DNA of 64,000 nucleotides from Caldilineaceae bacterium (lineage in GTDB: Bacteria; Chloroflexota; Anaerolineae; Caldilineales; Caldilineaceae): assembly GCA_022827195.1 (NCBI GenBank), contig JAJDTL010000002.1, positions 62,001-126,000 on the forward strand. Direction: 5' to 3'. How positions within the stretch are numbered: position 1 is the stretch's first letter; the number at the start of each line of letters is the position of its first letter. A program made the translations under genes and the position numbers. Of this stretch, positions 1 to 64,000 are shown piece after piece. The notes under the pieces were generated by a model. It was not told the DNA's origin and did no database searches. It worked only from the letters and a program-made list of their open reading frames with translations.

Positions 1-2
1 CG

Positions 3-3000
3 TATGACAGCCGCACGGTCGACGAGAACGGTAGGCCGGTCTACGACATAGTGGACAAAGAGCTGGCCGCGCTCATCGCGCTAGCAGAGGGCAAGGGCGC
101 GCTGGTGACGGTCGTCCTGGACTGCTGCCACGCCGGTTCGGGGACGCGCGCGCTTGTTCCGGTGCGCCGGACCGCGGCCGACCGCCGTCTGCGCCCAACG
201 GAAACGCTGCTGCCCGAGGTGGGCCGCACGCAACCGGTGATTGGCCGCCACACGCGCAAGCCGGTCGGCGGGCGACATTGGTCGCGCAAGTTTGGCAACG
301 AACACGTACTGCTGGCGGGCTGCCGCGACGAGGAGATGAGCCACGAGTACCGTTCGCCGACCAATGGCGCCTGGTACGGGGCGATGACCTTCTACCTGCT
401 GCAGAAGCTGCAGGAGCTTCGCCCGGAGATGACGTGGCGGGAGGTCCACGACGCGGTGCAGACGCATGTCCACAATGTGTATGCGCGGCAGCTCCCACAG
501 CTGGAAGGCCCCGGCGAGCGGGCGGTCTTCGGAGACCTGGCGCCGCATGCCGGCTCTTACCTGAACGTGATCGGCGTGCAGGAGGAAGGCGAGGCGGGCA
601 ATGACGTGATCATCCGCATCGGCGGCGGCGCGGCGGTCGGACTCACACCGGGCAGCCAGGTGTCGTTGTATCCGGCAGGCAGCGGCCCATTGGAGGGGCG
701 GGAAATTGGCAGCGGAGAGGTTATCGATTCTCGGGTGGACTCGTCCTATGCGCTGATTAAGGGGGTGCGGCAGGCCGCAGTCAGCCTGCCTGCCAGGGTG
801 AAGGTGACGGCTTACGGATATGAGCGGCTGATGTACGAAGTATCTTGCGCGGACCCGTTCCTGCTGGCGGAGCTGACGACAGCGCCGTCCTCGCCCTTTC
901 TGAACGCGGTGGGGCGGAGCAGCCCTTTCACTCGCTTCCATGTAGCGGTTGAGAATGAGGCTTACGTTATCCAGGACGGGAGCGGCACGCAGATCGTGTG
1001 GGATACGCCGCCGCGTACGCAGGCGGGCGCGACCAAAACGGCTGCCTACCTGCATCACTTGGCGACCTTCAACAATGTGCGAGAGCTGCGCAATCCTGCG
1101 CCGATGGCGCTAATGGACGGGGCGCTGACCGTTGAGGCACAGACGTATTCGCGGGCGAGTCTCACCGCGCCGAAGGACGGCGAGCCTTTGGCACAGGACG
1201 GCGTCCTGCCGCCGGGGCGCAAGCTCTGGTTCACGGTTCGGAACGACAGCGCCGAGAACCTCTATGTGACCGTCTTCAGCCTGTCCTCCCATTTCGGCAT
1301 CCGGCGCGTCTTCCCGGAACGGGCGCCTTATCAGCTGGTTGCGCCGGGGAAGGCGTTCTTCGTAAACGATATCGAGCCTGCAGTAGAGGCCCCCGGCGCG
1401 GAATCGGCGACCGAGATCCTAAAGGTGTTCGCCACGCGCGTGCCCACTTCATTCGACGTGCTTGAGATGCCGGACCTGAACGAACCGGCCAGCTCGGAAC
1501 AGACGCGGGCTTTTGGCCCCCTGGCCGAGTTGATGAACGGCATTCGTTACGACGGGCCGCGGGTCCGTAATTTGCGTGTCAAGCGGGACGATACCCACGA
1601 CCGCTGGATTACGAAACAGGTTGCGGTTACGGCGCAGAGTAGACAGGAGAAGTGTGTCCTGCCGCAGAAGGCGGAAACGATCGTAGTGGGTACGGACCTG
1701 GACATAACAGTTGAGAAACCGGCCGGGCTGACGGGTCATCTCTACGTCGCCAGTCTGAGCCACTTCGCGTGGGATGCGGACGACCCGATATCTCTGCCGC
1801 CGGGGTTGAACAATCCTGAAGCAGCTGAGTTTTTCCAGCCTCTGTCATTTACGCACAAGCCCGGAGCGTCGCCAGGTGTGCTGGTGCTGGATACGAAGTC
1901 GAATCAGCTGTCGGCGATCAGCGCTGAGACGCCGCTGCGGATTGCGTTGAGTGTTGAGAATGATCCGTCGATTGCGGGCGTTGTGCCGGTGGCATTTGAT
2001 GGCGAGTACTACTACCTGGTCGGGCATCCGGTGGAAGCGAAGACGGCATCCCAGAATGGGAACAGGCGGCGGATGGCGATGGAGATCACGCATCTGCCGG
2101 CGCCTGACATAGGGGTGAGCGGCGCGACTGCGGGGAGCGCGTCGCGCTGGCGGCTGGGGAGGACTGTGCGGCGGCTGGTTTCCGGACTGAAGGAGGAGTG
2201 GCGCCGCGCTGAGTTGGCGGTTGACAGCACCGCGGACGCGGAAGAAGAGGAGTTTGGGAGCGAGCCGCCGGTTCGGGACACGAAACATGCGGTGCGCGTG
2301 CTGCTGTACAAACTGATCCATCAGAAGCTGCCGCCGGATCTGGGCGTACGCCAGGTGAGCTGTGAGGCGGGAGGAACGCCCATCTACTCAAAGGTGACGC
2401 CCGACGATGTGGCGCAGGCGCGCCGCGTCCTGCTCATAACGCACGGATTCGGCAGCAGCACGGAGAAGCTGGTGCAGCGGGCGCTGCCGAACCTGATGAA
2501 GATGGATGACTACGACCTGGCGCTGGCGTACGATTTCGAGACGATCAACACGAGCATCCGCGAGAGCGGGCTGCTGATGACGGTACAGCTGCGCCGGCTT
2601 GGTTTCGGCACTGAAAAGGGTCCGCCGCTGGACATTTTCTGTCACAGCATGGGAACGCAGGTGGCGCGTGTTTGCGTGGAGATGGAGAGCGGACACCAGT
2701 TTGTGGACCGTGTGTTCATGGTCGGCGCGCATAACACGGGCACCGCGCTGGCGGAATCTCACCGTCTGATCCCGTGGCTGGCCACAATTATTCTCAACCA
2801 GGCCGGCCTGATGCAGTATGAGCTGCTGGCGCAGCTGCTGGCGATGGGAATCTCGCGCACGATAACCGGGGTGAAGGACCTGGCGCCGAGCGCGGAACTG
2901 TATGAGAAGCTCAATGACCCGCGCAATGAGGTGGAAGTGCAGTACTACGTACAGATTGGCGTCAATGCCGAGATGGACGGGCCGGTGGACTGGCGCAAAC

Positions 3001-3227
3001 TGTTCTCGAAGACGGAGTTGACGCGCATTCTGGACAAGGGGCTGGACCAGGTCTTGGGGCCGAATGACCTGCTGGTCGGGGTGGCATCGGCGCGGGGCGT
3101 GCGCGGCGGCAACTGGCCCGGGCTACAGGTCGACGTGTTGGGATGCCATCACTTCGAGTACTTTTACGCGGAGGAGTCGCTGGAGGCCCTGCGTCGCCAG
3201 TTTGAGCGCCGCCCTCAGGATTCCTGA
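3..3227 (+). CDS. Caspase-like (C14) protease fused to an alpha/beta hydrolase, 5'-truncated
   Basis: The reading frame is open from the first bases of the window, so the true start and the N-terminal half of the caspase domain, including the catalytic His, lie upstream. Taking the GTG at 51 as residue 1, the cysteine-box D-C-C-H-A-G-S lies at residues 24-30, with Cys26 the expected nucleophile. The p10-like end (GCRDEE, then GAWYGAMTFYLL) follows near residues 95-120. Residues about 180-260 form a beta-rich segment, and about 370-500 resemble a DUF4384-type beta domain. The last 280 residues look like an alpha/beta hydrolase, with an oxyanion HGFG near 798 and a nucleophile elbow C-H-S-M-G with Ser866; the usual first Gly of GxSxG is Cys here. 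The stop overlaps the convergent ABC-F gene by 13 bases. The substrate is unknown. Caspase assignment is firm; hydrolase activity is inferred. Confidence 0.82.
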   Translation, partial: YDSRTVDENGRPVYDIVDKELAALIALAEGKGALVTVVLDCCHAGSGTRALVPVRRTAADRRLRPTETLLPEVGRTQPVIGRHTRKPVGGRHWSRKFGNEHVLLAGCRDEEMSHEYRSPTNGAWYGAMTFYLLQKLQELRPEMTWREVHDAVQTHVHNVYARQLPQLEGPGERAVFGDLAPHAGSYLNVIGVQEEGEAGNDVIIRIGGGAAVGLTPGSQVSLYPAGSGPLEGREIGSGEVIDSRVDSSYALIKGVRQAAVSLPARVKVTAYGYERLMYEVSCADPFLLAELTTAPSSPFLNAVGRSSPFTRFHVAVENEAYVIQDGSGTQIVWDTPPRTQAGATKTAAYLHHLATFNNVRELRNPAPMALMDGALTVEAQTYSRASLTAPKDGEPLAQDGVLPPGRKLWFTVRNDSAENLYVTVFSLSSHFGIRRVFPERAPYQLVAPGKAFFVNDIEPAVEAPGAESATEILKVFATRVPTSFDVLEMPDLNEPASSEQTRAFGPLAELMNGIRYDGPRVRNLRVKRDDTHDRWITKQVAVTAQSRQEKCVLPQKAETIVVGTDLDITVEKPAGLTGHLYVASLSHFAWDADDPISLPPGLNNPEAAEFFQPLSFTHKPGASPGVLVLDTKSNQLSAISAETPLRIALSVENDPSIAGVVPVAFDGEYYYLVGHPVEAKTASQNGNRRRMAMEITHLPAPDIGVSGATAGSASRWRLGRTVRRLVSGLKEEWRRAELAVDSTADAEEEEFGSEPPVRDTKHAVRVLLYKLIHQKLPPDLGVRQVSCEAGGTPIYSKVTPDDVAQARRVLLITHGFGSSTEKLVQRALPNLMKMDDYDLALAYDFETINTSIRESGLLMTVQLRRLGFGTEKGPPLDIFCHSMGTQVARVCVEMESGHQFVDRVFMVGAHNTGTALAESHRLIPWLATIILNQAGLMQYELLAQLLAMGISRTITGVKDLAPSAELYEKLNDPRNEVEVQYYVQIGVNAEMDGPVDWRKLFSKTELTRILDKGLDQVLGPNDLLVGVASARGVRGGNWPGLQVDVLGCHHFEYFYAEESLEALRRQFERRPQDS

Positions 3228-5122
3228 CGCTCGGACAGTTCCGCCCAGCGATTGAAGGCGGATTCCAGCGACGTCTCGAGAGCGTTCAGCTCCGATGACA
3301 GGCTCCGCAATTTCTGATAGTCGCTGCCGCTGTCGTTGATGCGCTGCTGCAGGCGCGCCTGCTCCTCCTCCCAAGCGGCGATCTCCTCCTCCAGTCGCGC
3401 CAGTTCCTGATGTTCCTGCCAGTTCAATTTGCGGCCTGCGATCGTTGTGCGCGGCCCGGCTTTTTCGCGTCCATTGGTTGCGTGCCGCGGGGCGGGTGCG
3501 GGTACGACGCGGGCGGCTCTATTGTCCCGGGCGCGCAGCCGGCGAAAGGTGGCGTAGGGCGCGGGATAGCGTTTGCCCAAAACGCCGTCTTCGAATGGCA
3601 GGATGAAGTCGACGGTGCGGTCAAGGAAGTAGCGATCATGGCTGGCAACGATCAGGCAGCCGTTGAATGCGTCCAGAAACTCCTCAAGCACTGTCAGCGT
3701 CTGCACGTCGAGGTCGTTGGTTGGCTCGTCGAGGAGCAGCACGTTGGGCTGATGAACGAGGGTGCGGAGGAGGTAAAGGCGGCGGCGCTCACCGCCGCTG
3801 AGGCTGCCGATACGTCCCCACTGTGACTGACGCGGGAAAAGAAACCACTCCAACATCTGTGCTGCCTCGAGGCGATTGCCGTCTCGCGCCATGATCAGAG
3901 GGGCTTCCTCTTCGATGAATTTGAGCAGGCGCTGCGAGTCGCGCAGATCGCTGGTCTGCTGGTCGTAGTAGCCGAGGCGCACGGTCCTGCCCCAGTCGAT
4001 TTGACCAGCGTCCGGTTCGACTTTGCCCGCGAGCAGGTCGAGGAATGTGCTTTTGCCGGCGCCGTTGGGCCCGAGAAGGCCGACCCGGTCGCCTGGCTCA
4101 AGCGAGAAGTCGATCCCTTTGACCGCGGCCGCGCCGGCGTACAGTTTCGTCAGCCCTTGGGCGGTGAGGACGGTCTTGCCCAAGCGGCGGGTGGCGAGCG
4201 CCATCACGACACGGTCGGTGTCCGAGTCGTAGTGGATGCGCTGGAGCTCGGCAACGCGTTGCCGGCGGGCCTTCTGCTTGGTGCCGCGTGCCATCGGCGT
4301 GCGCCGTATCCACTCGAGCTCTCGCTTGAGCAGTTTCTGGCGTTGGTGCTCGGCCTGGGCCAGGCGGTCGTGGCGCGCCTGGCGCAACTCTAGATAGCGG
4401 CTGTAGTTGCCCTCGTAGGAGACCAGTTGGCGCCTGTCGAGCTCGACGATGCGATCGACGACGCGGTCGAGGAAGTGGCGGTCGTGGGTAACCATGAGCA
4501 GCGCGCCGGGCGCGGTGGTGAGATAGGCTTCGAGCCACTCGATTGTGTCTACGTCGATGTGATTGGTCGGCTCGTCGAGGATCAGCAGGTCGGCGCGGTC
4601 GATGAGGGCGCGCGCCAGGGCGACGCGCTTGCGCTGGCCACCGCTGAGGGTGGCGACGCGGGCGTCGAAATCGCTGATGCCGAGCTTGGTGAGGACCGAC
4701 TTGGCATTTGCGGCCGCGGTCCAGCCACCGCTGCGCTCCATTTCCTCTGAGAGCTGAAGAAGCCGCTGCTGCAGGGTGGGGTTGGCCGGTTCCTTCTCCA
4801 GGCGCCGGCTCACGCTCTCGTAGTCGCGCAGAAGGCGCATCTGGGGAGAGTCGGAGCGGAACAGCTGGTCGAGGACGGTGGCCTCTTCGTCGAACTGCGG
4901 TTCCTGTTGCACCATTTCGACGCGCACGCCGCCCCAGACGGTCATATGGCCGCTGTCGGGGACCTCTTGCCCTGCGATGATACGGAGTAGCGTCGTCTTG
5001 CCGCTGCCGTTGACACCGATGAGGGCGATGCGTTCGCCGCGATTGATCGAGAGGTTCACACTGTCGAGCAGCAGGCGTTCGGAGAATTGCTTGGAGACAT
5101 TTTCGAGGGCGAGGAGGTTCAT
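3215..5122 (-). CDS. uup: ABC-F family ATPase, Uup type
   Basis: A 635-residue soluble tandem ATPase of the ABC-F family, which act on the ribosome or on DNA/translation quality control rather than as transporters; there are no membrane segments. The first nucleotide-binding domain has Walker A GVNGSGKT at 36-43, signature LSGGQ at 159-163 and Walker B/DEPTNH at 183-188. The second has GPNGAGKS near 345 and LSGGERRR near 440. About 75 C-terminal residues are charged and heptad-like, the coiled-coil extension that separates Uup from other ABC-F members. The ATG overlaps the TGA of the upstream acyl-CoA synthetase in an ATGA, so translation is probably coupled. A second, different ABC-F lies at 49281-51416. 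Confidence 0.9.
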   Translation of the reverse strand: MNLLALENVSKQFSERLLLDSVNLSINRGERIALIGVNGSGKTTLLRIIAGQEVPDSGHMTVWGGVRVEMVQQEPQFDEEATVLDQLFRSDSPQMRLLRDYESVSRRLEKEPANPTLQQRLLQLSEEMERSGGWTAAANAKSVLTKLGISDFDARVATLSGGQRKRVALARALIDRADLLILDEPTNHIDVDTIEWLEAYLTTAPGALLMVTHDRHFLDRVVDRIVELDRRQLVSYEGNYSRYLELRQARHDRLAQAEHQRQKLLKRELEWIRRTPMARGTKQKARRQRVAELQRIHYDSDTDRVVMALATRRLGKTVLTAQGLTKLYAGAAAVKGIDFSLEPGDRVGLLGPNGAGKSTFLDLLAGKVEPDAGQIDWGRTVRLGYYDQQTSDLRDSQRLLKFIEEEAPLIMARDGNRLEAAQMLEWFLFPRQSQWGRIGSLSGGERRRLYLLRTLVHQPNVLLLDEPTNDLDVQTLTVLEEFLDAFNGCLIVASHDRYFLDRTVDFILPFEDGVLGKRYPAPYATFRRLRARDNRAARVVPAPAPRHATNGREKAGPRTTIAGRKLNWQEHQELARLEEEIAAWEEEQARLQQRINDSGSDYQKLRSLSSELNALETSLESAFNRWAELSERQES

Positions 5123-7092
5123 GCCGCGTTCTGAATCGCAGTCAAGGTTGAGGGATCTTCAAGGGCGCTCGTGTCGCCGGGGTCTTCGCGGAGGTAGGCG
5201 GCGCGGATCAGCCGGCGCATTACCTTGGCGTTACGCGTTTTGGGGAGTGCGGCGCAGAATCTGACCTCTTTCGGTCTGAGGGGGCGGCCCAATTCCAGGG
5301 AGATGCTTTCTTGCAGGGTGGTGCGCAACAGTTCGCTGGCTTCGATGCCCGGTCTGAGGACAGCGAATACGACGATGTCGTTGTCCTCGAGGGAGGTGGG
5401 CACGGCCACAGCCGCGGACTCGGTTACGTCGGGATGTCGATTGACAAGCGTTTCAACCTCAGTCGGGCCGAGCCGCTTGCCGGCGACCTTAATGGTGTCG
5501 TCGCTGCGCCCGAGGATATACCAGATGCCGTCCTCGTCGATGGCGCAGAAGTCGCCGTGAACCCACAGCCCGTCAAACCGGTTCCAGTAGGTGTCGAGGT
5601 AGCGTTCGTTGTCGCGCCAGAAGCCGCGCGTCATACCGATCCAGGGCTGACGGATGATAAGATCGCCTACTTGCCCGCGTACGGGGTTACCGGCATCGTC
5701 GACTACGTCGGCGTCCATGCCCGGGATCGGGCCGCCAAAGCCGGCGGGCTTGAGCGGTTTGAAGAAGCTGCCGGCCAGGATTCCGCCGCTGATTTCGGTG
5801 CCGCCGGTATAGTTGAGGATCGGTTTGCGGCTTTCGAGCACATGCTCAAACACCCAGCGCCAGCTGGCGGGGCCCCAGGGGCTTCCGGTGGAGCCGACCG
5901 CGCGCAGCGCGGAGAGATCATGCCGCTTGACCGGGTCGCTGCCATGGGGCATCAGGGACCGCACCAGCATTGGCGAGAGCCCGAGATGGGTGATTCCGTG
6001 CCTGGCGCACAGCTCCCAAACCCGGTCAACCGAGGGAAAGTCGCCTACGCCGTCGAAGAAGAACATGGTGGCGCCGTTGAGCAGCGTACCGAAAACCAGC
6101 CAGGGCCCCATCATCCAGCCCATGTCCGTCATCCAATACATGCGCTCGCCATGCTTCAGATCCATGGCGTGGCGCATATCCTGGGCGGCCTTTATGGGAA
6201 ATCCGCAGTGGGTATGGAGCGCGCCTTTGGGAAGACCGGTCGTGCCGCTGGTGTAGATGATCATCAACGGGGTCTCTGCTGGCGTGGGAACAGTCTCGGC
6301 CTGGGTCGACTGTTGCGGAATCAGTTCATGCCACCAGTGGTCGCGTTGTTGAATCCAGTCGATGCGCGAGGCATCTGACATGGCGGGAAGCCGTTCGCAA
6401 ACAACGACATGGCGGACGGTTGGAACGTCGGCCAGTGCACGGTCCAGCGTGGTCTTCATTGCCACGGTTCGGCCGCGGCGCAGGAAACCGTTTGCAGTGA
6501 ATACCGCCTTTGCGTCAGCATCGTTAAGACGGCTGATGATGGCGGAACGGCCGTAGCCGCTGAAGAGTGGCAAGACGATGCCGCCTACTTTGACCACTGC
6601 GAGGAAAGCAACAGCCAGTTCCGGGATCATGGGCATGTACAGCCCGACGGCGTCGCCCGGCCCGATGCCGAGACTACGAAGGGCGTTGGCGCAGCGGCAG
6701 ACCTCGCGGTTGAGCTCGGCGTAGCTAAGCGTAGCGGTCCGGCCTTCCTCGCCTTCCCAGATGAGCGCCGGTTCGGCTGCGGTGTGCGTAGACTGCCACT
6801 TGTCGAGGCAGTTGTGGATGATATTCATCTGCCCGTCAAGGCACCATCTGGCGAAGGGTGCGCCGTCTGAGAGGTCGACGATCTGCGAATAGGGTTGCTC
6901 AAAGCGAATGTCGAGGTCCTTCATCACCGCGTCCCAAAACCAGCCGATGTCTTCGACGGAGCGGGACATAAGGGCGTCATAGGAATCTATACCATGCCGA
7001 TCCATGAACCGTTGCAGATTGCTTTGCGCGATCCATTCAGCGTTAGGCTGCCAGGCGACTTCCTGACCGAAGGGAAACGTATTGGTAGACAT
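5119..7092 (-). CDS. Acetoacetyl/acyl-CoA synthetase (AMP-forming)
   Basis: Adenylate-forming enzyme that activates a carboxylic acid to acyl-AMP and then acyl-CoA. The P-loop-like motif YTSGTTGLPKG is at about 280-290, the N-terminal domain resembles acetyl- and acetoacetyl-CoA synthetases (VAWQP near the start, DIGWFW), and the C-terminal acetylatable Lys is in PKTRNAKVMRR near 625. Length is 657 residues from the ATG at 7092. An in-frame ATG at 7131 would add 13 residues, but these look unlike the family and lie only about 8 bases from the predicted transcription start. The substrate cannot be read from sequence; acetate, propionate, acetoacetate or a short branched acid are all possible. 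First gene of a two-gene unit with the ABC-F gene. Confidence 0.88.
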   Translation of the reverse strand: MSTNTFPFGQEVAWQPNAEWIAQSNLQRFMDRHGIDSYDALMSRSVEDIGWFWDAVMKDLDIRFEQPYSQIVDLSDGAPFARWCLDGQMNIIHNCLDKWQSTHTAAEPALIWEGEEGRTATLSYAELNREVCRCANALRSLGIGPGDAVGLYMPMIPELAVAFLAVVKVGGIVLPLFSGYGRSAIISRLNDADAKAVFTANGFLRRGRTVAMKTTLDRALADVPTVRHVVVCERLPAMSDASRIDWIQQRDHWWHELIPQQSTQAETVPTPAETPLMIIYTSGTTGLPKGALHTHCGFPIKAAQDMRHAMDLKHGERMYWMTDMGWMMGPWLVFGTLLNGATMFFFDGVGDFPSVDRVWELCARHGITHLGLSPMLVRSLMPHGSDPVKRHDLSALRAVGSTGSPWGPASWRWVFEHVLESRKPILNYTGGTEISGGILAGSFFKPLKPAGFGGPIPGMDADVVDDAGNPVRGQVGDLIIRQPWIGMTRGFWRDNERYLDTYWNRFDGLWVHGDFCAIDEDGIWYILGRSDDTIKVAGKRLGPTEVETLVNRHPDVTESAAVAVPTSLEDNDIVVFAVLRPGIEASELLRTTLQESISLELGRPLRPKEVRFCAALPKTRNAKVMRRLIRAAYLREDPGDTSALEDPSTLTAIQNAA

Positions 7093-7145
7093 GATAAGTT
7101 GTACGTTGGGTTTGGAATGGCGCAAGCACATTGTCGACGCGAGGC

Positions 7146-7174
7146 ATTATAGCGAACAATTGAGCAAATGAAAA
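7146..7174 (-). promoter_or_regulatory. Promoter of the acyl-CoA synthetase/ABC-F unit
   Basis: On the minus strand a perfect TATAAT (7146-7151) lies 17 bases after TTTTCA (7169-7174, four of six matches to TTGACA). Transcription would start near 7139, giving about a 47-base leader to the ATG at 7092. Confidence 0.6.
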
Positions 7175-7199
7175 CGAGTTAACCGACAAGGGGCGGGAT

Positions 7200-7913
7200 T
7201 CAGGCAAAGTCCTGGAGGGCCGACCAGACGGAGAGGACGATGAGCACGAGGCCGGGCCAGCGGAGCAGTCGGGCGGCGTTGCCGATCGACGGCGTACGCC
7301 GGGGCAGGAGCCGCTGGGTGAGCAGAGACAGTTCGCCGAGAAGGAGGAGAACTGTCCCCGCGGCCAGCGTGCCGAATAGGGGACGGGTTAGCGCCAGCCC
7401 GGTGCCGAGACCGGTCGTCGTAAAGAGCAGGAGCAGGTATACAACGGTCGCGGTTGCGGGCCTGGGTTCAAGGCCGCGCGCCTGCGTCAGCATAGCGCGA
7501 CAGACCAGCGAGCCTATGGCGAGCCACAAGCACAAGGCGATCCAGCGGGGGCTGTCGAGAGCGGGCTCGAATCGGGCCAATGAAACGATGAATAGGAGGT
7601 GGCCGAGGGCGGAGGCGGAGAAGCCGAAGCGCATTCGCATGGGCGTGGCCGGGCCCGCCAGAAGGAGGCCCCCCGAAGCGGCGAAGGTCAACCCTGCTGC
7701 GAGGCCGAGCGCGTATCGGGCGCTGTCGGTCCCGGGGCGGGTGAGAAAATAGCCGTACCAGGCCAGAAAAAGCAGGGCAAGTGTAGAGGCTGCATGGACC
7801 CAGGGCGGCACGAGACGATCGGCTGTAAGGGATCTGCGGAAGAGGAATCCGCCGACCAGGAGGGCAGCCCAGATGACGAGCAGGACCCAGGCGATGAAGT
7901 CGAGTACGGGCAT
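7200..7913 (-). CDS. Polytopic membrane protein of unknown function
   Basis: A 237-residue protein made almost entirely of hydrophobic helices (about seven predicted membrane segments, the first at residues 4-26), separated by short Arg/Pro-rich loops. No catalytic motif, signal peptidase site or known transporter signature was recognised. It is followed on the same strand by a promoterless gap and preceded by an unassigned soluble protein at 7977-8615, so the two may be co-transcribed with a 63-base spacing. Composition and codon use look like the neighbours, so it is probably a real gene. Confidence 0.65.
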   Translation of the reverse strand: MPVLDFIAWVLLVIWAALLVGGFLFRRSLTADRLVPPWVHAASTLALLFLAWYGYFLTRPGTDSARYALGLAAGLTFAASGGLLLAGPATPMRMRFGFSASALGHLLFIVSLARFEPALDSPRWIALCLWLAIGSLVCRAMLTQARGLEPRPATATVVYLLLLFTTTGLGTGLALTRPLFGTLAAGTVLLLLGELSLLTQRLLPRRTPSIGNAARLLRWPGLVLIVLSVWSALQDFA

Positions 7914-7976
7914 GGGCGCGCTACCTTGTCGGGCGAGGGGAGAGCGAAGGAGAAGCGGGGACCCCCTCCGATTCTC

Positions 7977-8615
7977 TCATTGGGCGCGGTTGGCAGCGTA
8001 CCCGAGGAGTTGCGGTTCGGCCCAGACGGCCCAATTCCAGCGGCTGTTGCCGAGGCCATCGGTCATCAGCTGCAGGACGGCAGGCTGTCCGGCCTGGTTC
8101 GGCAGATCGGCAACGAAGCGCTCCCAGCTGCATGTCTGCTTCGTATCGCTCCAAACGCGTACGCCGTTGAGAAGAACGCGGAAGGCGCAGAAGTTGTCGT
8201 CCTGCATTTGGGCGCCGTCGCGGATGCCGATTGCGAACCGAAGGCGAAGCCGGTCCACCTCGGCGGGAACGCGCAGTTCGTATTCGACGACAGCGCTGCC
8301 CTCTACCGGTGGGTGCTGCCACAGGGCAGGCCGTTGCACGAGGCCGCAGCTTGCCGTGTCGAGCCGCACTTCCATCAGGTCGGACGTGCGCGTAGCGCTT
8401 TGGCGGGACTCGGGAAAGGCCTCCAGGAGGTCGCATTGCCACACGAGGACAAACTCGTCATCGCCGGCGCCTTCCTCCTCCATGAGACTGTGCCACAGTT
8501 CCTCCTGCCACTTGAGATAGCCCACGTATTGGGAAAGCTGCAAGAGCGACTGTTCGTTAAGATCGCGAATACGCCGGATGACCGCGTCCAATGTTTCCTG
8601 TTCAGCTTCGTTCAT
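7977..8615 (-). CDS. Unassigned protein with a carbohydrate-binding-like beta domain
   Basis: A 212-residue protein without signal peptide. Residues 1-45 are a helical, acidic segment (EAEQETLDAVIRRIRDL). Residues about 70-205 alternate in beta-strand fashion and carry the pattern LRLRFAIGI...FRVLLNGVRVW...VLQLMTDGLGNSRWNWAVWAEP, similar to NPCBM/galactose-binding-like jelly-roll domains in which a final strand reads W-A-x-W-A-x-P. This resemblance is by pattern only. No enzyme motif is visible. Located between an HNH nuclease and a membrane protein on the same strand. Confidence 0.6.
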   Translation of the reverse strand: MNEAEQETLDAVIRRIRDLNEQSLLQLSQYVGYLKWQEELWHSLMEEEGAGDDEFVLVWQCDLLEAFPESRQSATRTSDLMEVRLDTASCGLVQRPALWQHPPVEGSAVVEYELRVPAEVDRLRLRFAIGIRDGAQMQDDNFCAFRVLLNGVRVWSDTKQTCSWERFVADLPNQAGQPAVLQLMTDGLGNSRWNWAVWAEPQLLGYAANRAQ

Positions 8616-8678
8616 GGTGAGTTTCTGGTATCTGTTGGGCGTACGCCGGGCAAGAGATGGACTGACTAATGCGACCGG

Positions 8679-9188
8679 TCAGAATGACGCGCTCATCATC
8701 GATTCCCAGCGGGAGGCGGCTGTGGGGTTGCTGAGGAGCACGAGGGCGACGTAGGTCGGCTCGAAGGGTCGGCGCAGCAGACTCATGCCGGCTTCGCGCG
8801 GGACCATGCTGCCCTTCTTGTGGTTGCAGCGCTTGCAGGCGGTGGTCAGATTGGTCCAGCTATGGTCGCCGCCGCGACAGCGCGGCACCACATGGTCGAC
8901 GGTGAGACCGTGTTTGCCGGGCGTGTCGCCGCAGTACTGGCAGGTGTATGCGTCGCGCAGGATGACCGCGCCGCGGGTTGGCGGTACAGACCGGTGGGGA
9001 AGGCGAACGTAGCGGGTCAGGCGGATGACGAGCGGCTCGGGCAAGGCGTGGTTGGCGCTGTGGAGCATGCGCTCGGTCGCTTCGACCAATTCGGCTTTTT
9101 CGCGCAGGAGGAGCACGACCGCCCGCCGGACGGAGACCAGGCTCAATGGTTCGAAAGTTGCGTTCAGCACCAGGACGGAACGGGACAT
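8679..9188 (-). CDS. HNH endonuclease
   Basis: A 169-residue HNH nuclease of the widespread type that begins [15 protein letters not shown]. Structural zinc cysteines are C83-x-x-C86 and C118-x-x-C121, the catalytic core is D98-H99 ([11 protein letters not shown]) followed by W-x-N-L near 111-114, and a basic CNHKKG closes the domain. The ATG at 9188 was chosen because it restores the family N-terminus; an ATG at 9254 in frame would add 22 atypical residues. Members act on DNA, but the cellular role of stand-alone copies such as this one is not established. No methylase or toxin partner is adjacent. Confidence 0.85.
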
Positions 9189-9267
9189 GGGAAAGCTTGT
9201 CGCGAGATTCGCGGCGAACGGCAGACGGTGCGGTCGCCGTTCTCGAATGGACAACGGTCAGGATACT

Positions 9268-9654
9268 TTAAACCAGCGCCACGAAGCGCGTGCGGATGAT
9301 AACCTCCATGAGGAAGAAACATACGATGGCGAACAGGATTGTCTTAATGTTCTCGTTCTTGAGGCGGCTCAGATACAGATAGGCTGCGGGCAAGGTAATG
9401 ACGGCGACGACGGCGTAGAGAATATGCACAAAGGCGCGCGCCAGGTTTTCTCCCAGGCCCTGGCTGTAGAGGACCCATCCCAGCAAGAACTCCAGGACCA
9501 TCAGCAGTTCGCCGATTGCGGCCGCACCGTACCAGCTGCCGTCCAGCGGGCGGGAACGGAACCGAAACCAGAGCGCCCACAGGCCCAGCGCAATGAAAAA
9601 CAGGATGCCGGTCCTGGCCAAGCCGCGATGAATGTCGCTCAACAACTCCAGCAT
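9268..9654 (-). CDS. Small four-helix membrane protein, unknown function
   Basis: A 128-residue protein with four predicted membrane helices (about residues 13-32, 45-65, 76-95 and 106-123) joined by short loops and ending R-T-R-F-V-A-L-V. It resembles small cytochrome b561-like or heme-free membrane proteins in overall plan, but the conserved heme-ligand His pairs are not evident. ATG 9654 is preferred over an in-frame TTG five codons upstream; neither has a clear Shine-Dalgarno. It sits downstream of the glycosidase-like lipoprotein gene with a 71-base gap and could be co-transcribed. Confidence 0.6.
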   Translation of the reverse strand: MLELLSDIHRGLARTGILFFIALGLWALWFRFRSRPLDGSWYGAAAIGELLMVLEFLLGWVLYSQGLGENLARAFVHILYAVVAVITLPAAYLYLSRLKNENIKTILFAIVCFFLMEVIIRTRFVALV

Positions 9655-9725
9655 CGAGAAGATTTGCAACCGGGTCGTGGGCGGGCGTCGGCACTGACCT
9701 GCATGAAACGGGCCAGCGACGACGG

Positions 9726-11057
9726 CTACCGCTGGGGATGGACGCTAAAGTACTGATGCAGCACCGACTCGACCAATCCACCGATCTCATAGGACTCCCA
9801 GCCGGGACTGCCCGCGAGGGAGAAGATGCAACCGCCGAGGACATACGAGTCCTGTTGCATCGCCTGGTCGTACCAGACCAGCTGCTCGGCATAGGCGCCC
9901 GGCCCCCAGGAGCCGAAGCCGTGCTGTGCCCAGTACTCCTGGAAGTGCTGCCATCCCAAAGCATTTGCAGGCCCTGGACGATTTGTAACGAGGCCGTCGA
10001 CACCCAATTCAGTCATTACCAGCGGAATTGCCCGGCCGGCAGGTATCAGGAACTGATTGTAGACCTGGCGGTACCGGAGGGTCAGCCAGCCGGTGTCATG
10101 CGGTCCCACACCGGGGTAGCGCCCGCGGCCGTCGCGGGTGGTATTGTAGTAGATGGTGGGCGCGGAGTACTCGTGCAGTCCCAACCAGCCGCCATGGGCC
10201 TGGGCTTCGGCGACTGCGGGCAGGAAATGGGGCCACATTTCCAGCGGGGGCTGACCCGTGCCGAAGTTGCCGATGACGCTGCGAAGGCCGGCCTGGGCGA
10301 GGAGACGCGTGCGTTCAGCCTCGAATTCGGCGAGGCGTTTGAACTCATCCGCGTTGCCTGCAACCGGCTCGTTGTAGGCTTCCCAGCCGTCGAAGTGGCG
10401 ACGGCGCTCCGGGTGGTCGGCCAAGGGCCAGAGGCGGTTGGCGTAGTCCTGCGCGGCGGCCCTGGCATTGAGGTTGTTCAGTTGCAGCTGGGGCAGGTCG
10501 ATGCGCCCGATGAGCTTGACCCGCGGGGCGGCCTCTTTTATCTGGCGCGCGAAGTTGAAGTCCAACTCCAACGTTTTGACGACTGCAACGCCGCCGGTGC
10601 GCAGAAGATTGAAGACGCTGGGATGATTGCGGGTGATGAACAGCCCCAACTTGCTTGGCGGACCGGGCGGAAAGGGGGTAACGGTCGGCGTTGGGGTGTT
10701 GGTCGGGACCGGCGTGTCGGTTGGGACCGGGGTTGCCGTCGGGTCGGGCGGCTGTGGCGTCGCTCTGGCGAGAGCAGAGCGAAATCCTCGCATTTCGACC
10801 CAAGGCAAATAACTGTGGTGGGCGTCAGGGGTGGTGGCCGACGCCGATAAGGAGGAGGCGTCAAGCGTTCCGCTGCCGTTCTTGCAGGCGCCCGCGAGCA
10901 CACCGAGGCCGACAACTGCGGCGCGCAGAAAGCGGCGTCGCGACCAAAGGGGCTGACTTCGACTTCGTGGTGGGGGTTCCGGCGAATCTTGAGAATTCGG
11001 TGCGGGACTGTCGTTCCCATTCGTGTGGGAAGAAGGGAAAGGTTTCTCTTTTGACAT
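9726..11057 (-). CDS. Tat-exported lipoprotein with a clan GH-A glycosidase-like domain
   Basis: The N-terminus contains a twin-arginine signal SRRRFLRA (39-46), a hydrophobic stretch, and a lipobox LAGAC with Cys58, so the protein should fold in the cytoplasm and be anchored outside. Residues about 98-130 form a Thr/Pro-rich spacer. The remainder looks like a (beta/alpha)8 barrel: E-A-Y-N-E-P carries the acid/base Glu of clan GH-A enzymes, and VMTELGVDG carries a candidate nucleophile Glu. Length is 443 residues from ATG 11057; the in-frame start 17 codons earlier lies inside the promoter. The substrate is unknown. Confidence 0.72.
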
Positions 11058-11063
11058 GGGGAT

Positions 11064-11092
11064 ACTATAGCATCGACATCGCAGCAGTTCAA
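11064..11092 (-). promoter_or_regulatory. Promoter of the glycosidase-like lipoprotein, nearly leaderless
   Basis: Minus-strand TTGAAC (11087-11092), 17-base spacer, TATAGT (11064-11069). Start of transcription would fall at about 11057, which is the A of the ATG, so the mRNA should be leaderless. Confidence 0.6.
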
Positions 11093-11239
11093 AGTAGAGG
11101 GCGCACATTTCTCCGGATTGACGCGGCCTTACGCGCCGCGAATCAGCACTGTTCCGAACCGATCATGTCGTGACCGGGATGGATCCACGGCGTTGAAAAC
11201 GAAGAAACTTGAGGGTGCGCTTAAACCAGATTATACCGT

Positions 11240-11268
11240 TTGCCCATCGGAAAGAGTTCGGCTACAAT
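11240..11268 (+). promoter_or_regulatory. Promoter of the SelW-like selenoprotein gene
   Basis: TTGCCC (11240-11245), 17-base spacer, TACAAT (11263-11268). The predicted start near 11275 leaves about 53 bases of leader before the ATG, which has a good ribosome binding site (AGAGGAGAG, 11315-11323). Confidence 0.6.
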
Positions 11269-11327
11269 ATCGGCAGGGCAATCAACTTATCCGGCGCGGA
11301 GAAACCGCCTAGCCAGAGGAGAGAGCC

Positions 11328-11594
11328 ATGGAGAAGTACAAGGTCAGTATTGAATATTGCGTGCAATGAAACTACACGCCCCGAGCCGTCCGTGCGGCGG
11401 CCGACCTGTTGGAGAATTTCACGCCGGCGATTGAGAGCCTCAAGATGATCCCGTCGGGCGGCGGGCTTTTCGAGGTGCTTGCCAACGATACGGTAGTGTA
11501 CAGCAAGAAGGCTGAAGGCCGTCATGCGGAGGAGGGGGAGGTGCTCGGCCTCTTCTCGGAGGCTGTCGGCCTGGAGCCGGCACCTAGAGCATAG
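11328..11594 (+). CDS. SelW/Rdx-family selenoprotein with in-frame TGA (Sec14)
   Basis: Reading from ATG 11328, behind an AGAGGAGAG ribosome binding site, gives MEKYKVSIEYCVQ, then TGA at 11367-11369, then NYTPRAVRAAADLLENF and on in the same frame to the TAG at 11592. With TGA read as selenocysteine the product is 88 residues with the redox motif C11-V-Q-U14 in the exact place where SelT/SelW/SelH-family thioredoxin-like proteins carry CxxC or CxxU. The downstream part fits the family: IESLKMIPSGGGLFEV, the strand VVYSKK, and EGRHAEEGEVLGLF. A gene caller would split or shorten it to begin at 11409. Function is probably a small thiol redox protein. A promoter lies upstream and a strong terminator downstream, so it is monocistronic. 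No selA, selB, selC or selD lies in the window. Confidence 0.88.
11378..11401 (+). promoter_or_regulatory. Candidate bacterial SECIS hairpin
   Basis: Starting 9 bases after the in-frame TGA, GCCCCG (11378-11383) can pair with CGG-C-GGC (11395-11401) with one bulged C, leaving an 11-base apical loop that contains G residues. Position and size match bacterial SECIS elements, which lie within the coding sequence just after the UGA. Pairing was judged by eye. Confidence 0.5.
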
Positions 11595-11647
11595 GGCTAG
11601 TTCGAGCGCGGCGGCCGATTGCGCCGGCGCCTGAACACGCGAAGACG

Positions 11648-11687
11648 AAGCCCGCTGCAATGATGGTTGCGGCGGGCTTTCTATTGG
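11648..11687 (+). terminator. Rho-independent terminator of the SelW gene
   Basis: AAGCCCGCTGCAA pairs with TTGCGGCGGGCTT (one G-T pair) around a TGATGG loop, ending at 11680 and followed by TCTATT. It begins 54 bases after the SelW stop codon and also separates it from the convergent NIF3 gene. Confidence 0.85.
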
Positions 11688-11751
11688 GGGACCGGCCGGC
11701 GCACTGGCGGCCGGCAGTTCGTTCAATCTGCGCAAAGACCGGTCAGGCTGC

Positions 11752-12504
11752 TCAGAGACCGGTCGGGAGGTCTACGAACTCGAAGTCGACGTTGAATCGC
11801 TCGGCCAGATGTGCGCCGAGGGCCTGTACGCCAACAGTTTCGGATGTGTAGTGGCCGCCGTAGAGGAGATTGATGCCTGCGTTGACGGCTTCGTAGTATT
11901 GGGAATGGCTGGTCTCGCCGGTGATATAGGCATCGCAGCCGAGGCCGGCCGCGTCGGCGATCTTGTCGGCGCCGAAGCCGCTGAGAATGCCGACCTTTTT
12001 GACCAGGGCCGGGCCCTCGGCCTGAACGAGGCGCGGCATCCCCACCCGTTCCCGGTAACGATCTACAAGCTCATCAAAAGGGAGCGGCACTTCGCACTCA
12101 GCGAGGACTGCGAGCGGCGTGCCCTTGACGTTGGCCCACCAGTCAGTGACGATCAGGCCGAGACGCCGCGCCAGTTCGGCGTTGTTGCCCCACTGCGGAT
12201 GTGCGTCGAGTGCAAGGTGGGCGGCATAGAGGTTGAGGTCGTGCTCGACGAAGGCGCGCACGAGGCGGCCGTAGCTGCCTACAAGCGGCTTCGCCCCGCC
12301 CCAGAAAATGCCGTGATGCACCAGCATCAGGTCGGCGCTCCGGTCAAGCGCAGCCTGCACGCAGGGTTGGTGCGCGTCGACCAGGCCGATGATCTTGTCA
12401 ACCTGCGGGCGCCCTTCGATCTGTAAGCCCTGCGGACCGTAGTCGGCGACCTCGTTGATGCGCAGTGTGTCGTCAAGATAGCGGACCAGCTCGTCTCTTT
12501 GCAT
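11752..12504 (-). CDS. NIF3-family dinuclear metal protein (YbgI/GTP cyclohydrolase I type 2-like)
   Basis: A 250-residue protein with the whole NIF3 pattern: [10 protein letters not shown] supplies the first metal histidines, [12 protein letters not shown] the next, and the C-terminal [29 protein letters not shown] supplies the remaining Glu/His ligands. Family members are toroidal hexamers with two metal ions per subunit, and their physiological reaction is uncertain despite the cyclohydrolase name. ATG 12504 follows AGGAAAAGG. Convergent with the selenoprotein gene; a DUF951 gene lies 54 bases upstream on the same strand. Confidence 0.92.
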
Positions 12505-12558
12505 CGACCTTTTCCTCTATTGACGTAAGCAAAACTTGGAAAGCCTGGTTGCGAGTTT

Positions 12559-12804
12559 TCACTCCTCGCCGTTCCCGTGACCGTCATTCAGTTCTATCTC
12601 AGCCTCCGGACTGCGGCGTACGAATTTCCTCACGCCGCGGGCGAATCTGCGCCGGGGGAGAAGCACGCGCCGGCCGCACACCTGGCACAGAAGGCCGATG
12701 TCGGCGCCGACGCGCACGATTTCCCACTGATCGCCGCCGCATGGATGGGCCTTGCGCATCTGCACGACATCGCCCGTGTAGAGTTTTTCGTTGATGGCGA
12801 GCAT
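12559..12804 (-). CDS. DUF951-family small protein
   Basis: An 81-residue protein matching the short DUF951 family: [20 protein letters not shown], then [20 protein letters not shown]. The conserved C-G and C-x-x-C cysteines suggest a small zinc-binding fold. The C-terminal tail after residue 60 is charged and variable. The function of the family is unknown; in Firmicutes it is commonly encoded near chromosome replication or ribosome genes. Likely in one transcription unit with the downstream NIF3 gene. Confidence 0.85.
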
Positions 12805-12889
12805 GGGGCTGACATCCCCAGGTACCGTATGGTTCCTATGAACTCTTGACTATGCGCCGCGCGGGCCCAGGGGGTCGAGGCGCGACCGG

Positions 12890-14137
12890 CTAACCGGCAA
12901 CCGTTGCCGCGGGGCGTGTATCGGCCGTGCTTACGCTGCTGCGCAGGAGCCCGCCGAGTGCCAGCACGAAACTGAGAAGGTAGACGATCCAGCCGAGAAC
13001 CGGGATCCGCCCCAGAATGACGATCAGCAATGTGCCCAGCAGCAGCAGATAGAAGGGCGCGCGGTCCCCGCCCATCCGTCGCCCGATGGCTTCGCCCAGC
13101 CAGTAGCCGGTGAGGAGCGGGCTGAAGAACCAGACCAGAGCGGAGGCAGAGACGAGGAAAACGAACATGGCGACTGCTGGAAGCACGCCCCAGAGAGCAG
13201 CGGTGAATAGGACGAGTATGACCGACGCGATAGGAATGAAGATGAGCAGGGCCGCGGCGATCAGGCCGTAAACGCCGGTTTGGAGCGGGTTTGCGCGGAT
13301 TGCCGCCGCCGGACGGAGCAGCGTGTTGGGCCGGAAACGGAGGAGCAGCCATCCAAGAATGACGACGCCGATGACAATGGCGGCGGTTCTAAGGACCCAA
13401 CGGATGAAGGCGCCGACAATTGAACCGCCAACGTCTTCGTCGGGTTCCTGGGCTTCAAAGCTGATGTCGCGGGCGATACCGGAGGGGAGTTCGAGCGGCT
13501 CGGCAGCGGTGTACTTGAGCTCGCCGCCGATACGAGCGGCATCATCGATATCAAACTCACCGGCCTGGATGTTGGCATCGCCGGCAATCACGCCTGCGAA
13601 GTCGAGCGCGCCCATGCCGCCGAAAAAATCGCCTCCGATCGAGCCGGAGATGTCGGCGCCGCCGGCAAAGGCGAAGAGATCACCGCCGACTTCGCCGCTG
13701 ATGCGGAGCCCTTGCTCGATGGAAGGGAATTCGGCGTCGAAAGAGAAGTCAAAGGGACCTCCTCCACCGGCCACAATGGCATCATCCCCGACCAGCCCGG
13801 AGATTTCGACACCGCCAGCCGCGACGCGCAAGTCGTCCAACACAACGCCCGCGACAACGATGCTGCTACCTCCCGCCCAAAGGTCGCCTTCGATGACCCC
13901 AGTCGGCCCGATCTCTATATATTGAGCTCCTGCGATCAGGTCTCCCTTTACGATGCCGTTGATGTAAATCTCGTTGGCGCCGACGTATAGATCGTCATCG
14001 ACTACTTCACCCTGGGAGACCGTGTACACTTCTTCGCCCGCCAGTTCGGCAGAGAGTGCCGCGCTTGAGACGGCAACGGCCAGAAACACAACGAGTGTCA
14101 ACACAAGCCAGCGGTTGGCGGCTTTTCCTGAGATCAT
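12890..14137 (-). CDS. Bactofilin-like beta-helix membrane protein
   Basis: A 415-residue protein. A signal-anchor or cleavable signal lies at residues 8-30 (VLTLVVFLAVAVSSAALSA). It is followed by about 190 residues of a short repeating pattern, G-D-L/I-x-A-G-x-x-x-x-I-x-G-x-V-x-G-D, typical of the right-handed beta-helix of bactofilins and polymer-forming DUF583 proteins. The C-terminal 170 residues contain four or five membrane helices. Unlike cytosolic bactofilins, this arrangement would place the helix outside. ATG 14137 has AGGGG 8 bases upstream; a GTG one codon earlier is equally possible. No partner gene is obvious. Confidence 0.75.
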   Translation of the reverse strand: MISGKAANRWLVLTLVVFLAVAVSSAALSAELAGEEVYTVSQGEVVDDDLYVGANEIYINGIVKGDLIAGAQYIEIGPTGVIEGDLWAGGSSIVVAGVVLDDLRVAAGGVEISGLVGDDAIVAGGGGPFDFSFDAEFPSIEQGLRISGEVGGDLFAFAGGADISGSIGGDFFGGMGALDFAGVIAGDANIQAGEFDIDDAARIGGELKYTAAEPLELPSGIARDISFEAQEPDEDVGGSIVGAFIRWVLRTAAIVIGVVILGWLLLRFRPNTLLRPAAAIRANPLQTGVYGLIAAALLIFIPIASVILVLFTAALWGVLPAVAMFVFLVSASALVWFFSPLLTGYWLGEAIGRRMGGDRAPFYLLLLGTLLIVILGRIPVLGWIVYLLSFVLALGGLLRSSVSTADTRPAATVAG

Positions 14138-14316
14138 CACATTCGCCCCTTAGGTCTCCCGAAGTCATGCGCTGTAGAACCGAAGAAATCGCTTCGATCG
14201 TACACTATGCCATGAATCAGCCCAAGTTTCGCGCTTTGTCAGAGCCGGGGGCAATGGGAAATGTATGCCTCTGCCGTTACGGGATAGGAGGCGAAGTGTC
14301 GGGGGCGTTGGCGGCA

Positions 14317-15198
14317 TCAACCGTGATAGACGACGTTGTGGAACAGGTCGGGTTCCTGGTAGGCGCTGGGCGCGGGAAAGGCGCGCGTGTAGCTTTCGTA
14401 GCGGGAGAGACGTCGGCGCAGCGGTCTGGGCAGCGCGCGCAATGTGGAGGGGCCGCCGCTGTACTGGCTGGCATGGGCGCGGCTGGCGCGTTCCTTTTGG
14501 TCGAGAAAGGCGTCCACGTCGATGCGGGCGTGGATGGGCGTTTCCCAGCCGGCGATCTGGACGAGGTCGACGTCCTCGTTGCGGCCCACTTTGCGGGGGT
14601 TGCGGCCGGTCAACTGCATGAATTTGACGATCCAACGCAGCATGCGCTTGTCAAAACAGGTGTAGTAGAGCTTTTGGGGTCGGTGCGGCGGCATTTGTGC
14701 GCCTGCCGGGGACGCGGGCGCTGCGATCTCCTGGCCAGCGGCATAGAAGGCAACGGTGGCCGCTTCGCAGCAGCGGACGTGATCGGGATGTCCGTAGCCG
14801 CCGTAGGGATCGTGGGTGATCACGACATGGGGCGTCAGACGTCGAATATAGTCGACCAATTCGAGCGCCAGGCTTTGGACCGGCTGCTGCACGAGCGCCC
14901 TGGGATGGTCGTTGTCGGGCGAGCCGCGCATGCCGCTGTCGCGGTAAGGCAGATTCCAGATGCTGGTGATGCCGAGATGGACGGCAGCGCGGGCCAGCTC
15001 TTCGCTGCGTTCCTGGGCCAGGGTGCGATTGTCCTGGCGGCGGTGGCTTTCGTTGACGGTGCCGGCGTCGCCGTCGGTTGCGATGATGACATGCACCTGC
15101 ACGCCCTGTGCGGCGTAACGCGCCAGCGTTCCGCCCGGCCCAAAGCTCTCGTCGTCGGGATGGGCAAATACGCCCAAAAGGGTTCGTAGACGGTTCAT
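14317..15198 (-). CDS. PIG-L/LmbE-family deacetylase
   Basis: A 293-residue zinc-dependent de-N-acetylase. The zinc motif AHPDDE is at 12-17, with a second ligand set in HPDH near 147 preceded by THDPYGGYG. The family includes MshB, Mca and PIG-L, which remove acetyl groups from GlcNAc-type or bacillithiol/mycothiol-type substrates; nothing in the neighbourhood identifies the substrate. Encoded 33 bases downstream of the spermidine-synthase-like gene and probably co-transcribed with it. Confidence 0.9.
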   Translation of the reverse strand: MNRLRTLLGVFAHPDDESFGPGGTLARYAAQGVQVHVIIATDGDAGTVNESHRRQDNRTLAQERSEELARAAVHLGITSIWNLPYRDSGMRGSPDNDHPRALVQQPVQSLALELVDYIRRLTPHVVITHDPYGGYGHPDHVRCCEAATVAFYAAGQEIAAPASPAGAQMPPHRPQKLYYTCFDKRMLRWIVKFMQLTGRNPRKVGRNEDVDLVQIAGWETPIHARIDVDAFLDQKERASRAHASQYSGGPSTLRALPRPLRRRLSRYESYTRAFPAPSAYQEPDLFHNVVYHG

Positions 15199-15231
15199 TT
15201 GAAATGGCTTACTCCATTCGTCATTGCAGGC

Positions 15232-16839
15232 TCAGGCTGATTGTGCCGCAGGCAGCAGCTGCCCATGCGGCTGTGCTCTGGCGCGTAAGAAGCCCCAGAT
15301 GATGCGGTGCACCAGTTGTTCAACCGGCGCGCGGTCGTCGGTAAAAACGGGCGTGCCGGCGGGTGGCTGCGCGGCCCGGACGCGGGACAGACTCTGCCCG
15401 GCAAACTGGCGGAACTCGGGCGGGAGAGATAGGGGCAGCGTGGCGACGTTGGCGGCAAAGGCGGCCTGTGACGTCGGCTGGACGGCGGCGACGACGAGGG
15501 AGTTGCCCAGGTCATCGGGCGGCCCCGGTTCGTCCACGACCAGCACAGAGGGAAAGACCTCTGCCAGGGTCGCGGCGAGCGCGTCGACGAGAGCGAAGTC
15601 TGTCGCCGAGCGGCCGACGTTTATCGCCAGCACGCCCTGTTCGGTCATATGCGCCCGCGCCAGGCGAAAGAACTCGACCGTGGTGAGGTGGAATGGAATG
15701 TAGGGCGGCCGGTAGGCGTCGACCAGGACGATGTCGAAGCGCACGTCGTCCGGCTGCTCCTGAAGCCAGCGCCGACCGTCGGCCGCAACAGCCGTCAGAT
15801 TGGGTTGGGTCATACCGAAGTAACGGCGCCCGATCTCGATGATCTGGGGGTCGAGCTCGACGCCGACGGTTTCAACGGCACCGTAGACCTGGTTGAAGAG
15901 ATTGGGCGCTGTTCCGGCGGCGAGGCCTATGACAAGGACCCGCTCGTGGGCTGCTGGCGGGCCTTGGGGACGAAAGAGAGGCGCCAGCAGAAAATAGTCC
16001 CAGATGCCGTGGCTGAGCAGGCTGTCGGGATGGTAAACGCTGTGGAGACCAACGCCTTCGTTGAGCTGGAGATGGCGTTCGCTGCCCCATGCCCTCACTA
16101 CGATATAGTTGTAGAGAGATTCGTCTTCATATAGAATTGGGCTGTCGTTCTGGCTGTCCCATTGGGCGCGCACGCTGCCCGGATCGAGCATTGCCAGCGT
16201 CAACGTAGCCCCGAGAGCCAGCAAAGAGAACCCGGAGAGCCGCCGGCTGCGCTTGTTGACCAGCGCGGTCAGGAGGGTGACGGTCAGGAGCCAGCAGGCG
16301 AGCAGGTAGAAGCTCCAGCGTGTGCCGTAGACGGGGATCAGCCACAGGACCGGCAGGAAAGTGCCGACAATGCTGCCGCAGGTTGCGATGGCGTAGAGCC
16401 GGCCGGCGACGCGTCCCGTCTGCTGCAGGTCGGAGACTGCCAGACGGACGGCCCACGGGCTGACTGCGCCGAGCAGGATGACGGGCAGGCTGAAGAGCAG
16501 CAGGACGACGAAGAGCGAGCCCGCGAGCAGACCGGGCAGGTAGTCATTGAGCCCGATGACGGCCAGGCGCAGCACAGGGGGGCTGATGACCGGCGTCAGG
16601 GCGACGCCGAGACCGGCCAAAGCGGCGAGGGTGAGAAGACCGCCGAGGCTAGGGAAGCGGTCGGCCAGTTTGCCGCCCAGCCAGGCACCCACGGCCAGGT
16701 AGAGCAGGATCAGGCCGATCACTGCCGCCCATACGATCTGGCTGTTGCCGAACCAGGGTTCCAGCAGACGGGCGGCGCTCAGTTCGACGCCCAGGGTGAC
16801 TGCGCCCGCGGTGAAGACGAGCAGCGAGAGAGATTTCAT
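15232..16839 (-). CDS. Membrane-fused spermidine-synthase-like methyltransferase-fold protein
   Basis: The first 240 residues contain seven or eight membrane helices (for example AWLGGKLADRFPSLGG between the second and third, an MFS-like loop), followed by a soluble Rossmann domain with VLVIGLAAGTAPN (about 305-317) and the acidic VGVELDP. These match the fused MFS/spermidine synthase family. Typical SpeE substrate residues cannot be verified by eye, so polyamine synthesis should not be assumed. Length is 535 residues. An in-frame TGA a few codons upstream fixes the ATG at 16839. Confidence 0.82.
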   Translation of the reverse strand: MKSLSLLVFTAGAVTLGVELSAARLLEPWFGNSQIVWAAVIGLILLYLAVGAWLGGKLADRFPSLGGLLTLAALAGLGVALTPVISPPVLRLAVIGLNDYLPGLLAGSLFVVLLLFSLPVILLGAVSPWAVRLAVSDLQQTGRVAGRLYAIATCGSIVGTFLPVLWLIPVYGTRWSFYLLACWLLTVTLLTALVNKRSRRLSGFSLLALGATLTLAMLDPGSVRAQWDSQNDSPILYEDESLYNYIVVRAWGSERHLQLNEGVGLHSVYHPDSLLSHGIWDYFLLAPLFRPQGPPAAHERVLVIGLAAGTAPNLFNQVYGAVETVGVELDPQIIEIGRRYFGMTQPNLTAVAADGRRWLQEQPDDVRFDIVLVDAYRPPYIPFHLTTVEFFRLARAHMTEQGVLAINVGRSATDFALVDALAATLAEVFPSVLVVDEPGPPDDLGNSLVVAAVQPTSQAAFAANVATLPLSLPPEFRQFAGQSLSRVRAAQPPAGTPVFTDDRAPVEQLVHRIIWGFLRARAQPHGQLLPAAQSA

Positions 16840-16887
16840 AGGGGAGCGGTGTCAGACCTGCGGCGACCTCCTCGGAACTGTTTTCAC

Positions 16888-16896
16888 AGTATAGCA
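16888..16896 (-). promoter_or_regulatory. Extended -10 promoter of the spermidine-synthase-like/PIG-L unit
   Basis: Minus-strand TGC-TATACT, an extended -10 element. The -35 region is poor. Transcription would start about 42 bases before the ATG. Confidence 0.5.
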
Positions 16897-17017
16897 TATT
16901 GAATGCGGCGAAGGAGAGAGGCTGGATGCAGCTGGCCGGCGCGTGTTGGGAAGCGCGAATGGGGACGCGAGCGAGTGCTCCCCGCAACTTCGCTCCTTTC
17001 GGAAGAGGGGGTTCGCG

Positions 17018-18106
17018 ATGAGCACTTCAGGCTCACAGAGCGACGCGGCGGCGCCTTCGGCGATCGGCCCGATCGCGCTCTTCGGGTCGGGGGAGACCGC
17101 GCCGGGCGCGCACCGCATCCACGAACGGGTGATGCGCCGGCTGGCGGCGCCGGTAGAGGTTGCCATATTGGAGACGCCGGCCGGTTTTGAGCTGAACTCG
17201 CCCGCGGTGGCGGGCAAGGTCGGCGCCTACCTTGAGCGCCATTTGCGCAACTATTCTCCCCAGGTTTCGATTGTGCCAGCGCGCAAGCGCGGCACCGATT
17301 TCGATCCCGACGACCCCGGGCTGGCAACGGCGCTCTTCGAGAGCGACTATCTCTTTATGGGGCCGGGCAGCCCCTCCTACACGGTGCGGCAGCTGCGCGA
17401 CAGCTACGCCTGGCATGCGCTGCGCGCGCGTCACCGGCTGGGGGCTGCCATCTGTTTTTCGAGCGCCACGACGGTGGCGTCGGGCCGCTACGCGCTGCCG
17501 GTCTACGAGATCTACAAGGTCGGCCAGGACCTGCACTGGATCGACGGCCTCGCCTTTTTCAGCGATTTCGGGCTGCGGTTGAGCGTAGTTCCCCATTGGA
17601 ACAACAACGACGGCGGGCAGGAGCTGGACACGAGCCGCTGCTACATGGGGCTGCCGCGTTTCGCTGAGCTTTTGGAACTGCTGCCGGCGGACGTGACGGT
17701 GCTGGGCATCGACGAGAACACGGGCGTGGTGATTGAGCCGTCTGCTGGCGAGTGTGAGCTTGTGGGCCAGGGCGGCGCGACGGTGCTGTCGACTACAGGG
17801 GAGCAGGTTTTTGGCAAGGGTACCCGCTTTCCCGTTACAGCCTTGGGAGATTGGCGAATGCCCGCGTCGGCGCAGGAGGGCATTCCCGATGCGATATGGC
17901 AGCGGGCGTGCGCCCTTCAGTCCGCGAGCGATGAGGCGGCGAAGGAGCCGACGCCGCAGTCGATATTAGAGCTGGCGGAGCAGCGTCAGGCTGCGCGTGC
18001 CGAGCGAGACTGGGCTGTGGCTGACGCGCTGCGCGATGAGATTGCAGCGCAAGGGTGGCAGGTCCACGACACGCCGGAGGGGCCGCGATTGGAGAGGGTG
18101 GCGTAG
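17018..18106 (+). CDS. Peptidase S51/GATase1-like protein with a CysRS-like C-terminal tail
   Basis: From the ATG at 17018 (ribosome binding site GAGGGGG 7 bases upstream) the product has 362 residues. Residues 15-290 look like the class-I glutamine amidotransferase/S51 peptidase fold: PIALFGSGE at 18-26, LFMGPGSPSYTVRQLRD, a nucleophile-elbow region ICFSSATT, and VPHWNNNDGG. The canonical cyanophycinase GxSAG is not intact. The last 45 residues (ILELAEQRQAARAERDWAVAD...HDTPEGP) closely follow the end of the cysteinyl-tRNA synthetase encoded at 35195-36607 ([12 protein letters not shown]...EDTPDGT). Catalysis and substrate are unknown. Confidence 0.75.
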   Translation: MSTSGSQSDAAAPSAIGPIALFGSGETAPGAHRIHERVMRRLAAPVEVAILETPAGFELNSPAVAGKVGAYLERHLRNYSPQVSIVPARKRGTDFDPDDPGLATALFESDYLFMGPGSPSYTVRQLRDSYAWHALRARHRLGAAICFSSATTVASGRYALPVYEIYKVGQDLHWIDGLAFFSDFGLRLSVVPHWNNNDGGQELDTSRCYMGLPRFAELLELLPADVTVLGIDENTGVVIEPSAGECELVGQGGATVLSTTGEQVFGKGTRFPVTALGDWRMPASAQEGIPDAIWQRACALQSASDEAAKEPTPQSILELAEQRQAARAERDWAVADALRDEIAAQGWQVHDTPEGPRLERVA

Positions 18107-18178
18107 GTGGGTTCCAGCAGTTGCGCTCCACCTTTGAGTGCTTCGCAACGCCGTCCGGTTAAATTGCGAGCGACTTGC

Positions 18179-19393
18179 TCAGCGCGGCGGGTGCATCGGC
18201 ATGACGACGTGGAGGAACTCCTCGTCGCCTAGCCCGACGGGGCGGATTGTGCCGGGGCGGTTAGACTGTGTGGTTTCCAGCACGACCTGTTCTTCGTCGA
18301 TCTGACTGAGCACGTCGATCAGGAAACGAACGTCGAAGTCGATCTCCAGCTCGTCGCCTTCCACCATTGCATCCAGCTCGTTTTCGCTGTTTCCCTGTTC
18401 GGGGCTCGTAGCGGAGAGATGCAGGTTGCCGACACCGCCGTTGTCGCCGGACTCGATCTTGAGGCGCACGATATTGGCGTTGTCGCGGGCGAAGAGCTGC
18501 GCGACTCGCGTCGCCTGCAGCAAGGCCTCTTTGCCGACAACGGTACGCGTATTGTTGCTCTTGGGGATGATCGCCCGGTAGTCGGGAAAGCGGTCGGCGA
18601 TCAGCTGGCTGACGAGATCGACCTGATGGAAGGCGCCGCGGTTTTCGGCCCCTTTACCCCACACACGGAACAGGATCTGATTGCGGGCCTGCGTGACGGT
18701 GACCTGGACCGGCCGCTCCTCGTCGGCGTCAACGATAATGCGGCCCAGCTCGCCGAGGTGGCGGGCCGGCACGACCACCGACATATCCTCGGTGAAGGCC
18801 TCGTCGACCTCGATGCTGCGCACGCTGAGGCGGTAGCCGTCGGTGGCGGCAAGGGAGAGCCGCTCCTGGGCAAAGGTGACCTCGACGCCGGTGAGGGTCG
18901 GGCGGCTCTCGTCGGTGGCCGCTGCGAAAACGACCTGGTCGATCATCTTGGTCAGCCCCGGGGTCTCTAAGGCGATGGTGCGCCCCTCCAGAGTCTCGGC
19001 GGCCTCCTCCGGCCCTTCGCCGTTATCGACGGTCGGGATTACAGGAAACTCCTGGGCGTCGATGCCTTTGATGTTTACATCGTAGTTGGCGCTGCGCAGG
19101 CGGAGCGTTTGCTTGCTGACCAGCAGCTCCATATCGATCTTGCCGGCCGGCAGGCTATTGACAAACTCGGCCAGCAGGCGGGAGGGGACGGTTATGGCGC
19201 CTTCATCGTCGACGGTGGCGCCGACCCAGCAGTTGATGCCGATCTCCAGATTGGTGGCGGCCAGCCGCAGCTGGTTGTCCTTGGCTTCCAGCAGGATATT
19301 GCCCAGTACCGGCAGTGTGCTACGGGAAGATACCGCGCGACCGACGATCGAAAGGCCCTTTGACAAATTCTCCTGAAAGCAGCTAACGCGCAC
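18179..19393 (-). CDS. dnaN: DNA polymerase III beta subunit (sliding clamp)
   Basis: A 404-residue clamp subunit that dimerises into the ring tethering the replicative polymerase to DNA. Family features: N-terminal SCFQENLSKGLSIVGRAVSSRSTLPVLGNIL, central TDGYRLSVR, and the C-terminal LHVVMPM. GTG 19393 was chosen as start because GGGAGGAAAAC precedes it directly; the longer in-frame ATG at 19474 would add 27 residues with no family similarity. It is separate from dnaA and gyrB, which are not in the window. Confidence 0.96.
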   Translation of the reverse strand: MRVSCFQENLSKGLSIVGRAVSSRSTLPVLGNILLEAKDNQLRLAATNLEIGINCWVGATVDDEGAITVPSRLLAEFVNSLPAGKIDMELLVSKQTLRLRSANYDVNIKGIDAQEFPVIPTVDNGEGPEEAAETLEGRTIALETPGLTKMIDQVVFAAATDESRPTLTGVEVTFAQERLSLAATDGYRLSVRSIEVDEAFTEDMSVVVPARHLGELGRIIVDADEERPVQVTVTQARNQILFRVWGKGAENRGAFHQVDLVSQLIADRFPDYRAIIPKSNNTRTVVGKEALLQATRVAQLFARDNANIVRLKIESGDNGGVGNLHLSATSPEQGNSENELDAMVEGDELEIDFDVRFLIDVLSQIDEEQVVLETTQSNRPGTIRPVGLGDEEFLHVVMPMHPPR

Positions 19394-19445
19394 GTTTTCC
19401 TCCCGTCCGTCAGGAACGTAATCTAAGTCTCGAGTGAATGCCGCA

Positions 19446-19474
19446 AATATAGCACAGTGGAAAGTTGCGGCCAA
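19446..19474 (-). promoter_or_regulatory. Promoter of dnaN
   Basis: Minus-strand TTGGCC (19469-19474), 17-base spacer, TATATT (19446-19451); leader about 46 bases to the GTG. Divergent from the sigma-factor promoter at 19603-19632. Confidence 0.5.
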
Positions 19475-19602
19475 ACCTCGGCGTGTGGATCAAACCGAAA
19501 CGGTTGGCGCGGGATCGCAACTCTTGCTGAGGGCTACCCGCGATCGCAAACACAGCCGATCGAAAACAGAGCGGGTGAAAGGGAGTAGGAGTCAGAGCTC
19601 GT

Positions 19603-19632
19603 TTGGCAACCGGTGCTCGGATTCTCTATAAT
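19603..19632 (+). promoter_or_regulatory. Promoter of the ECF sigma factor operon
   Basis: TTGGCA (19603-19608), 18-base spacer, TATAAT (19627-19632), a strong housekeeping-type promoter. It leaves a leader of about 130 bases before the sigma-factor ATG; no gene is seen in that leader. Confidence 0.6.
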
Positions 19633-19770
19633 TGAGGCAATCGCAGACGGTGACGAGAAGGCGGGAGCGCTCCAAAGTACGGTGCCCGGGACCTGGGTGC
19701 GTTGGGTCGGCGGCAAAGTTCTCGCCACTTTACGCTCCGCAACCATTAAAGCAAAAGCGTGTTATAAGGT

Positions 19771-20460
19771 ATGAAAGGGAACGCTTCGACCGGGGGGGAA
19801 AGCAGCGCCAACGGCAGCCAACCGCAATTCTCGGCGACGCAACAGGAGGAGGAGCGGGCGGCTGAAGCGGCCTTGGTGGCGCAGGCGCAGAGAGATCCGC
19901 AGGCATTTGGCGAACTGTACGAACGCTATATCGATCGCATCTATTCGTATGTGTATAGCCGGGTGCAGAACGTTCAGGACGCGGAAGACCTGACGGCGCG
20001 TATCTTCTACAGGGCATTGGACCGCTTGGACAGGTACGAGGACAGAGGGCTGCCCTTCGGCGCGTGGCTTTTCCGCATTGCCCATAACCTGGTCGCCAAC
20101 TGGCACCGGGACCAGAGCCGGCGGACCTTTCTTCCGATCGACGGGCTGGTTTTTCCAGGCGAGAGGCGTGACGAACCGGAGGCCACAGTAGAGAGGCGCG
20201 AAGGGGAAGAGGCACTGTGGGCGGCGATTGAACGGCTGCCGGAAGAGCGGCGCCGGCTGCTTTTGCACAAGTTCGGCGATCAGTTGACGAATCTGGAGAT
20301 CGGTGAGTTGATGCAGAAGAGCGAGGGTGCGATCAAATCGCTATACTTCCGCACACTGGCGGCGCTGCGCAAGGATCTGGGCGAACAGCTAGATGACGAC
20401 GGGGCGTCCCCCGTTCCTGAAGCGGAAAAAGGCGGAGGAACCAATGGAGACCGCGAATAG
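19771..20460 (+). CDS. ECF-type RNA polymerase sigma factor
   Basis: A 229-residue sigma-70 family protein. After a low-complexity N-terminus of about 30 residues, region 2 (residues about 46-112) carries AFGELYERYIDRIYSYVYSRV, DAEDLTARIF and the GAWLFRIAHNLVANWHR segment that melts and reads the -10. Region 4 (about 150-205) is LPEERRRLLLHKFGDQLTNLEIGELMQKSEGAIKSLYFR-like, the helix-turn-helix for the -35. It has no SnoaL or other extension. It overlaps the next gene by 17 bases, an arrangement typical of a sigma factor and its regulator. The ATG lacks a good ribosome binding site. Confidence 0.92.
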   Translation: MKGNASTGGESSANGSQPQFSATQQEEERAAEAALVAQAQRDPQAFGELYERYIDRIYSYVYSRVQNVQDAEDLTARIFYRALDRLDRYEDRGLPFGAWLFRIAHNLVANWHRDQSRRTFLPIDGLVFPGERRDEPEATVERREGEEALWAAIERLPEERRRLLLHKFGDQLTNLEIGELMQKSEGAIKSLYFRTLAALRKDLGEQLDDDGASPVPEAEKGGGTNGDRE

Positions 20461-20869
20461 ACTGGCCTGGTGGCGGCAGTTCAGAGTAGGCTTTTTGAGC
20501 GGCATCCCCTTTTTGCCATCGGCGCGCGCCGAAACTGAGGCTGAAGCGTCTGATGAAACGAGTGACGAAGCGCTGACGGAGGCAGAGGAGAAGCAGTTGG
20601 CGCAGATGGTGTCCTTTCTCGACAGGCTCTTCCCGTTTGTGAAGCCGTCGCCGACGTTTCGCGCGCGCTTGAAGCAGGCTCTGCTGGCTGAGCACCGGCG
20701 GCGGCTGGCCAGCGGCGCCGCGGTGACTGCCCCGCAGGAGGGCGGCATCTCCTGGCGCTGGTCGCTGGCCGCGACAGTACCCCTGCTTATCGGCGTGCTG
20801 GCCACTATCCTCTGGCGGCGCAGCCACCGCTCTGACGAGCAACTGGCCTCCCTGATCGGCGGACAGTAG
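20444..20869 (+). CDS. Single-span membrane protein coupled to the ECF sigma factor (putative anti-sigma)
   Basis: A 141-residue protein starting at an ATG preceded by GGAGGAACC, inside the end of the sigma-factor gene. It has an acidic segment (AETEAEASDETSDEALTEAEE) at about 26-46, a helical region FLDRLFPFVKPSPTFRARLKQALLAEHRRR, and one membrane helix near 108-124 followed by a short basic tail. The layout of cytosolic helix plus one span fits a membrane anti-sigma factor, but the zinc HxxxCxxC motif of ZAS-type anti-sigmas is absent, so the function is inferred from position. Confidence 0.65.
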   Translation: METANRLAWWRQFRVGFLSGIPFLPSARAETEAEASDETSDEALTEAEEKQLAQMVSFLDRLFPFVKPSPTFRARLKQALLAEHRRRLASGAAVTAPQEGGISWRWSLAATVPLLIGVLATILWRRSHRSDEQLASLIGGQ

Positions 20870-20910
20870 AGCGGCACTTCGACTTTCCAAAGCACACCAA
20901 TTCCCGACTG

Positions 20911-20932
20911 CGCAGCCGCAAATGCGGCTGCG
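20911..20932. terminator. Perfect 10-bp inverted repeat between convergent genes
   Basis: CGCAGCCGCA-AA-TGCGGCTGCG lies between the ends of the sigma/anti-sigma operon and the gyrase subunit gene. It is followed on the plus strand by ATTTACTT rather than a clean T run. A second hairpin, CCGCCG/CGGCGG, is at 20962-20985. Together they may terminate transcription from both sides. Confidence 0.5.
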
Positions 20933-21043
20933 ATTTACTTCACACCGACTTGTGGGAGATTCCGCCGCCCCAGCGGAGACGGCGGTCGGATTTGACGTTT
21001 TCTACGGAACAGCGACAGAGCAGGAAAAGCTTCTTTTTCGGTG

Positions 21044-24148
<3,105 letters not shown>

Positions 24149-24304
24149 CTTCGTCGTCTACTCACAAGAATGGGTGTGAAGCGGGAGTTCTATGCCCGCA
24201 CAGTTCAATGTTCGCATAGGGGCCAGATCACGTCAAAGAGGGCAGGATAGCGAGCAGATGCCGCAATCAGGGTTGCTGCGATAGGGCATGGCTTGGGAGG
24301 CCGG

Positions 24305-24329
24305 GCGCGTCGCGGTGTTCGCGGCGCGC
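24305..24329 (-). terminator. Stem-loop directly after the uvrB stop codon
   Basis: GCGCG-T-CGCG pairs with CGCG-G-CGCGC around GTGTT on the plus strand (a C-A mismatch on the transcript strand). There is no T tract after it in the uvrB direction, so it may be an attenuating or mRNA-protecting stem rather than a full terminator before gyrA. Confidence 0.4.
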
Positions 24330-26342
24330 TTACACCTGCTCCAGCTTCAACGCCTGGCGCAGTTCGATGACCCGGTCGCGCAGGGAGGCGGCGCGCTCGA
24401 ACTCCAGCTTCTGGGCGGCCTCCTGCATCTCCTCTTCCAGGTCGGCGATCTGGCGCACGATCTCATCCGGGGAGAGGGAAGCGAGATCGGGCGCGGCGCC
24501 GTCACCGTCGCCGTCGACGACGTAGTCGGCCTGCTCCTCGGACATAACCTTCATGCGGTCGGTCAGATCGCGGATACTCTTGACGATGCTGCGCGGCTCG
24601 ATGCCGTGCGCCAGGTTGTGGGCCTCCTGGATGCGGCGGCGGCGATTCGTCTCGCCGATGGCGCTCTCCATTGCGTCGGTCGTCTTGTCGGCGTAGAGGA
24701 TCGCGCGACCCTCGACGTGGCGGGCGGCGCGCCCGATCGTCTGAATGAGCGACGATTCGCTGCGCAGGAAGCCCTGCTTGTCGGCGTCCAGAATTGCCAC
24801 GAGCGTGACCTCCGGCAGGTCCAGACCTTCGCGCAGCAGGTTAATGCCGACGACCACGTCGTAGACGCCCAGGCGCAGATCGCGCAGGATTTCGACCCGC
24901 TCCAGCGTGTCGATTTCACTGTGGAGGTATTGTACTTTGACGCCCAAATCGGCCAGATACTCTGCCAGGTCCTCGGCCATTCGCTTGGTGAGGGTCGTGA
25001 TCAGCGCGCGCTGGCCGATGGCTACGCGGCGGTGCACCTCGTGGAGCAGGTCTTCGATCTGGCCTTCGGTCGGCCGCACCTCGACGATCGGGTCCAGCAG
25101 ACCTGTCGGACGGATAATCTGCTCGACCACCTGCGCGGCCTGTGCCATCTCGTAGTCGCCCGGTGTGGCGCTGACGTAGATGACCTGCTTCACGACTTCG
25201 GCGAACTCATCGAATTTGAGCGGACGGTTGTCGAGCGCGCTGGGCAGCCGGAAACCATGATCGACCAGTACCTCTTTGCGCGAGCGGTCGCCGGCGTACA
25301 TGCCGCGAATCTGCGGGATCGTCATGTGGCTCTCGTCGATAATCACCAGCCAGTCGGCCGGAAAGTAGTCGAGCAGGGTCCATGGGCGGCTGCCGGGCGG
25401 GCGCCGCGCGAGGTGACGGCTGTAGTTTTCGACGCCGTTGCAGTAGCCGATCTCCTGCAGCATTTCGATATCGTAACGGGTGCGCTGGCCGATGCGCTGG
25501 GCCTCGAGCAGCTTGCCCTGGCCCTGCAGCTGCTCGGTCTGCACTTTCAGTTCGGCTTCGATGTCAACGATCGCTTCCTGTACCTGTTCCTGGTGGGTGA
25601 TGAAGTGCTTGGCCGGAAAGATCTCGACCTCGGGGAAGTCGTCCAGGATCTCACCGGTCAACGTGTCGATTTCGCTGATGCGCTCGACCTCATCGCCCCA
25701 GAAGCTCACGCGCAGGGCGTTGTCGCTGTAGGCGGGCTGCACCTCCAGGACGTCGCCGCGCACGCGGAACTTGGCCCGTTGCAGTGCGGTGTCGTTGCGC
25801 TCGTAGAAAATGTCGACCAGGTGGCGGAGGACCTGGTTTCTGCGCACCATCTCGCCCACGTTCAGCTTCAGGGCGACCTGGCCGTAGTCCTGGGGACTGC
25901 CGAGGCCGTAGATGCAGGAGACTGAGGCGACGATGACGACATCGTTGCGGCTGAAGAGTGCGCTGGTCGCGGCCAGGCGGAGGCGCTCGATCTCCTCGTT
26001 GACCTGAGCATCCTTCTCGATATAGGTATCGCTGCGGGGGATGTAGGCCTCAGGCTGGTAGTAGTCGTAGTAGGAAACGAAGTACTCGACCATATTGTTG
26101 GGAAGGAACTCACGAAACTCGCTGTAGAGCTGCGCGGCCAGCGTCTTGTTGTGAGCGATGACCAGAGTCGGCTTCTGGATCTCTTCGACGACCTTTGCCA
26201 TCGTGTAGGTCTTGCCGCTGCCTGTGACGCCGAGCAAGACCTGGTGCCCCATACCCGCGCCGATGCCTGCGGCGAGTTTGGAAAGCGCCTGGGGCTGGTC
26301 GCCCATGGGTTCAAAATCGCTGATCACCTGAAATGGCGGCAT
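24330..26342 (-). CDS. uvrB: Excinuclease ABC subunit B
   Basis: A 670-residue helicase-like subunit that loads onto damaged DNA with UvrA and recruits UvrC in nucleotide excision repair. Walker A GVTGSGKT is near 38-45, the beta-hairpin [21 protein letters not shown] is near 91-111, helicase motifs include DESH and TPGDYE, and motif VI reads [23 protein letters not shown] domain for UvrC binding ([22 protein letters not shown]) ends the protein. Controlled by a promoter carrying a LexA-type operator. Confidence 0.97.
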
Positions 26343-26363
26343 CTCTGGCTCCGTCGATCGAAT

Positions 26364-26377
26364 CGAACTTTTGTTCG
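26364..26377. promoter_or_regulatory. LexA (SOS) box in front of uvrB
   Basis: CGAAC-TTTT-GTTCG is a perfect 14-base palindrome matching the Gram-positive LexA/DinR consensus CGAACNNNNGTTCG. It lies about 7-20 bases downstream of the predicted uvrB transcription start and 22 bases before the ATG, where a bound repressor would block elongation or initiation. Confidence 0.8.
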
Positions 26378-26390
26378 CGATGTACCGGTG

Positions 26391-26419
26391 ATTATACCTG
26401 CACTACCTGCTTCTGTCCA
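26391..26419 (-). promoter_or_regulatory. Promoter of uvrB
   Basis: Minus-strand TGGACA (26414-26419), 17-base spacer, perfect TATAAT (26391-26396). Start near 26384, leader about 42 bases containing the LexA box. Confidence 0.7.
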
Positions 26420-27406
26420 GCGAAGGCGGGCTACTCTTCTTGTACACTCCGCCTACAAGAGAGGTTCGAAAGTTGGATCCCAAATCAGGGGATAGCCATG
26501 TCAGAACGGGTATGCGCGCTATTGTTTGCCGGGTAGTCGGGCGCGGTGAGCGAGCATCGCCCGAACGTGATCATAGGAGCAGGACACGTCGACCTGATTC
26601 ATCCCCTTCTGAACGGGGGTTCTTGGCAACGGATTCGATGGTGGCGGGGATGGCGGCGTCCGGCTCTGTGGGCGCGTAGAGGGCCCAATTGCGGGCCCCT
26701 CCGCCAGCGCGCGCCGAAATCGACGTTGAGTTCCGTGGTGGCGTCAGCCTGCTGGACGGTAGCGTCGCGCATGTGCGCAGCAGTGGGGCCGATTCTGTCC
26801 AGGATTGGCCCAGGAGCGTCCAGATGTGACGCAGAGTGGCTGCGAATTCTTCGGAAATCGGGTATCGGCAGGGTATCGATAGGGTATCGAATGCGCTGTT
26901 TTGGCCTGATTGGCCCAACTTTGAAAAAACTTTCTCTCTCCTCGTGACAGGATATTGGCGTGGACTCTCGTAGCAGGATGCGGTCGCGGTCGGTTCCCTG
27001 TCGTTTTTGGACTGAAAATGCGCAAAAGGTGTCGTTTTGGTGCAGAAAGTGCGCAATATCGTGTCGGTTGCATGCTTTTCGTGACAGGATACCGAGGCGG
27101 GTGGCGGCAGCGCAGGCATGGGCGGCATGGCGCGTCTCGTCCTGCTGAGGGTGGGGGGCGCGGCGGACTGCAGGGTAGTACATTGCCGGTTGGTGCCGGC
27201 TGCGCCCGGAGCGATGTTCGCTGGGGGCAGGGTGCGGACGTTCAGTTCAGAGCAGGTCGACATGGCGGGCGGCTTGGGTAAGGTGGGCGGGCAGTTGTGA
27301 GATGCGGTGCGTTCGGGTGGAGCCTGGTTGCGTTCAGATTCAACCTTGCAGTATAGCACGTTTCGGAGACTCTTGCAGGGGACGGCGTGAGCGGATTGCG
27401 GGACTG
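26420..27406. other. Gene-free stretch with short repeats
   Basis: About 1 kb without a credible gene. Several overlapping open frames on both strands have no family resemblance and no ribosome binding sites. It contains an 11-bp tandem repeat, three copies of GGGTATCGnnn at 26860-26892, a direct repeat CGTGACAGGATA at 26943-26954 and 27080-27091, and paired, related segments beginning TGCGCAA near 27018 and 27051. No known structural RNA was recognised. Confidence 0.5.
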
Positions 27407-27451
27407 CAGTGGTCAGTTGTCAGTAGTCAGTGGTCAGTTGTCAGTTGTCAG
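27407..27451. repeat. Tandem 7-bp repeat CAGTKGT, six copies
   Basis: CAGTGGT, CAGTTGT, CAGTAGT, CAGTGGT, CAGTTGT, CAGTTGT, then CAG. It lies just upstream of the xseA promoter. The same GTCAGTT-type heptad arrays occur in intergenic regions of many bacteria. It has no CRISPR spacers. Confidence 0.9.
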
Positions 27452-27475
27452 GGAGTGAGGGTGGCTCGAACCGTG

Positions 27476-27484
27476 TGGTACAAT
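27476..27484 (+). promoter_or_regulatory. Extended -10 promoter of xseA
   Basis: TGG-TACAAT, an extended -10. Transcription would start about 27491, two bases from the ATG at 27493, so xseA should have essentially no leader. No ribosome binding site is present, in keeping with this. Confidence 0.55.
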
Positions 27485-27492
27485 GCTTCCTT

Positions 27493-28803
27493 ATGAATCC
27501 TGTAACGGTCACGGATCTGACAGCCCATATTAGCGCCCTGTTCGAGACAGACGAGGACCTGAGAGACATCTGGGTTACGGCGGAAGTCGGCAGCTGGAAG
27601 AAGGCGGGAAGCGGGCACATCTACTTTAGCCTTAAGGACAGCGGCGCGGTCATTGACGCATTGATGTGGAGAGGCAGTGCGTTTCGCCACACTTGGCTGC
27701 CAAGTACTGGAGACCAGGTCCTGGCACATGGATATGTCGGCGTCTATCCCGAGCGCGGCAGGTATCAGTTCTATGTCGACGAACTTCGGCCGGCCGGGCG
27801 CGGCCAGTTGTATGCCCGGTTCGAGGCGCTCAAGGAAAAGTTGGCAGCCGAAGGACTGTTCGACGAGGACCGTAAACGGAGGATTCCAGGAGCCCCGCGG
27901 CGGGTCGGTGTCGTCACGAGCCCGGAGGCAGCTGCCCTGCAGGACGTGCTGAGAACGCTGGGTCAGCGCTGGCCCCTGGCCGAAGTCATCCTCTTTGCCA
28001 CTCAGGTGCAGGGCGCAGACGCACACGGTCAGATTGCCGCCGCCCTGGCCGCGGCCGACCGTTTTCCCGAAGCAGCGGGCCAGACAAACGGCACGGCCCC
28101 TGAATTCGCTGATCTGCCGCTGCTCCTGGAGGGGCAACGCAATGGTCGCGAGGCAACGATTGGGACCGGCGGGTCGCCTGAAGGCGAACGGCTGGATACG
28201 ATTCTGCTGGTGCGCGGGGGCGGCTCGATTGAAGATCTTTGGGCTTTCAACGAGGAGAAGGTCGCATATGCGATTGCCGGCTGCGAGACGCCTGTAATCT
28301 CCGGCGTCGGACATGAGACCGACTTCACGATTGCTGACTTTACTGCTGACGTGCGTGCGCCCACGCCCACCGCCGCGGCGGTCGCCGCAACACCCGACGG
28401 CCAGGAACTCCTCCGGGATATCCGGCAGATCCAACTGCAACTTTTGCGTGATGGCGGCGCTTGCGTGGCGAGTGAAAGACAGGCCTGGGATGCGCTGCGC
28501 GTGCGCCTGCAACGGAATGCGCCGCTGCGCCAGATCGACCTCGCCCTCCAGCGGCTGGACGACGCTGAGCTGCGATTGCAGCGCGCAGCGGTGGTGACGC
28601 TGCGAAGTCGTCGAGAGCGGCTGTCATCCGGCGCGGCGCGTTTGGAAGGCCTGAACCCCTTGAACGTCTTGTCGCGCGGCTATAGCATGATCCAAAGGGC
28701 AGACGGCTCAATCGTCACCGCGCCGGAACAGGCGATATCGGGCGAGCGGCTTCTCGTCACCGCCGCCGGAGGAAAGTACTCAGTCCGCCGCGAGCAGGGG
28801 TGA
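27493..28803 (+). CDS. xseA: Exodeoxyribonuclease VII large subunit
   Basis: A 436-residue large subunit of the single-strand exonuclease. The N-terminal OB-fold (residues 1-100: VTVTDLTAHISALFETDEDL, WVTAEVGSWKKAGSGHIYFSLKD) is followed by the catalytic domain starting PRRVGVVTSPEAAALQDV, with TILLVRGGGSIEDLWAFNEE and PVISGVGHETDFTIADFTADVRAPTPTAAA-type motifs, and ends with a coiled region and LSRGYSMIQ. The usual partner xseB is not next to it; the following gene is convergent, so the small subunit must be elsewhere. Confidence 0.95.
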   Translation: MNPVTVTDLTAHISALFETDEDLRDIWVTAEVGSWKKAGSGHIYFSLKDSGAVIDALMWRGSAFRHTWLPSTGDQVLAHGYVGVYPERGRYQFYVDELRPAGRGQLYARFEALKEKLAAEGLFDEDRKRRIPGAPRRVGVVTSPEAAALQDVLRTLGQRWPLAEVILFATQVQGADAHGQIAAALAAADRFPEAAGQTNGTAPEFADLPLLLEGQRNGREATIGTGGSPEGERLDTILLVRGGGSIEDLWAFNEEKVAYAIAGCETPVISGVGHETDFTIADFTADVRAPTPTAAAVAATPDGQELLRDIRQIQLQLLRDGGACVASERQAWDALRVRLQRNAPLRQIDLALQRLDDAELRLQRAAVVTLRSRRERLSSGAARLEGLNPLNVLSRGYSMIQRADGSIVTAPEQAISGERLLVTAAGGKYSVRREQG

Positions 28804-28806
28804 GCT

Positions 28807-30198
28807 TCAAGCCGCAGCCGTCAGTGCCCCGCGAATCTCCGCGATCGCAGGATCGATCGCCTCGATTTTGCCATACTCCTCGTCCCAAAAGGCCTGACTT
28901 GCCATGCGGTCGACGTCGGCGCTGCTGTAGCCGAATCGGGTCCACAGGTCCCGTTTCATATTCTGGAGTCGCGTCTTCTCGCCCGGCCGGTTGAGATCGA
29001 TCGTCTCGCCCAGCGAGGCGCCCAGGAAGGCGGCCTTAGCCCACATCTCCAGTGTATCTTCGTCAGGCTTGCCGCCATGACGGTCATAGAGTTCGTTACT
29101 CACTGAGGGATACCGGTCGTAGCTGTCGGTTGCCACGGTTACAACGTTGTCCTGGGGCCCCAAGCCGAGGTACTTTGCCGTCTTGACCGCGCCGATAATG
29201 TTACAGATGCTGCTAGGCCCGAACTTTCCGCGCAGAGCCTGCGCCTCCATTGGGTCAACGCCGATCCGCTCGGCCAACACCTCTGTGCCGGACTGCACTG
29301 CTTCCATTCCTTGCACCGTCTCTTCATCGTTTACCAACATCAGTAGATCCGTATTGAAGACATTGTGAATGAGTGTCACCATTTTGTCGCCGATGCCTTC
29401 GATGCGGTGCTGCCCCTGACCGCCATTGAACAGTGTTGAACACTGGCGGGGCTCCAAAGCCACGATCTTGGCGTCCGGATAGAGCGACTTCAAGTAGTCG
29501 CCGGCTGCAAGCGTGCCGGCGCTGCCCGGCGCGCTGACGAAGGCGGCGACCCGGCCATTGCCGACGTCGCCTGCGGCGCGCGCAGCCGCGTCGCCGGTGA
29601 CGTGGCGGTGGAAGCGGTAGTTGGGCATCAGCTCAAATTGGGCAAGGACGAAGTAGCAGTCCGGCTTGCTGACGTACTCGTTGTGCGTACGTTCGAGAGT
29701 GAGAATAACATCCGACTCCGTGCCGGGTGTCAGGTCGAGTTCGCCGCCGTATTTTCGAATGCGTTCGTACCGCTCCTGGCTCATGGTGTCCGGCATAACG
29801 ACGATTGCCTGGTAACCTTTCAGAGCGCTCACGTAGGCAGTACCGATGCCGAAGTTTCCTGTGCTGGGCCCGATGATGCTGCGTTCGCCGGGTCGGAGGC
29901 CGTCCAGCGCCTCGGCCTCCGCCAAGGTCGTGTAGGCGGGCCCGACCTTCATTGAGCCGCTTGGAAAGTTGCGGCCACTCAAGACGATGATATTGGCCTG
30001 GACGCCGGTCAGTTCCTTGGGCAGGACGATGCGCTCAACCTCTGAACCGCCGGTCTTCCAGCAGATGTTGAAGAGGTTTACCGGCGCAAGCTCTTCTTCA
30101 GTCAGTGCGTCGGACGCTCTTTTGCGAAGTTCGGCCGGTAGCAGCGCGGGGTCGCGCATCTCCGCGTAGGTTGGGCCAGGTACGATCGATCGTTTCAC
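28807..30198 (-). CDS. Fold-type II PLP-dependent enzyme (cysteine synthase/threonine synthase-like)
   Basis: A 463-residue PLP enzyme. The Schiff-base Lys is Lys84 in SGSMKVGPAY, the substrate loop is PSTGNFGIGTA, and the PLP-phosphate loop is probably PGSAGTLAAG. It is longer than O-acetylserine sulfhydrylases (about 310) and lacks a CBS domain, so it differs from cystathionine beta-synthase. The reaction is not identifiable; it is often annotated only as a PLP-dependent beta subunit. The start is GTG 30198 with GGAGAG 7 bases upstream. It ends 4 bases from the convergent xseA and lies behind threonine synthase on the same strand. Confidence 0.85.
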   Translation of the reverse strand: MKRSIVPGPTYAEMRDPALLPAELRKRASDALTEEELAPVNLFNICWKTGGSEVERIVLPKELTGVQANIIVLSGRNFPSGSMKVGPAYTTLAEAEALDGLRPGERSIIGPSTGNFGIGTAYVSALKGYQAIVVMPDTMSQERYERIRKYGGELDLTPGTESDVILTLERTHNEYVSKPDCYFVLAQFELMPNYRFHRHVTGDAAARAAGDVGNGRVAAFVSAPGSAGTLAAGDYLKSLYPDAKIVALEPRQCSTLFNGGQGQHRIEGIGDKMVTLIHNVFNTDLLMLVNDEETVQGMEAVQSGTEVLAERIGVDPMEAQALRGKFGPSSICNIIGAVKTAKYLGLGPQDNVVTVATDSYDRYPSVSNELYDRHGGKPDEDTLEMWAKAAFLGASLGETIDLNRPGEKTRLQNMKRDLWTRFGYSSADVDRMASQAFWDEEYGKIEAIDPAIAEIRGALTAAA

Positions 30199-30457
30199 AG
30201 CAGTCTCTCCAGTTCTTTCAGTTTATGCTGATCCTAAAGCCATCGGATCGATAGATGTATCGCGCCAGCGACGTGGGGGAAGGGAGCGGCCGCCGGCGAA
30301 GGGAGGGACCGCGTCGAGGGATTCTGCAGCGCTGAGGAATCTGTCGGTATGCCGCAGCAAACGCGAGCCAGCTCTCTTCCACCCTTCCCGGCCCCTCAAG
30401 CGACTCTCTGTCCCATTTTGGCAGTTCCCAAGGCGGCAGCCCTTTTGCAAGTTTGAT

Positions 30458-31786
30458 TTAAGACTCGAGCGATTCAGCAACTGCTTCCAGTAGTGGCGGG
30501 ATGACGACCGGGTCACCCGCTACGCCGGTCGCCGCGGGCACATCCTTCAGGCCGCTGCCCGTATTGATGACTACTACAGTCTCGTGGGACTTCACAAGTC
30601 CATGCCTGCGAGCTTCGAAGAGGCCCGCCAGGGCGGCGGCGCCTGCCGGCTCGCCAAATACGCCGCCCTGCCGTGCCAGGGGCAGAATCGCCTGCAGAAT
30701 CGCCTCGTCCTCCGCCAGGACGAAGGCGCCCCCGCTCTCGCGCACGGCCCGGAGTGCTTTGATCGCATCGCGCGGCGCGTTGACCCCTATCGAGTCAGCT
30801 GCGGTTGCGGCAACCACGGTCTGGGGTATTTCCAACCCGTCGCGCCAGGCGTTGTGAATTGCGGCGCTGGCGGTAGACTGTACGCCGAAGATGCGCGGAA
30901 CGCGTTCGATCCAGCCGAGGCGGTGCAGTTCCCAAAAGCCCTTATACACGCCTCCGATGATCGAGCCGTCGCCGACCGAGATAAAGACTGAATTGGGGGC
31001 CTGGAATGAAGATTTGCCCTCTCCGCCGCCGGCCGATCGCGCCGGACCTCTTGCTTGCGCCAGCTGGGCCGCAATCTCGAAACTGACCGTCTTCTTGCCT
31101 TCGGTCATGTATGGATTGTATCCAGTATTGCGGTTGTACCATCCAAACTTTTCGCACGCTCTTACACACAGGTCGAAGGCATCGTCGTAAGTGCCGTCAA
31201 CAGCCAACACGCGGCTGCCGTAAACGAGGAGCTGGGCGACTTTCGCCTCCGGCGCGGTGTGGGGAACGAAAATGACTGTCGCCTGTGCTGCGGACGCGCC
31301 CAGCGCGGCCAACGCGGCGGCAGCGTTTCCCGTACTGGCCGCGGCGACGACCACGCGACCTGTCTCACGCGCCCTGGCGAGGGCGATTGCCGAGGCCCGA
31401 TCCTTCAACGAGGCTGAAGGGTTGCGGCCATCGTCCTTGATGAAAAGTTGGTTGACCCCGACAACGTCTGCCAGTCTTTGTGGGCGAAGCAAGGGCGTAT
31501 TTCCCACAGGAAGCGGCGGCAGCGATTCGACCCTAACAGGGAGTAGGGGCCACCAGCGCTCGATCGAGCGAGTGGATGCGCCGTCGTTTCCTTCAGCGGT
31601 CCATGCCAGCCTTTTGCGTGTAGCAATGATGGAATCGTAGTCATAGACGGCGTCGAGATGTCCCAAGTCGCTGCCGGCATTGGGTCGGCAGGGGCAAACG
31701 TATTCCAGCTCTCCCGGGGCATAGTTCTGCCCGCAGCGGAGGCACTGCAGTCCGGTCAGAAAACTCCTGTCATTCGGCTGGGACAT
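30458..31786 (-). CDS. thrC: Threonine synthase
   Basis: A 442-residue enzyme converting O-phosphohomoserine to threonine. An N-terminal zinc-ribbon (C15-x2-C18 and C31-x-C33) precedes the PLP domain with Lys128 in SASLKDRAS. Further family signatures are AASTGNAAAALAALGA, NPYMTEGKKTVSFEIA, FISVGDGSIIGGVYKGF and the C-terminal NTGSGLKDVP. Its 3' end is followed by a 259-base gap, in which no gene is seen, before the other PLP enzyme on the same strand. Confidence 0.94.
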   Translation of the reverse strand: MSQPNDRSFLTGLQCLRCGQNYAPGELEYVCPCRPNAGSDLGHLDAVYDYDSIIATRKRLAWTAEGNDGASTRSIERWWPLLPVRVESLPPLPVGNTPLLRPQRLADVVGVNQLFIKDDGRNPSASLKDRASAIALARARETGRVVVAAASTGNAAAALAALGASAAQATVIFVPHTAPEAKVAQLLVYGSRVLAVDGTYDDAFDLCVRACEKFGWYNRNTGYNPYMTEGKKTVSFEIAAQLAQARGPARSAGGGEGKSSFQAPNSVFISVGDGSIIGGVYKGFWELHRLGWIERVPRIFGVQSTASAAIHNAWRDGLEIPQTVVAATAADSIGVNAPRDAIKALRAVRESGGAFVLAEDEAILQAILPLARQGGVFGEPAGAAALAGLFEARRHGLVKSHETVVVINTGSGLKDVPAATGVAGDPVVIPPLLEAVAESLES

Positions 31787-31831
31787 TAAACGATTTGCCT
31801 TTCGAGAAAGGAGTTCCGCAGGCGATATGGT

Positions 31832-31860
31832 ATAGTAGAAGTCATGGGGCGGTTTGGCAA
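31832..31860 (-). promoter_or_regulatory. Promoter of thrC
   Basis: Minus-strand TTGCCA (31855-31860), 17-base spacer, TACTAT (31832-31837); leader about 39 bases. Confidence 0.55.
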
Positions 31861-32022
31861 GTCTAAACTAAGTCCAGAGCGAAGCCATCTGACGACCAGG
31901 GAACACTCTGGCAACTTCCTCGGCAGGCCGGTTCGCAATTTTTCGCGTAGAACACTAGCCGTTCGACCGAATTCGGGGACCATTTTTGCGTCGTGTATTC
32001 GCAGTCAGGAATTGACGGTCTA

Positions 32023-32451
32023 ATGAGTCGGAATTGGGCCCGCGTGCTTGCCATTGGCGATCTGCTGGCATTTGTGGTGTTTGTCATCCTAGGGCGAATC
32101 GTTCATGCCGGTTCGGGGCCGATAGACTGGCTAGCGAATGCGCCGCGCATTGCCGCGCCCTTCCTTTTGGGATGGGTAATCGCGGCGCCGGCTTTTGGCG
32201 CCTACGCGCGGGCCACTGCCCCTTGGACAGGTCGTTTCCTTTTGAATTCGGCGTTTACGCTCATAGCAGCCGATCTGATTGCCTTTGCGGTTCGAGGATA
32301 CTTGTTTTCAGACTCGGTGACAGAGCCGTTTGTCCTAACGGCCTTTGCCTTCACGGCGCTCCTTGTGCTTGGCTGGCGCCTGGTGTTTGCGCGTATCCTG
32401 GCCCCAAGGACAGCGCGAGATTCACTGTCGCAAGAGGCTGTTCGCCAATGA
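32023..32451 (+). CDS. DUF3054-family membrane protein
   Basis: A 142-residue protein with four membrane helices. The pattern VLAIGDLLAFVVFVILGRIVHAG followed by PRIAAPFLLGWVIAAP fits the DUF3054 family, whose role is unknown. An in-frame GTG at 31993 would add 10 residues; ATG 32023 puts the first helix at the normal distance from the N-terminus. Divergent from thrC; the following glycosyltransferase lies 245 bases downstream with no gene between. Confidence 0.78.
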   Translation: MSRNWARVLAIGDLLAFVVFVILGRIVHAGSGPIDWLANAPRIAAPFLLGWVIAAPAFGAYARATAPWTGRFLLNSAFTLIAADLIAFAVRGYLFSDSVTEPFVLTAFAFTALLVLGWRLVFARILAPRTARDSLSQEAVRQ

Positions 32452-32675
32452 GGGCGTCCTTACCGCGGGCACCTCTTTGTCGGCCTGCTGCAGATTTTCC
32501 TAACAGCGCGCAGACCTGCTGTGGAAGGTTTGCTGAAACAATTTACCCTGCACAAACGTAGATATTGGCAGACGGTTCGAACTGGAATGTTGTATCGGAC
32601 TTCCGTCGCTTCTGCAAGTCGGAATAGATCCAGTCGCAAGGGGCCGACCCATCAGGGGCCGTTTCAAAAACAAAG

Positions 32676-32697
32676 TTTCGAACGGGACCGCTCGAAA
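32676..32697. promoter_or_regulatory. Inverted repeat over the glycosyltransferase start
   Basis: TTTCGA and TCGAAA flank a 10-base core, and the right arm ends on the A of the start codon. The neighbouring leader also contains GTTCGAAC (32573-32580). Could be an operator or a hairpin over the ribosome entry site. Confidence 0.35.
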
Positions 32698-33833
32698 TGC
32701 GAATTGCGTTGTTCAGCGACATCTACAAGCCCCATATTAACGGGGTGGTCAACCATGTTGGCCTGCTGAAAGAACATTTCGATCAGTGGGGCGAACAGGT
32801 CTACCTTTTTGTCCCAGAGCAGGACAAGGCGACCAGAGATGAGCACAATGTCATCCGATTGCCCAGCATCCCCATTGCTGACACGGGCTATCATCTATCC
32901 GTGCGTGTGGATTCCAGGTGCCGCGATATTTTAAAGCGAATGGATGTCATCCACGTGCACCATCCCTTTATCAGCGGCAGTTTTGGGCTGACTTTCGCCC
33001 GCCGCTATGATATTCCGCTCGTCTTTACCAGCCACACAAGGTACGACCTCTACGTTCAGCAATACCTGCCGCTTGTGCCTGAAACGCTGTCGGAGACCGC
33101 ATTGCACGCCTTCTTCCAGCGTTTCAGCCAGCGCTGCAGCGCGATCATTGCGCCCAGCCGCAGCGCAGCTTCGATCATGCCGTCGTGGGGCATCCAGGGT
33201 CGAGTCGTTGTCATTCCCAACGGAATCGATTTGAGCCGGTTCCACAAACCTGATGAGGCGACTTCCCGCGCCGATTACGGCATCCCGGAGCGGGCGGTCG
33301 TTGGCGTCTATGTAGGGCGGGTGAGCGGCGAAAAGGCCGTAGACCGCCTTTTGCGCATTTTCGCGGCGCTCAAAGAGGAAGTCCCTGAGCTGCATCTCCT
33401 CCTGGTAGGGGGAGGTCCGAGCCTCAGCGAATGCCGCCAACTGGCGCGTGAGCTGCATATGGACGGCCGCGTGACATTTTGCGGACCGGTAACTTACGAG
33501 CGCATCGGCGGCGTTCTGAGCATGGCCGACTTCTTCCTGTCTGCGAGCACAAGCGAAGTGCATCCTTTGACCTTCATTGAGGCGGCGGCCGCGGGGCTGC
33601 CGTCGATAGGCATCGACTCGCCAGGCGTCGCAGACATGATAGTCGACGGTGAGACCGGATTCCTGACCGCAGACAATGACCTCAGCATCGGACTGCGCAT
33701 CATGCAGATTGCGCGCGACGCCGAGTTGCGCGCCAAGATGGGACGGGCAGCCGGTCGCTACAGTCAGAGGTACTCTGCTCACAACAACGCCCGCGAAGTG
33801 TTGGGACTCTATCAGTCACTTCAAGAAAGTTAG
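32697..33833 (+). CDS. GT4-family glycosyltransferase
   Basis: A 378-residue GT-B glycosyltransferase. N-terminal MRIALFSDIYKPHINGVVNHV and the VIHVHHPF and FTSHTRYDLYVQQY segments are typical of the alpha-monoglucosyldiacylglycerol synthase branch of GT4. The nucleotide-sugar site is in PNGIDLSRF and YVGRVSGEKAVDRLL, and the E-x7-E motif is in HPLTFIEAAAAGLPSIG. A role in glycolipid synthesis is likely but the acceptor is not proven. It stands alone between a DUF3054 and a PIN-domain gene. Confidence 0.88.
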   Translation: MRIALFSDIYKPHINGVVNHVGLLKEHFDQWGEQVYLFVPEQDKATRDEHNVIRLPSIPIADTGYHLSVRVDSRCRDILKRMDVIHVHHPFISGSFGLTFARRYDIPLVFTSHTRYDLYVQQYLPLVPETLSETALHAFFQRFSQRCSAIIAPSRSAASIMPSWGIQGRVVVIPNGIDLSRFHKPDEATSRADYGIPERAVVGVYVGRVSGEKAVDRLLRIFAALKEEVPELHLLLVGGGPSLSECRQLARELHMDGRVTFCGPVTYERIGGVLSMADFFLSASTSEVHPLTFIEAAAAGLPSIGIDSPGVADMIVDGETGFLTADNDLSIGLRIMQIARDAELRAKMGRAAGRYSQRYSAHNNAREVLGLYQSLQES

Positions 33834-33939
33834 TGCCCCGCTTACAGGAACAGACAGGTCCCGCCGGTTCCGTTTTGGACTCCACAGAGATTGTAAAGTC
33901 GTATACTGTTTGCGCAAGACGCAGCGTAGAAAACGGGCA

Positions 33940-33968
33940 TTGCGCATTGGTGACAAGTGTTGTATCAT
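33940..33968 (+). promoter_or_regulatory. Candidate promoter of the PIN/TRAM gene
   Basis: TTGCGC (33940-33945), 17-base spacer, TATCAT (33963-33968); leader about 40 bases to the ATG at 34016. An additional TATACT occurs at 33902-33907 without a good -35. Confidence 0.4.
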
Positions 33969-34015
33969 GATTCTGTCACAATATTGTCTGCTTTGCTGGT
34001 CAGGAGGACCGGGCT

Positions 34016-35143
34016 ATGCGTTGGGGGCTGCTCCTGAGGGTGCTGGTTACCCTTATTTTTGCCCTGCTGGGATGGGAGTTGGGAAGACAGCTTGCGGGTG
34101 TCGATACCCTCAAGAGCCTTACGCTCTCGTCCGCACGCATTATCGTCCCGGCGATTGTCGTCAGCGGACTGATTGGTCTTGTCGCTGCTCCGTGGCTGAC
34201 ATTCAGGCCGGCTCACGCCCTTCGCTCCAGCCTGCGCCAGATCCCAACAGTTCAACTCATGGCTGCCACTGTAGGGTTGGCAGTTGGGTTGACAATCGCC
34301 GCGCTCCTGGCCTACCCTCTCTCGCTGCTGCCTAATCCATTCGGGACCATTTTGCCATTCGTCGGCGTTATTGTAATGGGCTATCTTGGCGTAACCATGA
34401 TGGTGTTGCGCCACCGGGAGATTCTGACCTTCTTCCGTCTTCAGAACGAGAGCCAGAACCAGCGGGATCTGCCTAAGTTGCCGCTCCTCGACAAGGGCAA
34501 GGGTGACGGTTTTACGCAGACGATGCTACTGGATACGAGCGTCATTATAGACGGACGTATCGCAGACGTAGCGGATACAGGTTTTCTGTGGGCAGTCCTG
34601 GCCGTCCCGCGATTCATCCTCAACGAACTGCAATATATTGCCGACTCGGCCGAGGTACTGCGGCGCAATCGCGGCCGGCGAGGGCTCGAAGTCCTGGACC
34701 GCCTGCAGCAGATCGAGAATGTCGAAATCGAGTTTCTCGATCAGGACCCGGTAGAAGCCCAGCATGTCGACGAAAAACTGGTCTACCTGGGAAGAGAGAT
34801 GGGCGCCGCCATCGTTACGAATGATTACAACCTGAATCGAGTTGCCAAACTTCAAGGTGTGCGTGTCCTAAACATCAACGAATTGGCCAACGCCGTCAAA
34901 TCGGTCGTCCTCCCCGGCGAAGAGATGAGCATTCACGTAATTCAGGAAGGCAAGGAAGCCAACCAGGGGGTGGGTTACCTTGACGACGGGACCATGGTTG
35001 TTGTCGAACAGGGTCGCAGGTCCCTGGGCGCACAGATTTCGGTGCGCGTGACAAAGGTGCTGCAGACCAATGCCGGCCGCCTGATTTTCGCCGTCCCGGA
35101 AGAGGTGCAGGAACGCCGCCGCGCCTTCGAATCTGTCCGCTAA
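34016..35143 (+). CDS. Membrane-anchored PIN/TRAM-domain protein (YacL-like)
   Basis: Residues 1-140 contain four membrane helices. A PIN nuclease domain follows (about 168-290) with acidic residues in MLLDTSVIIDGRIADV, the E of NELQYIAD, and the D of AIVTNDYNLNRVA. A C-terminal TRAM domain (about 295-360) reads HVIQEGKEANQGVGYLDDGTMVVVE. This architecture is that of YacL, a membrane-associated putative RNase. ATG 34016 has AGGAGG 9 bases upstream. CysS and RlmB follow on the same strand; in other bacteria YacL is also encoded near cysS. Confidence 0.93.
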   Translation: MRWGLLLRVLVTLIFALLGWELGRQLAGVDTLKSLTLSSARIIVPAIVVSGLIGLVAAPWLTFRPAHALRSSLRQIPTVQLMAATVGLAVGLTIAALLAYPLSLLPNPFGTILPFVGVIVMGYLGVTMMVLRHREILTFFRLQNESQNQRDLPKLPLLDKGKGDGFTQTMLLDTSVIIDGRIADVADTGFLWAVLAVPRFILNELQYIADSAEVLRRNRGRRGLEVLDRLQQIENVEIEFLDQDPVEAQHVDEKLVYLGREMGAAIVTNDYNLNRVAKLQGVRVLNINELANAVKSVVLPGEEMSIHVIQEGKEANQGVGYLDDGTMVVVEQGRRSLGAQISVRVTKVLQTNAGRLIFAVPEEVQERRRAFESVR

Positions 35144-35194
35144 TTCGACTTTCCGTCCCAAACACCTCACGCGCGTCCCCGCGACGAAACTCCC

Positions 35195-36607
35195 ATGGCG
35201 CTAAGCATCTACAATACGCTTTCGAGAAAGCGCGAGCCGTTTCAGACTGCCGAAGAGGGACGGGTGCGCATGTACGTCTGCGGCCCTACCGTGTACGCCG
35301 ACGCCCACATCGGCCATGCGATGAGCGCAATCGTATTCGACATGATCAGGCGATATCTCGAATACATCGGCTATGAGGTGACTTACGTCACTAACTTTAC
35401 CGATGTTGATGACAAGATCATCGTCCGCGCCAAGGAAACGGGCCAGGACCCCTTTCAACTGGCGCAGTTCTACACTGACAAGTACCTGATGCACCTCAGC
35501 GACCTCAACATCAAGCCGGCCGATACCTACCCGCGCGTGACCAACGAGATCTCAAATATCATCCGGACGATTGGCGAGCTGGGCGAGACCAACTATGCCT
35601 ACGAAATGGATGGCAGTGTCTACTTTCGCGTTCAAAACGATGATGACTATGGGAAGCTGAGCCGCCGGCGGCAGGAGGACGCGGTTGCGGGAACACGGGT
35701 CGATTCGGACGAACGCAAGGAGAATGCGGCCGACTTCGCGCTGTGGAAAGCGGCCAAGGCGGGCGAGCCAGCCTGGGAAAGCCCGTGGGGTCCGGGCCGT
35801 CCGGGCTGGCACATCGAATGTTCGGTCATGTGCCTTCATCATCTCGGCGAGACGATCGACATTCACGGGGGCGGCAACGATCTGATTTTCCCCCACCATG
35901 AGAACGAGATTGCACAGAGTGAAAGCCTCACCGGCAAGCCATTCGCCCGCTATTGGGTTCACAATGGGATGTTGCAGCTTTCCGGTGAAAAAATGAGCAA
36001 GTCGGTAGGAAACCTCGTCACAATCGACGAGTTCCTGCAAAGGTACTCGGCCGACGCGCTCCGGCTGCTGGTCTTCACCGCCCACTATCGCAAGCCGGTT
36101 GCGTATACGGAGGAGTCTATCGCGGCCGCGGAGCGAAGCGCGGCCAGGCTGCGAGGTGGATTGCGCCCGGCTAGCGGGACGGTTACCGTGGGGGAGAGCG
36201 CCGAAAACCTTAGGGAGACTGCCGAGGCGGCCCGCTCAGGTTTCAGGGTGGCGATGGACGACGACTTGAACACGAGCGCGGCCCTGGCCCAACTCTTTGA
36301 ACTTGTGCGGGCCATCAACTCGGCACGCGCCGCCGGTGTCTCGGGTCCCTTTTTCCAGGCGGCGCAGGAGACGCTGCGCGAACTGGCCGGCGTGCTGGGA
36401 CTCTCGCTTTCCGACGCCGGCGAATCCCAGGGCGATTCGCTGGCAGCGAAAGAGTTTATCGATCTGCTCGTCTCGCTGCGGACCGAGCTCCGGCAGGAAA
36501 AGCAGTGGGCGCTGGCAGACAAAGTCAGGGAAGGCCTGGCCTCTTTGTCTGTTTATCTTGAAGACACGCCGGATGGCACCGTCTGGCGCTTCGAGGACGC
36601 TGGATGA
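35195..36607 (+). CDS. cysS: Cysteinyl-tRNA synthetase
   Basis: A 470-residue class I synthetase charging tRNA-Cys. The zinc-site Cys of VCGPTVY, the HIGH motif in ADAHIGHA, zinc-binding [14 protein letters not shown] and [10 protein letters not shown], and the KMSKS loop near 262 are all intact. The C-terminal helix bundle ends with [18 protein letters not shown] and [13 protein letters not shown]. Its last codons overlap the ATG of the methyltransferase gene (ATGA), so the two are coupled, a common bacterial pair. Confidence 0.97.
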
Positions 36608-37368
36608 GCGAACTGCTCGTGGGCCGGCACGCGGTGTGGGAGGCCCTGCGTGCGGGCAAACGCCGCTTCTACCGTCTTTGGTTGGAGGGCGTCGCCGAAT
36701 CTCGTCCCAAAGGGCGACTCGCCGAAATTGTACAGAGGGCCGAAAGCCGCAAAATTCCTCTGCGGTATGTCGAGGGCGGCCTCTTTGACCGCCTGCGACA
36801 GAACGAGCTAAATCCGCACGGAGTCGCCCTCGAAACCGGTCCTTTCCCTTACACCGACCTCTATGATCTACTGGACATCGGCAAGAGCAAGGTCGATCCT
36901 CTGTTCCTCGTCCTCGACCATCTGGAAGACCCGCGCAATCTTGGTACCCTCTTCCGGAGTTGTGAAGCGTTCGGCGTGGACGGCGTCGTTCTTCCCGAGA
37001 GGAGGGCGGCAGGAATTACACCCGCGGTAAGCAATGCTTCATCAGGCGCGGTCGAGCATCTTCCGGTAGCACAGGTCAAGAATATCAATCGAACAATCGA
37101 CCTGATGAAGGACAGCGACATCTGGACGGTAGGACTGGACATTCAGCCGGGCGCGACCCCGCTTTCTGAGGCCGATCTGGGAGGTCGCCTTGCCGTCGTG
37201 GTCGGCAATGAAGGGAAAGGCCTCAGCAGGTTGGCACGTGAGAAGTGCGACTTCTGCGTTACGATACCGATGAAGGGGGCCGTGGACAGCCTCAACGCGG
37301 CCATTGCAGGCAGCATCGTTCTCCACAGCGCATACCTGGCGCGAACATCCACAGCCGAGCCGAGCTAG
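36604..37368 (+). CDS. rlmB: 23S rRNA 2'-O-methyltransferase, TrmH/RlmB family
   Basis: A 254-residue SPOUT-class methyltransferase. N-terminal substrate domain begins [17 protein letters not shown]; the trefoil knot carries motif 1 [17 protein letters not shown], motif 2 [18 protein letters not shown], and motif 3 [20 protein letters not shown]. RlmB methylates G2251 of 23S rRNA in E. coli; TrmH-family relatives can target other sites, so the exact nucleotide is inferred. Start overlaps cysS by 4 bases. Confidence 0.9.
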
Positions 37369-37451
37369 GGTTGAGCTGAAAAAACCACCGAGCAGGTCAA
37401 GCAAACGATTCACCTGACGGGCGGAGCTGCACACAGTTGCTGCCCTGTGTA

Positions 37452-37793
37452 TCAGTCGCGTAGCCAGTACTTGGGAGGGCTGCCAAAGACGTCTCCCTCA
37501 TCGGGCGGCCAGTTCAGCGTCTCTTCAACCTGTTGGGCCAGCGCCAGGTCCTTCTCCGTCAGCCCTCCGACGTCATGCGTGTGCAGAAAGATGTCGACTG
37601 AACGGTAGTTGAGAACGAGACGCGGATGGTGGTTGGCTGCCTCGGCCAGAAAGCCAATGGCGTTGGCCACGAATTGTGTAACCCGCCAGTTCGCGGTGCG
37701 ATACTGACGGTGCAGCTCGCCGTCTTGCACCCCCCATGACGGCAACTCTGCGCTCAATCTCCGGCGGGCCTCCTCTTCGCTGATTCTACTCAC
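37452..37793 (-). CDS. phhB: 4a-hydroxytetrahydrobiopterin dehydratase
   Basis: A 113-residue pterin-4a-carbinolamine dehydratase. The active-site signature is intact: NHHPRLVLNYRSVDIFL with His55-His56, and THDVGGLTEKDLALA with His73. GTG 37793 was chosen because AAGGAGGAAGGAG lies just upstream and an in-frame longer start has no family similarity. In bacteria it recycles pterin cofactors or serves a related pterin step such as in molybdopterin metabolism; no pterin-dependent hydroxylase is near. Convergent with rlmB. Confidence 0.93.
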   Translation of the reverse strand: MSRISEEEARRRLSAELPSWGVQDGELHRQYRTANWRVTQFVANAIGFLAEAANHHPRLVLNYRSVDIFLHTHDVGGLTEKDLALAQQVEETLNWPPDEGDVFGSPPKYWLRD

Positions 37794-37927
37794 TTGCTCC
37801 TTCCTCCTTTGGGTCCACGTGCTATAGGCGGGACACAATGCGATAGAGAGCATTGTGCAGCTCTGTTGCCCGGAAGCCAACTGTGTTTCAGGCCTTGCGA
37901 AATGCGGCTATGGCGGCGGAACTGTTA

Positions 37928-37933
37928 TATAAT
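37928..37933 (+). promoter_or_regulatory. -10 element upstream of the cytochrome c lipoprotein
   Basis: TATAAT within TTATATAATGG, 72 bases before the ATG; no good -35 at normal spacing. Confidence 0.4.
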
Positions 37934-38005
37934 GGTGCCAAAATAGTGGGGCTTCACCAACCTCATTTGCGAGTCCAGTCTATTCAGTTTCGTTGGAGAC
38001 GGGGA

Positions 38006-38563
38006 ATGGCGCGTCGTACGTTACTCAAAACTACGCTATCTGCTGCAATGCTAGCCATGGTCCTGTTCAGCGCATGCGCGCCCGACCCGAGTTTGCAGCT
38101 GATTTCGCCGAATATGGTGATTCTGGGAGAAGGCGAAGTCTTTGTGCCGCCTACGCCCACCCCGCGGCCCCGCATCGCCGTACTGACCGATGAAGAGATC
38201 TACGCCGGTTTGCCTGACACGATTGCTCCCCTGATGCCGGGTGACTCCGCAGCCGGCGAAGCCCTGACCGTTCCTCACGGTTGCACAGGTTGCCATCAGC
38301 TCGACAACAGCCTGGTAGAGATTGCGCCCACCTGGTTTGAGATTGCGGATACGGCGGTTGGGCGGGCCCGACAGACGGGTGAAGCCGGGCCTGCGCTGTA
38401 CCTCTACACCAGTATCACGGATCCCGACAGCTTTGTCGTCAGTGGATACAACTCAGGCGAAATGCCCCAGACATTCTCTGACGATATGGACGCGCAGGAT
38501 CTCGCTCACTTGTTGACCTATTTGCTTTCGCTGCGAGCTGAGGCGGCTGTTCAGGAGCAGTAG
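38006..38563 (+). CDS. Monoheme cytochrome c lipoprotein
   Basis: From ATG 38006 (GGAGACGGGG ribosome binding site) the product has 185 residues. A signal peptide with lipobox FSAC (Cys24) anchors it outside the membrane, followed by a Pro/Thr-rich linker near 48-56. A single heme motif C93-T-G-C96-H97 lies in PHGCTGCHQLD, and Met153 in NSGEMPQTF is a likely distal ligand. The length and arrangement are those of class I c-type cytochromes carrying electrons at the outer face. No oxidase or cytochrome maturation genes are near. A terminator follows. Confidence 0.85.
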   Translation: MARRTLLKTTLSAAMLAMVLFSACAPDPSLQLISPNMVILGEGEVFVPPTPTPRPRIAVLTDEEIYAGLPDTIAPLMPGDSAAGEALTVPHGCTGCHQLDNSLVEIAPTWFEIADTAVGRARQTGEAGPALYLYTSITDPDSFVVSGYNSGEMPQTFSDDMDAQDLAHLLTYLLSLRAEAAVQEQ

Positions 38564-38603
38564 ACTCTCGGTTCTCCACTGAATACTAAAAGCAAGTCTT
38601 AAG

Positions 38604-38630
38604 AGCCGGTCCTTCAGGGGCCGGTTTGTT
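38604..38630 (+). terminator. Rho-independent terminator after the cytochrome gene
   Basis: AGCCGGTCC pairs with GGGCCGGTT around TTCAG, followed by TGTTGT. It begins 40 bases after the cytochrome stop and precedes the convergent mmuM gene. Confidence 0.75.
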
Positions 38631-38661
38631 GTGTACGGTGTCCGAACAGCCCGGGGTGGGG

Positions 38662-39618
38662 TCAACCGTTGAGAAGCAACCGGCGCAGTTTGCGGATATC
38701 CTCGGGCGACGTACGGCAACAGCCGCCGATCAGTTGGGCTCCGGCTGCTTTCCAGGTCGATGCCTCGCCAGCAAAATCGACGACACCGCTGCCGGTCTGC
38801 CACTCGCCGTCGACGCTGCCCCAGCAGGCACCGCTGTTGGGGTAACAGACAAGGGGCTTGCGCGTCGCTGCCCGCGCCCTTTTCAACAGCCCTGCCACGT
38901 GTTTGGGCGCCGTACAGTTCACACCGGTGGCGACGACGGTTTCGCAGCTGTTAGCCAGCTCCACGCAACGGGCAATTGGCTCACCGCGGCAGACGTGCTC
39001 GTCATCGCGGCAGCTGAATCCGATCCAGGCGGGCGTCCCCCTATACTCCGTCAACAGTTCGACCAGCGCCTCTCCCTCCACCAGGCAGGGTATGGTCTCG
39101 CAGGCCAGAAGGTTAGGTTCGGCGCCAAGCAGGGCCTCGAGACGAGGCCGGTGCCAGTCAATCAGCGCTTTCTTCGAGAGACCGAAGTCGCCCGTATATT
39201 CGGAGCCGTCGGCGAGGAACGCGCCGTAGCTACCGATAGAAGCGGCGACCAGCGGAGGCAGGCGTCGATGGGTTTCGCCTCGATGTTCGGCCGCAGCCAG
39301 GAACTGGTCGCGCGCTTCTTTTGCCAGATGCACGCTGCTCTGCAGTAGTTCCACGCCCCGCCTGCGGCTGAGTCCTCTCCGAGTGAATCCCTCAAAGCTG
39401 GCCTGGTAACTGGCGCTGATGGCGACATCTGCGCCGGCTTCGAAGTAGTCAAGATGAAGCTGGCGAACCGAGGCGGGGTCTTCGAGCAGAAGACGCGCCG
39501 ACCAGAGATCGTCCGACAGGTCGGCCCCTCTTCTTTCGAGCTCAGTCGCCAGGCCGCCGTCAAGGATCATGACGCCCTGGCCGATCAGAAACGGCTCCAG
39601 GGCGAGATTTCCGCTCAT
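38662..39618 (-). CDS. mmuM: Homocysteine S-methyltransferase
   Basis: A 318-residue zinc enzyme that transfers a methyl group, usually from S-methylmethionine, to homocysteine. The barrel begins [17 protein letters not shown]; zinc cysteines are Cys235 in ATGVNC and Cys300-Cys301 in GGCCRT. Start codon overlaps the stop of the upstream aminopeptidase (ATGA), so the two are co-translated. The fusion with B12 domains found in MetH is absent. Confidence 0.93.
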
Positions 39619-40931
39619 TCCAGCACCGCGGGTGTGTAGCGGCCTGCGCGCATGATCGCCAGTTTCGTGCCGTCGCTCAGGTGGCCGGTGACATCCAGCG
39701 TAGGGGTACCGATCATGACGTCCAGGTGCAAATCTGACTTGTTAACGCCGGCGGCCTTCAGCTCATCCGGCGACAGCTCTGCGCCGCCCGCGAGGCCGAT
39801 CGGATAGGCCTGACCGAAAGCGATGTGGCAAGCGGCGTTCTCGTCGAATAGCGTATTGTAGTATACGAGGCCGCTCTGGAAGATCGGCGACGAAACGTCC
39901 ACCAGCGCCACTTCGCCCAGAAATCGCGTCCCCTCTACGGCGAAGAACTGTTCGTAGATCTCCTGGCCTTCACCTGCCGAAAACTCGACAACGCGTCCCT
40001 CTTCGAAGCGAAAAGTCACCTCGGCCACCTCGCGCCGGAACGGGAAGCTGGGGCGAGAGGTCTTAGTCCTGCCATCGACGCGCAGGCGGTGCGGCGTTGT
40101 AAACAGCTCCTCAGTAGGAATGTTTGGCAGGAATACAGGCGTGCCGGCTCTGTCCTCCTCGCCGTTGCCGCCGAATCCGTCGTCTTTCGACGCGCCCAGT
40201 CCGCCCACGCCGCCCGCCCAGTTGGGCCGGTCGGTCAATCCTATCGTCAGATCGGTGGACGGCCTGCCGTCTGCGGCGGGCGTGGGATCAAAAAAGTGCA
40301 GGGAGCGCACTTGTCTGGCCTGCAACGTCGAGCGCGCCGATTCGAGGCTGTCGAGATGGTCCTGCCACGCTGAAAACGGGTCGCCGGCGTCAAGCCGAAT
40401 AATGCGGCGAATCTCGTCCCAAAAGCGGTCCAAGGCCTCTTCGGCCGCGAGGTCGGGGAAGACCTTCTGCGCCCAAGCTGGCGTGGGCAGCGAGGCCACG
40501 TTCCACTGCTGCTTCATTTCCATCATCGACTCGCGCCAGGGCATCATGGCGCGGTATTCAGCGGTCTGCAGGATGCGTAGTCTCGCCGGGTCAAGCTGGG
40601 TCGGAAGCGACGGGTCCTCCTCGCCAACCAGGCTTAGCGCGGCCCAGGCGTCATCCCTGCGCTCCTGGGCCATCTCTTTGAAATAGCCGGGAAGATGCTC
40701 CAGGGTCTCCTCTCGGCTCTTGCGAATGCGAATGCTTTGCAGACGCATGTCGTTGTACTCGATCTGAACGTATTTGGCCCCGGCGTCGTAGGCCGCTTCA
40801 GCCACCTGAAGTGCAAAGTCGCGATGGATGGGCTCGGTCTTGATCACCAGCGACTGTCCGGCCTGCAGGTTCAGGCCCAAGCGGATCAGGAGTTGAGCAT
40901 ACTGTTCGAGCTCTGCTCTGCGATCTGTCAT
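39615..40931 (-). CDS. M29-family aminopeptidase (AmpS/PepS-like)
   Basis: A 438-residue two-metal leucyl-type aminopeptidase. Metal and catalytic positions are visible in [14 protein letters not shown] (Glu274-Glu275), [23 protein letters not shown], and [13 protein letters not shown]. Compared with the family, residues about 241-263 form an unusual Gly-, Asp- and Glu-rich insertion ([11 protein letters not shown]...EEDRAG) directly before the metal site. Cytosolic: no signal peptide. First gene of a unit with mmuM. Confidence 0.92.
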
Positions 40932-41090
40932 CGGAATGCTCTTTCCGCGCTGGCCCTGAGACGGCCGCGCGATTTCCTGTAATTGTGTCAGTATGTAAGT
41001 GTGTCAACGGGCCGGACTTACAATTGTTTCGTTGCAAGAAAGCCAGCCTGGAAATGGTGCGTATGCGATTGGCCCTAGCCGCCCGCGAAC

Positions 41091-41119
41091 TTGACAAGCC
41101 CCGCCCAGCTCAATAGAAT
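41091..41119 (+). promoter_or_regulatory. Promoter of tRNA-Lys
   Basis: Perfect TTGACA (41091-41096), 17-base spacer, TAGAAT (41114-41119). Start about 41126, eight bases before the mature tRNA. Confidence 0.85.
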
Positions 41120-41133
41120 ATCTTGTGGCAAAC

Positions 41134-41206
41134 GGCCCACTAGCTCAACTGGCAGAGCAGCGGACTCTTAATCCGCGGGTTCGGGGTTCGAATCCCTGGT
41201 GGGTCA
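41134..41206 (+). tRNA. tRNA-Lys (anticodon CTT)
   Basis: 73 bases folding as a cloverleaf: acceptor GGCCCAC/GTGGGTC with one G-T pair, D arm GCTC/GAGC, anticodon arm GCGGA-CTCTTAA-TCCGC with anticodon CTT, T arm CGGGG-TTCGAAT-CCCTG. Discriminator A is encoded; CCA is not. Its own promoter and terminator make it a single-gene unit. Confidence 0.97.
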
Positions 41207-41210
41207 CCTC

Positions 41211-41250
41211 ATTGCGGGCGGACAGTTCGGTGTCCCCCGCATTCTTTTTT
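41211..41250 (+). terminator. Rho-independent terminator of tRNA-Lys
   Basis: GCGGG-C-GGACA (41214-41224) pairs with TGTCC-CCCGC (41231-41240) with one bulged C, around GTTCGG, followed by ATTCTTTTTT. Confidence 0.85.
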
Positions 41251-41650
41251 GCGATGAAGCAACTAAGCATCGGGTTCGGGCCGTTCACATGCCCAGGAAC
41301 GCCGGGCCGCTGCCCATTTGCTCCTGCAGTTCGCCCCGACAAAGGGCCGCTCGACAGGAGATTGATCGCGGTTGTCCGCTGGAGGCAAATGCCCCAATAT
41401 TTCAGGTACGCCGTCAAACCGAGCCTGGTATCGCTACCCCTAAACCCTGCGCAGACCTCTCATTCAGCTGCCCTTTCGGTGGGCGACCCGCTCGCTCCCG
41501 ACACCAAAAACCCGCTGCGCTCAACCTACGCGACAACGGGTCACGTTTGACCGTCGATTGGGTAGCAAGTCCGCGTGTGCCGGAACGCTTCAGCCACTTT
41601 CCGGAGCCGAGCGAAGGCGGACGCTTGTTGCTTTGGCAAGCGCTCTCGCG
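41251..41650. other. Gene-free stretch between tRNA-Lys and rpmG
   Basis: About 400 bases between the tRNA terminator and the end of rpmG. Open frames exist on the plus strand but have no ribosome binding site, no family resemblance, and lie antisense to the rpmG downstream region. No repeats or RNA genes were recognised. Confidence 0.5.
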
Positions 41651-41812
41651 CTATCGGGTCTCCCGGTAGACCACGTGCTTGCGCAAGACCGGATCAAACT
41701 TTCGCAACTCCAGGCGTTTGTCATTATTGCGCCGGTTCTTGCTCGTCAGATACACATGGTGACTCTCCGTGCTGCGCATCCTCACGAGCTGGCGCGGGCC
41801 TCTCTTCGCCAT
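41651..41812 (-). CDS. rpmG: 50S ribosomal protein L33, cysteine-free form
   Basis: A 53-residue protein beginning MAKRGPRQLV and ending KHVVYRETR, with the L33 core STESHHVYLTSKNRRNNDKRLELRKFDPVLRK. It has no cysteine, so this is the zinc-independent (C-minus) form. ATG 41812 has GGAGGAGATT directly upstream. Transcribed alone, with a structured leader (see 41845-41894). Confidence 0.96.
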   Translation of the reverse strand: MAKRGPRQLVRMRSTESHHVYLTSKNRRNNDKRLELRKFDPVLRKHVVYRETR

Positions 41813-41844
41813 AATCTCCTCCAACAAGCTTTCTCTATATAGAA

Positions 41845-41894
41845 GGGGCAACACGCAGGCGCTGCCCCGGGGACCGAGCGAGGATTGTCCTCGC
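41845..41894 (-). promoter_or_regulatory. Structured leader of rpmG with two hairpins
   Basis: In the rpmG mRNA, GCGAGGA-CAA-TCCTCGC forms a perfect 7-bp hairpin (41878-41894), and GGGGCA/TGCCCC pair around a 12-base loop (41845-41850 with 41863-41868). They lie between the predicted start near 41922 and the ribosome binding site. Possible site for ribosomal-protein feedback control. Confidence 0.45.
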
Positions 41895-41928
41895 ACCGTC
41901 ATGGTCCGTACCTGTATCTAGAAGGGGT

Positions 41929-41957
41929 ATTGTAACCGCGGAAGGTCAGCCAAGCAA
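41929..41957 (-). promoter_or_regulatory. Promoter of rpmG
   Basis: Minus-strand TTGCTT (41952-41957), 17-base spacer, TACAAT (41929-41934). A related TAGAAGGGGyA sequence occurs twice on the plus strand, at 41840-41850 and 41919-41929. Confidence 0.5.
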
Positions 41958-42032
41958 ACTGAGTCACCCCGGAGGCCCGAATTCAGTGGCAATTCGGCGG
42001 TCCGGAGAACGGCCCCGGGATAACTACCGGCA

Positions 42033-42060
42033 TTGCTCGCCCGCCAGTTTTCATTACAAT
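42033..42060 (+). promoter_or_regulatory. Promoter of the D-2-hydroxyacid dehydrogenase
   Basis: TTGCTC (42033-42038), 16-base spacer, TACAAT (42055-42060); leader about 42 bases. Confidence 0.5.
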
Positions 42061-42108
42061 GGATGTGGTAAGCAATCGAGGCTACCGACTCACGAAAGGT
42101 AAAGAACG

Positions 42109-43059
42109 ATGAACTTTCTCATCTACCCGGCGTTAAGATCCAGCGAGCTTGCGCAGGTGCAGGCGCTTTCTTCCGAGTTGGAGATCGTCAACGCATTGAC
42201 GGAAGAGGACGCACTGGCTGCGATTCCACAGGCGGTCGGCATGTACGGCGACCTGACCCCGGCCCTGCTGGAGCGGGCCGACAACCTTCGCTGGCTGCAG
42301 ACGCCGGTTGCGGGCCTGGAACACTACATGTTCCCCGCGCTGGCCGAGAGCGGCATCGTGGTCAGCAATATGGCAAAGATATACGGCGACATGATCGCTG
42401 ACCACGCCTTCTGTTTCATCCTGATGTTCGCGCGCGGGATTCACTTGTACATGCGCCGCCAAATCAAGGGCGTCTGGCAGAAGGGAACGCCGGTCCATCA
42501 CCTTGGGGATTGCACGCTCGGCGTCATCGGACTTGGGGGCATCGGCGCGGAGCTGGCCCGCCGCGGCAAGGCACACGACATGCGTGTGATCGCGGTCGAC
42601 GCCCGGGCCGGCGATACGCCCGGACGTGACCTGGAGCTGGACGCGCTCTGGCCACAGGAGCGGCTGCACGACCTCCTGGCCGAATCGGACTTCGTCGTAA
42701 GCTGTGTGCCACAGACGCCAGAGACAGTCGGGCTGATCGGGGCGGAGGAGCTGGCCCGGATGAAGCCGACCGCCTATCTGATCAACATAAGTCGCGGGGT
42801 CGTAGTCAAGCTGGACGCCCTCGTCGACGCGCTCGAGGCCGGAGGCGTTGCCGGCGCCGCGCTCGACGTTTACGAGCAGGAGCCGTTGCCGGCCGAACAT
42901 CCGCTCTGGCAGATGGAGAATGTGATCCTGACGCCCCACGTAGCCGCAGACAATCCCCACGTGCCCCAGCGCCGCATCGATACGCTCTGCGGCAATCTGC
43001 GCCGCTACCTGAACGGCGAGCCGCTTCGGAACGTTGTCGACAAGGCAAGGTTGTTCTGA
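42109..43059 (+). CDS. D-isomer-specific 2-hydroxyacid dehydrogenase
   Basis: A 316-residue NAD(P)-dependent dehydrogenase. The Rossmann motif is GVIGLGGIGAELARRGK with an acidic residue after it (VIAVDARA), suggesting NAD preference. Catalytic residues are the Arg of INISRGVVV, the Glu of VYEQEPLP and the His of LTPHVAAD. The substrate is unknown; the family reduces 2-keto acids such as glyoxylate, hydroxypyruvate or phosphonate-type acids. Monocistronic; convergent with livF. AAAGG lies 8 bases before the ATG. Confidence 0.93.
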   Translation: MNFLIYPALRSSELAQVQALSSELEIVNALTEEDALAAIPQAVGMYGDLTPALLERADNLRWLQTPVAGLEHYMFPALAESGIVVSNMAKIYGDMIADHAFCFILMFARGIHLYMRRQIKGVWQKGTPVHHLGDCTLGVIGLGGIGAELARRGKAHDMRVIAVDARAGDTPGRDLELDALWPQERLHDLLAESDFVVSCVPQTPETVGLIGAEELARMKPTAYLINISRGVVVKLDALVDALEAGGVAGAALDVYEQEPLPAEHPLWQMENVILTPHVAADNPHVPQRRIDTLCGNLRRYLNGEPLRNVVDKARLF

Positions 43060-43071
43060 GTCGGAGCGAAG

Positions 43072-43824
43072 TCAGATGCCCAGGTAGGCCTCGGCAACCT
43101 GCGGATCGGAGAGGAGATGTTGGGCGTCGCCGCTAAGGACGATGTGCCCGGTTTCTAGAACATAGCCGCGGTGTGCGACCTGGAGGGCTGCCTGGGCGTT
43201 CTGCTCCACCAGCAAGATGGTCGTCCCCTGCGCGTTTATCTCGCGAATTATCTGGAAGATCTGCTGGACAAGGAGAGGCGCCAGACCCATCGACGGCTCA
43301 TCCAGGAGAAGAATGCTTGGGCGGCTCATCAGCGAACGCCCGATGGCCAGCATCTGCTGCTCTCCGCCGGACAGCGTGCCTCCCGGCTGGCTGAGCCGCT
43401 CCTCCAGTCGCGGAAAGAGTTCGAGGACACGCGCCATGTCGCTCCGGATTCCGTCGGCATCCGTGCGGGCAAACGCGCCCATTGCCAGATTCTCCTTGAC
43501 CGAGAGCCTGGCGAAGATTTTGCGGCCTTCAGGCGACTGCGAGACGCCGAGCCTGGCAACTTCGTGGGCATGAAGGCGGTCGAGACGGATTCCAGGTTCT
43601 TGCACGTCGCCGGCGCGTTCGCTTCCACCGTTCTGGCTGCTTTCCAGGTAGATTGCGCCCGACTGCGCGCTAATCACGCCGCTAATCGTGTTGAGCGTTG
43701 TCGTTTTGCCGGCCCCATTGGAGCCTATCAGCGTGACGATTTCGCCTTTGTTCACGGTCAAAGAGACGCCCTTGAGCGCGTGAATGTGGCCGTAGAAAGT
43801 GTGGACTGAATCTAGAATCAACAA
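43072..43824 (-). CDS. livF: Branched-chain amino acid ABC transporter ATPase LivF
   Basis: A 250-residue ATPase with Walker A GSNGAGKTTT, the family motif LGVSQSPEGRKIFARLSVKENL, signature LSGGEQQMLAIGR and LLLDEPSMGLAP, all characteristic of LivF. The start is a TTG four bases beyond the livG stop (GGGGAGCGG ribosome binding site). A short non-conserved segment SSQNGGSERAGDVQEPG lies between beta strands near 57-75. Last gene of the liv operon. Confidence 0.94.
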   Translation of the reverse strand: MLILDSVHTFYGHIHALKGVSLTVNKGEIVTLIGSNGAGKTTTLNTISGVISAQSGAIYLESSQNGGSERAGDVQEPGIRLDRLHAHEVARLGVSQSPEGRKIFARLSVKENLAMGAFARTDADGIRSDMARVLELFPRLEERLSQPGGTLSGGEQQMLAIGRSLMSRPSILLLDEPSMGLAPLLVQQIFQIIREINAQGTTILLVEQNAQAALQVAHRGYVLETGHIVLSGDAQHLLSDPQVAEAYLGI

Positions 43825-43827
43825 CGG

Positions 43828-44628
43828 TTACCGCTCCCCGGCTGCGACCGGACCCTCCATGGCTACTTCGGGACCCAGATAGGCCTCGACGACTCTTGGG
43901 TTTGCCCGCACATCATCGGGCGCGCCGCTGGCGATCTTTTTCCCGTAGTCCAGGACGGTTACGTTCTCGGAAACGCTCATCACCACCTTCATGTCGTGTT
44001 CGATCAGAAAGACAGTGATTCCCATCCCGTCGCGCAGCCTGTGCATCAACTCCATCATCCGCTCGGTCTCGCGGGGATTCATGCCGGCCGCCGGTTCGTC
44101 GAGAAGAAGCAGCCGCGGGCGGCTTCCCAAAGCGCGCGCAACCTCCAGCAGCCTCTGCTCCCCGTACGGCAGGTTGGTTGAGACGACCTCCTCCTGTCCG
44201 CCGAGACCCACGAAATCGAGTAGTTCTCGCCCAGTCTGACGCGCGGCCCGCTCTTCTGCCCGCTGCCGGGTGGTACGCAGGATGGCGCTCCAGTGTGAAG
44301 CGTGCAGGCGCAGGTGCTGTCCAACGAGCACGTTTTCTAGCGCAGTCATCCTGCCGAAGAGCCGGATATTCTGGTATGTGCGGGCGATGCCGCGTGCGGT
44401 GATCTCGTCCGAACGCAGGCCCACAAGCGACTGGTCCTCGAAGAGAATCTCCCCTTCTTCGGGGCGGTGCAGACCTGTCAGGCAGTTGAACAGCGTGGTC
44501 TTGCCCGCCCCATTTGGCCCGATGAGAGAGGCGATCGAACCCGCCTCGATATCGATATCCACTTTGTCTACGGCGACAAGGCCGCCGAAAACCTTGGTGA
44601 CACCCCGGACAGCGAGAAGGACGGTCAT
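43828..44628 (-). CDS. livG: Branched-chain amino acid ABC transporter ATPase LivG
   Basis: A 266-residue ATPase. Walker A GPNGAGKTTLFNCLTG, the LivG-type ITARGIARTYQNIRLF, the signature in NLPYGEQRLLEVARAL (YGEQ in place of SGGQ, normal for LivG), Walker B LLLLDEPAAGMNP, and the C-terminal VVEAYLG are present. The ATG overlaps the livM stop by 4 bases. Confidence 0.95.
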   Translation of the reverse strand: MTVLLAVRGVTKVFGGLVAVDKVDIDIEAGSIASLIGPNGAGKTTLFNCLTGLHRPEEGEILFEDQSLVGLRSDEITARGIARTYQNIRLFGRMTALENVLVGQHLRLHASHWSAILRTTRQRAEERAARQTGRELLDFVGLGGQEEVVSTNLPYGEQRLLEVARALGSRPRLLLLDEPAAGMNPRETERMMELMHRLRDGMGITVFLIEHDMKVVMSVSENVTVLDYGKKIASGAPDDVRANPRVVEAYLGPEVAMEGPVAAGER

Positions 44629-46526
44629 TGCATCGCACCGTCTTGGCCGGCCACAGCCGCCCCGTCGTCGTCTGCCAACTCTTGCACGATCTCCCCATTT
44701 GCTTCCGGGCCGATCTGGCTCTCTCCTGCATCCTCCGCGGCGGCCTCAAATCGCCGGCGCGATGACGGCAGAATGCCGGCGGGGCGGACGATCATCATAA
44801 TCACCAGCAGGGCGGCAAAGGCAACGATGCGGTATTCGTCTACCCCGCGCAGCACTTCGGGAAGCCCCTTGAGTGCGAGCGCGCCGAGAACGATGCCGGC
44901 CGGGCTGCCAATGCCCCCCACGATTATCAGCGCCAGTGCGTCTATGGAGACGAAGAGCGAGAAGTTCTCAGGGAATATGTTGATTTGGCGCGCGGCGTAC
45001 AGCTGCCCGGCCAGTCCGGCAAAGGTGGCACCGATGGCAAATGCGAGCAGTTTCGTGCGCACGAGATGGACGCCCGTGGCCTGGGCGACATCCTCATCTT
45101 CCTGCAAAGCGATCCAGGCCCGGCCCAGCCGCGAGTCGTTCAAGCGGACCGCGACAAATGCGATCGCTGCAGAACTTGCGAGGGCCAGCAGAAAGATCCA
45201 TCCCTGCGAACTGAGCAGTCCGCCGGATACCGCCTCCGGTTCAAGCCCGAAGAGACCCGGCTGCGCGATTTCGAGGATGCCGCGCGGCCCATTGGTCAGC
45301 TCGCCCAAATTGAGCATGAAGAGACGGATGATCTCGCCAAAACCGAGCGTAACGATTGCAAGATAGTCGCCTCGCAGGCGAAGTACCGGAATGCCTAGCA
45401 GGATGCCGCCGATAGCGGCCGTGATCATGGCCAGAGGAAGCGCCATCCAGTATCCGAGCAGAGGGCTGTCTGCCTGTACGCCAAATCCGGTCAAGAGGCC
45501 GCTGATAAAGGGCGAAGAGAACGGGGCTGACACGAAGGCGTAAACATAGGCGCCGATGGCGAAGAAAGCGACATAACCAAGGTCGAGCAGACCCGCATAG
45601 CCGACAACGATGTTCAGGCCAAGCCCCATCATGACAAAGATGAAGACGATTCCCATGACCGAATTCTGAAACTGGTCGAGGACAAAAGGCATGATCAGCA
45701 CGCCGATGCCGAGCAGAACGGAGACGATTAGCCGTTCACGGCCCGGATTCGCAGCCCGCAGGGCGAACAGCCCGCTGCCGGTTGCAACCAGCGTGAACAG
45801 CAGGCGGACCGTGCTCCTGTCGGTTCCGAATGCGCCGACGCCGGGCAGCCCCAGCCAGACGACGACAGCCAGTAGCGCGAAAGGAAATGCAATCACCAGC
45901 CAGTGCAGCGCCGAGGCGAACGCAGGTCCGGAAAGACGCGCCTTCAATAGGGCTGAACCAGCCGCTTGAGCCGCGTCAGCCTTACCTGCCAGGACGGCAA
46001 GCGCGGCCAGTACCCCGCCGCCCGTAAAATAGAGTACGGAGAAGAGGTAGCGCAGCGGAGGCACCTGCGCCTCAGCGACCGCGCCGGGCGACACGCCGAG
46101 CAATGCGGCTACGTTTACGGGAACAATCTTGTCAAAGACCGGTTGAATCGCCACGCCGCTTCCCAGAATCGCGGCGAACACGGCGCTCACAGTTGCGATC
46201 AGCAGCCCCGTTGTGGCGCCGGCCGCGGCGCCTTGCGCCAATACCAGGCTTGAAAGGCCCCCCCGTGTCTCGGCCCGAGCCTGCACTTGGGCCTGCTGCC
46301 CATGGCCAACTTCCCAACCGGGCTTGGGCTGCCCGGCTGTACCGACAAGGGGAACTCTTTCTGAAATGGCCTGTGAAGTACGGCGGAGACGGTACCAGAA
46401 GAGGAGCGCGGCCAAAAGGGCGAGGAGAGGCAGGGCGTTGCCACCCGTCCGACCGGGGATGCCGACGAGGATCAGGTAGCTCAGAAGTGCAAAGGTGATG
46501 AGCCCGGTCTTGATTGCTGTGGGCAC
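44625..46526 (-). CDS. livM: Branched-chain amino acid ABC transporter permease LivM, N-terminally extended
   Basis: A 633-residue permease; typical LivM proteins have 300-430. The conserved core starts near residue 290 with LGLNIVVGYAGLLDLGYVAFFAIGAYVYA and includes RLRGDYLAIVTLGFGEI and AGVTGLAG-type loops, ending NPAG-like. The first 260 residues add about six membrane helices and a charged loop (residues 51-90) with no recognised domain. The extension is in frame and shares composition with the core. Start is GTG 46526 with GAGGCG upstream. The C-terminal tail of about 40 residues is acidic. Confidence 0.9.
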   Translation of the reverse strand: MPTAIKTGLITFALLSYLILVGIPGRTGGNALPLLALLAALLFWYRLRRTSQAISERVPLVGTAGQPKPGWEVGHGQQAQVQARAETRGGLSSLVLAQGAAAGATTGLLIATVSAVFAAILGSGVAIQPVFDKIVPVNVAALLGVSPGAVAEAQVPPLRYLFSVLYFTGGGVLAALAVLAGKADAAQAAGSALLKARLSGPAFASALHWLVIAFPFALLAVVVWLGLPGVGAFGTDRSTVRLLFTLVATGSGLFALRAANPGRERLIVSVLLGIGVLIMPFVLDQFQNSVMGIVFIFVMMGLGLNIVVGYAGLLDLGYVAFFAIGAYVYAFVSAPFSSPFISGLLTGFGVQADSPLLGYWMALPLAMITAAIGGILLGIPVLRLRGDYLAIVTLGFGEIIRLFMLNLGELTNGPRGILEIAQPGLFGLEPEAVSGGLLSSQGWIFLLALASSAAIAFVAVRLNDSRLGRAWIALQEDEDVAQATGVHLVRTKLLAFAIGATFAGLAGQLYAARQINIFPENFSLFVSIDALALIIVGGIGSPAGIVLGALALKGLPEVLRGVDEYRIVAFAALLVIMMIVRPAGILPSSRRRFEAAAEDAGESQIGPEANGEIVQELADDDGAAVAGQDGAMQ

Positions 46527-46540
46527 AGTAACGCCTCGGC

Positions 46541-47614
46541 TCAGGCCTTCTTCTCGCTTAGCACTTCGCCAAAGAGGCCGGACGGACGGAAGATCAGAAT
46601 CAGGACAAGGAGCGTGAAGGCGATGACATCCTTGTATTCGGTGGGGATGCCCAGGGCGCTCGGTCCAATCGCTTCAATCAGGCCGAGCAAGAGGGCGCCG
46701 AACATTGCGCCGGGAATGTTGCCGATGCCGCCCAGAACGGCGGCAGTGAATGCCTTCAAGCCGGGAATGAAGCCGCTGTTGAACTTGACGACCGTGTTGT
46801 GAAATCCGAGCATTACGCCGGCCGCACCGGCCAGCGCCGAGCCGAGCATAAACGTCAGCACAATGACTGCATTGACGTCGACGCCCATCAGCGAAGCGGT
46901 TGCCCTGTCTTCGGCTACGGCTCTCATTGCCCGTCCCAGCTTCGTCCGCTGAATGATAAAGAAAAGAACCAACATCAACAGGATGGAGGTGAAGAAGATG
47001 ATGGCGCCGGTGTAGGGGATGAATACATTTCCCAGTCGCAGGCCGCCCGAAATCAGTTCGGGTTTGCGGTAGCTGTGCGGGCTGACACCGAAGATCAGAA
47101 GCACCGAATACTGCAGAAACAGAGAGGCGCCGATTGCGCTGATCAGAGGCACCAGCCGCGGCGCCTGGCGCAGCGGGCGGTAGGCCAGCCGTTCCAAGGT
47201 GACGCCGATCAGAACGGAGGCTGCCATACCGACCAACATGATGAAGAACAAGGCGACTACGACAACGAGCCAGGGCCCTTCCATCCAGCCACGGGCCTGG
47301 GCGAATTGAAGGGCGAAGAAACCGGCGATGCCGCCGATCATCATCACTTCGCCGTGCGCGAAATTGATCATGAAGAGGATGCCGTATACGAGCGTATAGC
47401 CCAGTGCGACGAGCGCGTAAACGCCACCCAGGACCAGCCCGTTCAGGGCCTGGGATATCCAGAATGAAGCGGGATAGCCCTCAGCCAACCCGACGGTGAT
47501 CACCCGCCAAAGTACGACTGCTACAATTGAAAGGCCGAAGGCCCGGATAGCGTATTTCTGGAAGGTGGCCCCATCCAGATTGAAGGGCTGCGCCGAAGTA
47601 GCTCGACCTGCCAT
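46541..47614 (-). CDS. livH: Branched-chain amino acid ABC transporter permease LivH
   Basis: A 357-residue permease with about eight membrane helices. Signatures: NGLVLGGVYALVALGYTLVYGILFMINFAHGEV and AALGGIGNIPGA-type motif (LGGIGNIPGAMFGALLLGLIE), plus LTFMLGSALAGAAGVMLG. An N-terminal extension of about 40 residues precedes the first conserved helix. Part of the liv operon, 14 bases from livM. Confidence 0.94.
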   Translation of the reverse strand: MAGRATSAQPFNLDGATFQKYAIRAFGLSIVAVVLWRVITVGLAEGYPASFWISQALNGLVLGGVYALVALGYTLVYGILFMINFAHGEVMMIGGIAGFFALQFAQARGWMEGPWLVVVVALFFIMLVGMAASVLIGVTLERLAYRPLRQAPRLVPLISAIGASLFLQYSVLLIFGVSPHSYRKPELISGGLRLGNVFIPYTGAIIFFTSILLMLVLFFIIQRTKLGRAMRAVAEDRATASLMGVDVNAVIVLTFMLGSALAGAAGVMLGFHNTVVKFNSGFIPGLKAFTAAVLGGIGNIPGAMFGALLLGLIEAIGPSALGIPTEYKDVIAFTLLVLILIFRPSGLFGEVLSEKKA

Positions 47615-47641
47615 ACACGCCTTCGAGTGGGAAAAGAGGGG

Positions 47642-47684
47642 GAGAGAGGAGATGGAGGGCGTTCAGGGCTCCTTCTCCTCTCTC
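47642..47684 (-). promoter_or_regulatory. Intercistronic hairpin between the Liv binding-protein gene and livH
   Basis: GAGAGAGGAGA (47642-47652) pairs perfectly with TCTCCTCTCTC (47674-47684), an 11-bp stem starting 7 bases after the binding-protein stop. With no T tract, it probably stabilises the binding-protein message or partly terminates, giving more binding protein than permease. Confidence 0.6.
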
Positions 47685-47690
47685 GGTAGA

Positions 47691-48947
47691 TTACTCCAAG
47701 CCAAAGCCGGAGACCTGGTTGAAGTCGCCGTCTCCTACCTGGAAGATCTGCACACCGCCTGCGCCGCACTCGCCCATGGCGTCGCACATGAGTGAGCCTG
47801 TCAGGCCATCGATTGGGCCGACGGAGCGGATGGCTGCAATCAAGGCTTCCCGGTCAATTACGAGGCTACCGTCATCGCCGACCTCGCCCACTTCCATGAT
47901 GGCGGCGGCGATCAGCTTGACAGAATCGTAGCTCTGGCCGTGGAACGGGCCAAGGTCACCGGCTGCGACACCGTACTTGTCCATGAATTTGGCGTCAAAC
48001 TCGGCGTTCATCTCTTCGGACTCGGCTCCGGCGACGAAGGAGACGTAGGTGCCTTCGGCGGCTGGGCCAGCCGCGTCGAGATACTGCTGTGTGTAGGCAC
48101 CGTCAACGCTCATGAAGACCGCGTTTTCGAGCCCGGGTGTCTCGGTCATCTGCTGGGCGATCAGACCCGCCTCGGTCGAGTAGCCGGCAAAGAAGATACC
48201 CTCCGGGCCGTCTGCGCCAACTTTGGCCAGCATGGCGCGAAAGTCAGTATCCCCGACCTGCGCGCCTTCGAAACTGGAGACTTCGCCGCCGATTGCCATC
48301 AGATGGTTCTGGAAAATCTCAGCCAGGCCCTTGCCGTAGTCGGAGTTGTCATGAACAACCGCGAACTTGGAAAGGCCCAATTCATTCACGACAAAGTTGG
48401 CGTCGGTGACGCCCTGCAAGGCGTCGCTCAGCGCAACGCGGTTGCAGACATCGCAGTCCTCCGACGTAATGTCAGGATTGGTAGCGCTGGGGCTGACGAA
48501 GGGGATGCGCGCCTCCTGCAAGATCGGCATCAGCCCGAACGTTTCGCCGGAGCAGGTACCGCCCGACACGGCGACGATCGTTTCATCGGCGGCAAATTTG
48601 TTGCCCACGTTTGTGCCCTGCGTACCGTCACATGCGCCGTCTTCACCGACCAGCTCGAACATGAAGCCTTCAAAGCCGCCCATCGCGTTGAGATCGTCGA
48701 TAGCGATTTCGGCGCCATACTGAATGTCCTTGCCCGGGTCCGGAATCGGCCCTGTCAGGGCAAAGGAGCCGCCAATGCGAATCATTCCGCCCGCGGGGAT
48801 GACAACTTTCCCGCTCATATCTGCGGGCGCGTCCTCCATCTGATCGTCGGCCATGGGCCCTTCCGCAGGCGATGGAGCGGCAACGCAGGCGGCGAGAGCG
48901 AGGACTGCAACAAGGATCAAACCGAGAACTGTGAAAGATTTGGACAT
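47691..48947 (-). CDS. livJ: Branched-chain amino acid ABC transporter substrate-binding lipoprotein
   Basis: A 418-residue binding protein. Signal peptide with lipobox LALAAC (Cys21), then an acidic linker, then the periplasmic-binding type I fold: IRIGGSFALTGPIPDPGKDIQYGAEIAID, VGEDGACD, and AVVHDNSDYGKGLAEIFQ. ATG 48947 has a perfect AAAGGAGGTTCAC ribosome binding site; an in-frame frame extends 55 codons upstream into the leader but lacks a signal. The true ligand may be an amino acid, amide or urea. Confidence 0.93.
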   Translation of the reverse strand: MSKSFTVLGLILVAVLALAACVAAPSPAEGPMADDQMEDAPADMSGKVVIPAGGMIRIGGSFALTGPIPDPGKDIQYGAEIAIDDLNAMGGFEGFMFELVGEDGACDGTQGTNVGNKFAADETIVAVSGGTCSGETFGLMPILQEARIPFVSPSATNPDITSEDCDVCNRVALSDALQGVTDANFVVNELGLSKFAVVHDNSDYGKGLAEIFQNHLMAIGGEVSSFEGAQVGDTDFRAMLAKVGADGPEGIFFAGYSTEAGLIAQQMTETPGLENAVFMSVDGAYTQQYLDAAGPAAEGTYVSFVAGAESEEMNAEFDAKFMDKYGVAAGDLGPFHGQSYDSVKLIAAAIMEVGEVGDDGSLVIDREALIAAIRSVGPIDGLTGSLMCDAMGECGAGGVQIFQVGDGDFNQVSGFGLE

Positions 48948-49073
48948 GTGAACCTCCTTTGAGTTGAACGTGGTCCGCAGGCTGACATAGTTCCGTACAT
49001 ACGCATCCACCTCGAAGACGAGGAATTGCCAGGTGAGCCCGGAGGAAACAGCTGCCGTCCTATCCAACTTCCG

Positions 49074-49103
49074 ATTATATACGAACGATTTACGTTCGGG
49101 CAA
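49074..49103 (-). promoter_or_regulatory. Promoter of the liv operon
   Basis: Minus-strand TTGCCC (49098-49103), 18-base spacer, TATAAT (49074-49079); leader about 120 bases. The spacer contains the palindrome at 49082-49098. Confidence 0.65.
49082..49098. promoter_or_regulatory. 17-bp palindrome inside the liv promoter, putative operator
   Basis: CGAACG-ATTTA-CGTTCG lies between the -35 and -10 boxes. It is a perfect 6-bp inverted repeat with a 5-base centre. The half sites resemble LexA half sites but the spacing differs, so a different repressor is expected. Confidence 0.6.
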
Positions 49104-49156
49104 GACAACCAATTTTTTGCGTCACTGCCTGCCGTATCGGCAAAGCGCGGCCGCTG

Positions 49157-49165
49157 TGGTATAGT
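49157..49165 (+). promoter_or_regulatory. Extended -10 promoter of the second ABC-F gene
   Basis: TGG-TATAGT. Divergent from the liv promoter; the two -10 elements are about 80 bases apart. Confidence 0.45.
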
Positions 49166-49280
49166 TGCCACGACAGCCAGACTGTCGGCCGCTACTGGCA
49201 CAGGCAACCGCCTGAGCGTGGAGTGGGCAAAGCAGTTTGGCGTTTCTATGTCCCTATCAGGCGCTAGACCGGAATCTCGC

Positions 49281-51416
49281 ATGAGCCTTCTCGTCGCGAA
49301 TAAGATTTCCAAGAATTACGGCGACCTCGACGTGCTGGAAAATGTCAGCGTGCGCATCGAGAGTGGTGACCGGATCGGGCTGGTGGGGTCGAACGGGGCG
49401 GGCAAGACCAGTCTGCTGAGGGCGCTTGCGCGCATCGATACGGGCTTCACGGGGGACCTCTTTGTCGCCCGTGAAACGCGCGTCGGTTTCCTGGCGCAGG
49501 ACCCTCCACCGGCCGGCGGCCGCACGCCGTACACCGAGCTGAAGGCCGTATTTGCCGCGCTCCTGGCGCAGGGCGAGCAGATGCGGAGGCTGGAAGCTCG
49601 CATGAATGAAGTCGGTCAGGGAGAGGCCGAGCTGGGGCCCCTGCTGGCGAGTTACGGAAAGCAGCAGGAAGCGTTTGAGCGCGCCGGAGGCTATCTGGTC
49701 GATCAAAGAATTCACTTTGTTCTGACCGGTCTTGGCCTGGATAGGGCGCTCTGGCACGCGCCGCTTTCCCACCTCAGCGGCGGGCAGAGAACGCGGGTCA
49801 GCCTGGGCCGTCTGTTGCTCGAAGAGCCGGACGTGCTTCTGTTGGATGAACCGACAAATCACCTGGACGTCCGCTCGATGGGCTGGCTGGAAGGCGTGCT
49901 GACAGGCTGGAAGGGGGCGTTGGTCGTCGTTTCCCACGATCGCTACTTTCTCGACGCGGTCGCGACGAGGATCTGGGATCTTTCCAGCCGCCGGGTGGAG
50001 AGCTATCGCGGGAACTACAGCCACTACCGGCAGCAACGGGAAGAGCGCTACGCCCTCTGGCGCAAGGAGTACGAGCGACAGCAGAAATACATCCGCGATA
50101 CGCAGGAGTTCGTGCGCCGCTATAAGGCAGGCCAGCGCACGAAGGAGGCACAGGGCCGGGAGACGCGGCTGAACAGGTTTATGGAGCAGGAAGCCCTGCC
50201 GCCGCCGCCCGCGGAACAGCGGATTCGCCTTCCCTTGCGTTCAAATTCGCGCAGCGGCGACCTCGTGCTCCGCACGCGCAAACTGGTGGCAGGCTATAGG
50301 ATCGAGCCGCCGGCGGGCGGCGCAGCGCGGGGCAAATCCGATGAAAGTGGGTCGGTAGACGGGCGCCCAACCGTGAATCCTGGTCGCCTCCTGGCAAATG
50401 CAGGCGGGGTGGAAGACGGCACGGCATCTGTCGGTCGCGGCCTCCCGAAGCCGCAGGGTCGACTGCGGCCTATGCGGACGCTGGCATCGTCCGATACCCC
50501 CGTTCTTGAAGTGCCAGATCTGGACCTGAACCGGGGGCAGGTTGTGGCGCTGATCGGGCCGAATGGCGCCGGCAAGACAACGTTTGTCCGCACGATTCTG
50601 GAGGAGTTGGAGCCGCTAACGGGTCGCGTCGAGCTGGGCGCCTCGGTTGAGGTAGGCTATCTCGCGCAGCGGCATACCGGCGCACGCTTCGGCCTGATGC
50701 AGAGCAGCCAAACGGTCCTCGATGCACTATTGGAGATAAAGCGTTTGCCTACGGTGCGGGCGCGCACGTTTCTGGGCCAGTTTCTGTTCAGCGGCGACGA
50801 CGTTTTTCAGACCATCGAAAGCCTTTCGGGCGGAGAACGCAGCCGCGTAGCCTTGGCGCGTCTCATTCTGCAAGGCGCGAATTTCCTGCTGCTGGACGAG
50901 CCGACCAATCACCTCGACCTGGACAGCCAGTTAATTCTCCAGGACGCGCTGCGACAGTTCAGCGGAACGATTATGCTTGTTACGCATGATCGGGCGTTGG
51001 TTGACGCGCTGGCCACCCAGATCTGGCACGTAGAGAGAGGAGAAAGCGGTCAGCCGGGCAGGATGGAGCTGTTCAAGGGCACGTGGAGGCAGTGGCAGCA
51101 AGAGCGTTCAGTTGCCGAGAAAGGTGCGGTGGCGAATCCTGTCGAAACCGGGCAGAGCGAGGCCCAGGCCGAACGAGAGAGGCAGCGCTCCGATCGGCGG
51201 CGGCGCCAGCAGGCGGAGCGCCGCGAACAGGCTGCCGCCGAGGCGGAGCAGCGAATCGAACGGCTCGAGAGCAGGCTGGAAACGGTTGAGCGCGCCATGG
51301 CGGAGGCGAGCCTGGCCCAGGAGTTGGAACGGCTTCACACCCTCCAGGAAAGTCACCGCTCGCTAACAACACAGTTGGAGACATTGATGGAAGAGTGGGC
51401 GGCAATGGCGGTATGA
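49281..51416 (+). CDS. ABC-F family ATPase with long interdomain insert and coiled-coil tail
   Basis: A 711-residue tandem ATPase from ATG 49281; an ATG at 49248 would add 11 residues. NBD1 has GSNGAGKTS near 38-46, LSGGQRTRVSLGR and DEPTNHLD; NBD2 has GPNGAGKTTFVR, LSGGERSRVALAR and DEPTNHLD. Between them, about 80 extra residues (roughly 345-425, Gly/Arg/Pro-rich and low complexity) interrupt the usual linker. A C-terminal coiled coil (about 610-700, with long Arg/Glu/Gln runs) ends the protein. It is not a near-duplicate of the Uup-like copy at 3215-5122. Role in translation or antibiotic protection cannot be decided from sequence. Confidence 0.88.
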   Translation: MSLLVANKISKNYGDLDVLENVSVRIESGDRIGLVGSNGAGKTSLLRALARIDTGFTGDLFVARETRVGFLAQDPPPAGGRTPYTELKAVFAALLAQGEQMRRLEARMNEVGQGEAELGPLLASYGKQQEAFERAGGYLVDQRIHFVLTGLGLDRALWHAPLSHLSGGQRTRVSLGRLLLEEPDVLLLDEPTNHLDVRSMGWLEGVLTGWKGALVVVSHDRYFLDAVATRIWDLSSRRVESYRGNYSHYRQQREERYALWRKEYERQQKYIRDTQEFVRRYKAGQRTKEAQGRETRLNRFMEQEALPPPPAEQRIRLPLRSNSRSGDLVLRTRKLVAGYRIEPPAGGAARGKSDESGSVDGRPTVNPGRLLANAGGVEDGTASVGRGLPKPQGRLRPMRTLASSDTPVLEVPDLDLNRGQVVALIGPNGAGKTTFVRTILEELEPLTGRVELGASVEVGYLAQRHTGARFGLMQSSQTVLDALLEIKRLPTVRARTFLGQFLFSGDDVFQTIESLSGGERSRVALARLILQGANFLLLDEPTNHLDLDSQLILQDALRQFSGTIMLVTHDRALVDALATQIWHVERGESGQPGRMELFKGTWRQWQQERSVAEKGAVANPVETGQSEAQAERERQRSDRRRRQQAERREQAAAEAEQRIERLESRLETVERAMAEASLAQELERLHTLQESHRSLTTQLETLMEEWAAMAV

Positions 51417-51421
51417 CGGGC

Positions 51422-51451
51422 TTGTCAGCAGGCGACTCCTTCGGCTAAAAT
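51422..51451 (+). promoter_or_regulatory. Promoter of coaE
   Basis: TTGTCA (51422-51427), 18-base spacer, TAAAAT (51446-51451); leader about 33 bases. Confidence 0.55.
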
Positions 51452-51490
51452 AGGGCGGGCGGCATTCACCATAGGAGAAGGACTTTCGAG

Positions 51491-52123
51491 ATGGCGCGCA
51501 GATCACTGGTCATCGGGCTAACTGGGAACATCGCTACGGGCAAGAGCACGATTCTCAACTACCTGATTGAGAAGTGTGCGACGATCATCGATGCCGACAA
51601 ACTGGGCCACCGCGTGATAGAGCCTGGGGGACCGGCCTACGATGCGGTGGTGTGCGCCTTCGGCAAAGGGATTCTGAGGGAGGACGGCACGATTGATCGC
51701 AAGAAGCTGGGCAAGATCGTCTTCTCCAATCCGCTGGACCTCGGCCGACTCGAAAAGATCGTCCACCCCAAGATTTTCGAGCTGGGGAAGCAGGAAATCG
51801 CCGACAACGACTCCCCCGTGATCATCCTCGAAGCGATCAAACTGTTGGAGGCCGGGTTGATGTCGACGCTCTGCGATGAGATATGGGTCGTCACTTCCAG
51901 TTTCGCCACACAGTTCCGACGGTTGCTCGAGATGCGCAAAATGGAGGAGACCGACGCCCGCCGCATGATAGATTTGCAGCCGCCCCAGGCCGCCAAGGTG
52001 AACCAGGCCGACCGTGTCATCGACAACGACGGCACGCTGACAGAGCTGCACGCCCAACTCGACGCCATCTGGGACGATCTGAAGAGGCGCTACCCGCGCA
52101 GAATGACGACGCTTGCGCGCTAG
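51491..52123 (+). CDS. coaE: Dephospho-CoA kinase
   Basis: A 210-residue P-loop kinase making CoA from dephospho-CoA and ATP. P-loop GNIATGKST at 12-20, D-A-D-K-L-G-H at 35-41, and the lid/substrate region LARRMIDLQ-type (DARRMIDLQPPQAAK) are present; the ILEAIKLLEAGL motif follows the family. It begins behind AGGAGAAGGA. Co-directional with the small membrane protein and dnaJ; gaps of 7 and 6 bases suggest one operon. Confidence 0.94.
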   Translation: MARRSLVIGLTGNIATGKSTILNYLIEKCATIIDADKLGHRVIEPGGPAYDAVVCAFGKGILREDGTIDRKKLGKIVFSNPLDLGRLEKIVHPKIFELGKQEIADNDSPVIILEAIKLLEAGLMSTLCDEIWVVTSSFATQFRRLLEMRKMEETDARRMIDLQPPQAAKVNQADRVIDNDGTLTELHAQLDAIWDDLKRRYPRRMTTLAR

Positions 52124-52130
52124 GACGGTC

Positions 52131-52364
52131 ATGCGCGCAGAAGCCGAGATTCTAGGTGAATTGCCACGTCAGATGGATTTTCTGAGACGGTTCTGGGTCG
52201 AGCATACGACAATATCCAACTGGATAGTTCTTGCTGTCGGTTTTGTCGCAATTCTTGTCTACAGTGCTCGCGATGTGGGATTCGGTGGCGGGCAGTGGGC
52301 AGCACTCATCGGCGCGACGGTAGGGCTGGCCGGCCTTTGCGCATGGATCATCAGTTGGGAATAG
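52131..52364 (+). CDS. Small two-helix membrane protein
   Basis: A 77-residue protein starting 8 bases after coaE, with an acidic, basic N-terminal segment (residues 1-30) and two hydrophobic helices (about 31-45 and 53-72: TISNWIVLAVGFVAILVYS and WAALIGATVGLAGLCAWII). Function unknown. Operon position between coaE and dnaJ, a ribosome-binding-like TAGGACGG, and clean boundaries support it being real. Confidence 0.62.
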   Translation: MRAEAEILGELPRQMDFLRRFWVEHTTISNWIVLAVGFVAILVYSARDVGFGGGQWAALIGATVGLAGLCAWIISWE

Positions 52365-52370
52365 CAATTC

Positions 52371-53495
52371 ATGAGCGAGAAGCGTGACTACTACGAGGTT
52401 CTCGGTGTGGACCGAGGCGCGGACGAACGTACGCTCAAGCAGGCCTTCCGTAAACTTGCCCAGCAGTACCACCCCGACGTCAACTCCGATGCCGAAGCCG
52501 AGAGCACGTTCAAGGAGATCAACGAGGCATACCAGGTTCTAAACGATCCTCAGAAGCGGGCCGTTTATGACCGCTTCGGCCATTCCGGCCTGGGCGGGTC
52601 GGGTGGATTCAGCGACTTCGGCCAGGGCTTCGGCGACCTCGGCAGCATCTTCGAGGAGTTTTTCGGCGGTTTTGGCGGCATGGGTCGGACCAGTCGCCGG
52701 GCCCCGCGGCGCGGCGCGGATCTGCGCGTCGACATTACACTAAGTTTCGAAGACGCCGCGTTCGGCACGGAGAAGGAAATTGAAGTGCCTCGCATGGAGG
52801 AGTGCGAGTCCTGCGGTGGCAGCGGCGCGGAGCCAGGGACAACTCCCGAGAGATGTCCCACCTGCGGCGGAAGCGGCGAGGTGCAACGTCGGCAGCAGAG
52901 CCCCCTTTTCGGAACGATCGTGACCGCCGCGGCCTGCCCACGCTGCAATGGAGAGGGCGAGGTTATCGCCACCGTTTGCAACGTGTGTCGAGGACGCAAG
53001 CGCACGCGCGTGACCCGAAAGATAAAGGTAAACGTGCCTGCCGGCGTTGATGAAGGCACGCGCATCAGGCTGGCCGGGGAAGGAGAGGCCGGCTCGCTTG
53101 GCGGTCCGCGTGGCAATCTATATGTCCTGATCGGCGTGCAGGACCACCCGGTTTTCGCCCGCGACGAGTTTGATCTCCACATGGAGCTGCCTTTGAGCGT
53201 CGCGCAGGCTACGCTTGGCGCATCGGTGGATATTCCAACGCTGGAAGGGGAGTCTTTCGTCCTCGACATCCCGGCAGGCACACAGACCGGCAGGAGATTC
53301 CACAAGGCAGGGCTTGGAATCCCGCGGCTCCAGCGCAGCGGCCGGGGGGACCTGATCGTTACCGTGCGCCTTCTGACGCCAACCGATCTGACCGAAGAGC
53401 AGGAGATGTTGTTTCGCCAGCTTGCCGAGAGCCTGGGCGAGGAGGTCCACGAACCGAGGCGCGGCTTTTTCGACCGCATTCTGCGCCCCGACTAA
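52371..53495 (+). CDS. dnaJ: Chaperone DnaJ (type I Hsp40)
   Basis: A 374-residue co-chaperone that stimulates DnaK ATPase. J domain with HPD at 34-36; Gly/Phe-rich region about 73-105; zinc centre from four CxxCxGxG-type repeats: CESCGGSG (145-152), CPTCGGSG (162-169), CPRCNGEG (189-196), and a degenerate CNVCRGRK (203-210) that keeps both Cys but not the GxG. The C-terminal peptide-binding domains follow. No dnaK or grpE is adjacent. Confidence 0.95.
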
Positions 53496-53527
53496 CCCTG
53501 CAGTTCCTCTTTCAGATCTTCACACGC

Positions 53528-54436
53528 TCAGTCTAGGGGATCCTTGCCGAGGGCAGGGCCCAGGATCTTCTGCCAGGACTGCAGCAGGATTCCGGCAACA
53601 ATCAAGAGCAAACCGAGCAGGGCTGACAGGTGCGTTGGCTCGTCGAGGAACAGGCGGACGAACAGGAGCGAAAGTGCCGGCGTTAGGTAAAGCAGGTTTG
53701 AGACTACAAACGTGTCGGCGTGTTGCAGCGCCTTAAACCAGAACAGGTAGCTGATCCCGTTCACGAGCAGGCCGTTATAAAGGATCCATCCCCAAATGTG
53801 AAGCGGGGGCAGAGTTGTGAACCCGACGAAGGCCATCGCGACCCCAGAGCAGAACAGTGCGGCAACGAAGTATACAAATGCGGCGACCGTCAGGTCATAG
53901 CCTACCCGTTTTCCCTGTATTGAGAACAGCGCGAAGACGAATGCTCCGCATAAAGCCATCAGATTTCCCGGAAGGCTTGTAACGCTCAACTCCACAAATC
54001 GGCCGCGCGTAACAATCACCACGACCCCGAAAAAGCTGGTCGCAACCGCCAGAATCCTGGCCACGGTGAGGCGTTCGCCCAGAAGCGGTACCGCCAGCAC
54101 CGAAACCATGATCGGCCACGTGTAAGCCAGAATGAACCCCTCGGCCGCCGAAGTTCGAGCAAAGGCGCCGTAGAGAAGAATGTAGTATAGAAAGGCGCCA
54201 AGAAAGCCCAGCCAGCCGAGGCTCAAGATGCCGGGAAGACCGTAGCTCTTGAGAGTGGAGATCTTCCCCTGCCCGACCACGAGGGCCGCCAGCGCCAGGA
54301 CCGAGAAGACCGTGCTCCAGAAGAGCATTTGCAAGTTGTCCAGTTCTTCCAGGATCGTTTTCGAGGCGACGGGGATTGAAGCCCAGAGCAGAATGCAAAG
54401 GGCGAGGTTGAAGTAAGAACGCGCAGGCAATGACAT
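53528..54436 (-). CDS. EamA/DMT-family transporter
   Basis: A 302-residue protein with ten predicted membrane helices arranged as two five-helix EamA repeats (about residues 8-145 and 157-290). Both repeats end with the LLGERLTVARILAVATSFFGVVVIVTRG and FLDEPTHLSALLGLLLIVAGILLQS-type pattern. Such proteins export amino acids or small metabolites. Convergent with dnaJ, divergent from prmA; no substrate clue. Confidence 0.9.
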   Translation of the reverse strand: MSLPARSYFNLALCILLWASIPVASKTILEELDNLQMLFWSTVFSVLALAALVVGQGKISTLKSYGLPGILSLGWLGFLGAFLYYILLYGAFARTSAAEGFILAYTWPIMVSVLAVPLLGERLTVARILAVATSFFGVVVIVTRGRFVELSVTSLPGNLMALCGAFVFALFSIQGKRVGYDLTVAAFVYFVAALFCSGVAMAFVGFTTLPPLHIWGWILYNGLLVNGISYLFWFKALQHADTFVVSNLLYLTPALSLLFVRLFLDEPTHLSALLGLLLIVAGILLQSWQKILGPALGKDPLD

Positions 54437-54542
54437 CGGGTGTAGTATTCAGTTCGAAAGCGAAATCGACTGACGCACGGCGCCGAAGTATATCGCAAGT
54501 GCCATCGCGCCGAGAAATCCCGTGGATTACCACTGAATCGCC

Positions 54543-55535
54543 ATGGAATCCGACGAGCTATTAGAGATCGCGGTCGAAGCTGACGGCGAGGCGGCGGAGG
54601 CGGTCGCCGAACTATTCAATCGCTTCAACGGCGGCGACTGGGTCGAGGACAGCCGGGCCGGCGAAGCATCAGGCGGAGGGGCCGTCATAGAGTCTACCCC
54701 TCACGACGGTAGCGGCAGGCTGGGATCAGGCCAGTTTCGTCACGTTGTCAAGACCTATCTCAAGCCCGGTGAACGAGGCCGGCGAATACAGTCCAGAATT
54801 GAAGAGGGGCTGTGGCATCTGCGTCTGCTCTATCCCATGCCGGAGCCTTCGCTGCGCCGCGTGCGCGAGGAAGACTGGGCGCATGCCTGGAAGAAGCACT
54901 TTAAGCCCCTGCGGATCGGGAGGCGCGTTCTGCTGTCGCCGGCTTGGGAGACGCCTGAAATACGGCCCGGTGAACTGGTGGTCCGTCTGGAACCGGGCAT
55001 GGCGTTTGGCACGGGTCTGCACCCGACGACGCGACTCTGCGTGGCTGCGCTCGAAGATAAGGTCCGACCTAACGAGCCCGTACTGGATGTCGGCACGGGA
55101 AGCGGCGTTCTTGCCATCACGGCGGCCCGGCTGGGCGCGCGGCCGGTCTGGGCGACCGATATCGATCCGCTGGCAGTACGCGCGGCGCGCGACAACGCCG
55201 CGCGCAACGCGATTCCCTGTTCCGGCGAGACAATGCGGGTTGAACAGGCAAGTGTACCGCCCGGGCAATCCGGTCGTTTCCCTCTGATCGTGGCCAATAT
55301 CCTGGCTGAAGTCCTGGTCGGCCTGCTGGACGGTGATTGCGGGAACGTGCCGTTGTGTGAGCCGCTTGCGCCCGGAGGGCACCTGATTCTGTCAGGAATC
55401 CTGGAAGACAGGGTCGAAATCGTACAATCGGCAGCCGCACGGCATGGCCTGCGCGAGGTCGACCGGCTGCAAGAGGGAGACTGGGTGGCGCTGGTGATGC
55501 GCGACTGCAGAGGGGAACGGGAAAGTGGGGGTTGA
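54543..55535 (+). CDS. prmA: Ribosomal protein L11 methyltransferase
   Basis: A 330-residue SAM enzyme that trimethylates L11. N-terminal targeting domain followed by the catalytic core: GMAFGTGLHPTTRLC, SAM motif DVGTGSGVLAITAARLGA, TDIDPLAVRAARDNAARN, and PLIVANILAEVLV as the NPPY-like active site (N-I in ANIL). Overlaps rsmE by 11 bases, the usual prmA-rsmE gene pair. Confidence 0.93.
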   Translation: MESDELLEIAVEADGEAAEAVAELFNRFNGGDWVEDSRAGEASGGGAVIESTPHDGSGRLGSGQFRHVVKTYLKPGERGRRIQSRIEEGLWHLRLLYPMPEPSLRRVREEDWAHAWKKHFKPLRIGRRVLLSPAWETPEIRPGELVVRLEPGMAFGTGLHPTTRLCVAALEDKVRPNEPVLDVGTGSGVLAITAARLGARPVWATDIDPLAVRAARDNAARNAIPCSGETMRVEQASVPPGQSGRFPLIVANILAEVLVGLLDGDCGNVPLCEPLAPGGHLILSGILEDRVEIVQSAAARHGLREVDRLQEGDWVALVMRDCRGERESGG

Positions 55536-56271
55536 ACAGGCGCACCACCGCTTTTTCATCGAGGGCGAATCGTTAGAGGTCGAAGGCGACATCGACCTGG
55601 CGCCGCTGGCACACCAGCTTCGCAACGTCCTGCGACTTTCTCCCGGGAACACGATCACTTTGCTCGACGACAGCGGGGCGGCCTTTCACACCCGCATCGA
55701 GGTCCTGGACGGCCAGCGGGCCGCGGGCCTGGTCCTGGCGAGGGCGCCGGTGGAGAGCGAGCCGAAGGTCGAGTTGACGCTCTTCCAGTGCGCGCTGAAG
55801 CGAGACAGCTTCGAGTGGGTCCTTCAAAAGGGGGCGGAACTGGGTGTGCGCCGTTTTGTGCCGGTTATCAGCAGCCGAACCGTCGCACGTCCGCGTGGGA
55901 TTCTGTCCAAAAAGCACGATCGATGGCGCGCGATATTGCGGGAAGCGGCCGAGCAGAGCGGGCGCGGCCGGTTGCCCGTTCTGGCCGAGCCGCAAAGCTG
56001 GGGTCAGGCCGTGAAACAGGGCAGCGGGCACCTTCTGATGCCTTGGGAGAGCGCAGGAAGCAGCGCCCCCGGAATCGATATCGGGTTTGCTGACGCAAAG
56101 GCGGCATCCTTACTCGTCGGTCCGGAAGGGGGTATCAGCGACGAAGAGGCCGGCACGGCCATCGAGGCCGGCTGGCAGCCGGTGTCGATGGGACCGCGCC
56201 TGCTGCGCGCTGAAACCGCCGCGATTGCGGCGGTTACAATCATCATGCATCTGTCCGGCGACCTGGGCTGA
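55525..56271 (+). CDS. rsmE: 16S rRNA m3U1498 methyltransferase
   Basis: A 248-residue SPOUT methyltransferase. Features: HRFFIEGE start, LRNVLRLSPG, LTLFQCALKRDSFEWVLQKGAELGVRRFVPV, a RTVARP basic stretch, and the knot motif LLVGPEGGISDEEAG followed by MGPRLLRAETAAIAAVT. The start is a GTG inside the end of prmA. Confidence 0.94.
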   Translation: MGVEQAHHRFFIEGESLEVEGDIDLAPLAHQLRNVLRLSPGNTITLLDDSGAAFHTRIEVLDGQRAAGLVLARAPVESEPKVELTLFQCALKRDSFEWVLQKGAELGVRRFVPVISSRTVARPRGILSKKHDRWRAILREAAEQSGRGRLPVLAEPQSWGQAVKQGSGHLLMPWESAGSSAPGIDIGFADAKAASLLVGPEGGISDEEAGTAIEAGWQPVSMGPRLLRAETAAIAAVTIIMHLSGDLG

Positions 56272-56305
56272 ATTCGCGTCGAGAGGCAGGAGTTAAACGA
56301 GAGCC

Positions 56306-57376
56306 GTGTCAACGAAGCAAGTAACGGGACCGATTACGATACAGACGCCCGCGCGACTTCACTTTGGCCTTCTCGACCTGAACGGCGGGCTGGGCCGTAT
56401 CGACGGAGGTATCGGCCTGGCCTTGGAAGAACCGCGCACAGTAGTTTCAGCCAGTCAAGGCCAAGCGGTCGAGGTTGCCTGCCCGATGGACCGGGACTTC
56501 GAAGACCGCCTGTGTGCGGCGGCGCGCGCGGTCTGCGAGTCGTATGCATTGCCAGGCGCGTCGGTCAGAGTCCTTGCGCGTGCGAAGCCGCATTCCGGCC
56601 TCGGCAGCGCTTCACAGACCTTAGTGGGCGCGGGCATAGCAATATGTGCGCTCTACGGGCGGAAGGCTCCCGCGTCCGAAATTGCCGCGCTGGTCGGGCG
56701 TGGAGGTACCTCGGGGATCGGCGTCGGCGCGATCGAGACCGGGGGATTCGTTCTCGACGGCGGTCATCGCTTCCGTCGCGGGCGGGGCAGCAAGGTGGGC
56801 TACTCACCCTCTTCGGCATCCGTTGGCGTGTCGCCGCCTCCGGTCTTGGCGCGTTACAGTTTTCCCGACTGGGACGTGCTCATCGTAATTCCACGCGGGG
56901 AGGGCGCAAGCGGCGAACGGGAACGGGACCTCTTTGAAGAGGCATGTCCCATTGAAGCCCGGGACGTGGAGAAGATGTCGCGCATTTTGCTTTTGCAGAT
57001 GCTGCCGGCGCTCTTAGAGGCTGATTTGCTGGCTTTCGGCGCGGCGTTGGAAGCATATCAGAGCTACGGCTTCAAGCGCTTCGAATTCAATACTCAGGGT
57101 CCTCTGATTCCTGAATGTGTCGAGTTCCTGCGAGTGAACGGCGGTGTGGGCGTAGGCATGAGCAGTTGGGGACCGTCGCTCCATGCCTTTGGACGCGACC
57201 TGTCGGGCTTGCGCTTGAAGGCGAGAGAATGGCTCTCTGCCAGGGGCGGGGGCGAGGTAGTTCTGACGAGAGCGAACAACGAGGGATACAGGCTGATTCC
57301 GGCCGGCGAGGCGAAGGCGGGCGCTGCTGCCAGCGGAAGTTCCAGGCGGGAAACCGAAATCGCCTGTCCCAAGTAG
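56306..57376 (+). CDS. Beta-ribofuranosylaminobenzene 5'-phosphate synthase (GHMP-fold)
   Basis: A 356-residue member of the GHMP superfamily with the pattern of RFAP synthase, which condenses 4-aminobenzoate with PRPP, losing CO2 and PPi, the first committed step of tetrahydromethanopterin synthesis. Diagnostic segments: PARLHFGLLDLNGGLGRIDGGIGLALEEP at residues 15-43, the P-HSGLGSASQ loop near 97, GRGGTSGIGVGAIETGGFVLDGGHR near 140-163, and a C-terminal GVGMSSWGP. No other tetrahydromethanopterin gene is in the window. The GTG start has GGAG 10-15 bases upstream. Followed by trpF after 16 bases. RFAP identity is by pattern; a related kinase of unknown function is the alternative. Confidence 0.8.
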   Translation: MSTKQVTGPITIQTPARLHFGLLDLNGGLGRIDGGIGLALEEPRTVVSASQGQAVEVACPMDRDFEDRLCAAARAVCESYALPGASVRVLARAKPHSGLGSASQTLVGAGIAICALYGRKAPASEIAALVGRGGTSGIGVGAIETGGFVLDGGHRFRRGRGSKVGYSPSSASVGVSPPPVLARYSFPDWDVLIVIPRGEGASGERERDLFEEACPIEARDVEKMSRILLLQMLPALLEADLLAFGAALEAYQSYGFKRFEFNTQGPLIPECVEFLRVNGGVGVGMSSWGPSLHAFGRDLSGLRLKAREWLSARGGGEVVLTRANNEGYRLIPAGEAKAGAAASGSSRRETEIACPK

Positions 57377-57392
57377 CGGCGAAATCGACCTG

Positions 57393-58055
57393 ATGACACT
57401 GCTCAAGCTCTGCGGGACCACGAACCGTGAAGACGCGCTTCTCGCCGGACGCGCCGGCGCCGACTTCTGCGGCATCCTGGTGGATGTCGACTGGTCCGAG
57501 CGCAGCCTGACCCTGGAGCAGGCCCGTCAGGTCGCCGAGGCGTCTGGTGTGCGCAATGTCATCCTATTGTGCAATCCGAGCGCCGCTTTCGCCCGCGCCG
57601 TAGCCGGGACTCTTCGGCCCTACGCCCTCCAGCTTCATTGCCAGGAACCGCCCTCACTGGTGGCCGACCTGAAGAAAACGCTGAATTGCGCAATCTGGAA
57701 GACGGTCCACCTGCCCAATTTGGCCGGCCAAGGCGCGCCGCAAGCGTACGAGGCCGCCGGCGCCGACGCGCTCCTGGCGGACTCGGTCGACACCAGTGAA
57801 TGCTTTGCTCGCCTTGGCGGCACCGGTAAAGTCGGAGACTGGGAGGCGGTCGCTACGCTGATGCAGGAGGTTAGCATTCCCGTTTTCCTGGCAGGCGGGA
57901 TCGGCCCGGACAACATCGCGGCAGCGGTAGGCACGGTGCAGCCCGACGGTATCGACCTTTGCAGCGGCGTCGAGTCGGCCCGCGGGCGGCGTGATCCGGT
58001 GAAAGTCGAGCGGCTGATGCAGACGTTTCGAAAGGCGGCCGGGGCCAAGGGTTAA
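57393..58055 (+). CDS. trpF: Phosphoribosylanthranilate isomerase-like protein
   Basis: A 220-residue (beta/alpha)8 barrel with the TrpF pattern: KLCGTTNREDALLAGRAGADFCGILVD at the start (catalytic Cys7-equivalent in LCG), LQLHCQEPP, LLADS in the strand holding the catalytic Asp, and the phosphate loop LAGGIGPDNIAAAV followed by DLCSGVESARGRRDPVK. It is not with other trp genes and follows the RFAP synthase gene 16 bases away. Phosphoribosylanthranilate isomerisation is the family reaction, but a paralogue acting on another aminobenzoate is possible. Confidence 0.85.
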   Translation: MTLLKLCGTTNREDALLAGRAGADFCGILVDVDWSERSLTLEQARQVAEASGVRNVILLCNPSAAFARAVAGTLRPYALQLHCQEPPSLVADLKKTLNCAIWKTVHLPNLAGQGAPQAYEAAGADALLADSVDTSECFARLGGTGKVGDWEAVATLMQEVSIPVFLAGGIGPDNIAAAVGTVQPDGIDLCSGVESARGRRDPVKVERLMQTFRKAAGAKG

Positions 58056-58122
58056 GTGGGGTGCTTCGGTGGGAAGACCGGGGAACACCGGCGAATCAAC
58101 CGCCCACAGGCATGCGGCCTGT

Positions 58123-58896
58123 TCAGCGGCTCATCATGAGCCCACTATCCAGCGGAGACCTTCCAATTCCAGGACTCTCTCTATCGTTCGAGGTCAACAC
58201 TTTCGCGATGGCGCCGATGCCGCGACGGCCGGTAATCAGCCCCTGGTGCTGAAGCGTCCAAACCGCCATGTTCGCGCCCACGTGAAATCGACTGTTGAAA
58301 GACGGCACGATCATCAGGTCGAGCGGTGTCCACATCGAGGAGAACCTGATGCTCGCCAGACGCTCGGCGTCAGCGTTTAGGTCTCGCAGGAAGGCGCTGT
58401 TGGGCCGCAACTGCAGCGCGGCCGGCAGGCGGCTTGCGAAGGCGACCCACGTGCCGCGATGGGGCGTTGCTACTGAAAGAAAGCGGCCGGTCCGCTCCAG
58501 GCCCCCCATGCGCTGCAAGTAGTAGCGCGCCACGATTCCACCCAGGCTGAAACCGACAAAATTCAACTGCTGGTTGTATGCGAAGTTGCTGCTGATGTAG
58601 GTCTTCAGCTGCTGAGCCAGGATCTCGAGGGGCACGCTGCAATCGCTCGGCGCCAACGTCACAGCGTATGAGCGCACGCCCACCTCGCTCAGATGCCGGG
58701 CGAGCGGCGCGAACACGGTCGCGTCGTCTTTGTAACCGTGAACCAAAACGGTGGGCGGCTGTTCATCCCGATGCGGGTCGCCGGCGGCGTGGAATCTTAG
58801 ACCGGTTCCTGCGCCCGAAGGCACAACAGAGCCTTCTCTGACCGATAGTCTTGCCCGCCGGTACTGTTGTCGCAGGCGTTTACGGATGGCTGACAT
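58123..58896 (-). CDS. Triacylglycerol lipase-type alpha/beta hydrolase
   Basis: A 257-residue hydrolase without signal peptide but with a basic N-terminus. Oxyanion strand VLVHGYKDDATVFAPLARHL, nucleophile elbow GFSLGG, and a late His candidate in ATPHRGTW. ATG 58896 was chosen; a TTG 36 bases upstream is in frame but unlikely. The phrase LNFVGFSLGGIVARYYLQRMGG matches the lipase class close to LipA/LipB of Bacillus. Convergent with trpF. Confidence 0.8.
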   Translation of the reverse strand: MSAIRKRLRQQYRRARLSVREGSVVPSGAGTGLRFHAAGDPHRDEQPPTVLVHGYKDDATVFAPLARHLSEVGVRSYAVTLAPSDCSVPLEILAQQLKTYISSNFAYNQQLNFVGFSLGGIVARYYLQRMGGLERTGRFLSVATPHRGTWVAFASRLPAALQLRPNSAFLRDLNADAERLASIRFSSMWTPLDLMIVPSFNSRFHVGANMAVWTLQHQGLITGRRGIGAIAKVLTSNDRESPGIGRSPLDSGLMMSR

Positions 58897-58998
58897 GATC
58901 CCTGGCCCGAACGCGGGCTCCTGGGGGGACAACTAACTGGGGCTACTCTATCACACTTTCGGAAGTCCGCTCAAGCGCATTGCCGGGGCAGCCTTTGC

Positions 58999-59027
58999 TT
59001 CAGAAATGTGGACCGATCGGGTAGAAT
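58999..59027 (+). promoter_or_regulatory. Candidate promoter of the peroxiredoxin gene
   Basis: TTCAGA (58999-59004), 17-base spacer, TAGAAT (59022-59027). Confidence 0.4.
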
Positions 59028-59131
59028 AACCTTGCTCCGACTGGATGGGATCGTACTCCAACAGTGCCCCGCGGCCCGGCCGGCCCGGTCCGCCGTCGGA
59101 ACCGCACCAATCGACAGACTGGAGGTCTGAA

Positions 59132-59596
59132 ATGAGAAGCGAACTAGCCCCGGGGACACCAGCCCCCACTTTCGAAGCCAGGACTGACGGCGGCGAAACT
59201 GTCAATCTGGCCGACTTTCGCGGCCAAAAGGTGATTCTCTACTTTTATCCAAAGGACGACACGCCCGGCTGCACGACGCAGTCCTGTGGCTTTCGCGATG
59301 TTCACGTCGAGATCACTGAGAAGAATGCCGTCGTCTTCGGCATCAGCCCCGACGGCGAGGAAAGCCATCAGAAGTTCCGCGCCAAGTTCGACCTGCCGTT
59401 CACTTTGCTTGTCGATGAAGATCACTCGATCGCCGAAGCGTACGGCGTCTGGGGCGAGCGGACCATGTACGGGCGCACATTCATGGGCATCCACCGCAGC
59501 CACTTTGTCATCGACGAGAACGGCGACTTGCTGGAGACGAGCTACAATGTCGCGCCGGCGGACAGCCCCGCTGCGGCTCTGGCGGCGGTCTCCTGA
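59132..59596 (+). CDS. bcp: Thioredoxin-dependent peroxiredoxin, Bcp type
   Basis: A 154-residue atypical 2-Cys peroxiredoxin reducing hydroperoxides. Peroxidatic Cys47 is in DDTPGCTTQ with the resolving Cys52 five residues later. Further family marks: LYFYPKDDTPGCT, VVFGISPDGEESHQKF, FTLLVDEDHSIAEAYGVWG, and GIHRSHFVID. ATG 59132 has GGAGGT 6 bases upstream. No selenocysteine: both codons are Cys. Confidence 0.94.
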   Translation: MRSELAPGTPAPTFEARTDGGETVNLADFRGQKVILYFYPKDDTPGCTTQSCGFRDVHVEITEKNAVVFGISPDGEESHQKFRAKFDLPFTLLVDEDHSIAEAYGVWGERTMYGRTFMGIHRSHFVIDENGDLLETSYNVAPADSPAAALAAVS

Positions 59597-59714
59597 CGCG
59601 GGAAGCACTTGTCGCTGATCGCCTCACAGACCGGTTCATATACAGAGTCGGCCTGACAGATCGTTCAGTCGTGCCGCCAGCCCAAGTGGGTCGTGGGCTT
59701 GCTTGCGCGGGCTG

Positions 59715-59915
59715 CTACCACGGAATGCCGCCAGTGCCGACATATGCTCGCCAAAAGCCGAACAGCAGGTAGGCTCCGACTACGACAACGAGGAGAGTGA
59801 GAATCGTATTCCACTGGCTGCGTATCCGCTTGTACTCCGCCCAGACTGCCTTCGGTTTGAGCAGGAAGATTACGGCGAGCATAACGAGGACAAGCAGCAG
59901 GTATCTGATTTTCAC
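59715..59915 (-). CDS. Small two-helix membrane protein
   Basis: A 66-residue protein starting with GTG, having two hydrophobic helices (residues 4-22 and 38-57) with a basic loop KPKAVWAEYKRIRSQW between. Composition is biased as in a small integral membrane protein; no family identified. Divergent, 28 bases apart, from the gene at 59944. Confidence 0.55.
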   Translation of the reverse strand: MKIRYLLLVLVMLAVIFLLKPKAVWAEYKRIRSQWNTILTLLVVVVGAYLLFGFWRAYVGTGGIPW

Positions 59916-59943
59916 GGATGGACCGTTTCGCTAAGATCCCCGT

Positions 59944-60627
59944 ATGGACATCGCGTGGATATTGGAGCAACTGAGTGCGGCCCCTACGCGGGCGGGGCTA
60001 TGGCTGGCATCAAGTTTTCTGCTGGCCGGATTTACCTCCGGTCTGGCACGGCTATTCGCCCCGGGCCTGGAGCGAACTGTGCGCGTGGTCCGGTGGGTCT
60101 CCCTGCCCTATTTGGGCCTGGTTGTGGGGGATTTGTCCCCCCGCTCGATGGGCGTTTCCTACCTCGACTGGTCGCTGGGCTTACGCGTTGGTCTAGTCGT
60201 GCTGGCGGGAATGCTGGCCCTGCTCGTTATCGTCCGCATCTGGCTCCATAGCGAGAGAGGCCTTCCTCCTGGCGAGCGAAGTGCGGGTCCGTTTTCGCTC
60301 ATGATGTGGATAGAGAGCAGCGCACAGGAGTTCCACTGGTGCTTTCTGCGCGGCGCGTCGCTGGACTTGCTAATTTCCCTTCCGGCGCCGGACCAGGTAG
60401 TCCAGTACTGGTCAACATGGCTCGGGGCCGCGCTGGCCGTGCCCGGCGTCATCCTTCATTCGAGGGGCAACTCAAATCGCCTGATTTCGGCGGCAATCCT
60501 GTTGTCGACGACCAGCCTTTTCCTGTATACGCGCAACTTTTGGTTGTCGTGGCTGCTTCATGCCAGCATTCGCGCGGTTCTGCAGTGGCGGCAACCGCCG
60601 GCACAGCGGCAACCTCGGCCCAATTGA
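59944..60627 (+). CDS. Polytopic membrane protein, CPBP-like C-terminus
   Basis: A 227-residue protein with about six membrane helices. The C-terminal NFWLSWLLHASIRAVLQW resembles the last conserved helix of CPBP-family intramembrane proteins (N-x-W...H-x-x-x-R/N). The preceding EFHWCFLRGASLD could provide the E-x-x-F-R-like motif near residue 128, but the EExxxR signature is not clear. Function unassigned. Convergent with the small gene at 60646. Confidence 0.6.
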   Translation: MDIAWILEQLSAAPTRAGLWLASSFLLAGFTSGLARLFAPGLERTVRVVRWVSLPYLGLVVGDLSPRSMGVSYLDWSLGLRVGLVVLAGMLALLVIVRIWLHSERGLPPGERSAGPFSLMMWIESSAQEFHWCFLRGASLDLLISLPAPDQVVQYWSTWLGAALAVPGVILHSRGNSNRLISAAILLSTTSLFLYTRNFWLSWLLHASIRAVLQWRQPPAQRQPRPN

Positions 60628-60645
60628 TGGATCGGGCAGCATCCT

Positions 60646-60936
60646 CTACAGGAAGAATCCCACCACCAGCATCAGGGCAAACAGAGCGACCGAAACGACG
60701 AGCAGCTGTTTCAGGTCGGTGAAAACACGGCTGTATTCGTTTTTCCAGTCGGCCTGGGCTTTGCTGGTGCCGGCTGGGGCAGGCTGCTGCTGCGGCCCTT
60801 CAACAGCCGGTCTTGGCTCGGATCGGGGCGGCTCGGGCTGGCCTTGCTCCAATTCAACTCTCGGCCGCAGGCCGCTGTAACTGCGCGGGTTGGCTCTGCT
60901 GGGGCTTGATCGGCGGCGTCTGCTACGACGGGCCAT
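60646..60936 (-). CDS. Small single-span membrane protein with a basic/Pro-rich N-terminus
   Basis: A 96-residue protein: very basic residues 1-25 (MARRSRRRRSSPSRANPRS), Pro/Glu/Gln-rich 30-58, a helical 60-73, and one hydrophobic helix 76-95 at the C-terminus (LLVVSVALFALMLVVGFFL). This is a tail-anchored plan. ATG has AAGGA 10 bases upstream and a TATAAT at 60988-60993. Function unknown. Confidence 0.6.
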   Translation of the reverse strand: MARRSRRRRSSPSRANPRSYSGLRPRVELEQGQPEPPRSEPRPAVEGPQQQPAPAGTSKAQADWKNEYSRVFTDLKQLLVVSVALFALMLVVGFFL

Positions 60937-60993
60937 GCTGGATCGTCCTTCACAGGTAGGTCTGGCGTCTCCGAATTTCGGTTCGTTATTATA

Positions 60994-61611
60994 TCCTATG
61001 CTGCAAGGCTTCGCCCAATGGAAGGCGGCCCGGGCCTCTTTTTGCTCCCTTGACTTTCACTTATATTTCATTATTATGGTAGATGATGCCGGTGTCTTGA
61101 TTGCTGGCTTGCTGGTCCGACGCCGGAAAGAGCGGGATTTCAGTCTTGTCCTTGGCAGCCCTTTGCGGGGTAACCGGGAGACTACTACATCCATGCAAAC
61201 TTCGCTGTTGCCGCAGAAGCCAAGACAGGCGTCAAGGATCGAAACTCCATCGACCAACCCGTGCTGGCCGCGGCGACGTTTCCGATTGAAGCACGGCAGC
61301 GGTCGAAGGCGGCCGGGGCCCGTTGTCAACCGCCGCCGCATTGCGGCGCAGTTTTCGGCGACGGGTTCCCGCCGTCCTTTGACCGCACTTGCTGAATGGG
61401 TGTTGCCGGCATCTTTTTTGACAGCGTACGGCTGCAGTTTCCGAGCGAAAGGAGCGGATTTGCCCACAAGATGAAGTGCGCTGCTTCATTCACAGGCCTG
61501 GCCAGCCTGCCTCTCGGTTTCTCTCGGGGTGTATGTCTTGCAGATGGTTGTCGAGTCGAACGTTATTGCACGATCTTGCACAACTTGAGCTATTCCCAAG
61601 GAGGAGTCCCG
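60994..61611. other. Gene-free stretch upstream of the peptide-binding protein
   Basis: About 620 bases. It holds a strong plus-strand promoter at 61050-61077 and a weak GC hairpin with T tract at 61025-61046 (AGGC-GGCCCGG-GCCT then CTTTTT). Open frames here lack ribosome binding sites and family resemblance. The long transcript leader to 61612 may be regulatory. Confidence 0.45.
61050..61077 (+). promoter_or_regulatory. Strong promoter in the gene-free stretch
   Basis: TTGACT (61050-61055), 16-base spacer, TATTAT (61072-61077). The first gene in that direction begins 535 bases later. Confidence 0.6.
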
Positions 61612-63327
61612 ATGCGAGCCCGTATGCTTGTAGCATATCTGGCAATTGCAGCGGCGGTGCTGCTCGCCGCCTGCGTTGCGCCGACCCCCGCCGCCGAAGC
61701 CACCGAGGCGGAGGAGCCTGTCGCCGCGCCGAAGGACCAGCCGGAAACGGAAGTCCTGGCGCCGACAGACTGGTACGATCCTGAGACGCTTGGCGCTACC
61801 TGGATTAACCTATGCGCGGATGATCCGCCGCGCTATGGAGGCACTATCGTAAGTACCGCTGCGGCCCGCGGTCTGGAGGGGTCGGGTTGGCTCTCGGATA
61901 CCAACAACTCCTATATTTTCAACCAGTTGGTTGAGGCCCAGGCAGGCACCTATGCGATCGTTCCGGAACTGGCAGAGAGCTGGGACATTTCGGATGATCT
62001 GCACACCTATACGTTCCACCTGAGGCAGGGCGTGCTGTTTCACGACGGAAGCCCATTTACGGCGGAGGACGTGAAGTACACCTATGAGGTATTCGCGCAT
62101 CCCGAAAGCGCCAGCGGCCAAAGCGGCAGTCTGGCGAACCTTGTAGGCGCGGTGGCGTTCCAAGAGGGCGAGGCCGACGAAATCTCGGGGTTGAAGGTGA
62201 TCGACGATCACACAATTGAGTTCCATTTCCTCACACCGGAGCCCAACTTCCTGCGCAGCATTCCTCCCAATGACAACATTTTCAGCAAGGCGTCGATCGA
62301 GGGGATTCCCTTTTCCGAAGTTGGGACGACGATGGAAGCGATCGGCACGGGCCCGTTCAAGCTGGCCGAACTGGTGCCGGACCAGTACTACGTCCTCGAA
62401 CGCAACGAAGACTATTGGGCTGGCCGGCCCTACCTGGACCAGATCATTTTCCGTTTCGGGCTGCGCGCCAGCATGGCGACCTGGGTGGCGGCCCTGGAGG
62501 CCGGTGAAATTCACGTTGGCGCCCAGGCCAGCGGGACTGAGCGCATCCGCATGGATGAGAACCCGGATATCGCGCTGGTTGGGGCACCCTTCGGGGCAAT
62601 TTTCATACGGCCCAACCATCTGAACCTGGCGGACATTCGCGTGCGAAAGGCCCTTCTCTACGCGCTGGACCTGGAGGCGATTCAGGACGGCATCTGGGGG
62701 AGCGAAGCGATCGTCTACGATTGGTTCATGTTCGATCCGAATCGTGAATGGATGAGCCCGGACATCACCCTCTATCCGTACGACCCGGAGAAGGCCAAGG
62801 AGCTTCTGGCCGAGGCCGAGTGGGATGCGGATAGGGAGTTGGACCTTCTCTTCTACTATGGGGACGACATTCACAAGCGCGTCACTGCGGCCATGCAACA
62901 GTTTTGGGCGGATGTTGGCGTGAAGGTGAACCCGCAGTATGTTGAAATCCCAACGCTGATTGAGAGGGTCGTGTCGGACGACGACTTCGACTTGCTGTAC
63001 GGCTGCTGCGCTCCGATGGTGCCGGAGGACTACGCGGCGCGATACCGGTGCGAGGTCGTGCCTCCCCACGGCTCGAATACGCCGCGTTACTGCAACGAGG
63101 CGTATGATGAGCTGGCGGTCGCTACGATGACAGAGTTCGATCCCGAGAGGCGAACGGCACTATTCAACGAGATCACCGAGATTGCGACAGATGAGGTAAT
63201 CGACATGCCGTTCTGGCAGCAGGACCGCCGCATCGCCGTGCGGTCTGACCTGTGCAACTACCGCTTCTTCCTGTCACTGGGGGCCTATGCCGACCAGCTG
63301 CCGCACACCTGGTACCTCAAAGAGTAA
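61612..63327 (+). CDS. Peptide/nickel ABC transporter substrate-binding lipoprotein (SBP family 5)
   Basis: A 571-residue extracytoplasmic binding protein. Lipobox LLAAC with Cys21, then an acidic Ala/Glu/Pro linker (residues 23-50), then the SBP_bac_5 fold: VPELAESWDISDDLHTYTFHLRQGVLFHDGSPFTAEDVKYT, RPNHLNLADIRVRKALLYALD, and the late AMQQFWADVGVKV. ATG 61612 has AAGGAGGAG 9 bases upstream; longer in-frame extension carries no signal peptide. Followed by its permease after a hairpin. The ligand may be a peptide or sugar oligomer. Confidence 0.93.
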   Translation: MRARMLVAYLAIAAAVLLAACVAPTPAAEATEAEEPVAAPKDQPETEVLAPTDWYDPETLGATWINLCADDPPRYGGTIVSTAAARGLEGSGWLSDTNNSYIFNQLVEAQAGTYAIVPELAESWDISDDLHTYTFHLRQGVLFHDGSPFTAEDVKYTYEVFAHPESASGQSGSLANLVGAVAFQEGEADEISGLKVIDDHTIEFHFLTPEPNFLRSIPPNDNIFSKASIEGIPFSEVGTTMEAIGTGPFKLAELVPDQYYVLERNEDYWAGRPYLDQIIFRFGLRASMATWVAALEAGEIHVGAQASGTERIRMDENPDIALVGAPFGAIFIRPNHLNLADIRVRKALLYALDLEAIQDGIWGSEAIVYDWFMFDPNREWMSPDITLYPYDPEKAKELLAEAEWDADRELDLLFYYGDDIHKRVTAAMQQFWADVGVKVNPQYVEIPTLIERVVSDDDFDLLYGCCAPMVPEDYAARYRCEVVPPHGSNTPRYCNEAYDELAVATMTEFDPERRTALFNEITEIATDEVIDMPFWQQDRRIAVRSDLCNYRFFLSLGAYADQLPHTWYLKE

Positions 63328-63392
63328 CGGTCGGTCCCGTCAAGGCTTCGCTCTTTGACTACCCGACGGAGCGGGAAAGCCGCTGCAGGCGG

Positions 63393-63442
63393 CTCCCCTC
63401 CCTTCCGGCCTGGCAATTGAGCGGCGTTGGGAGGGAGGGGAG
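63393..63442 (+). promoter_or_regulatory. Intercistronic hairpin between binding protein and permease
   Basis: CTCCCCTCCC (63393-63402) pairs perfectly with GGGAGGGGAG (63433-63442). No T tract follows, so it probably stabilises the binding-protein message or partly terminates ahead of the permease gene. Confidence 0.55.
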
Positions 63443-63499
63443 ACCAGGCGGTGCAGCGATCCGCCACTAAAGCCGGCGACACTCTATTCGAGGCAAGTA

Positions 63500-64000
63500 A
63501 TGCAAACGTATCTGCTGCGGCGCATCGCACTGGCCCTGCCTGTGCTGCTGGGCATCACAGTCGTAACGTTTGCCTTCACGGAATTGGCTCCGGGTGACGC
63601 CGTATCCTCCATGGTCCTCTCGCGGTTGGACGAGACCCAGGAATTGCAGCTGGACATGGAGGCCTTGCGGGCCAGTTACGGTCTGGACAAGCCTGCGCCC
63701 GTGCGCTACGTGAGCTGGCTGCAGTCGATTCTGACGGGCAACCTGGGGAAGCGGATCATCACGCGCGAGGACGTATCGAAGGCAATTGGACGGCGTCTGC
63801 CGGCCACGCTTCAGCTGATGGTGACTTCAGGGCTGATAGCCCTGATCGGAGGAATTGCCTTAGGGATCTTTTCGGCAGTCAGGCAGTACTCCTGGGCGGA
63901 CTATGTCTTCACCGTGTTCGTGTTCACCGGTATTTCGATTCCCAACTTCTTTGCCGCGATTGTGGTCCTGTACCTCTTTGCCGTGAACATGAGGTGGCTG
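63500..64000 (+). CDS. Peptide ABC transporter permease (DppB/OppB type), 3'-truncated
   Basis: Starts at ATG 63500 and is open to the window end (167 codons). N-terminal MQTYLLRRIALALPVLLGITVVTFAFTELAPGD with the first membrane helix, then YGLDKPAPVRYVSWL, the family segment RLPATLQLMVTSGLIALIGGIALGIFSA, and the start of the FTGISIPNFFAAIVV helix. Remaining transmembrane part, including the EAA loop, lies outside. It should be followed by a DppC-type permease and ATPases. Confidence 0.93.
   Translation, partial: MQTYLLRRIALALPVLLGITVVTFAFTELAPGDAVSSMVLSRLDETQELQLDMEALRASYGLDKPAPVRYVSWLQSILTGNLGKRIITREDVSKAIGRRLPATLQLMVTSGLIALIGGIALGIFSAVRQYSWADYVFTVFVFTGISIPNFFAAIVVLYLFAVNMRWL

Follow-up and report, generated by a model that had tools for sequence, protein, structure and literature searches.

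Does the TGA codon that interrupts a short reading frame in a Caldilineaceae genome terminate translation, or is it read as selenocysteine (Sec)? The question arises at positions 11328–11594 of a 64,000-nucleotide stretch of DNA, referred to below as the window, whose closest named matches are Caldilineaceae MAGs of the Chloroflexota. The host assembly is itself a MAG from this lineage, with a size of 5.2 Mb in 54 contigs, a completeness of 97% and an estimated contamination of 5.3%. The frame that opens at ATG 11328 contains exactly one in-frame stop, TGA at 11367–11369 (codon 14), before its end at TAG 11592–11594, as a prior sequence-only reading had it. If read through, it would give a product of 88 residues in which the TGA occupies the fourth position of the proposed C-V-Q-x redox motif, as C11-V-Q-U14. 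The features of the locus are as follows:

11328..11594, + strand: predicted SelW-like selenoprotein gene, 88 residues and a TAG stop, Sec at residue 14
11367..11369, + strand: in-frame TGA predicted to be read as selenocysteine, C-V-Q-U motif; TGA conserved in homologs, Cys in stop-less ones
11385..11401, + strand: putative bacterial SECIS hairpin, from comparative pairing and fit to the bSECIS model
11315..11323, + strand: RBS-like AGAGGAGAG, 4 bases before the ATG, from direct reading of the sequence
11240..11268, + strand: weak sigma-70-like promoter match TTGCCC-17-TACAAT, by consensus match only
11647..11685, + strand: terminator-like hairpin with a T-rich tail, from folding; absent from the terminator scan output

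A lone in-frame stop resembles a fresh nonsense mutation, and a mechanical ORF list retains only the last 61 codons of this frame (TTG 11409–11594), bearing out the expectation that automatic annotation would lose the N-terminal part. Both observations would suit a decayed or mis-assembled gene, in which the TGA would be either a genuine stop or a sequencing error and the locus a pseudogene. The sequence-only reading had argued for an intact unit with a promoter and ribosome binding site upstream and a terminator downstream. The RBS-like stretch stands as described, while the promoter is softer than stated, being a weak match to 9 of 12 consensus positions; the promoter scan of 11050–11800 returned two sites (one per strand) against 0.2 expected. 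After the final stop, direct folding reveals a strong hairpin at 11647–11680 (−28.1 kcal/mol and z −6.0 for 11640–11690); the T-tract that follows it is imperfect, and the terminator scan of 11050–11800 reported none.

The family assignment was examined with profile searches in which the TGA codon of the read-through protein was entered as Cys. The 88 residues proved to belong, as proposed, to the SelW/Rdx family, matching Pfam Rdx PF10262 over residues 5–73 (67.9 bits for a cut-off of 22.6, E 9e-19) and NCBIfam TIGR02174 CXXU_selWTH (52.3 bits, over the cut-off of 34.2). The CxxC or CxxU pair that characterizes this family near the N-terminus is found at C11-V-Q-U14, and C11 and TGA14 are both present in all 31 distinct coding sequences of the homolog set described below. 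The score against the equivalog NF041051 SelTWH_Campy (‘SelT/SelW/SelH family (seleno)protein’) was 85.2 bits, under its cut-off of 88, and the gene is not filed there. Relatives of known structure were retrieved from the PDB with phmmer, namely the Rdx-family proteins 2FA8, 3DEX and 2P0G (E 2e-11, 3e-10 and 4e-9), whose homology covers the N-terminal part and stops near residue 65–68; we take these to be CxxC proteins without Sec, unlike the Caldilineaceae gene. The bacterial SelW-like selenoproteins (SELENOW-like, Rdx, PF10262) share the same Pfam family, a CxxU motif with Sec in second place and a SECIS just downstream, and our comparison found no defining feature in which the Caldilineaceae gene differs from them. 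Sequences of this lineage mostly read C-V-Q-U-N-Y-T-P-R-A-V at the motif, and closer to the C-terminus they conserve a G-R-H-A-E stretch.

The TGA is shared by relatives. A homolog search over 100 genomes, the window's own included, with E 0.001 or better, retrieved a homolog in 61 of them, and in 60 a TGA aligns to codon 14. The codon is TGA in 56/56 loci of a first set, made up of loci from 30 genomes and 26 named records with species partly in both and amounting to 31 distinct coding sequences, and again in 30/30 further loci from 30 more genomes. Overall, 86/86 loci carry the TGA, some species being counted twice, and homologs in both sets do not end at this codon. The more divergent TGA homologs are 31–39% identical and may not be strict orthologs. 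Stop-less homologs were found as well, all of them distant (28–35% identical), and 7/7 align a Cys (TGC or TGT) to the TGA codon.

In the set of 31 distinct coding sequences, codons 2–13 have an uncorrected pN/pS of 0.13 and codons 15–82 one of 0.28, and the amino acids of codons 8–11 are invariant in 31/31; judged from these sequences, the protein is constrained on either side of the TGA. A pseudogene is thereby made very improbable: the same TGA recurs in 26/26 named loci of other records and in 60/100 genomes, it is conserved across genera and families, constraint persists on both its sides, and a covarying hairpin comes next. The unit therefore appears intact rather than decayed. The same figures bear on a reading in which the locus makes a truncated peptide of 13 residues and, separately, a 61-residue protein whose translation begins internally at TTG 11409. 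The ORF from this TTG does exist, but its product would be deprived of one of the best-conserved parts, the C-x-x-U motif, and the strong constraint on codons 2–13, with its invariant block, leaves such an arrangement hardly credible.

Just downstream of the UGA, a hairpin is found at 11385–11401, with a 6-bp stem (GCCGUC/GGCGGC), a CGUGC loop and a loop start 21 nt past the UGA. The bSECIS model, as given in passages of PMC13188914, specifies a loop of 3–9 nt, a stem of 4–16 bp, a G among the first two loop nucleotides, a distance of 16–37 nt from the UGA and an energy of at most −7.5 kcal/mol. The hairpin lies within all of these bounds: the loop counts 5 nt, the second of them G, the stem has 6 bp, the distance is 21 nt and the energy is −12.2 kcal/mol for the 37-nt stretch that was folded. 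Folded singly, the 57 nt that begin at the TGA in the window did no better than shuffles (z 0.25), and comparative tests were therefore used instead. On an alignment of 31 rows (22 distinct), RNAalifold returned the same six pairs unprompted. All six stem pairs are present in 29/31 distinct sequences, where 2000 protein-preserving synonymous shuffles averaged 4.2 and never exceeded 10. Compensatory changes are seen in two pairs, five of the 31 sequences having U-A in place of C-G and one having A-U in place of G-C; U-G exchanges with U-A in 10, and the outermost pair is lost in two. In the 31-row alignment, the percentage paired, the number of cells changed on both sides and the covariation score exceeded those of all 500 shuffles, the number of pairs changed on both sides was reached by 15/500, and the number of pair types was in no excess, 500/500 shuffles being at least as high. 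Versions of the hairpin slid along the alignment pair in 19–76% of cells, versus 98.5% for the actual register. Synonymous change is also lowest just past the TGA, with a pS of 0.40 for codons 15–28 versus 0.61–0.74 in the other three blocks. The support for a SECIS is thus comparative and does not come from the window's lone sequence; the hairpin, absent from the sequence-only reading, is the strongest mechanistic evidence at this locus.

A loose scan of the window returned eight other read-through frames that combine a TGA with a SECIS-like hairpin:

3019, 9026, 42627, 44237 and 63356, + strand: TGA with SECIS-like hairpin, loose scan
31407, 33818 and 59204, − strand: TGA with SECIS-like hairpin, loose scan

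These eight places are probably due to chance, so that a TGA plus a hairpin is not diagnostic by itself.

The sequence-only reading had made its claim depend on Sec machinery elsewhere in the genome, and selA, selB, selD and tRNA-Sec, the set by which a bacterial selenoprotein producer is recognized, are all present in the same assembly:

contig C2, 78543–80450: selB, 643-aa ORF, 308 bits with its neighbors in the frame
contig C2, 141535–142980: selA, 522-aa ORF, 548 bits
contig C12, 21917–22903: selD, 332 bits
contig C22, 148179–148273: tRNA-Sec, anticodon UCA, 67.6 bits

Since these genes lie on contigs other than that of the SelW-like gene, in a MAG with 5.3% estimated contamination, a contaminant origin is possible judging from this assembly alone; the one-contig relatives G004, G011 and G015, in which the TGA gene, selB and tRNA-Sec sit together on that contig, speak against it. 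As a side observation, the selD frame of the host genome (1366–2682 on the − strand of record L021; C12:21917–22903 in assembly G000) has a TGA of its own in frame, within CAGUASK, and this SelD is therefore probably a selenoprotein itself.

UGA has been reassigned in some bacterial lineages, and the codon could accordingly be read as an amino acid other than Sec, as Trp by a general code change or as Cys or Arg by suppression. Several homologs, e.g. L033, L045 and L046, nevertheless use TGA as their final stop; the aligned residue is Cys, not Trp or Arg, in 7/7 stop-less homologs, a point that would also be compatible with insertion of Cys; and a complete Sec machinery is accompanied by the SECIS-like hairpin. 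We consider such a reading extremely unlikely. The computational tests named beforehand (family, machinery, homologs and Cys alignment) were all favorable to decoding as Sec, and we estimate at roughly 97% the probability that the gene encodes a SelW-like Rdx-family selenoprotein via SelB-dependent recoding of UGA to selenocysteine. The TGA is conserved, the protein is conserved on both its sides, the SECIS-like hairpin is, by the comparative tests, selected and the Sec machinery is complete; taken as comparative evidence these argue strongly for Sec insertion. The ribosome would start at ATG 11328 and, at UGA codon 14, the downstream hairpin (11385–11401) would bind SelB carrying Sec-tRNA(Sec), with selenocysteine inserted in place of termination to yield the 88-residue protein and its redox pair C11-V-Q-U14. 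By analogy with its family, the product is predicted to be a small CxxU thiol/selenol oxidoreductase of thioredoxin-like fold, with Sec presumably as the attacking and Cys11 as the resolving residue; membership in the family suggests both the fold and the redox role.

The neighboring genes were compared at 39 loci (26 named and 13 others, with species partly shared). A divergent upstream gene adjoins SelW in 29/39 and a convergent NIF3-like gene in 22/39. Among the 10 loci that miss the upstream gene, four (L028, L032, L033 and L049) have fewer than 400 bases upstream, whereas 1.4 kb or more of downstream sequence is available at most of the 17 loci that lack the NIF3-like gene, so that the neighbor on this side seems truly different there. 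Their divergent and convergent strands exclude both genes from an operon with SelW, and neighbors at the 39 loci offered no functional lead or partner. The divergent neighbor in the window (9726–11108, − strand) encodes 460 aa that include a Pro/Thr-rich segment and a twin-arginine-like stretch, SRRRFLRA, and gave no Pfam match.

Does the gene follow the Sec trait across genomes? selB is over the cut-off in 88/100 genomes, and the TGA gene is found in 59/88 of these versus 1/12 of the remainder (Fisher p 1.4e-4, without correction for kinship); at this search depth it is absent from 29/88 selB genomes. tRNA-Sec is over the cut-off in 93/100 genomes, although matches of 47–54 bits may be other long tRNAs, and it scores at least 61 bits in 57/60 genomes with the TGA gene. 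The three exceptions are G026 and G075, in which selB is present and the tRNA-Sec matches reach only 49.5 and 53.2 bits, and G019, whose TGA gene (L084) occurs without selB or tRNA-Sec over the cut-offs in an assembly that is 85% complete and in 1170 contigs, the lack being perhaps one of assembly incompleteness. Nor have all 12 genomes that lack an above-cut-off selB surely lost the trait: tRNA-Sec matches are strong in G070 (73 bits) and G093 (67 bits), G024 has a partial selB match of 160 bits below the cut-off, and these three may still decode Sec.

Six of the seven stop-less matches come from five genomes in which the TGA gene is present as well (two from G020 and one each from G018, G029, G030 and G040), and these six therefore look like paralogs rather than replacements; the 61st genome with a homolog, G037, has a stop-less match only. 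In a tree of 60 rows and 88 columns, flagged for few columns, six Cys rows share one long branch (100/100) beside the divergent Sec rows L102 and L103 (96/91). The seventh, L112, joins the divergent Sec row L109, with a warning flag for a possible long-branch artefact. No single branch separates the Cys rows from the others (2 changes); the point for which the tree is relied on is that none of them lies within the 50-row group to which the window's gene belongs (87/87 at its fork, not starred). The six rows of the long branch, L110, L111 and L113–L116 (G030, G020, G037, G040, G029 and G018), represent a second, distant Rdx-like stretch with CxxC that lies inside open frames of 247–409 codons.

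Among the 100 genomes, no Cys version of the gene was found in close relatives, even in genomes without selB. One could read this as a SelW-like protein that is Sec-obligate in this Chloroflexota lineage, its gene being lost, not Cys-converted, once Sec decoding is lost. The TGA form in 60/61 genomes having any match agrees with this, as do the 12 genomes that lack an above-cut-off selB, 10 of which are matchless while G037 has only a distant CxxC homolog. Against it, the TGA gene is missing too from 29/88 selB genomes, three of these 12 genomes (G070, G093 and G024) may still decode Sec, and the three divergent Sec rows (L102, L103 and L109) join Cys rows in the tree. We thus hold the Sec-obligate reading to be doubtful; if it were true, the protein might catalyze a reaction for which Cys is inadequate.

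The name ‘SelW-like’ was already applied to bacterial selenoproteins in papers from 2005 (PMC1088965) and 2006 (PMC1794560), and according to passages of PMC1794560 and PMC2398784 bacterial SelW-like selenoproteins with CxxU have been known since the mid-2000s. Passages of PMC1794560 also count the Chloroflexi as one of five phyla with some selenoprotein-bearing members, and state that SelW-like and a few other families have very few or no Cys homologs in Sec-containing organisms. The GOS data yielded 427 SelW-like selenoproteins with CxxU, the largest number among the rows listed in part of PMC2398784, and a table row ‘Selenoprotein W like’ in part of PMC5029168 gives 35 and 35. In epsilonproteobacteria, passages of PMC4607533 describe SelW genes that were missed by annotation, these too being selenoprotein genes with a 5/6-bp hairpin a few nt past the TGA; the Caldilineaceae gene differs by its phylum and by its NF041051 score. 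Sections of a 2026 review (PMC13188914) assign the family to PF10262, with CxxU, as predicted with high confidence; no word in this review begins with Chloroflex. Parts of a study of sponge-symbiont bins report SelA and SelB in the majority (PMC5649159), and its bin5 matches the record L031. Among the matches listed from open-licence papers, none dealt, by title or start of abstract, with this Caldilineaceae or Chloroflexota SelW gene, which is weak evidence of absence. The gene is a further member of a long-known bacterial selenoprotein family, for which the comparative case is unusually complete.

Ordinary ORF callers can cut or miss such genes, as the mechanical ORF list does here with all but the last 61 codons, so that annotated proteomes of the Caldilineaceae type may lack the active-site part of the SelW-like protein. 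For SECIS models in Chloroflexota, the homolog set with its covarying SECIS is a clean case. The most interesting remainder, with the reservations given above, is the absence of Cys versions among close relatives, by which this gene set bears on the rarity of Cys counterparts for the SelW-like proteins of Sec users that passages of PMC1794560 describe from a smaller set.
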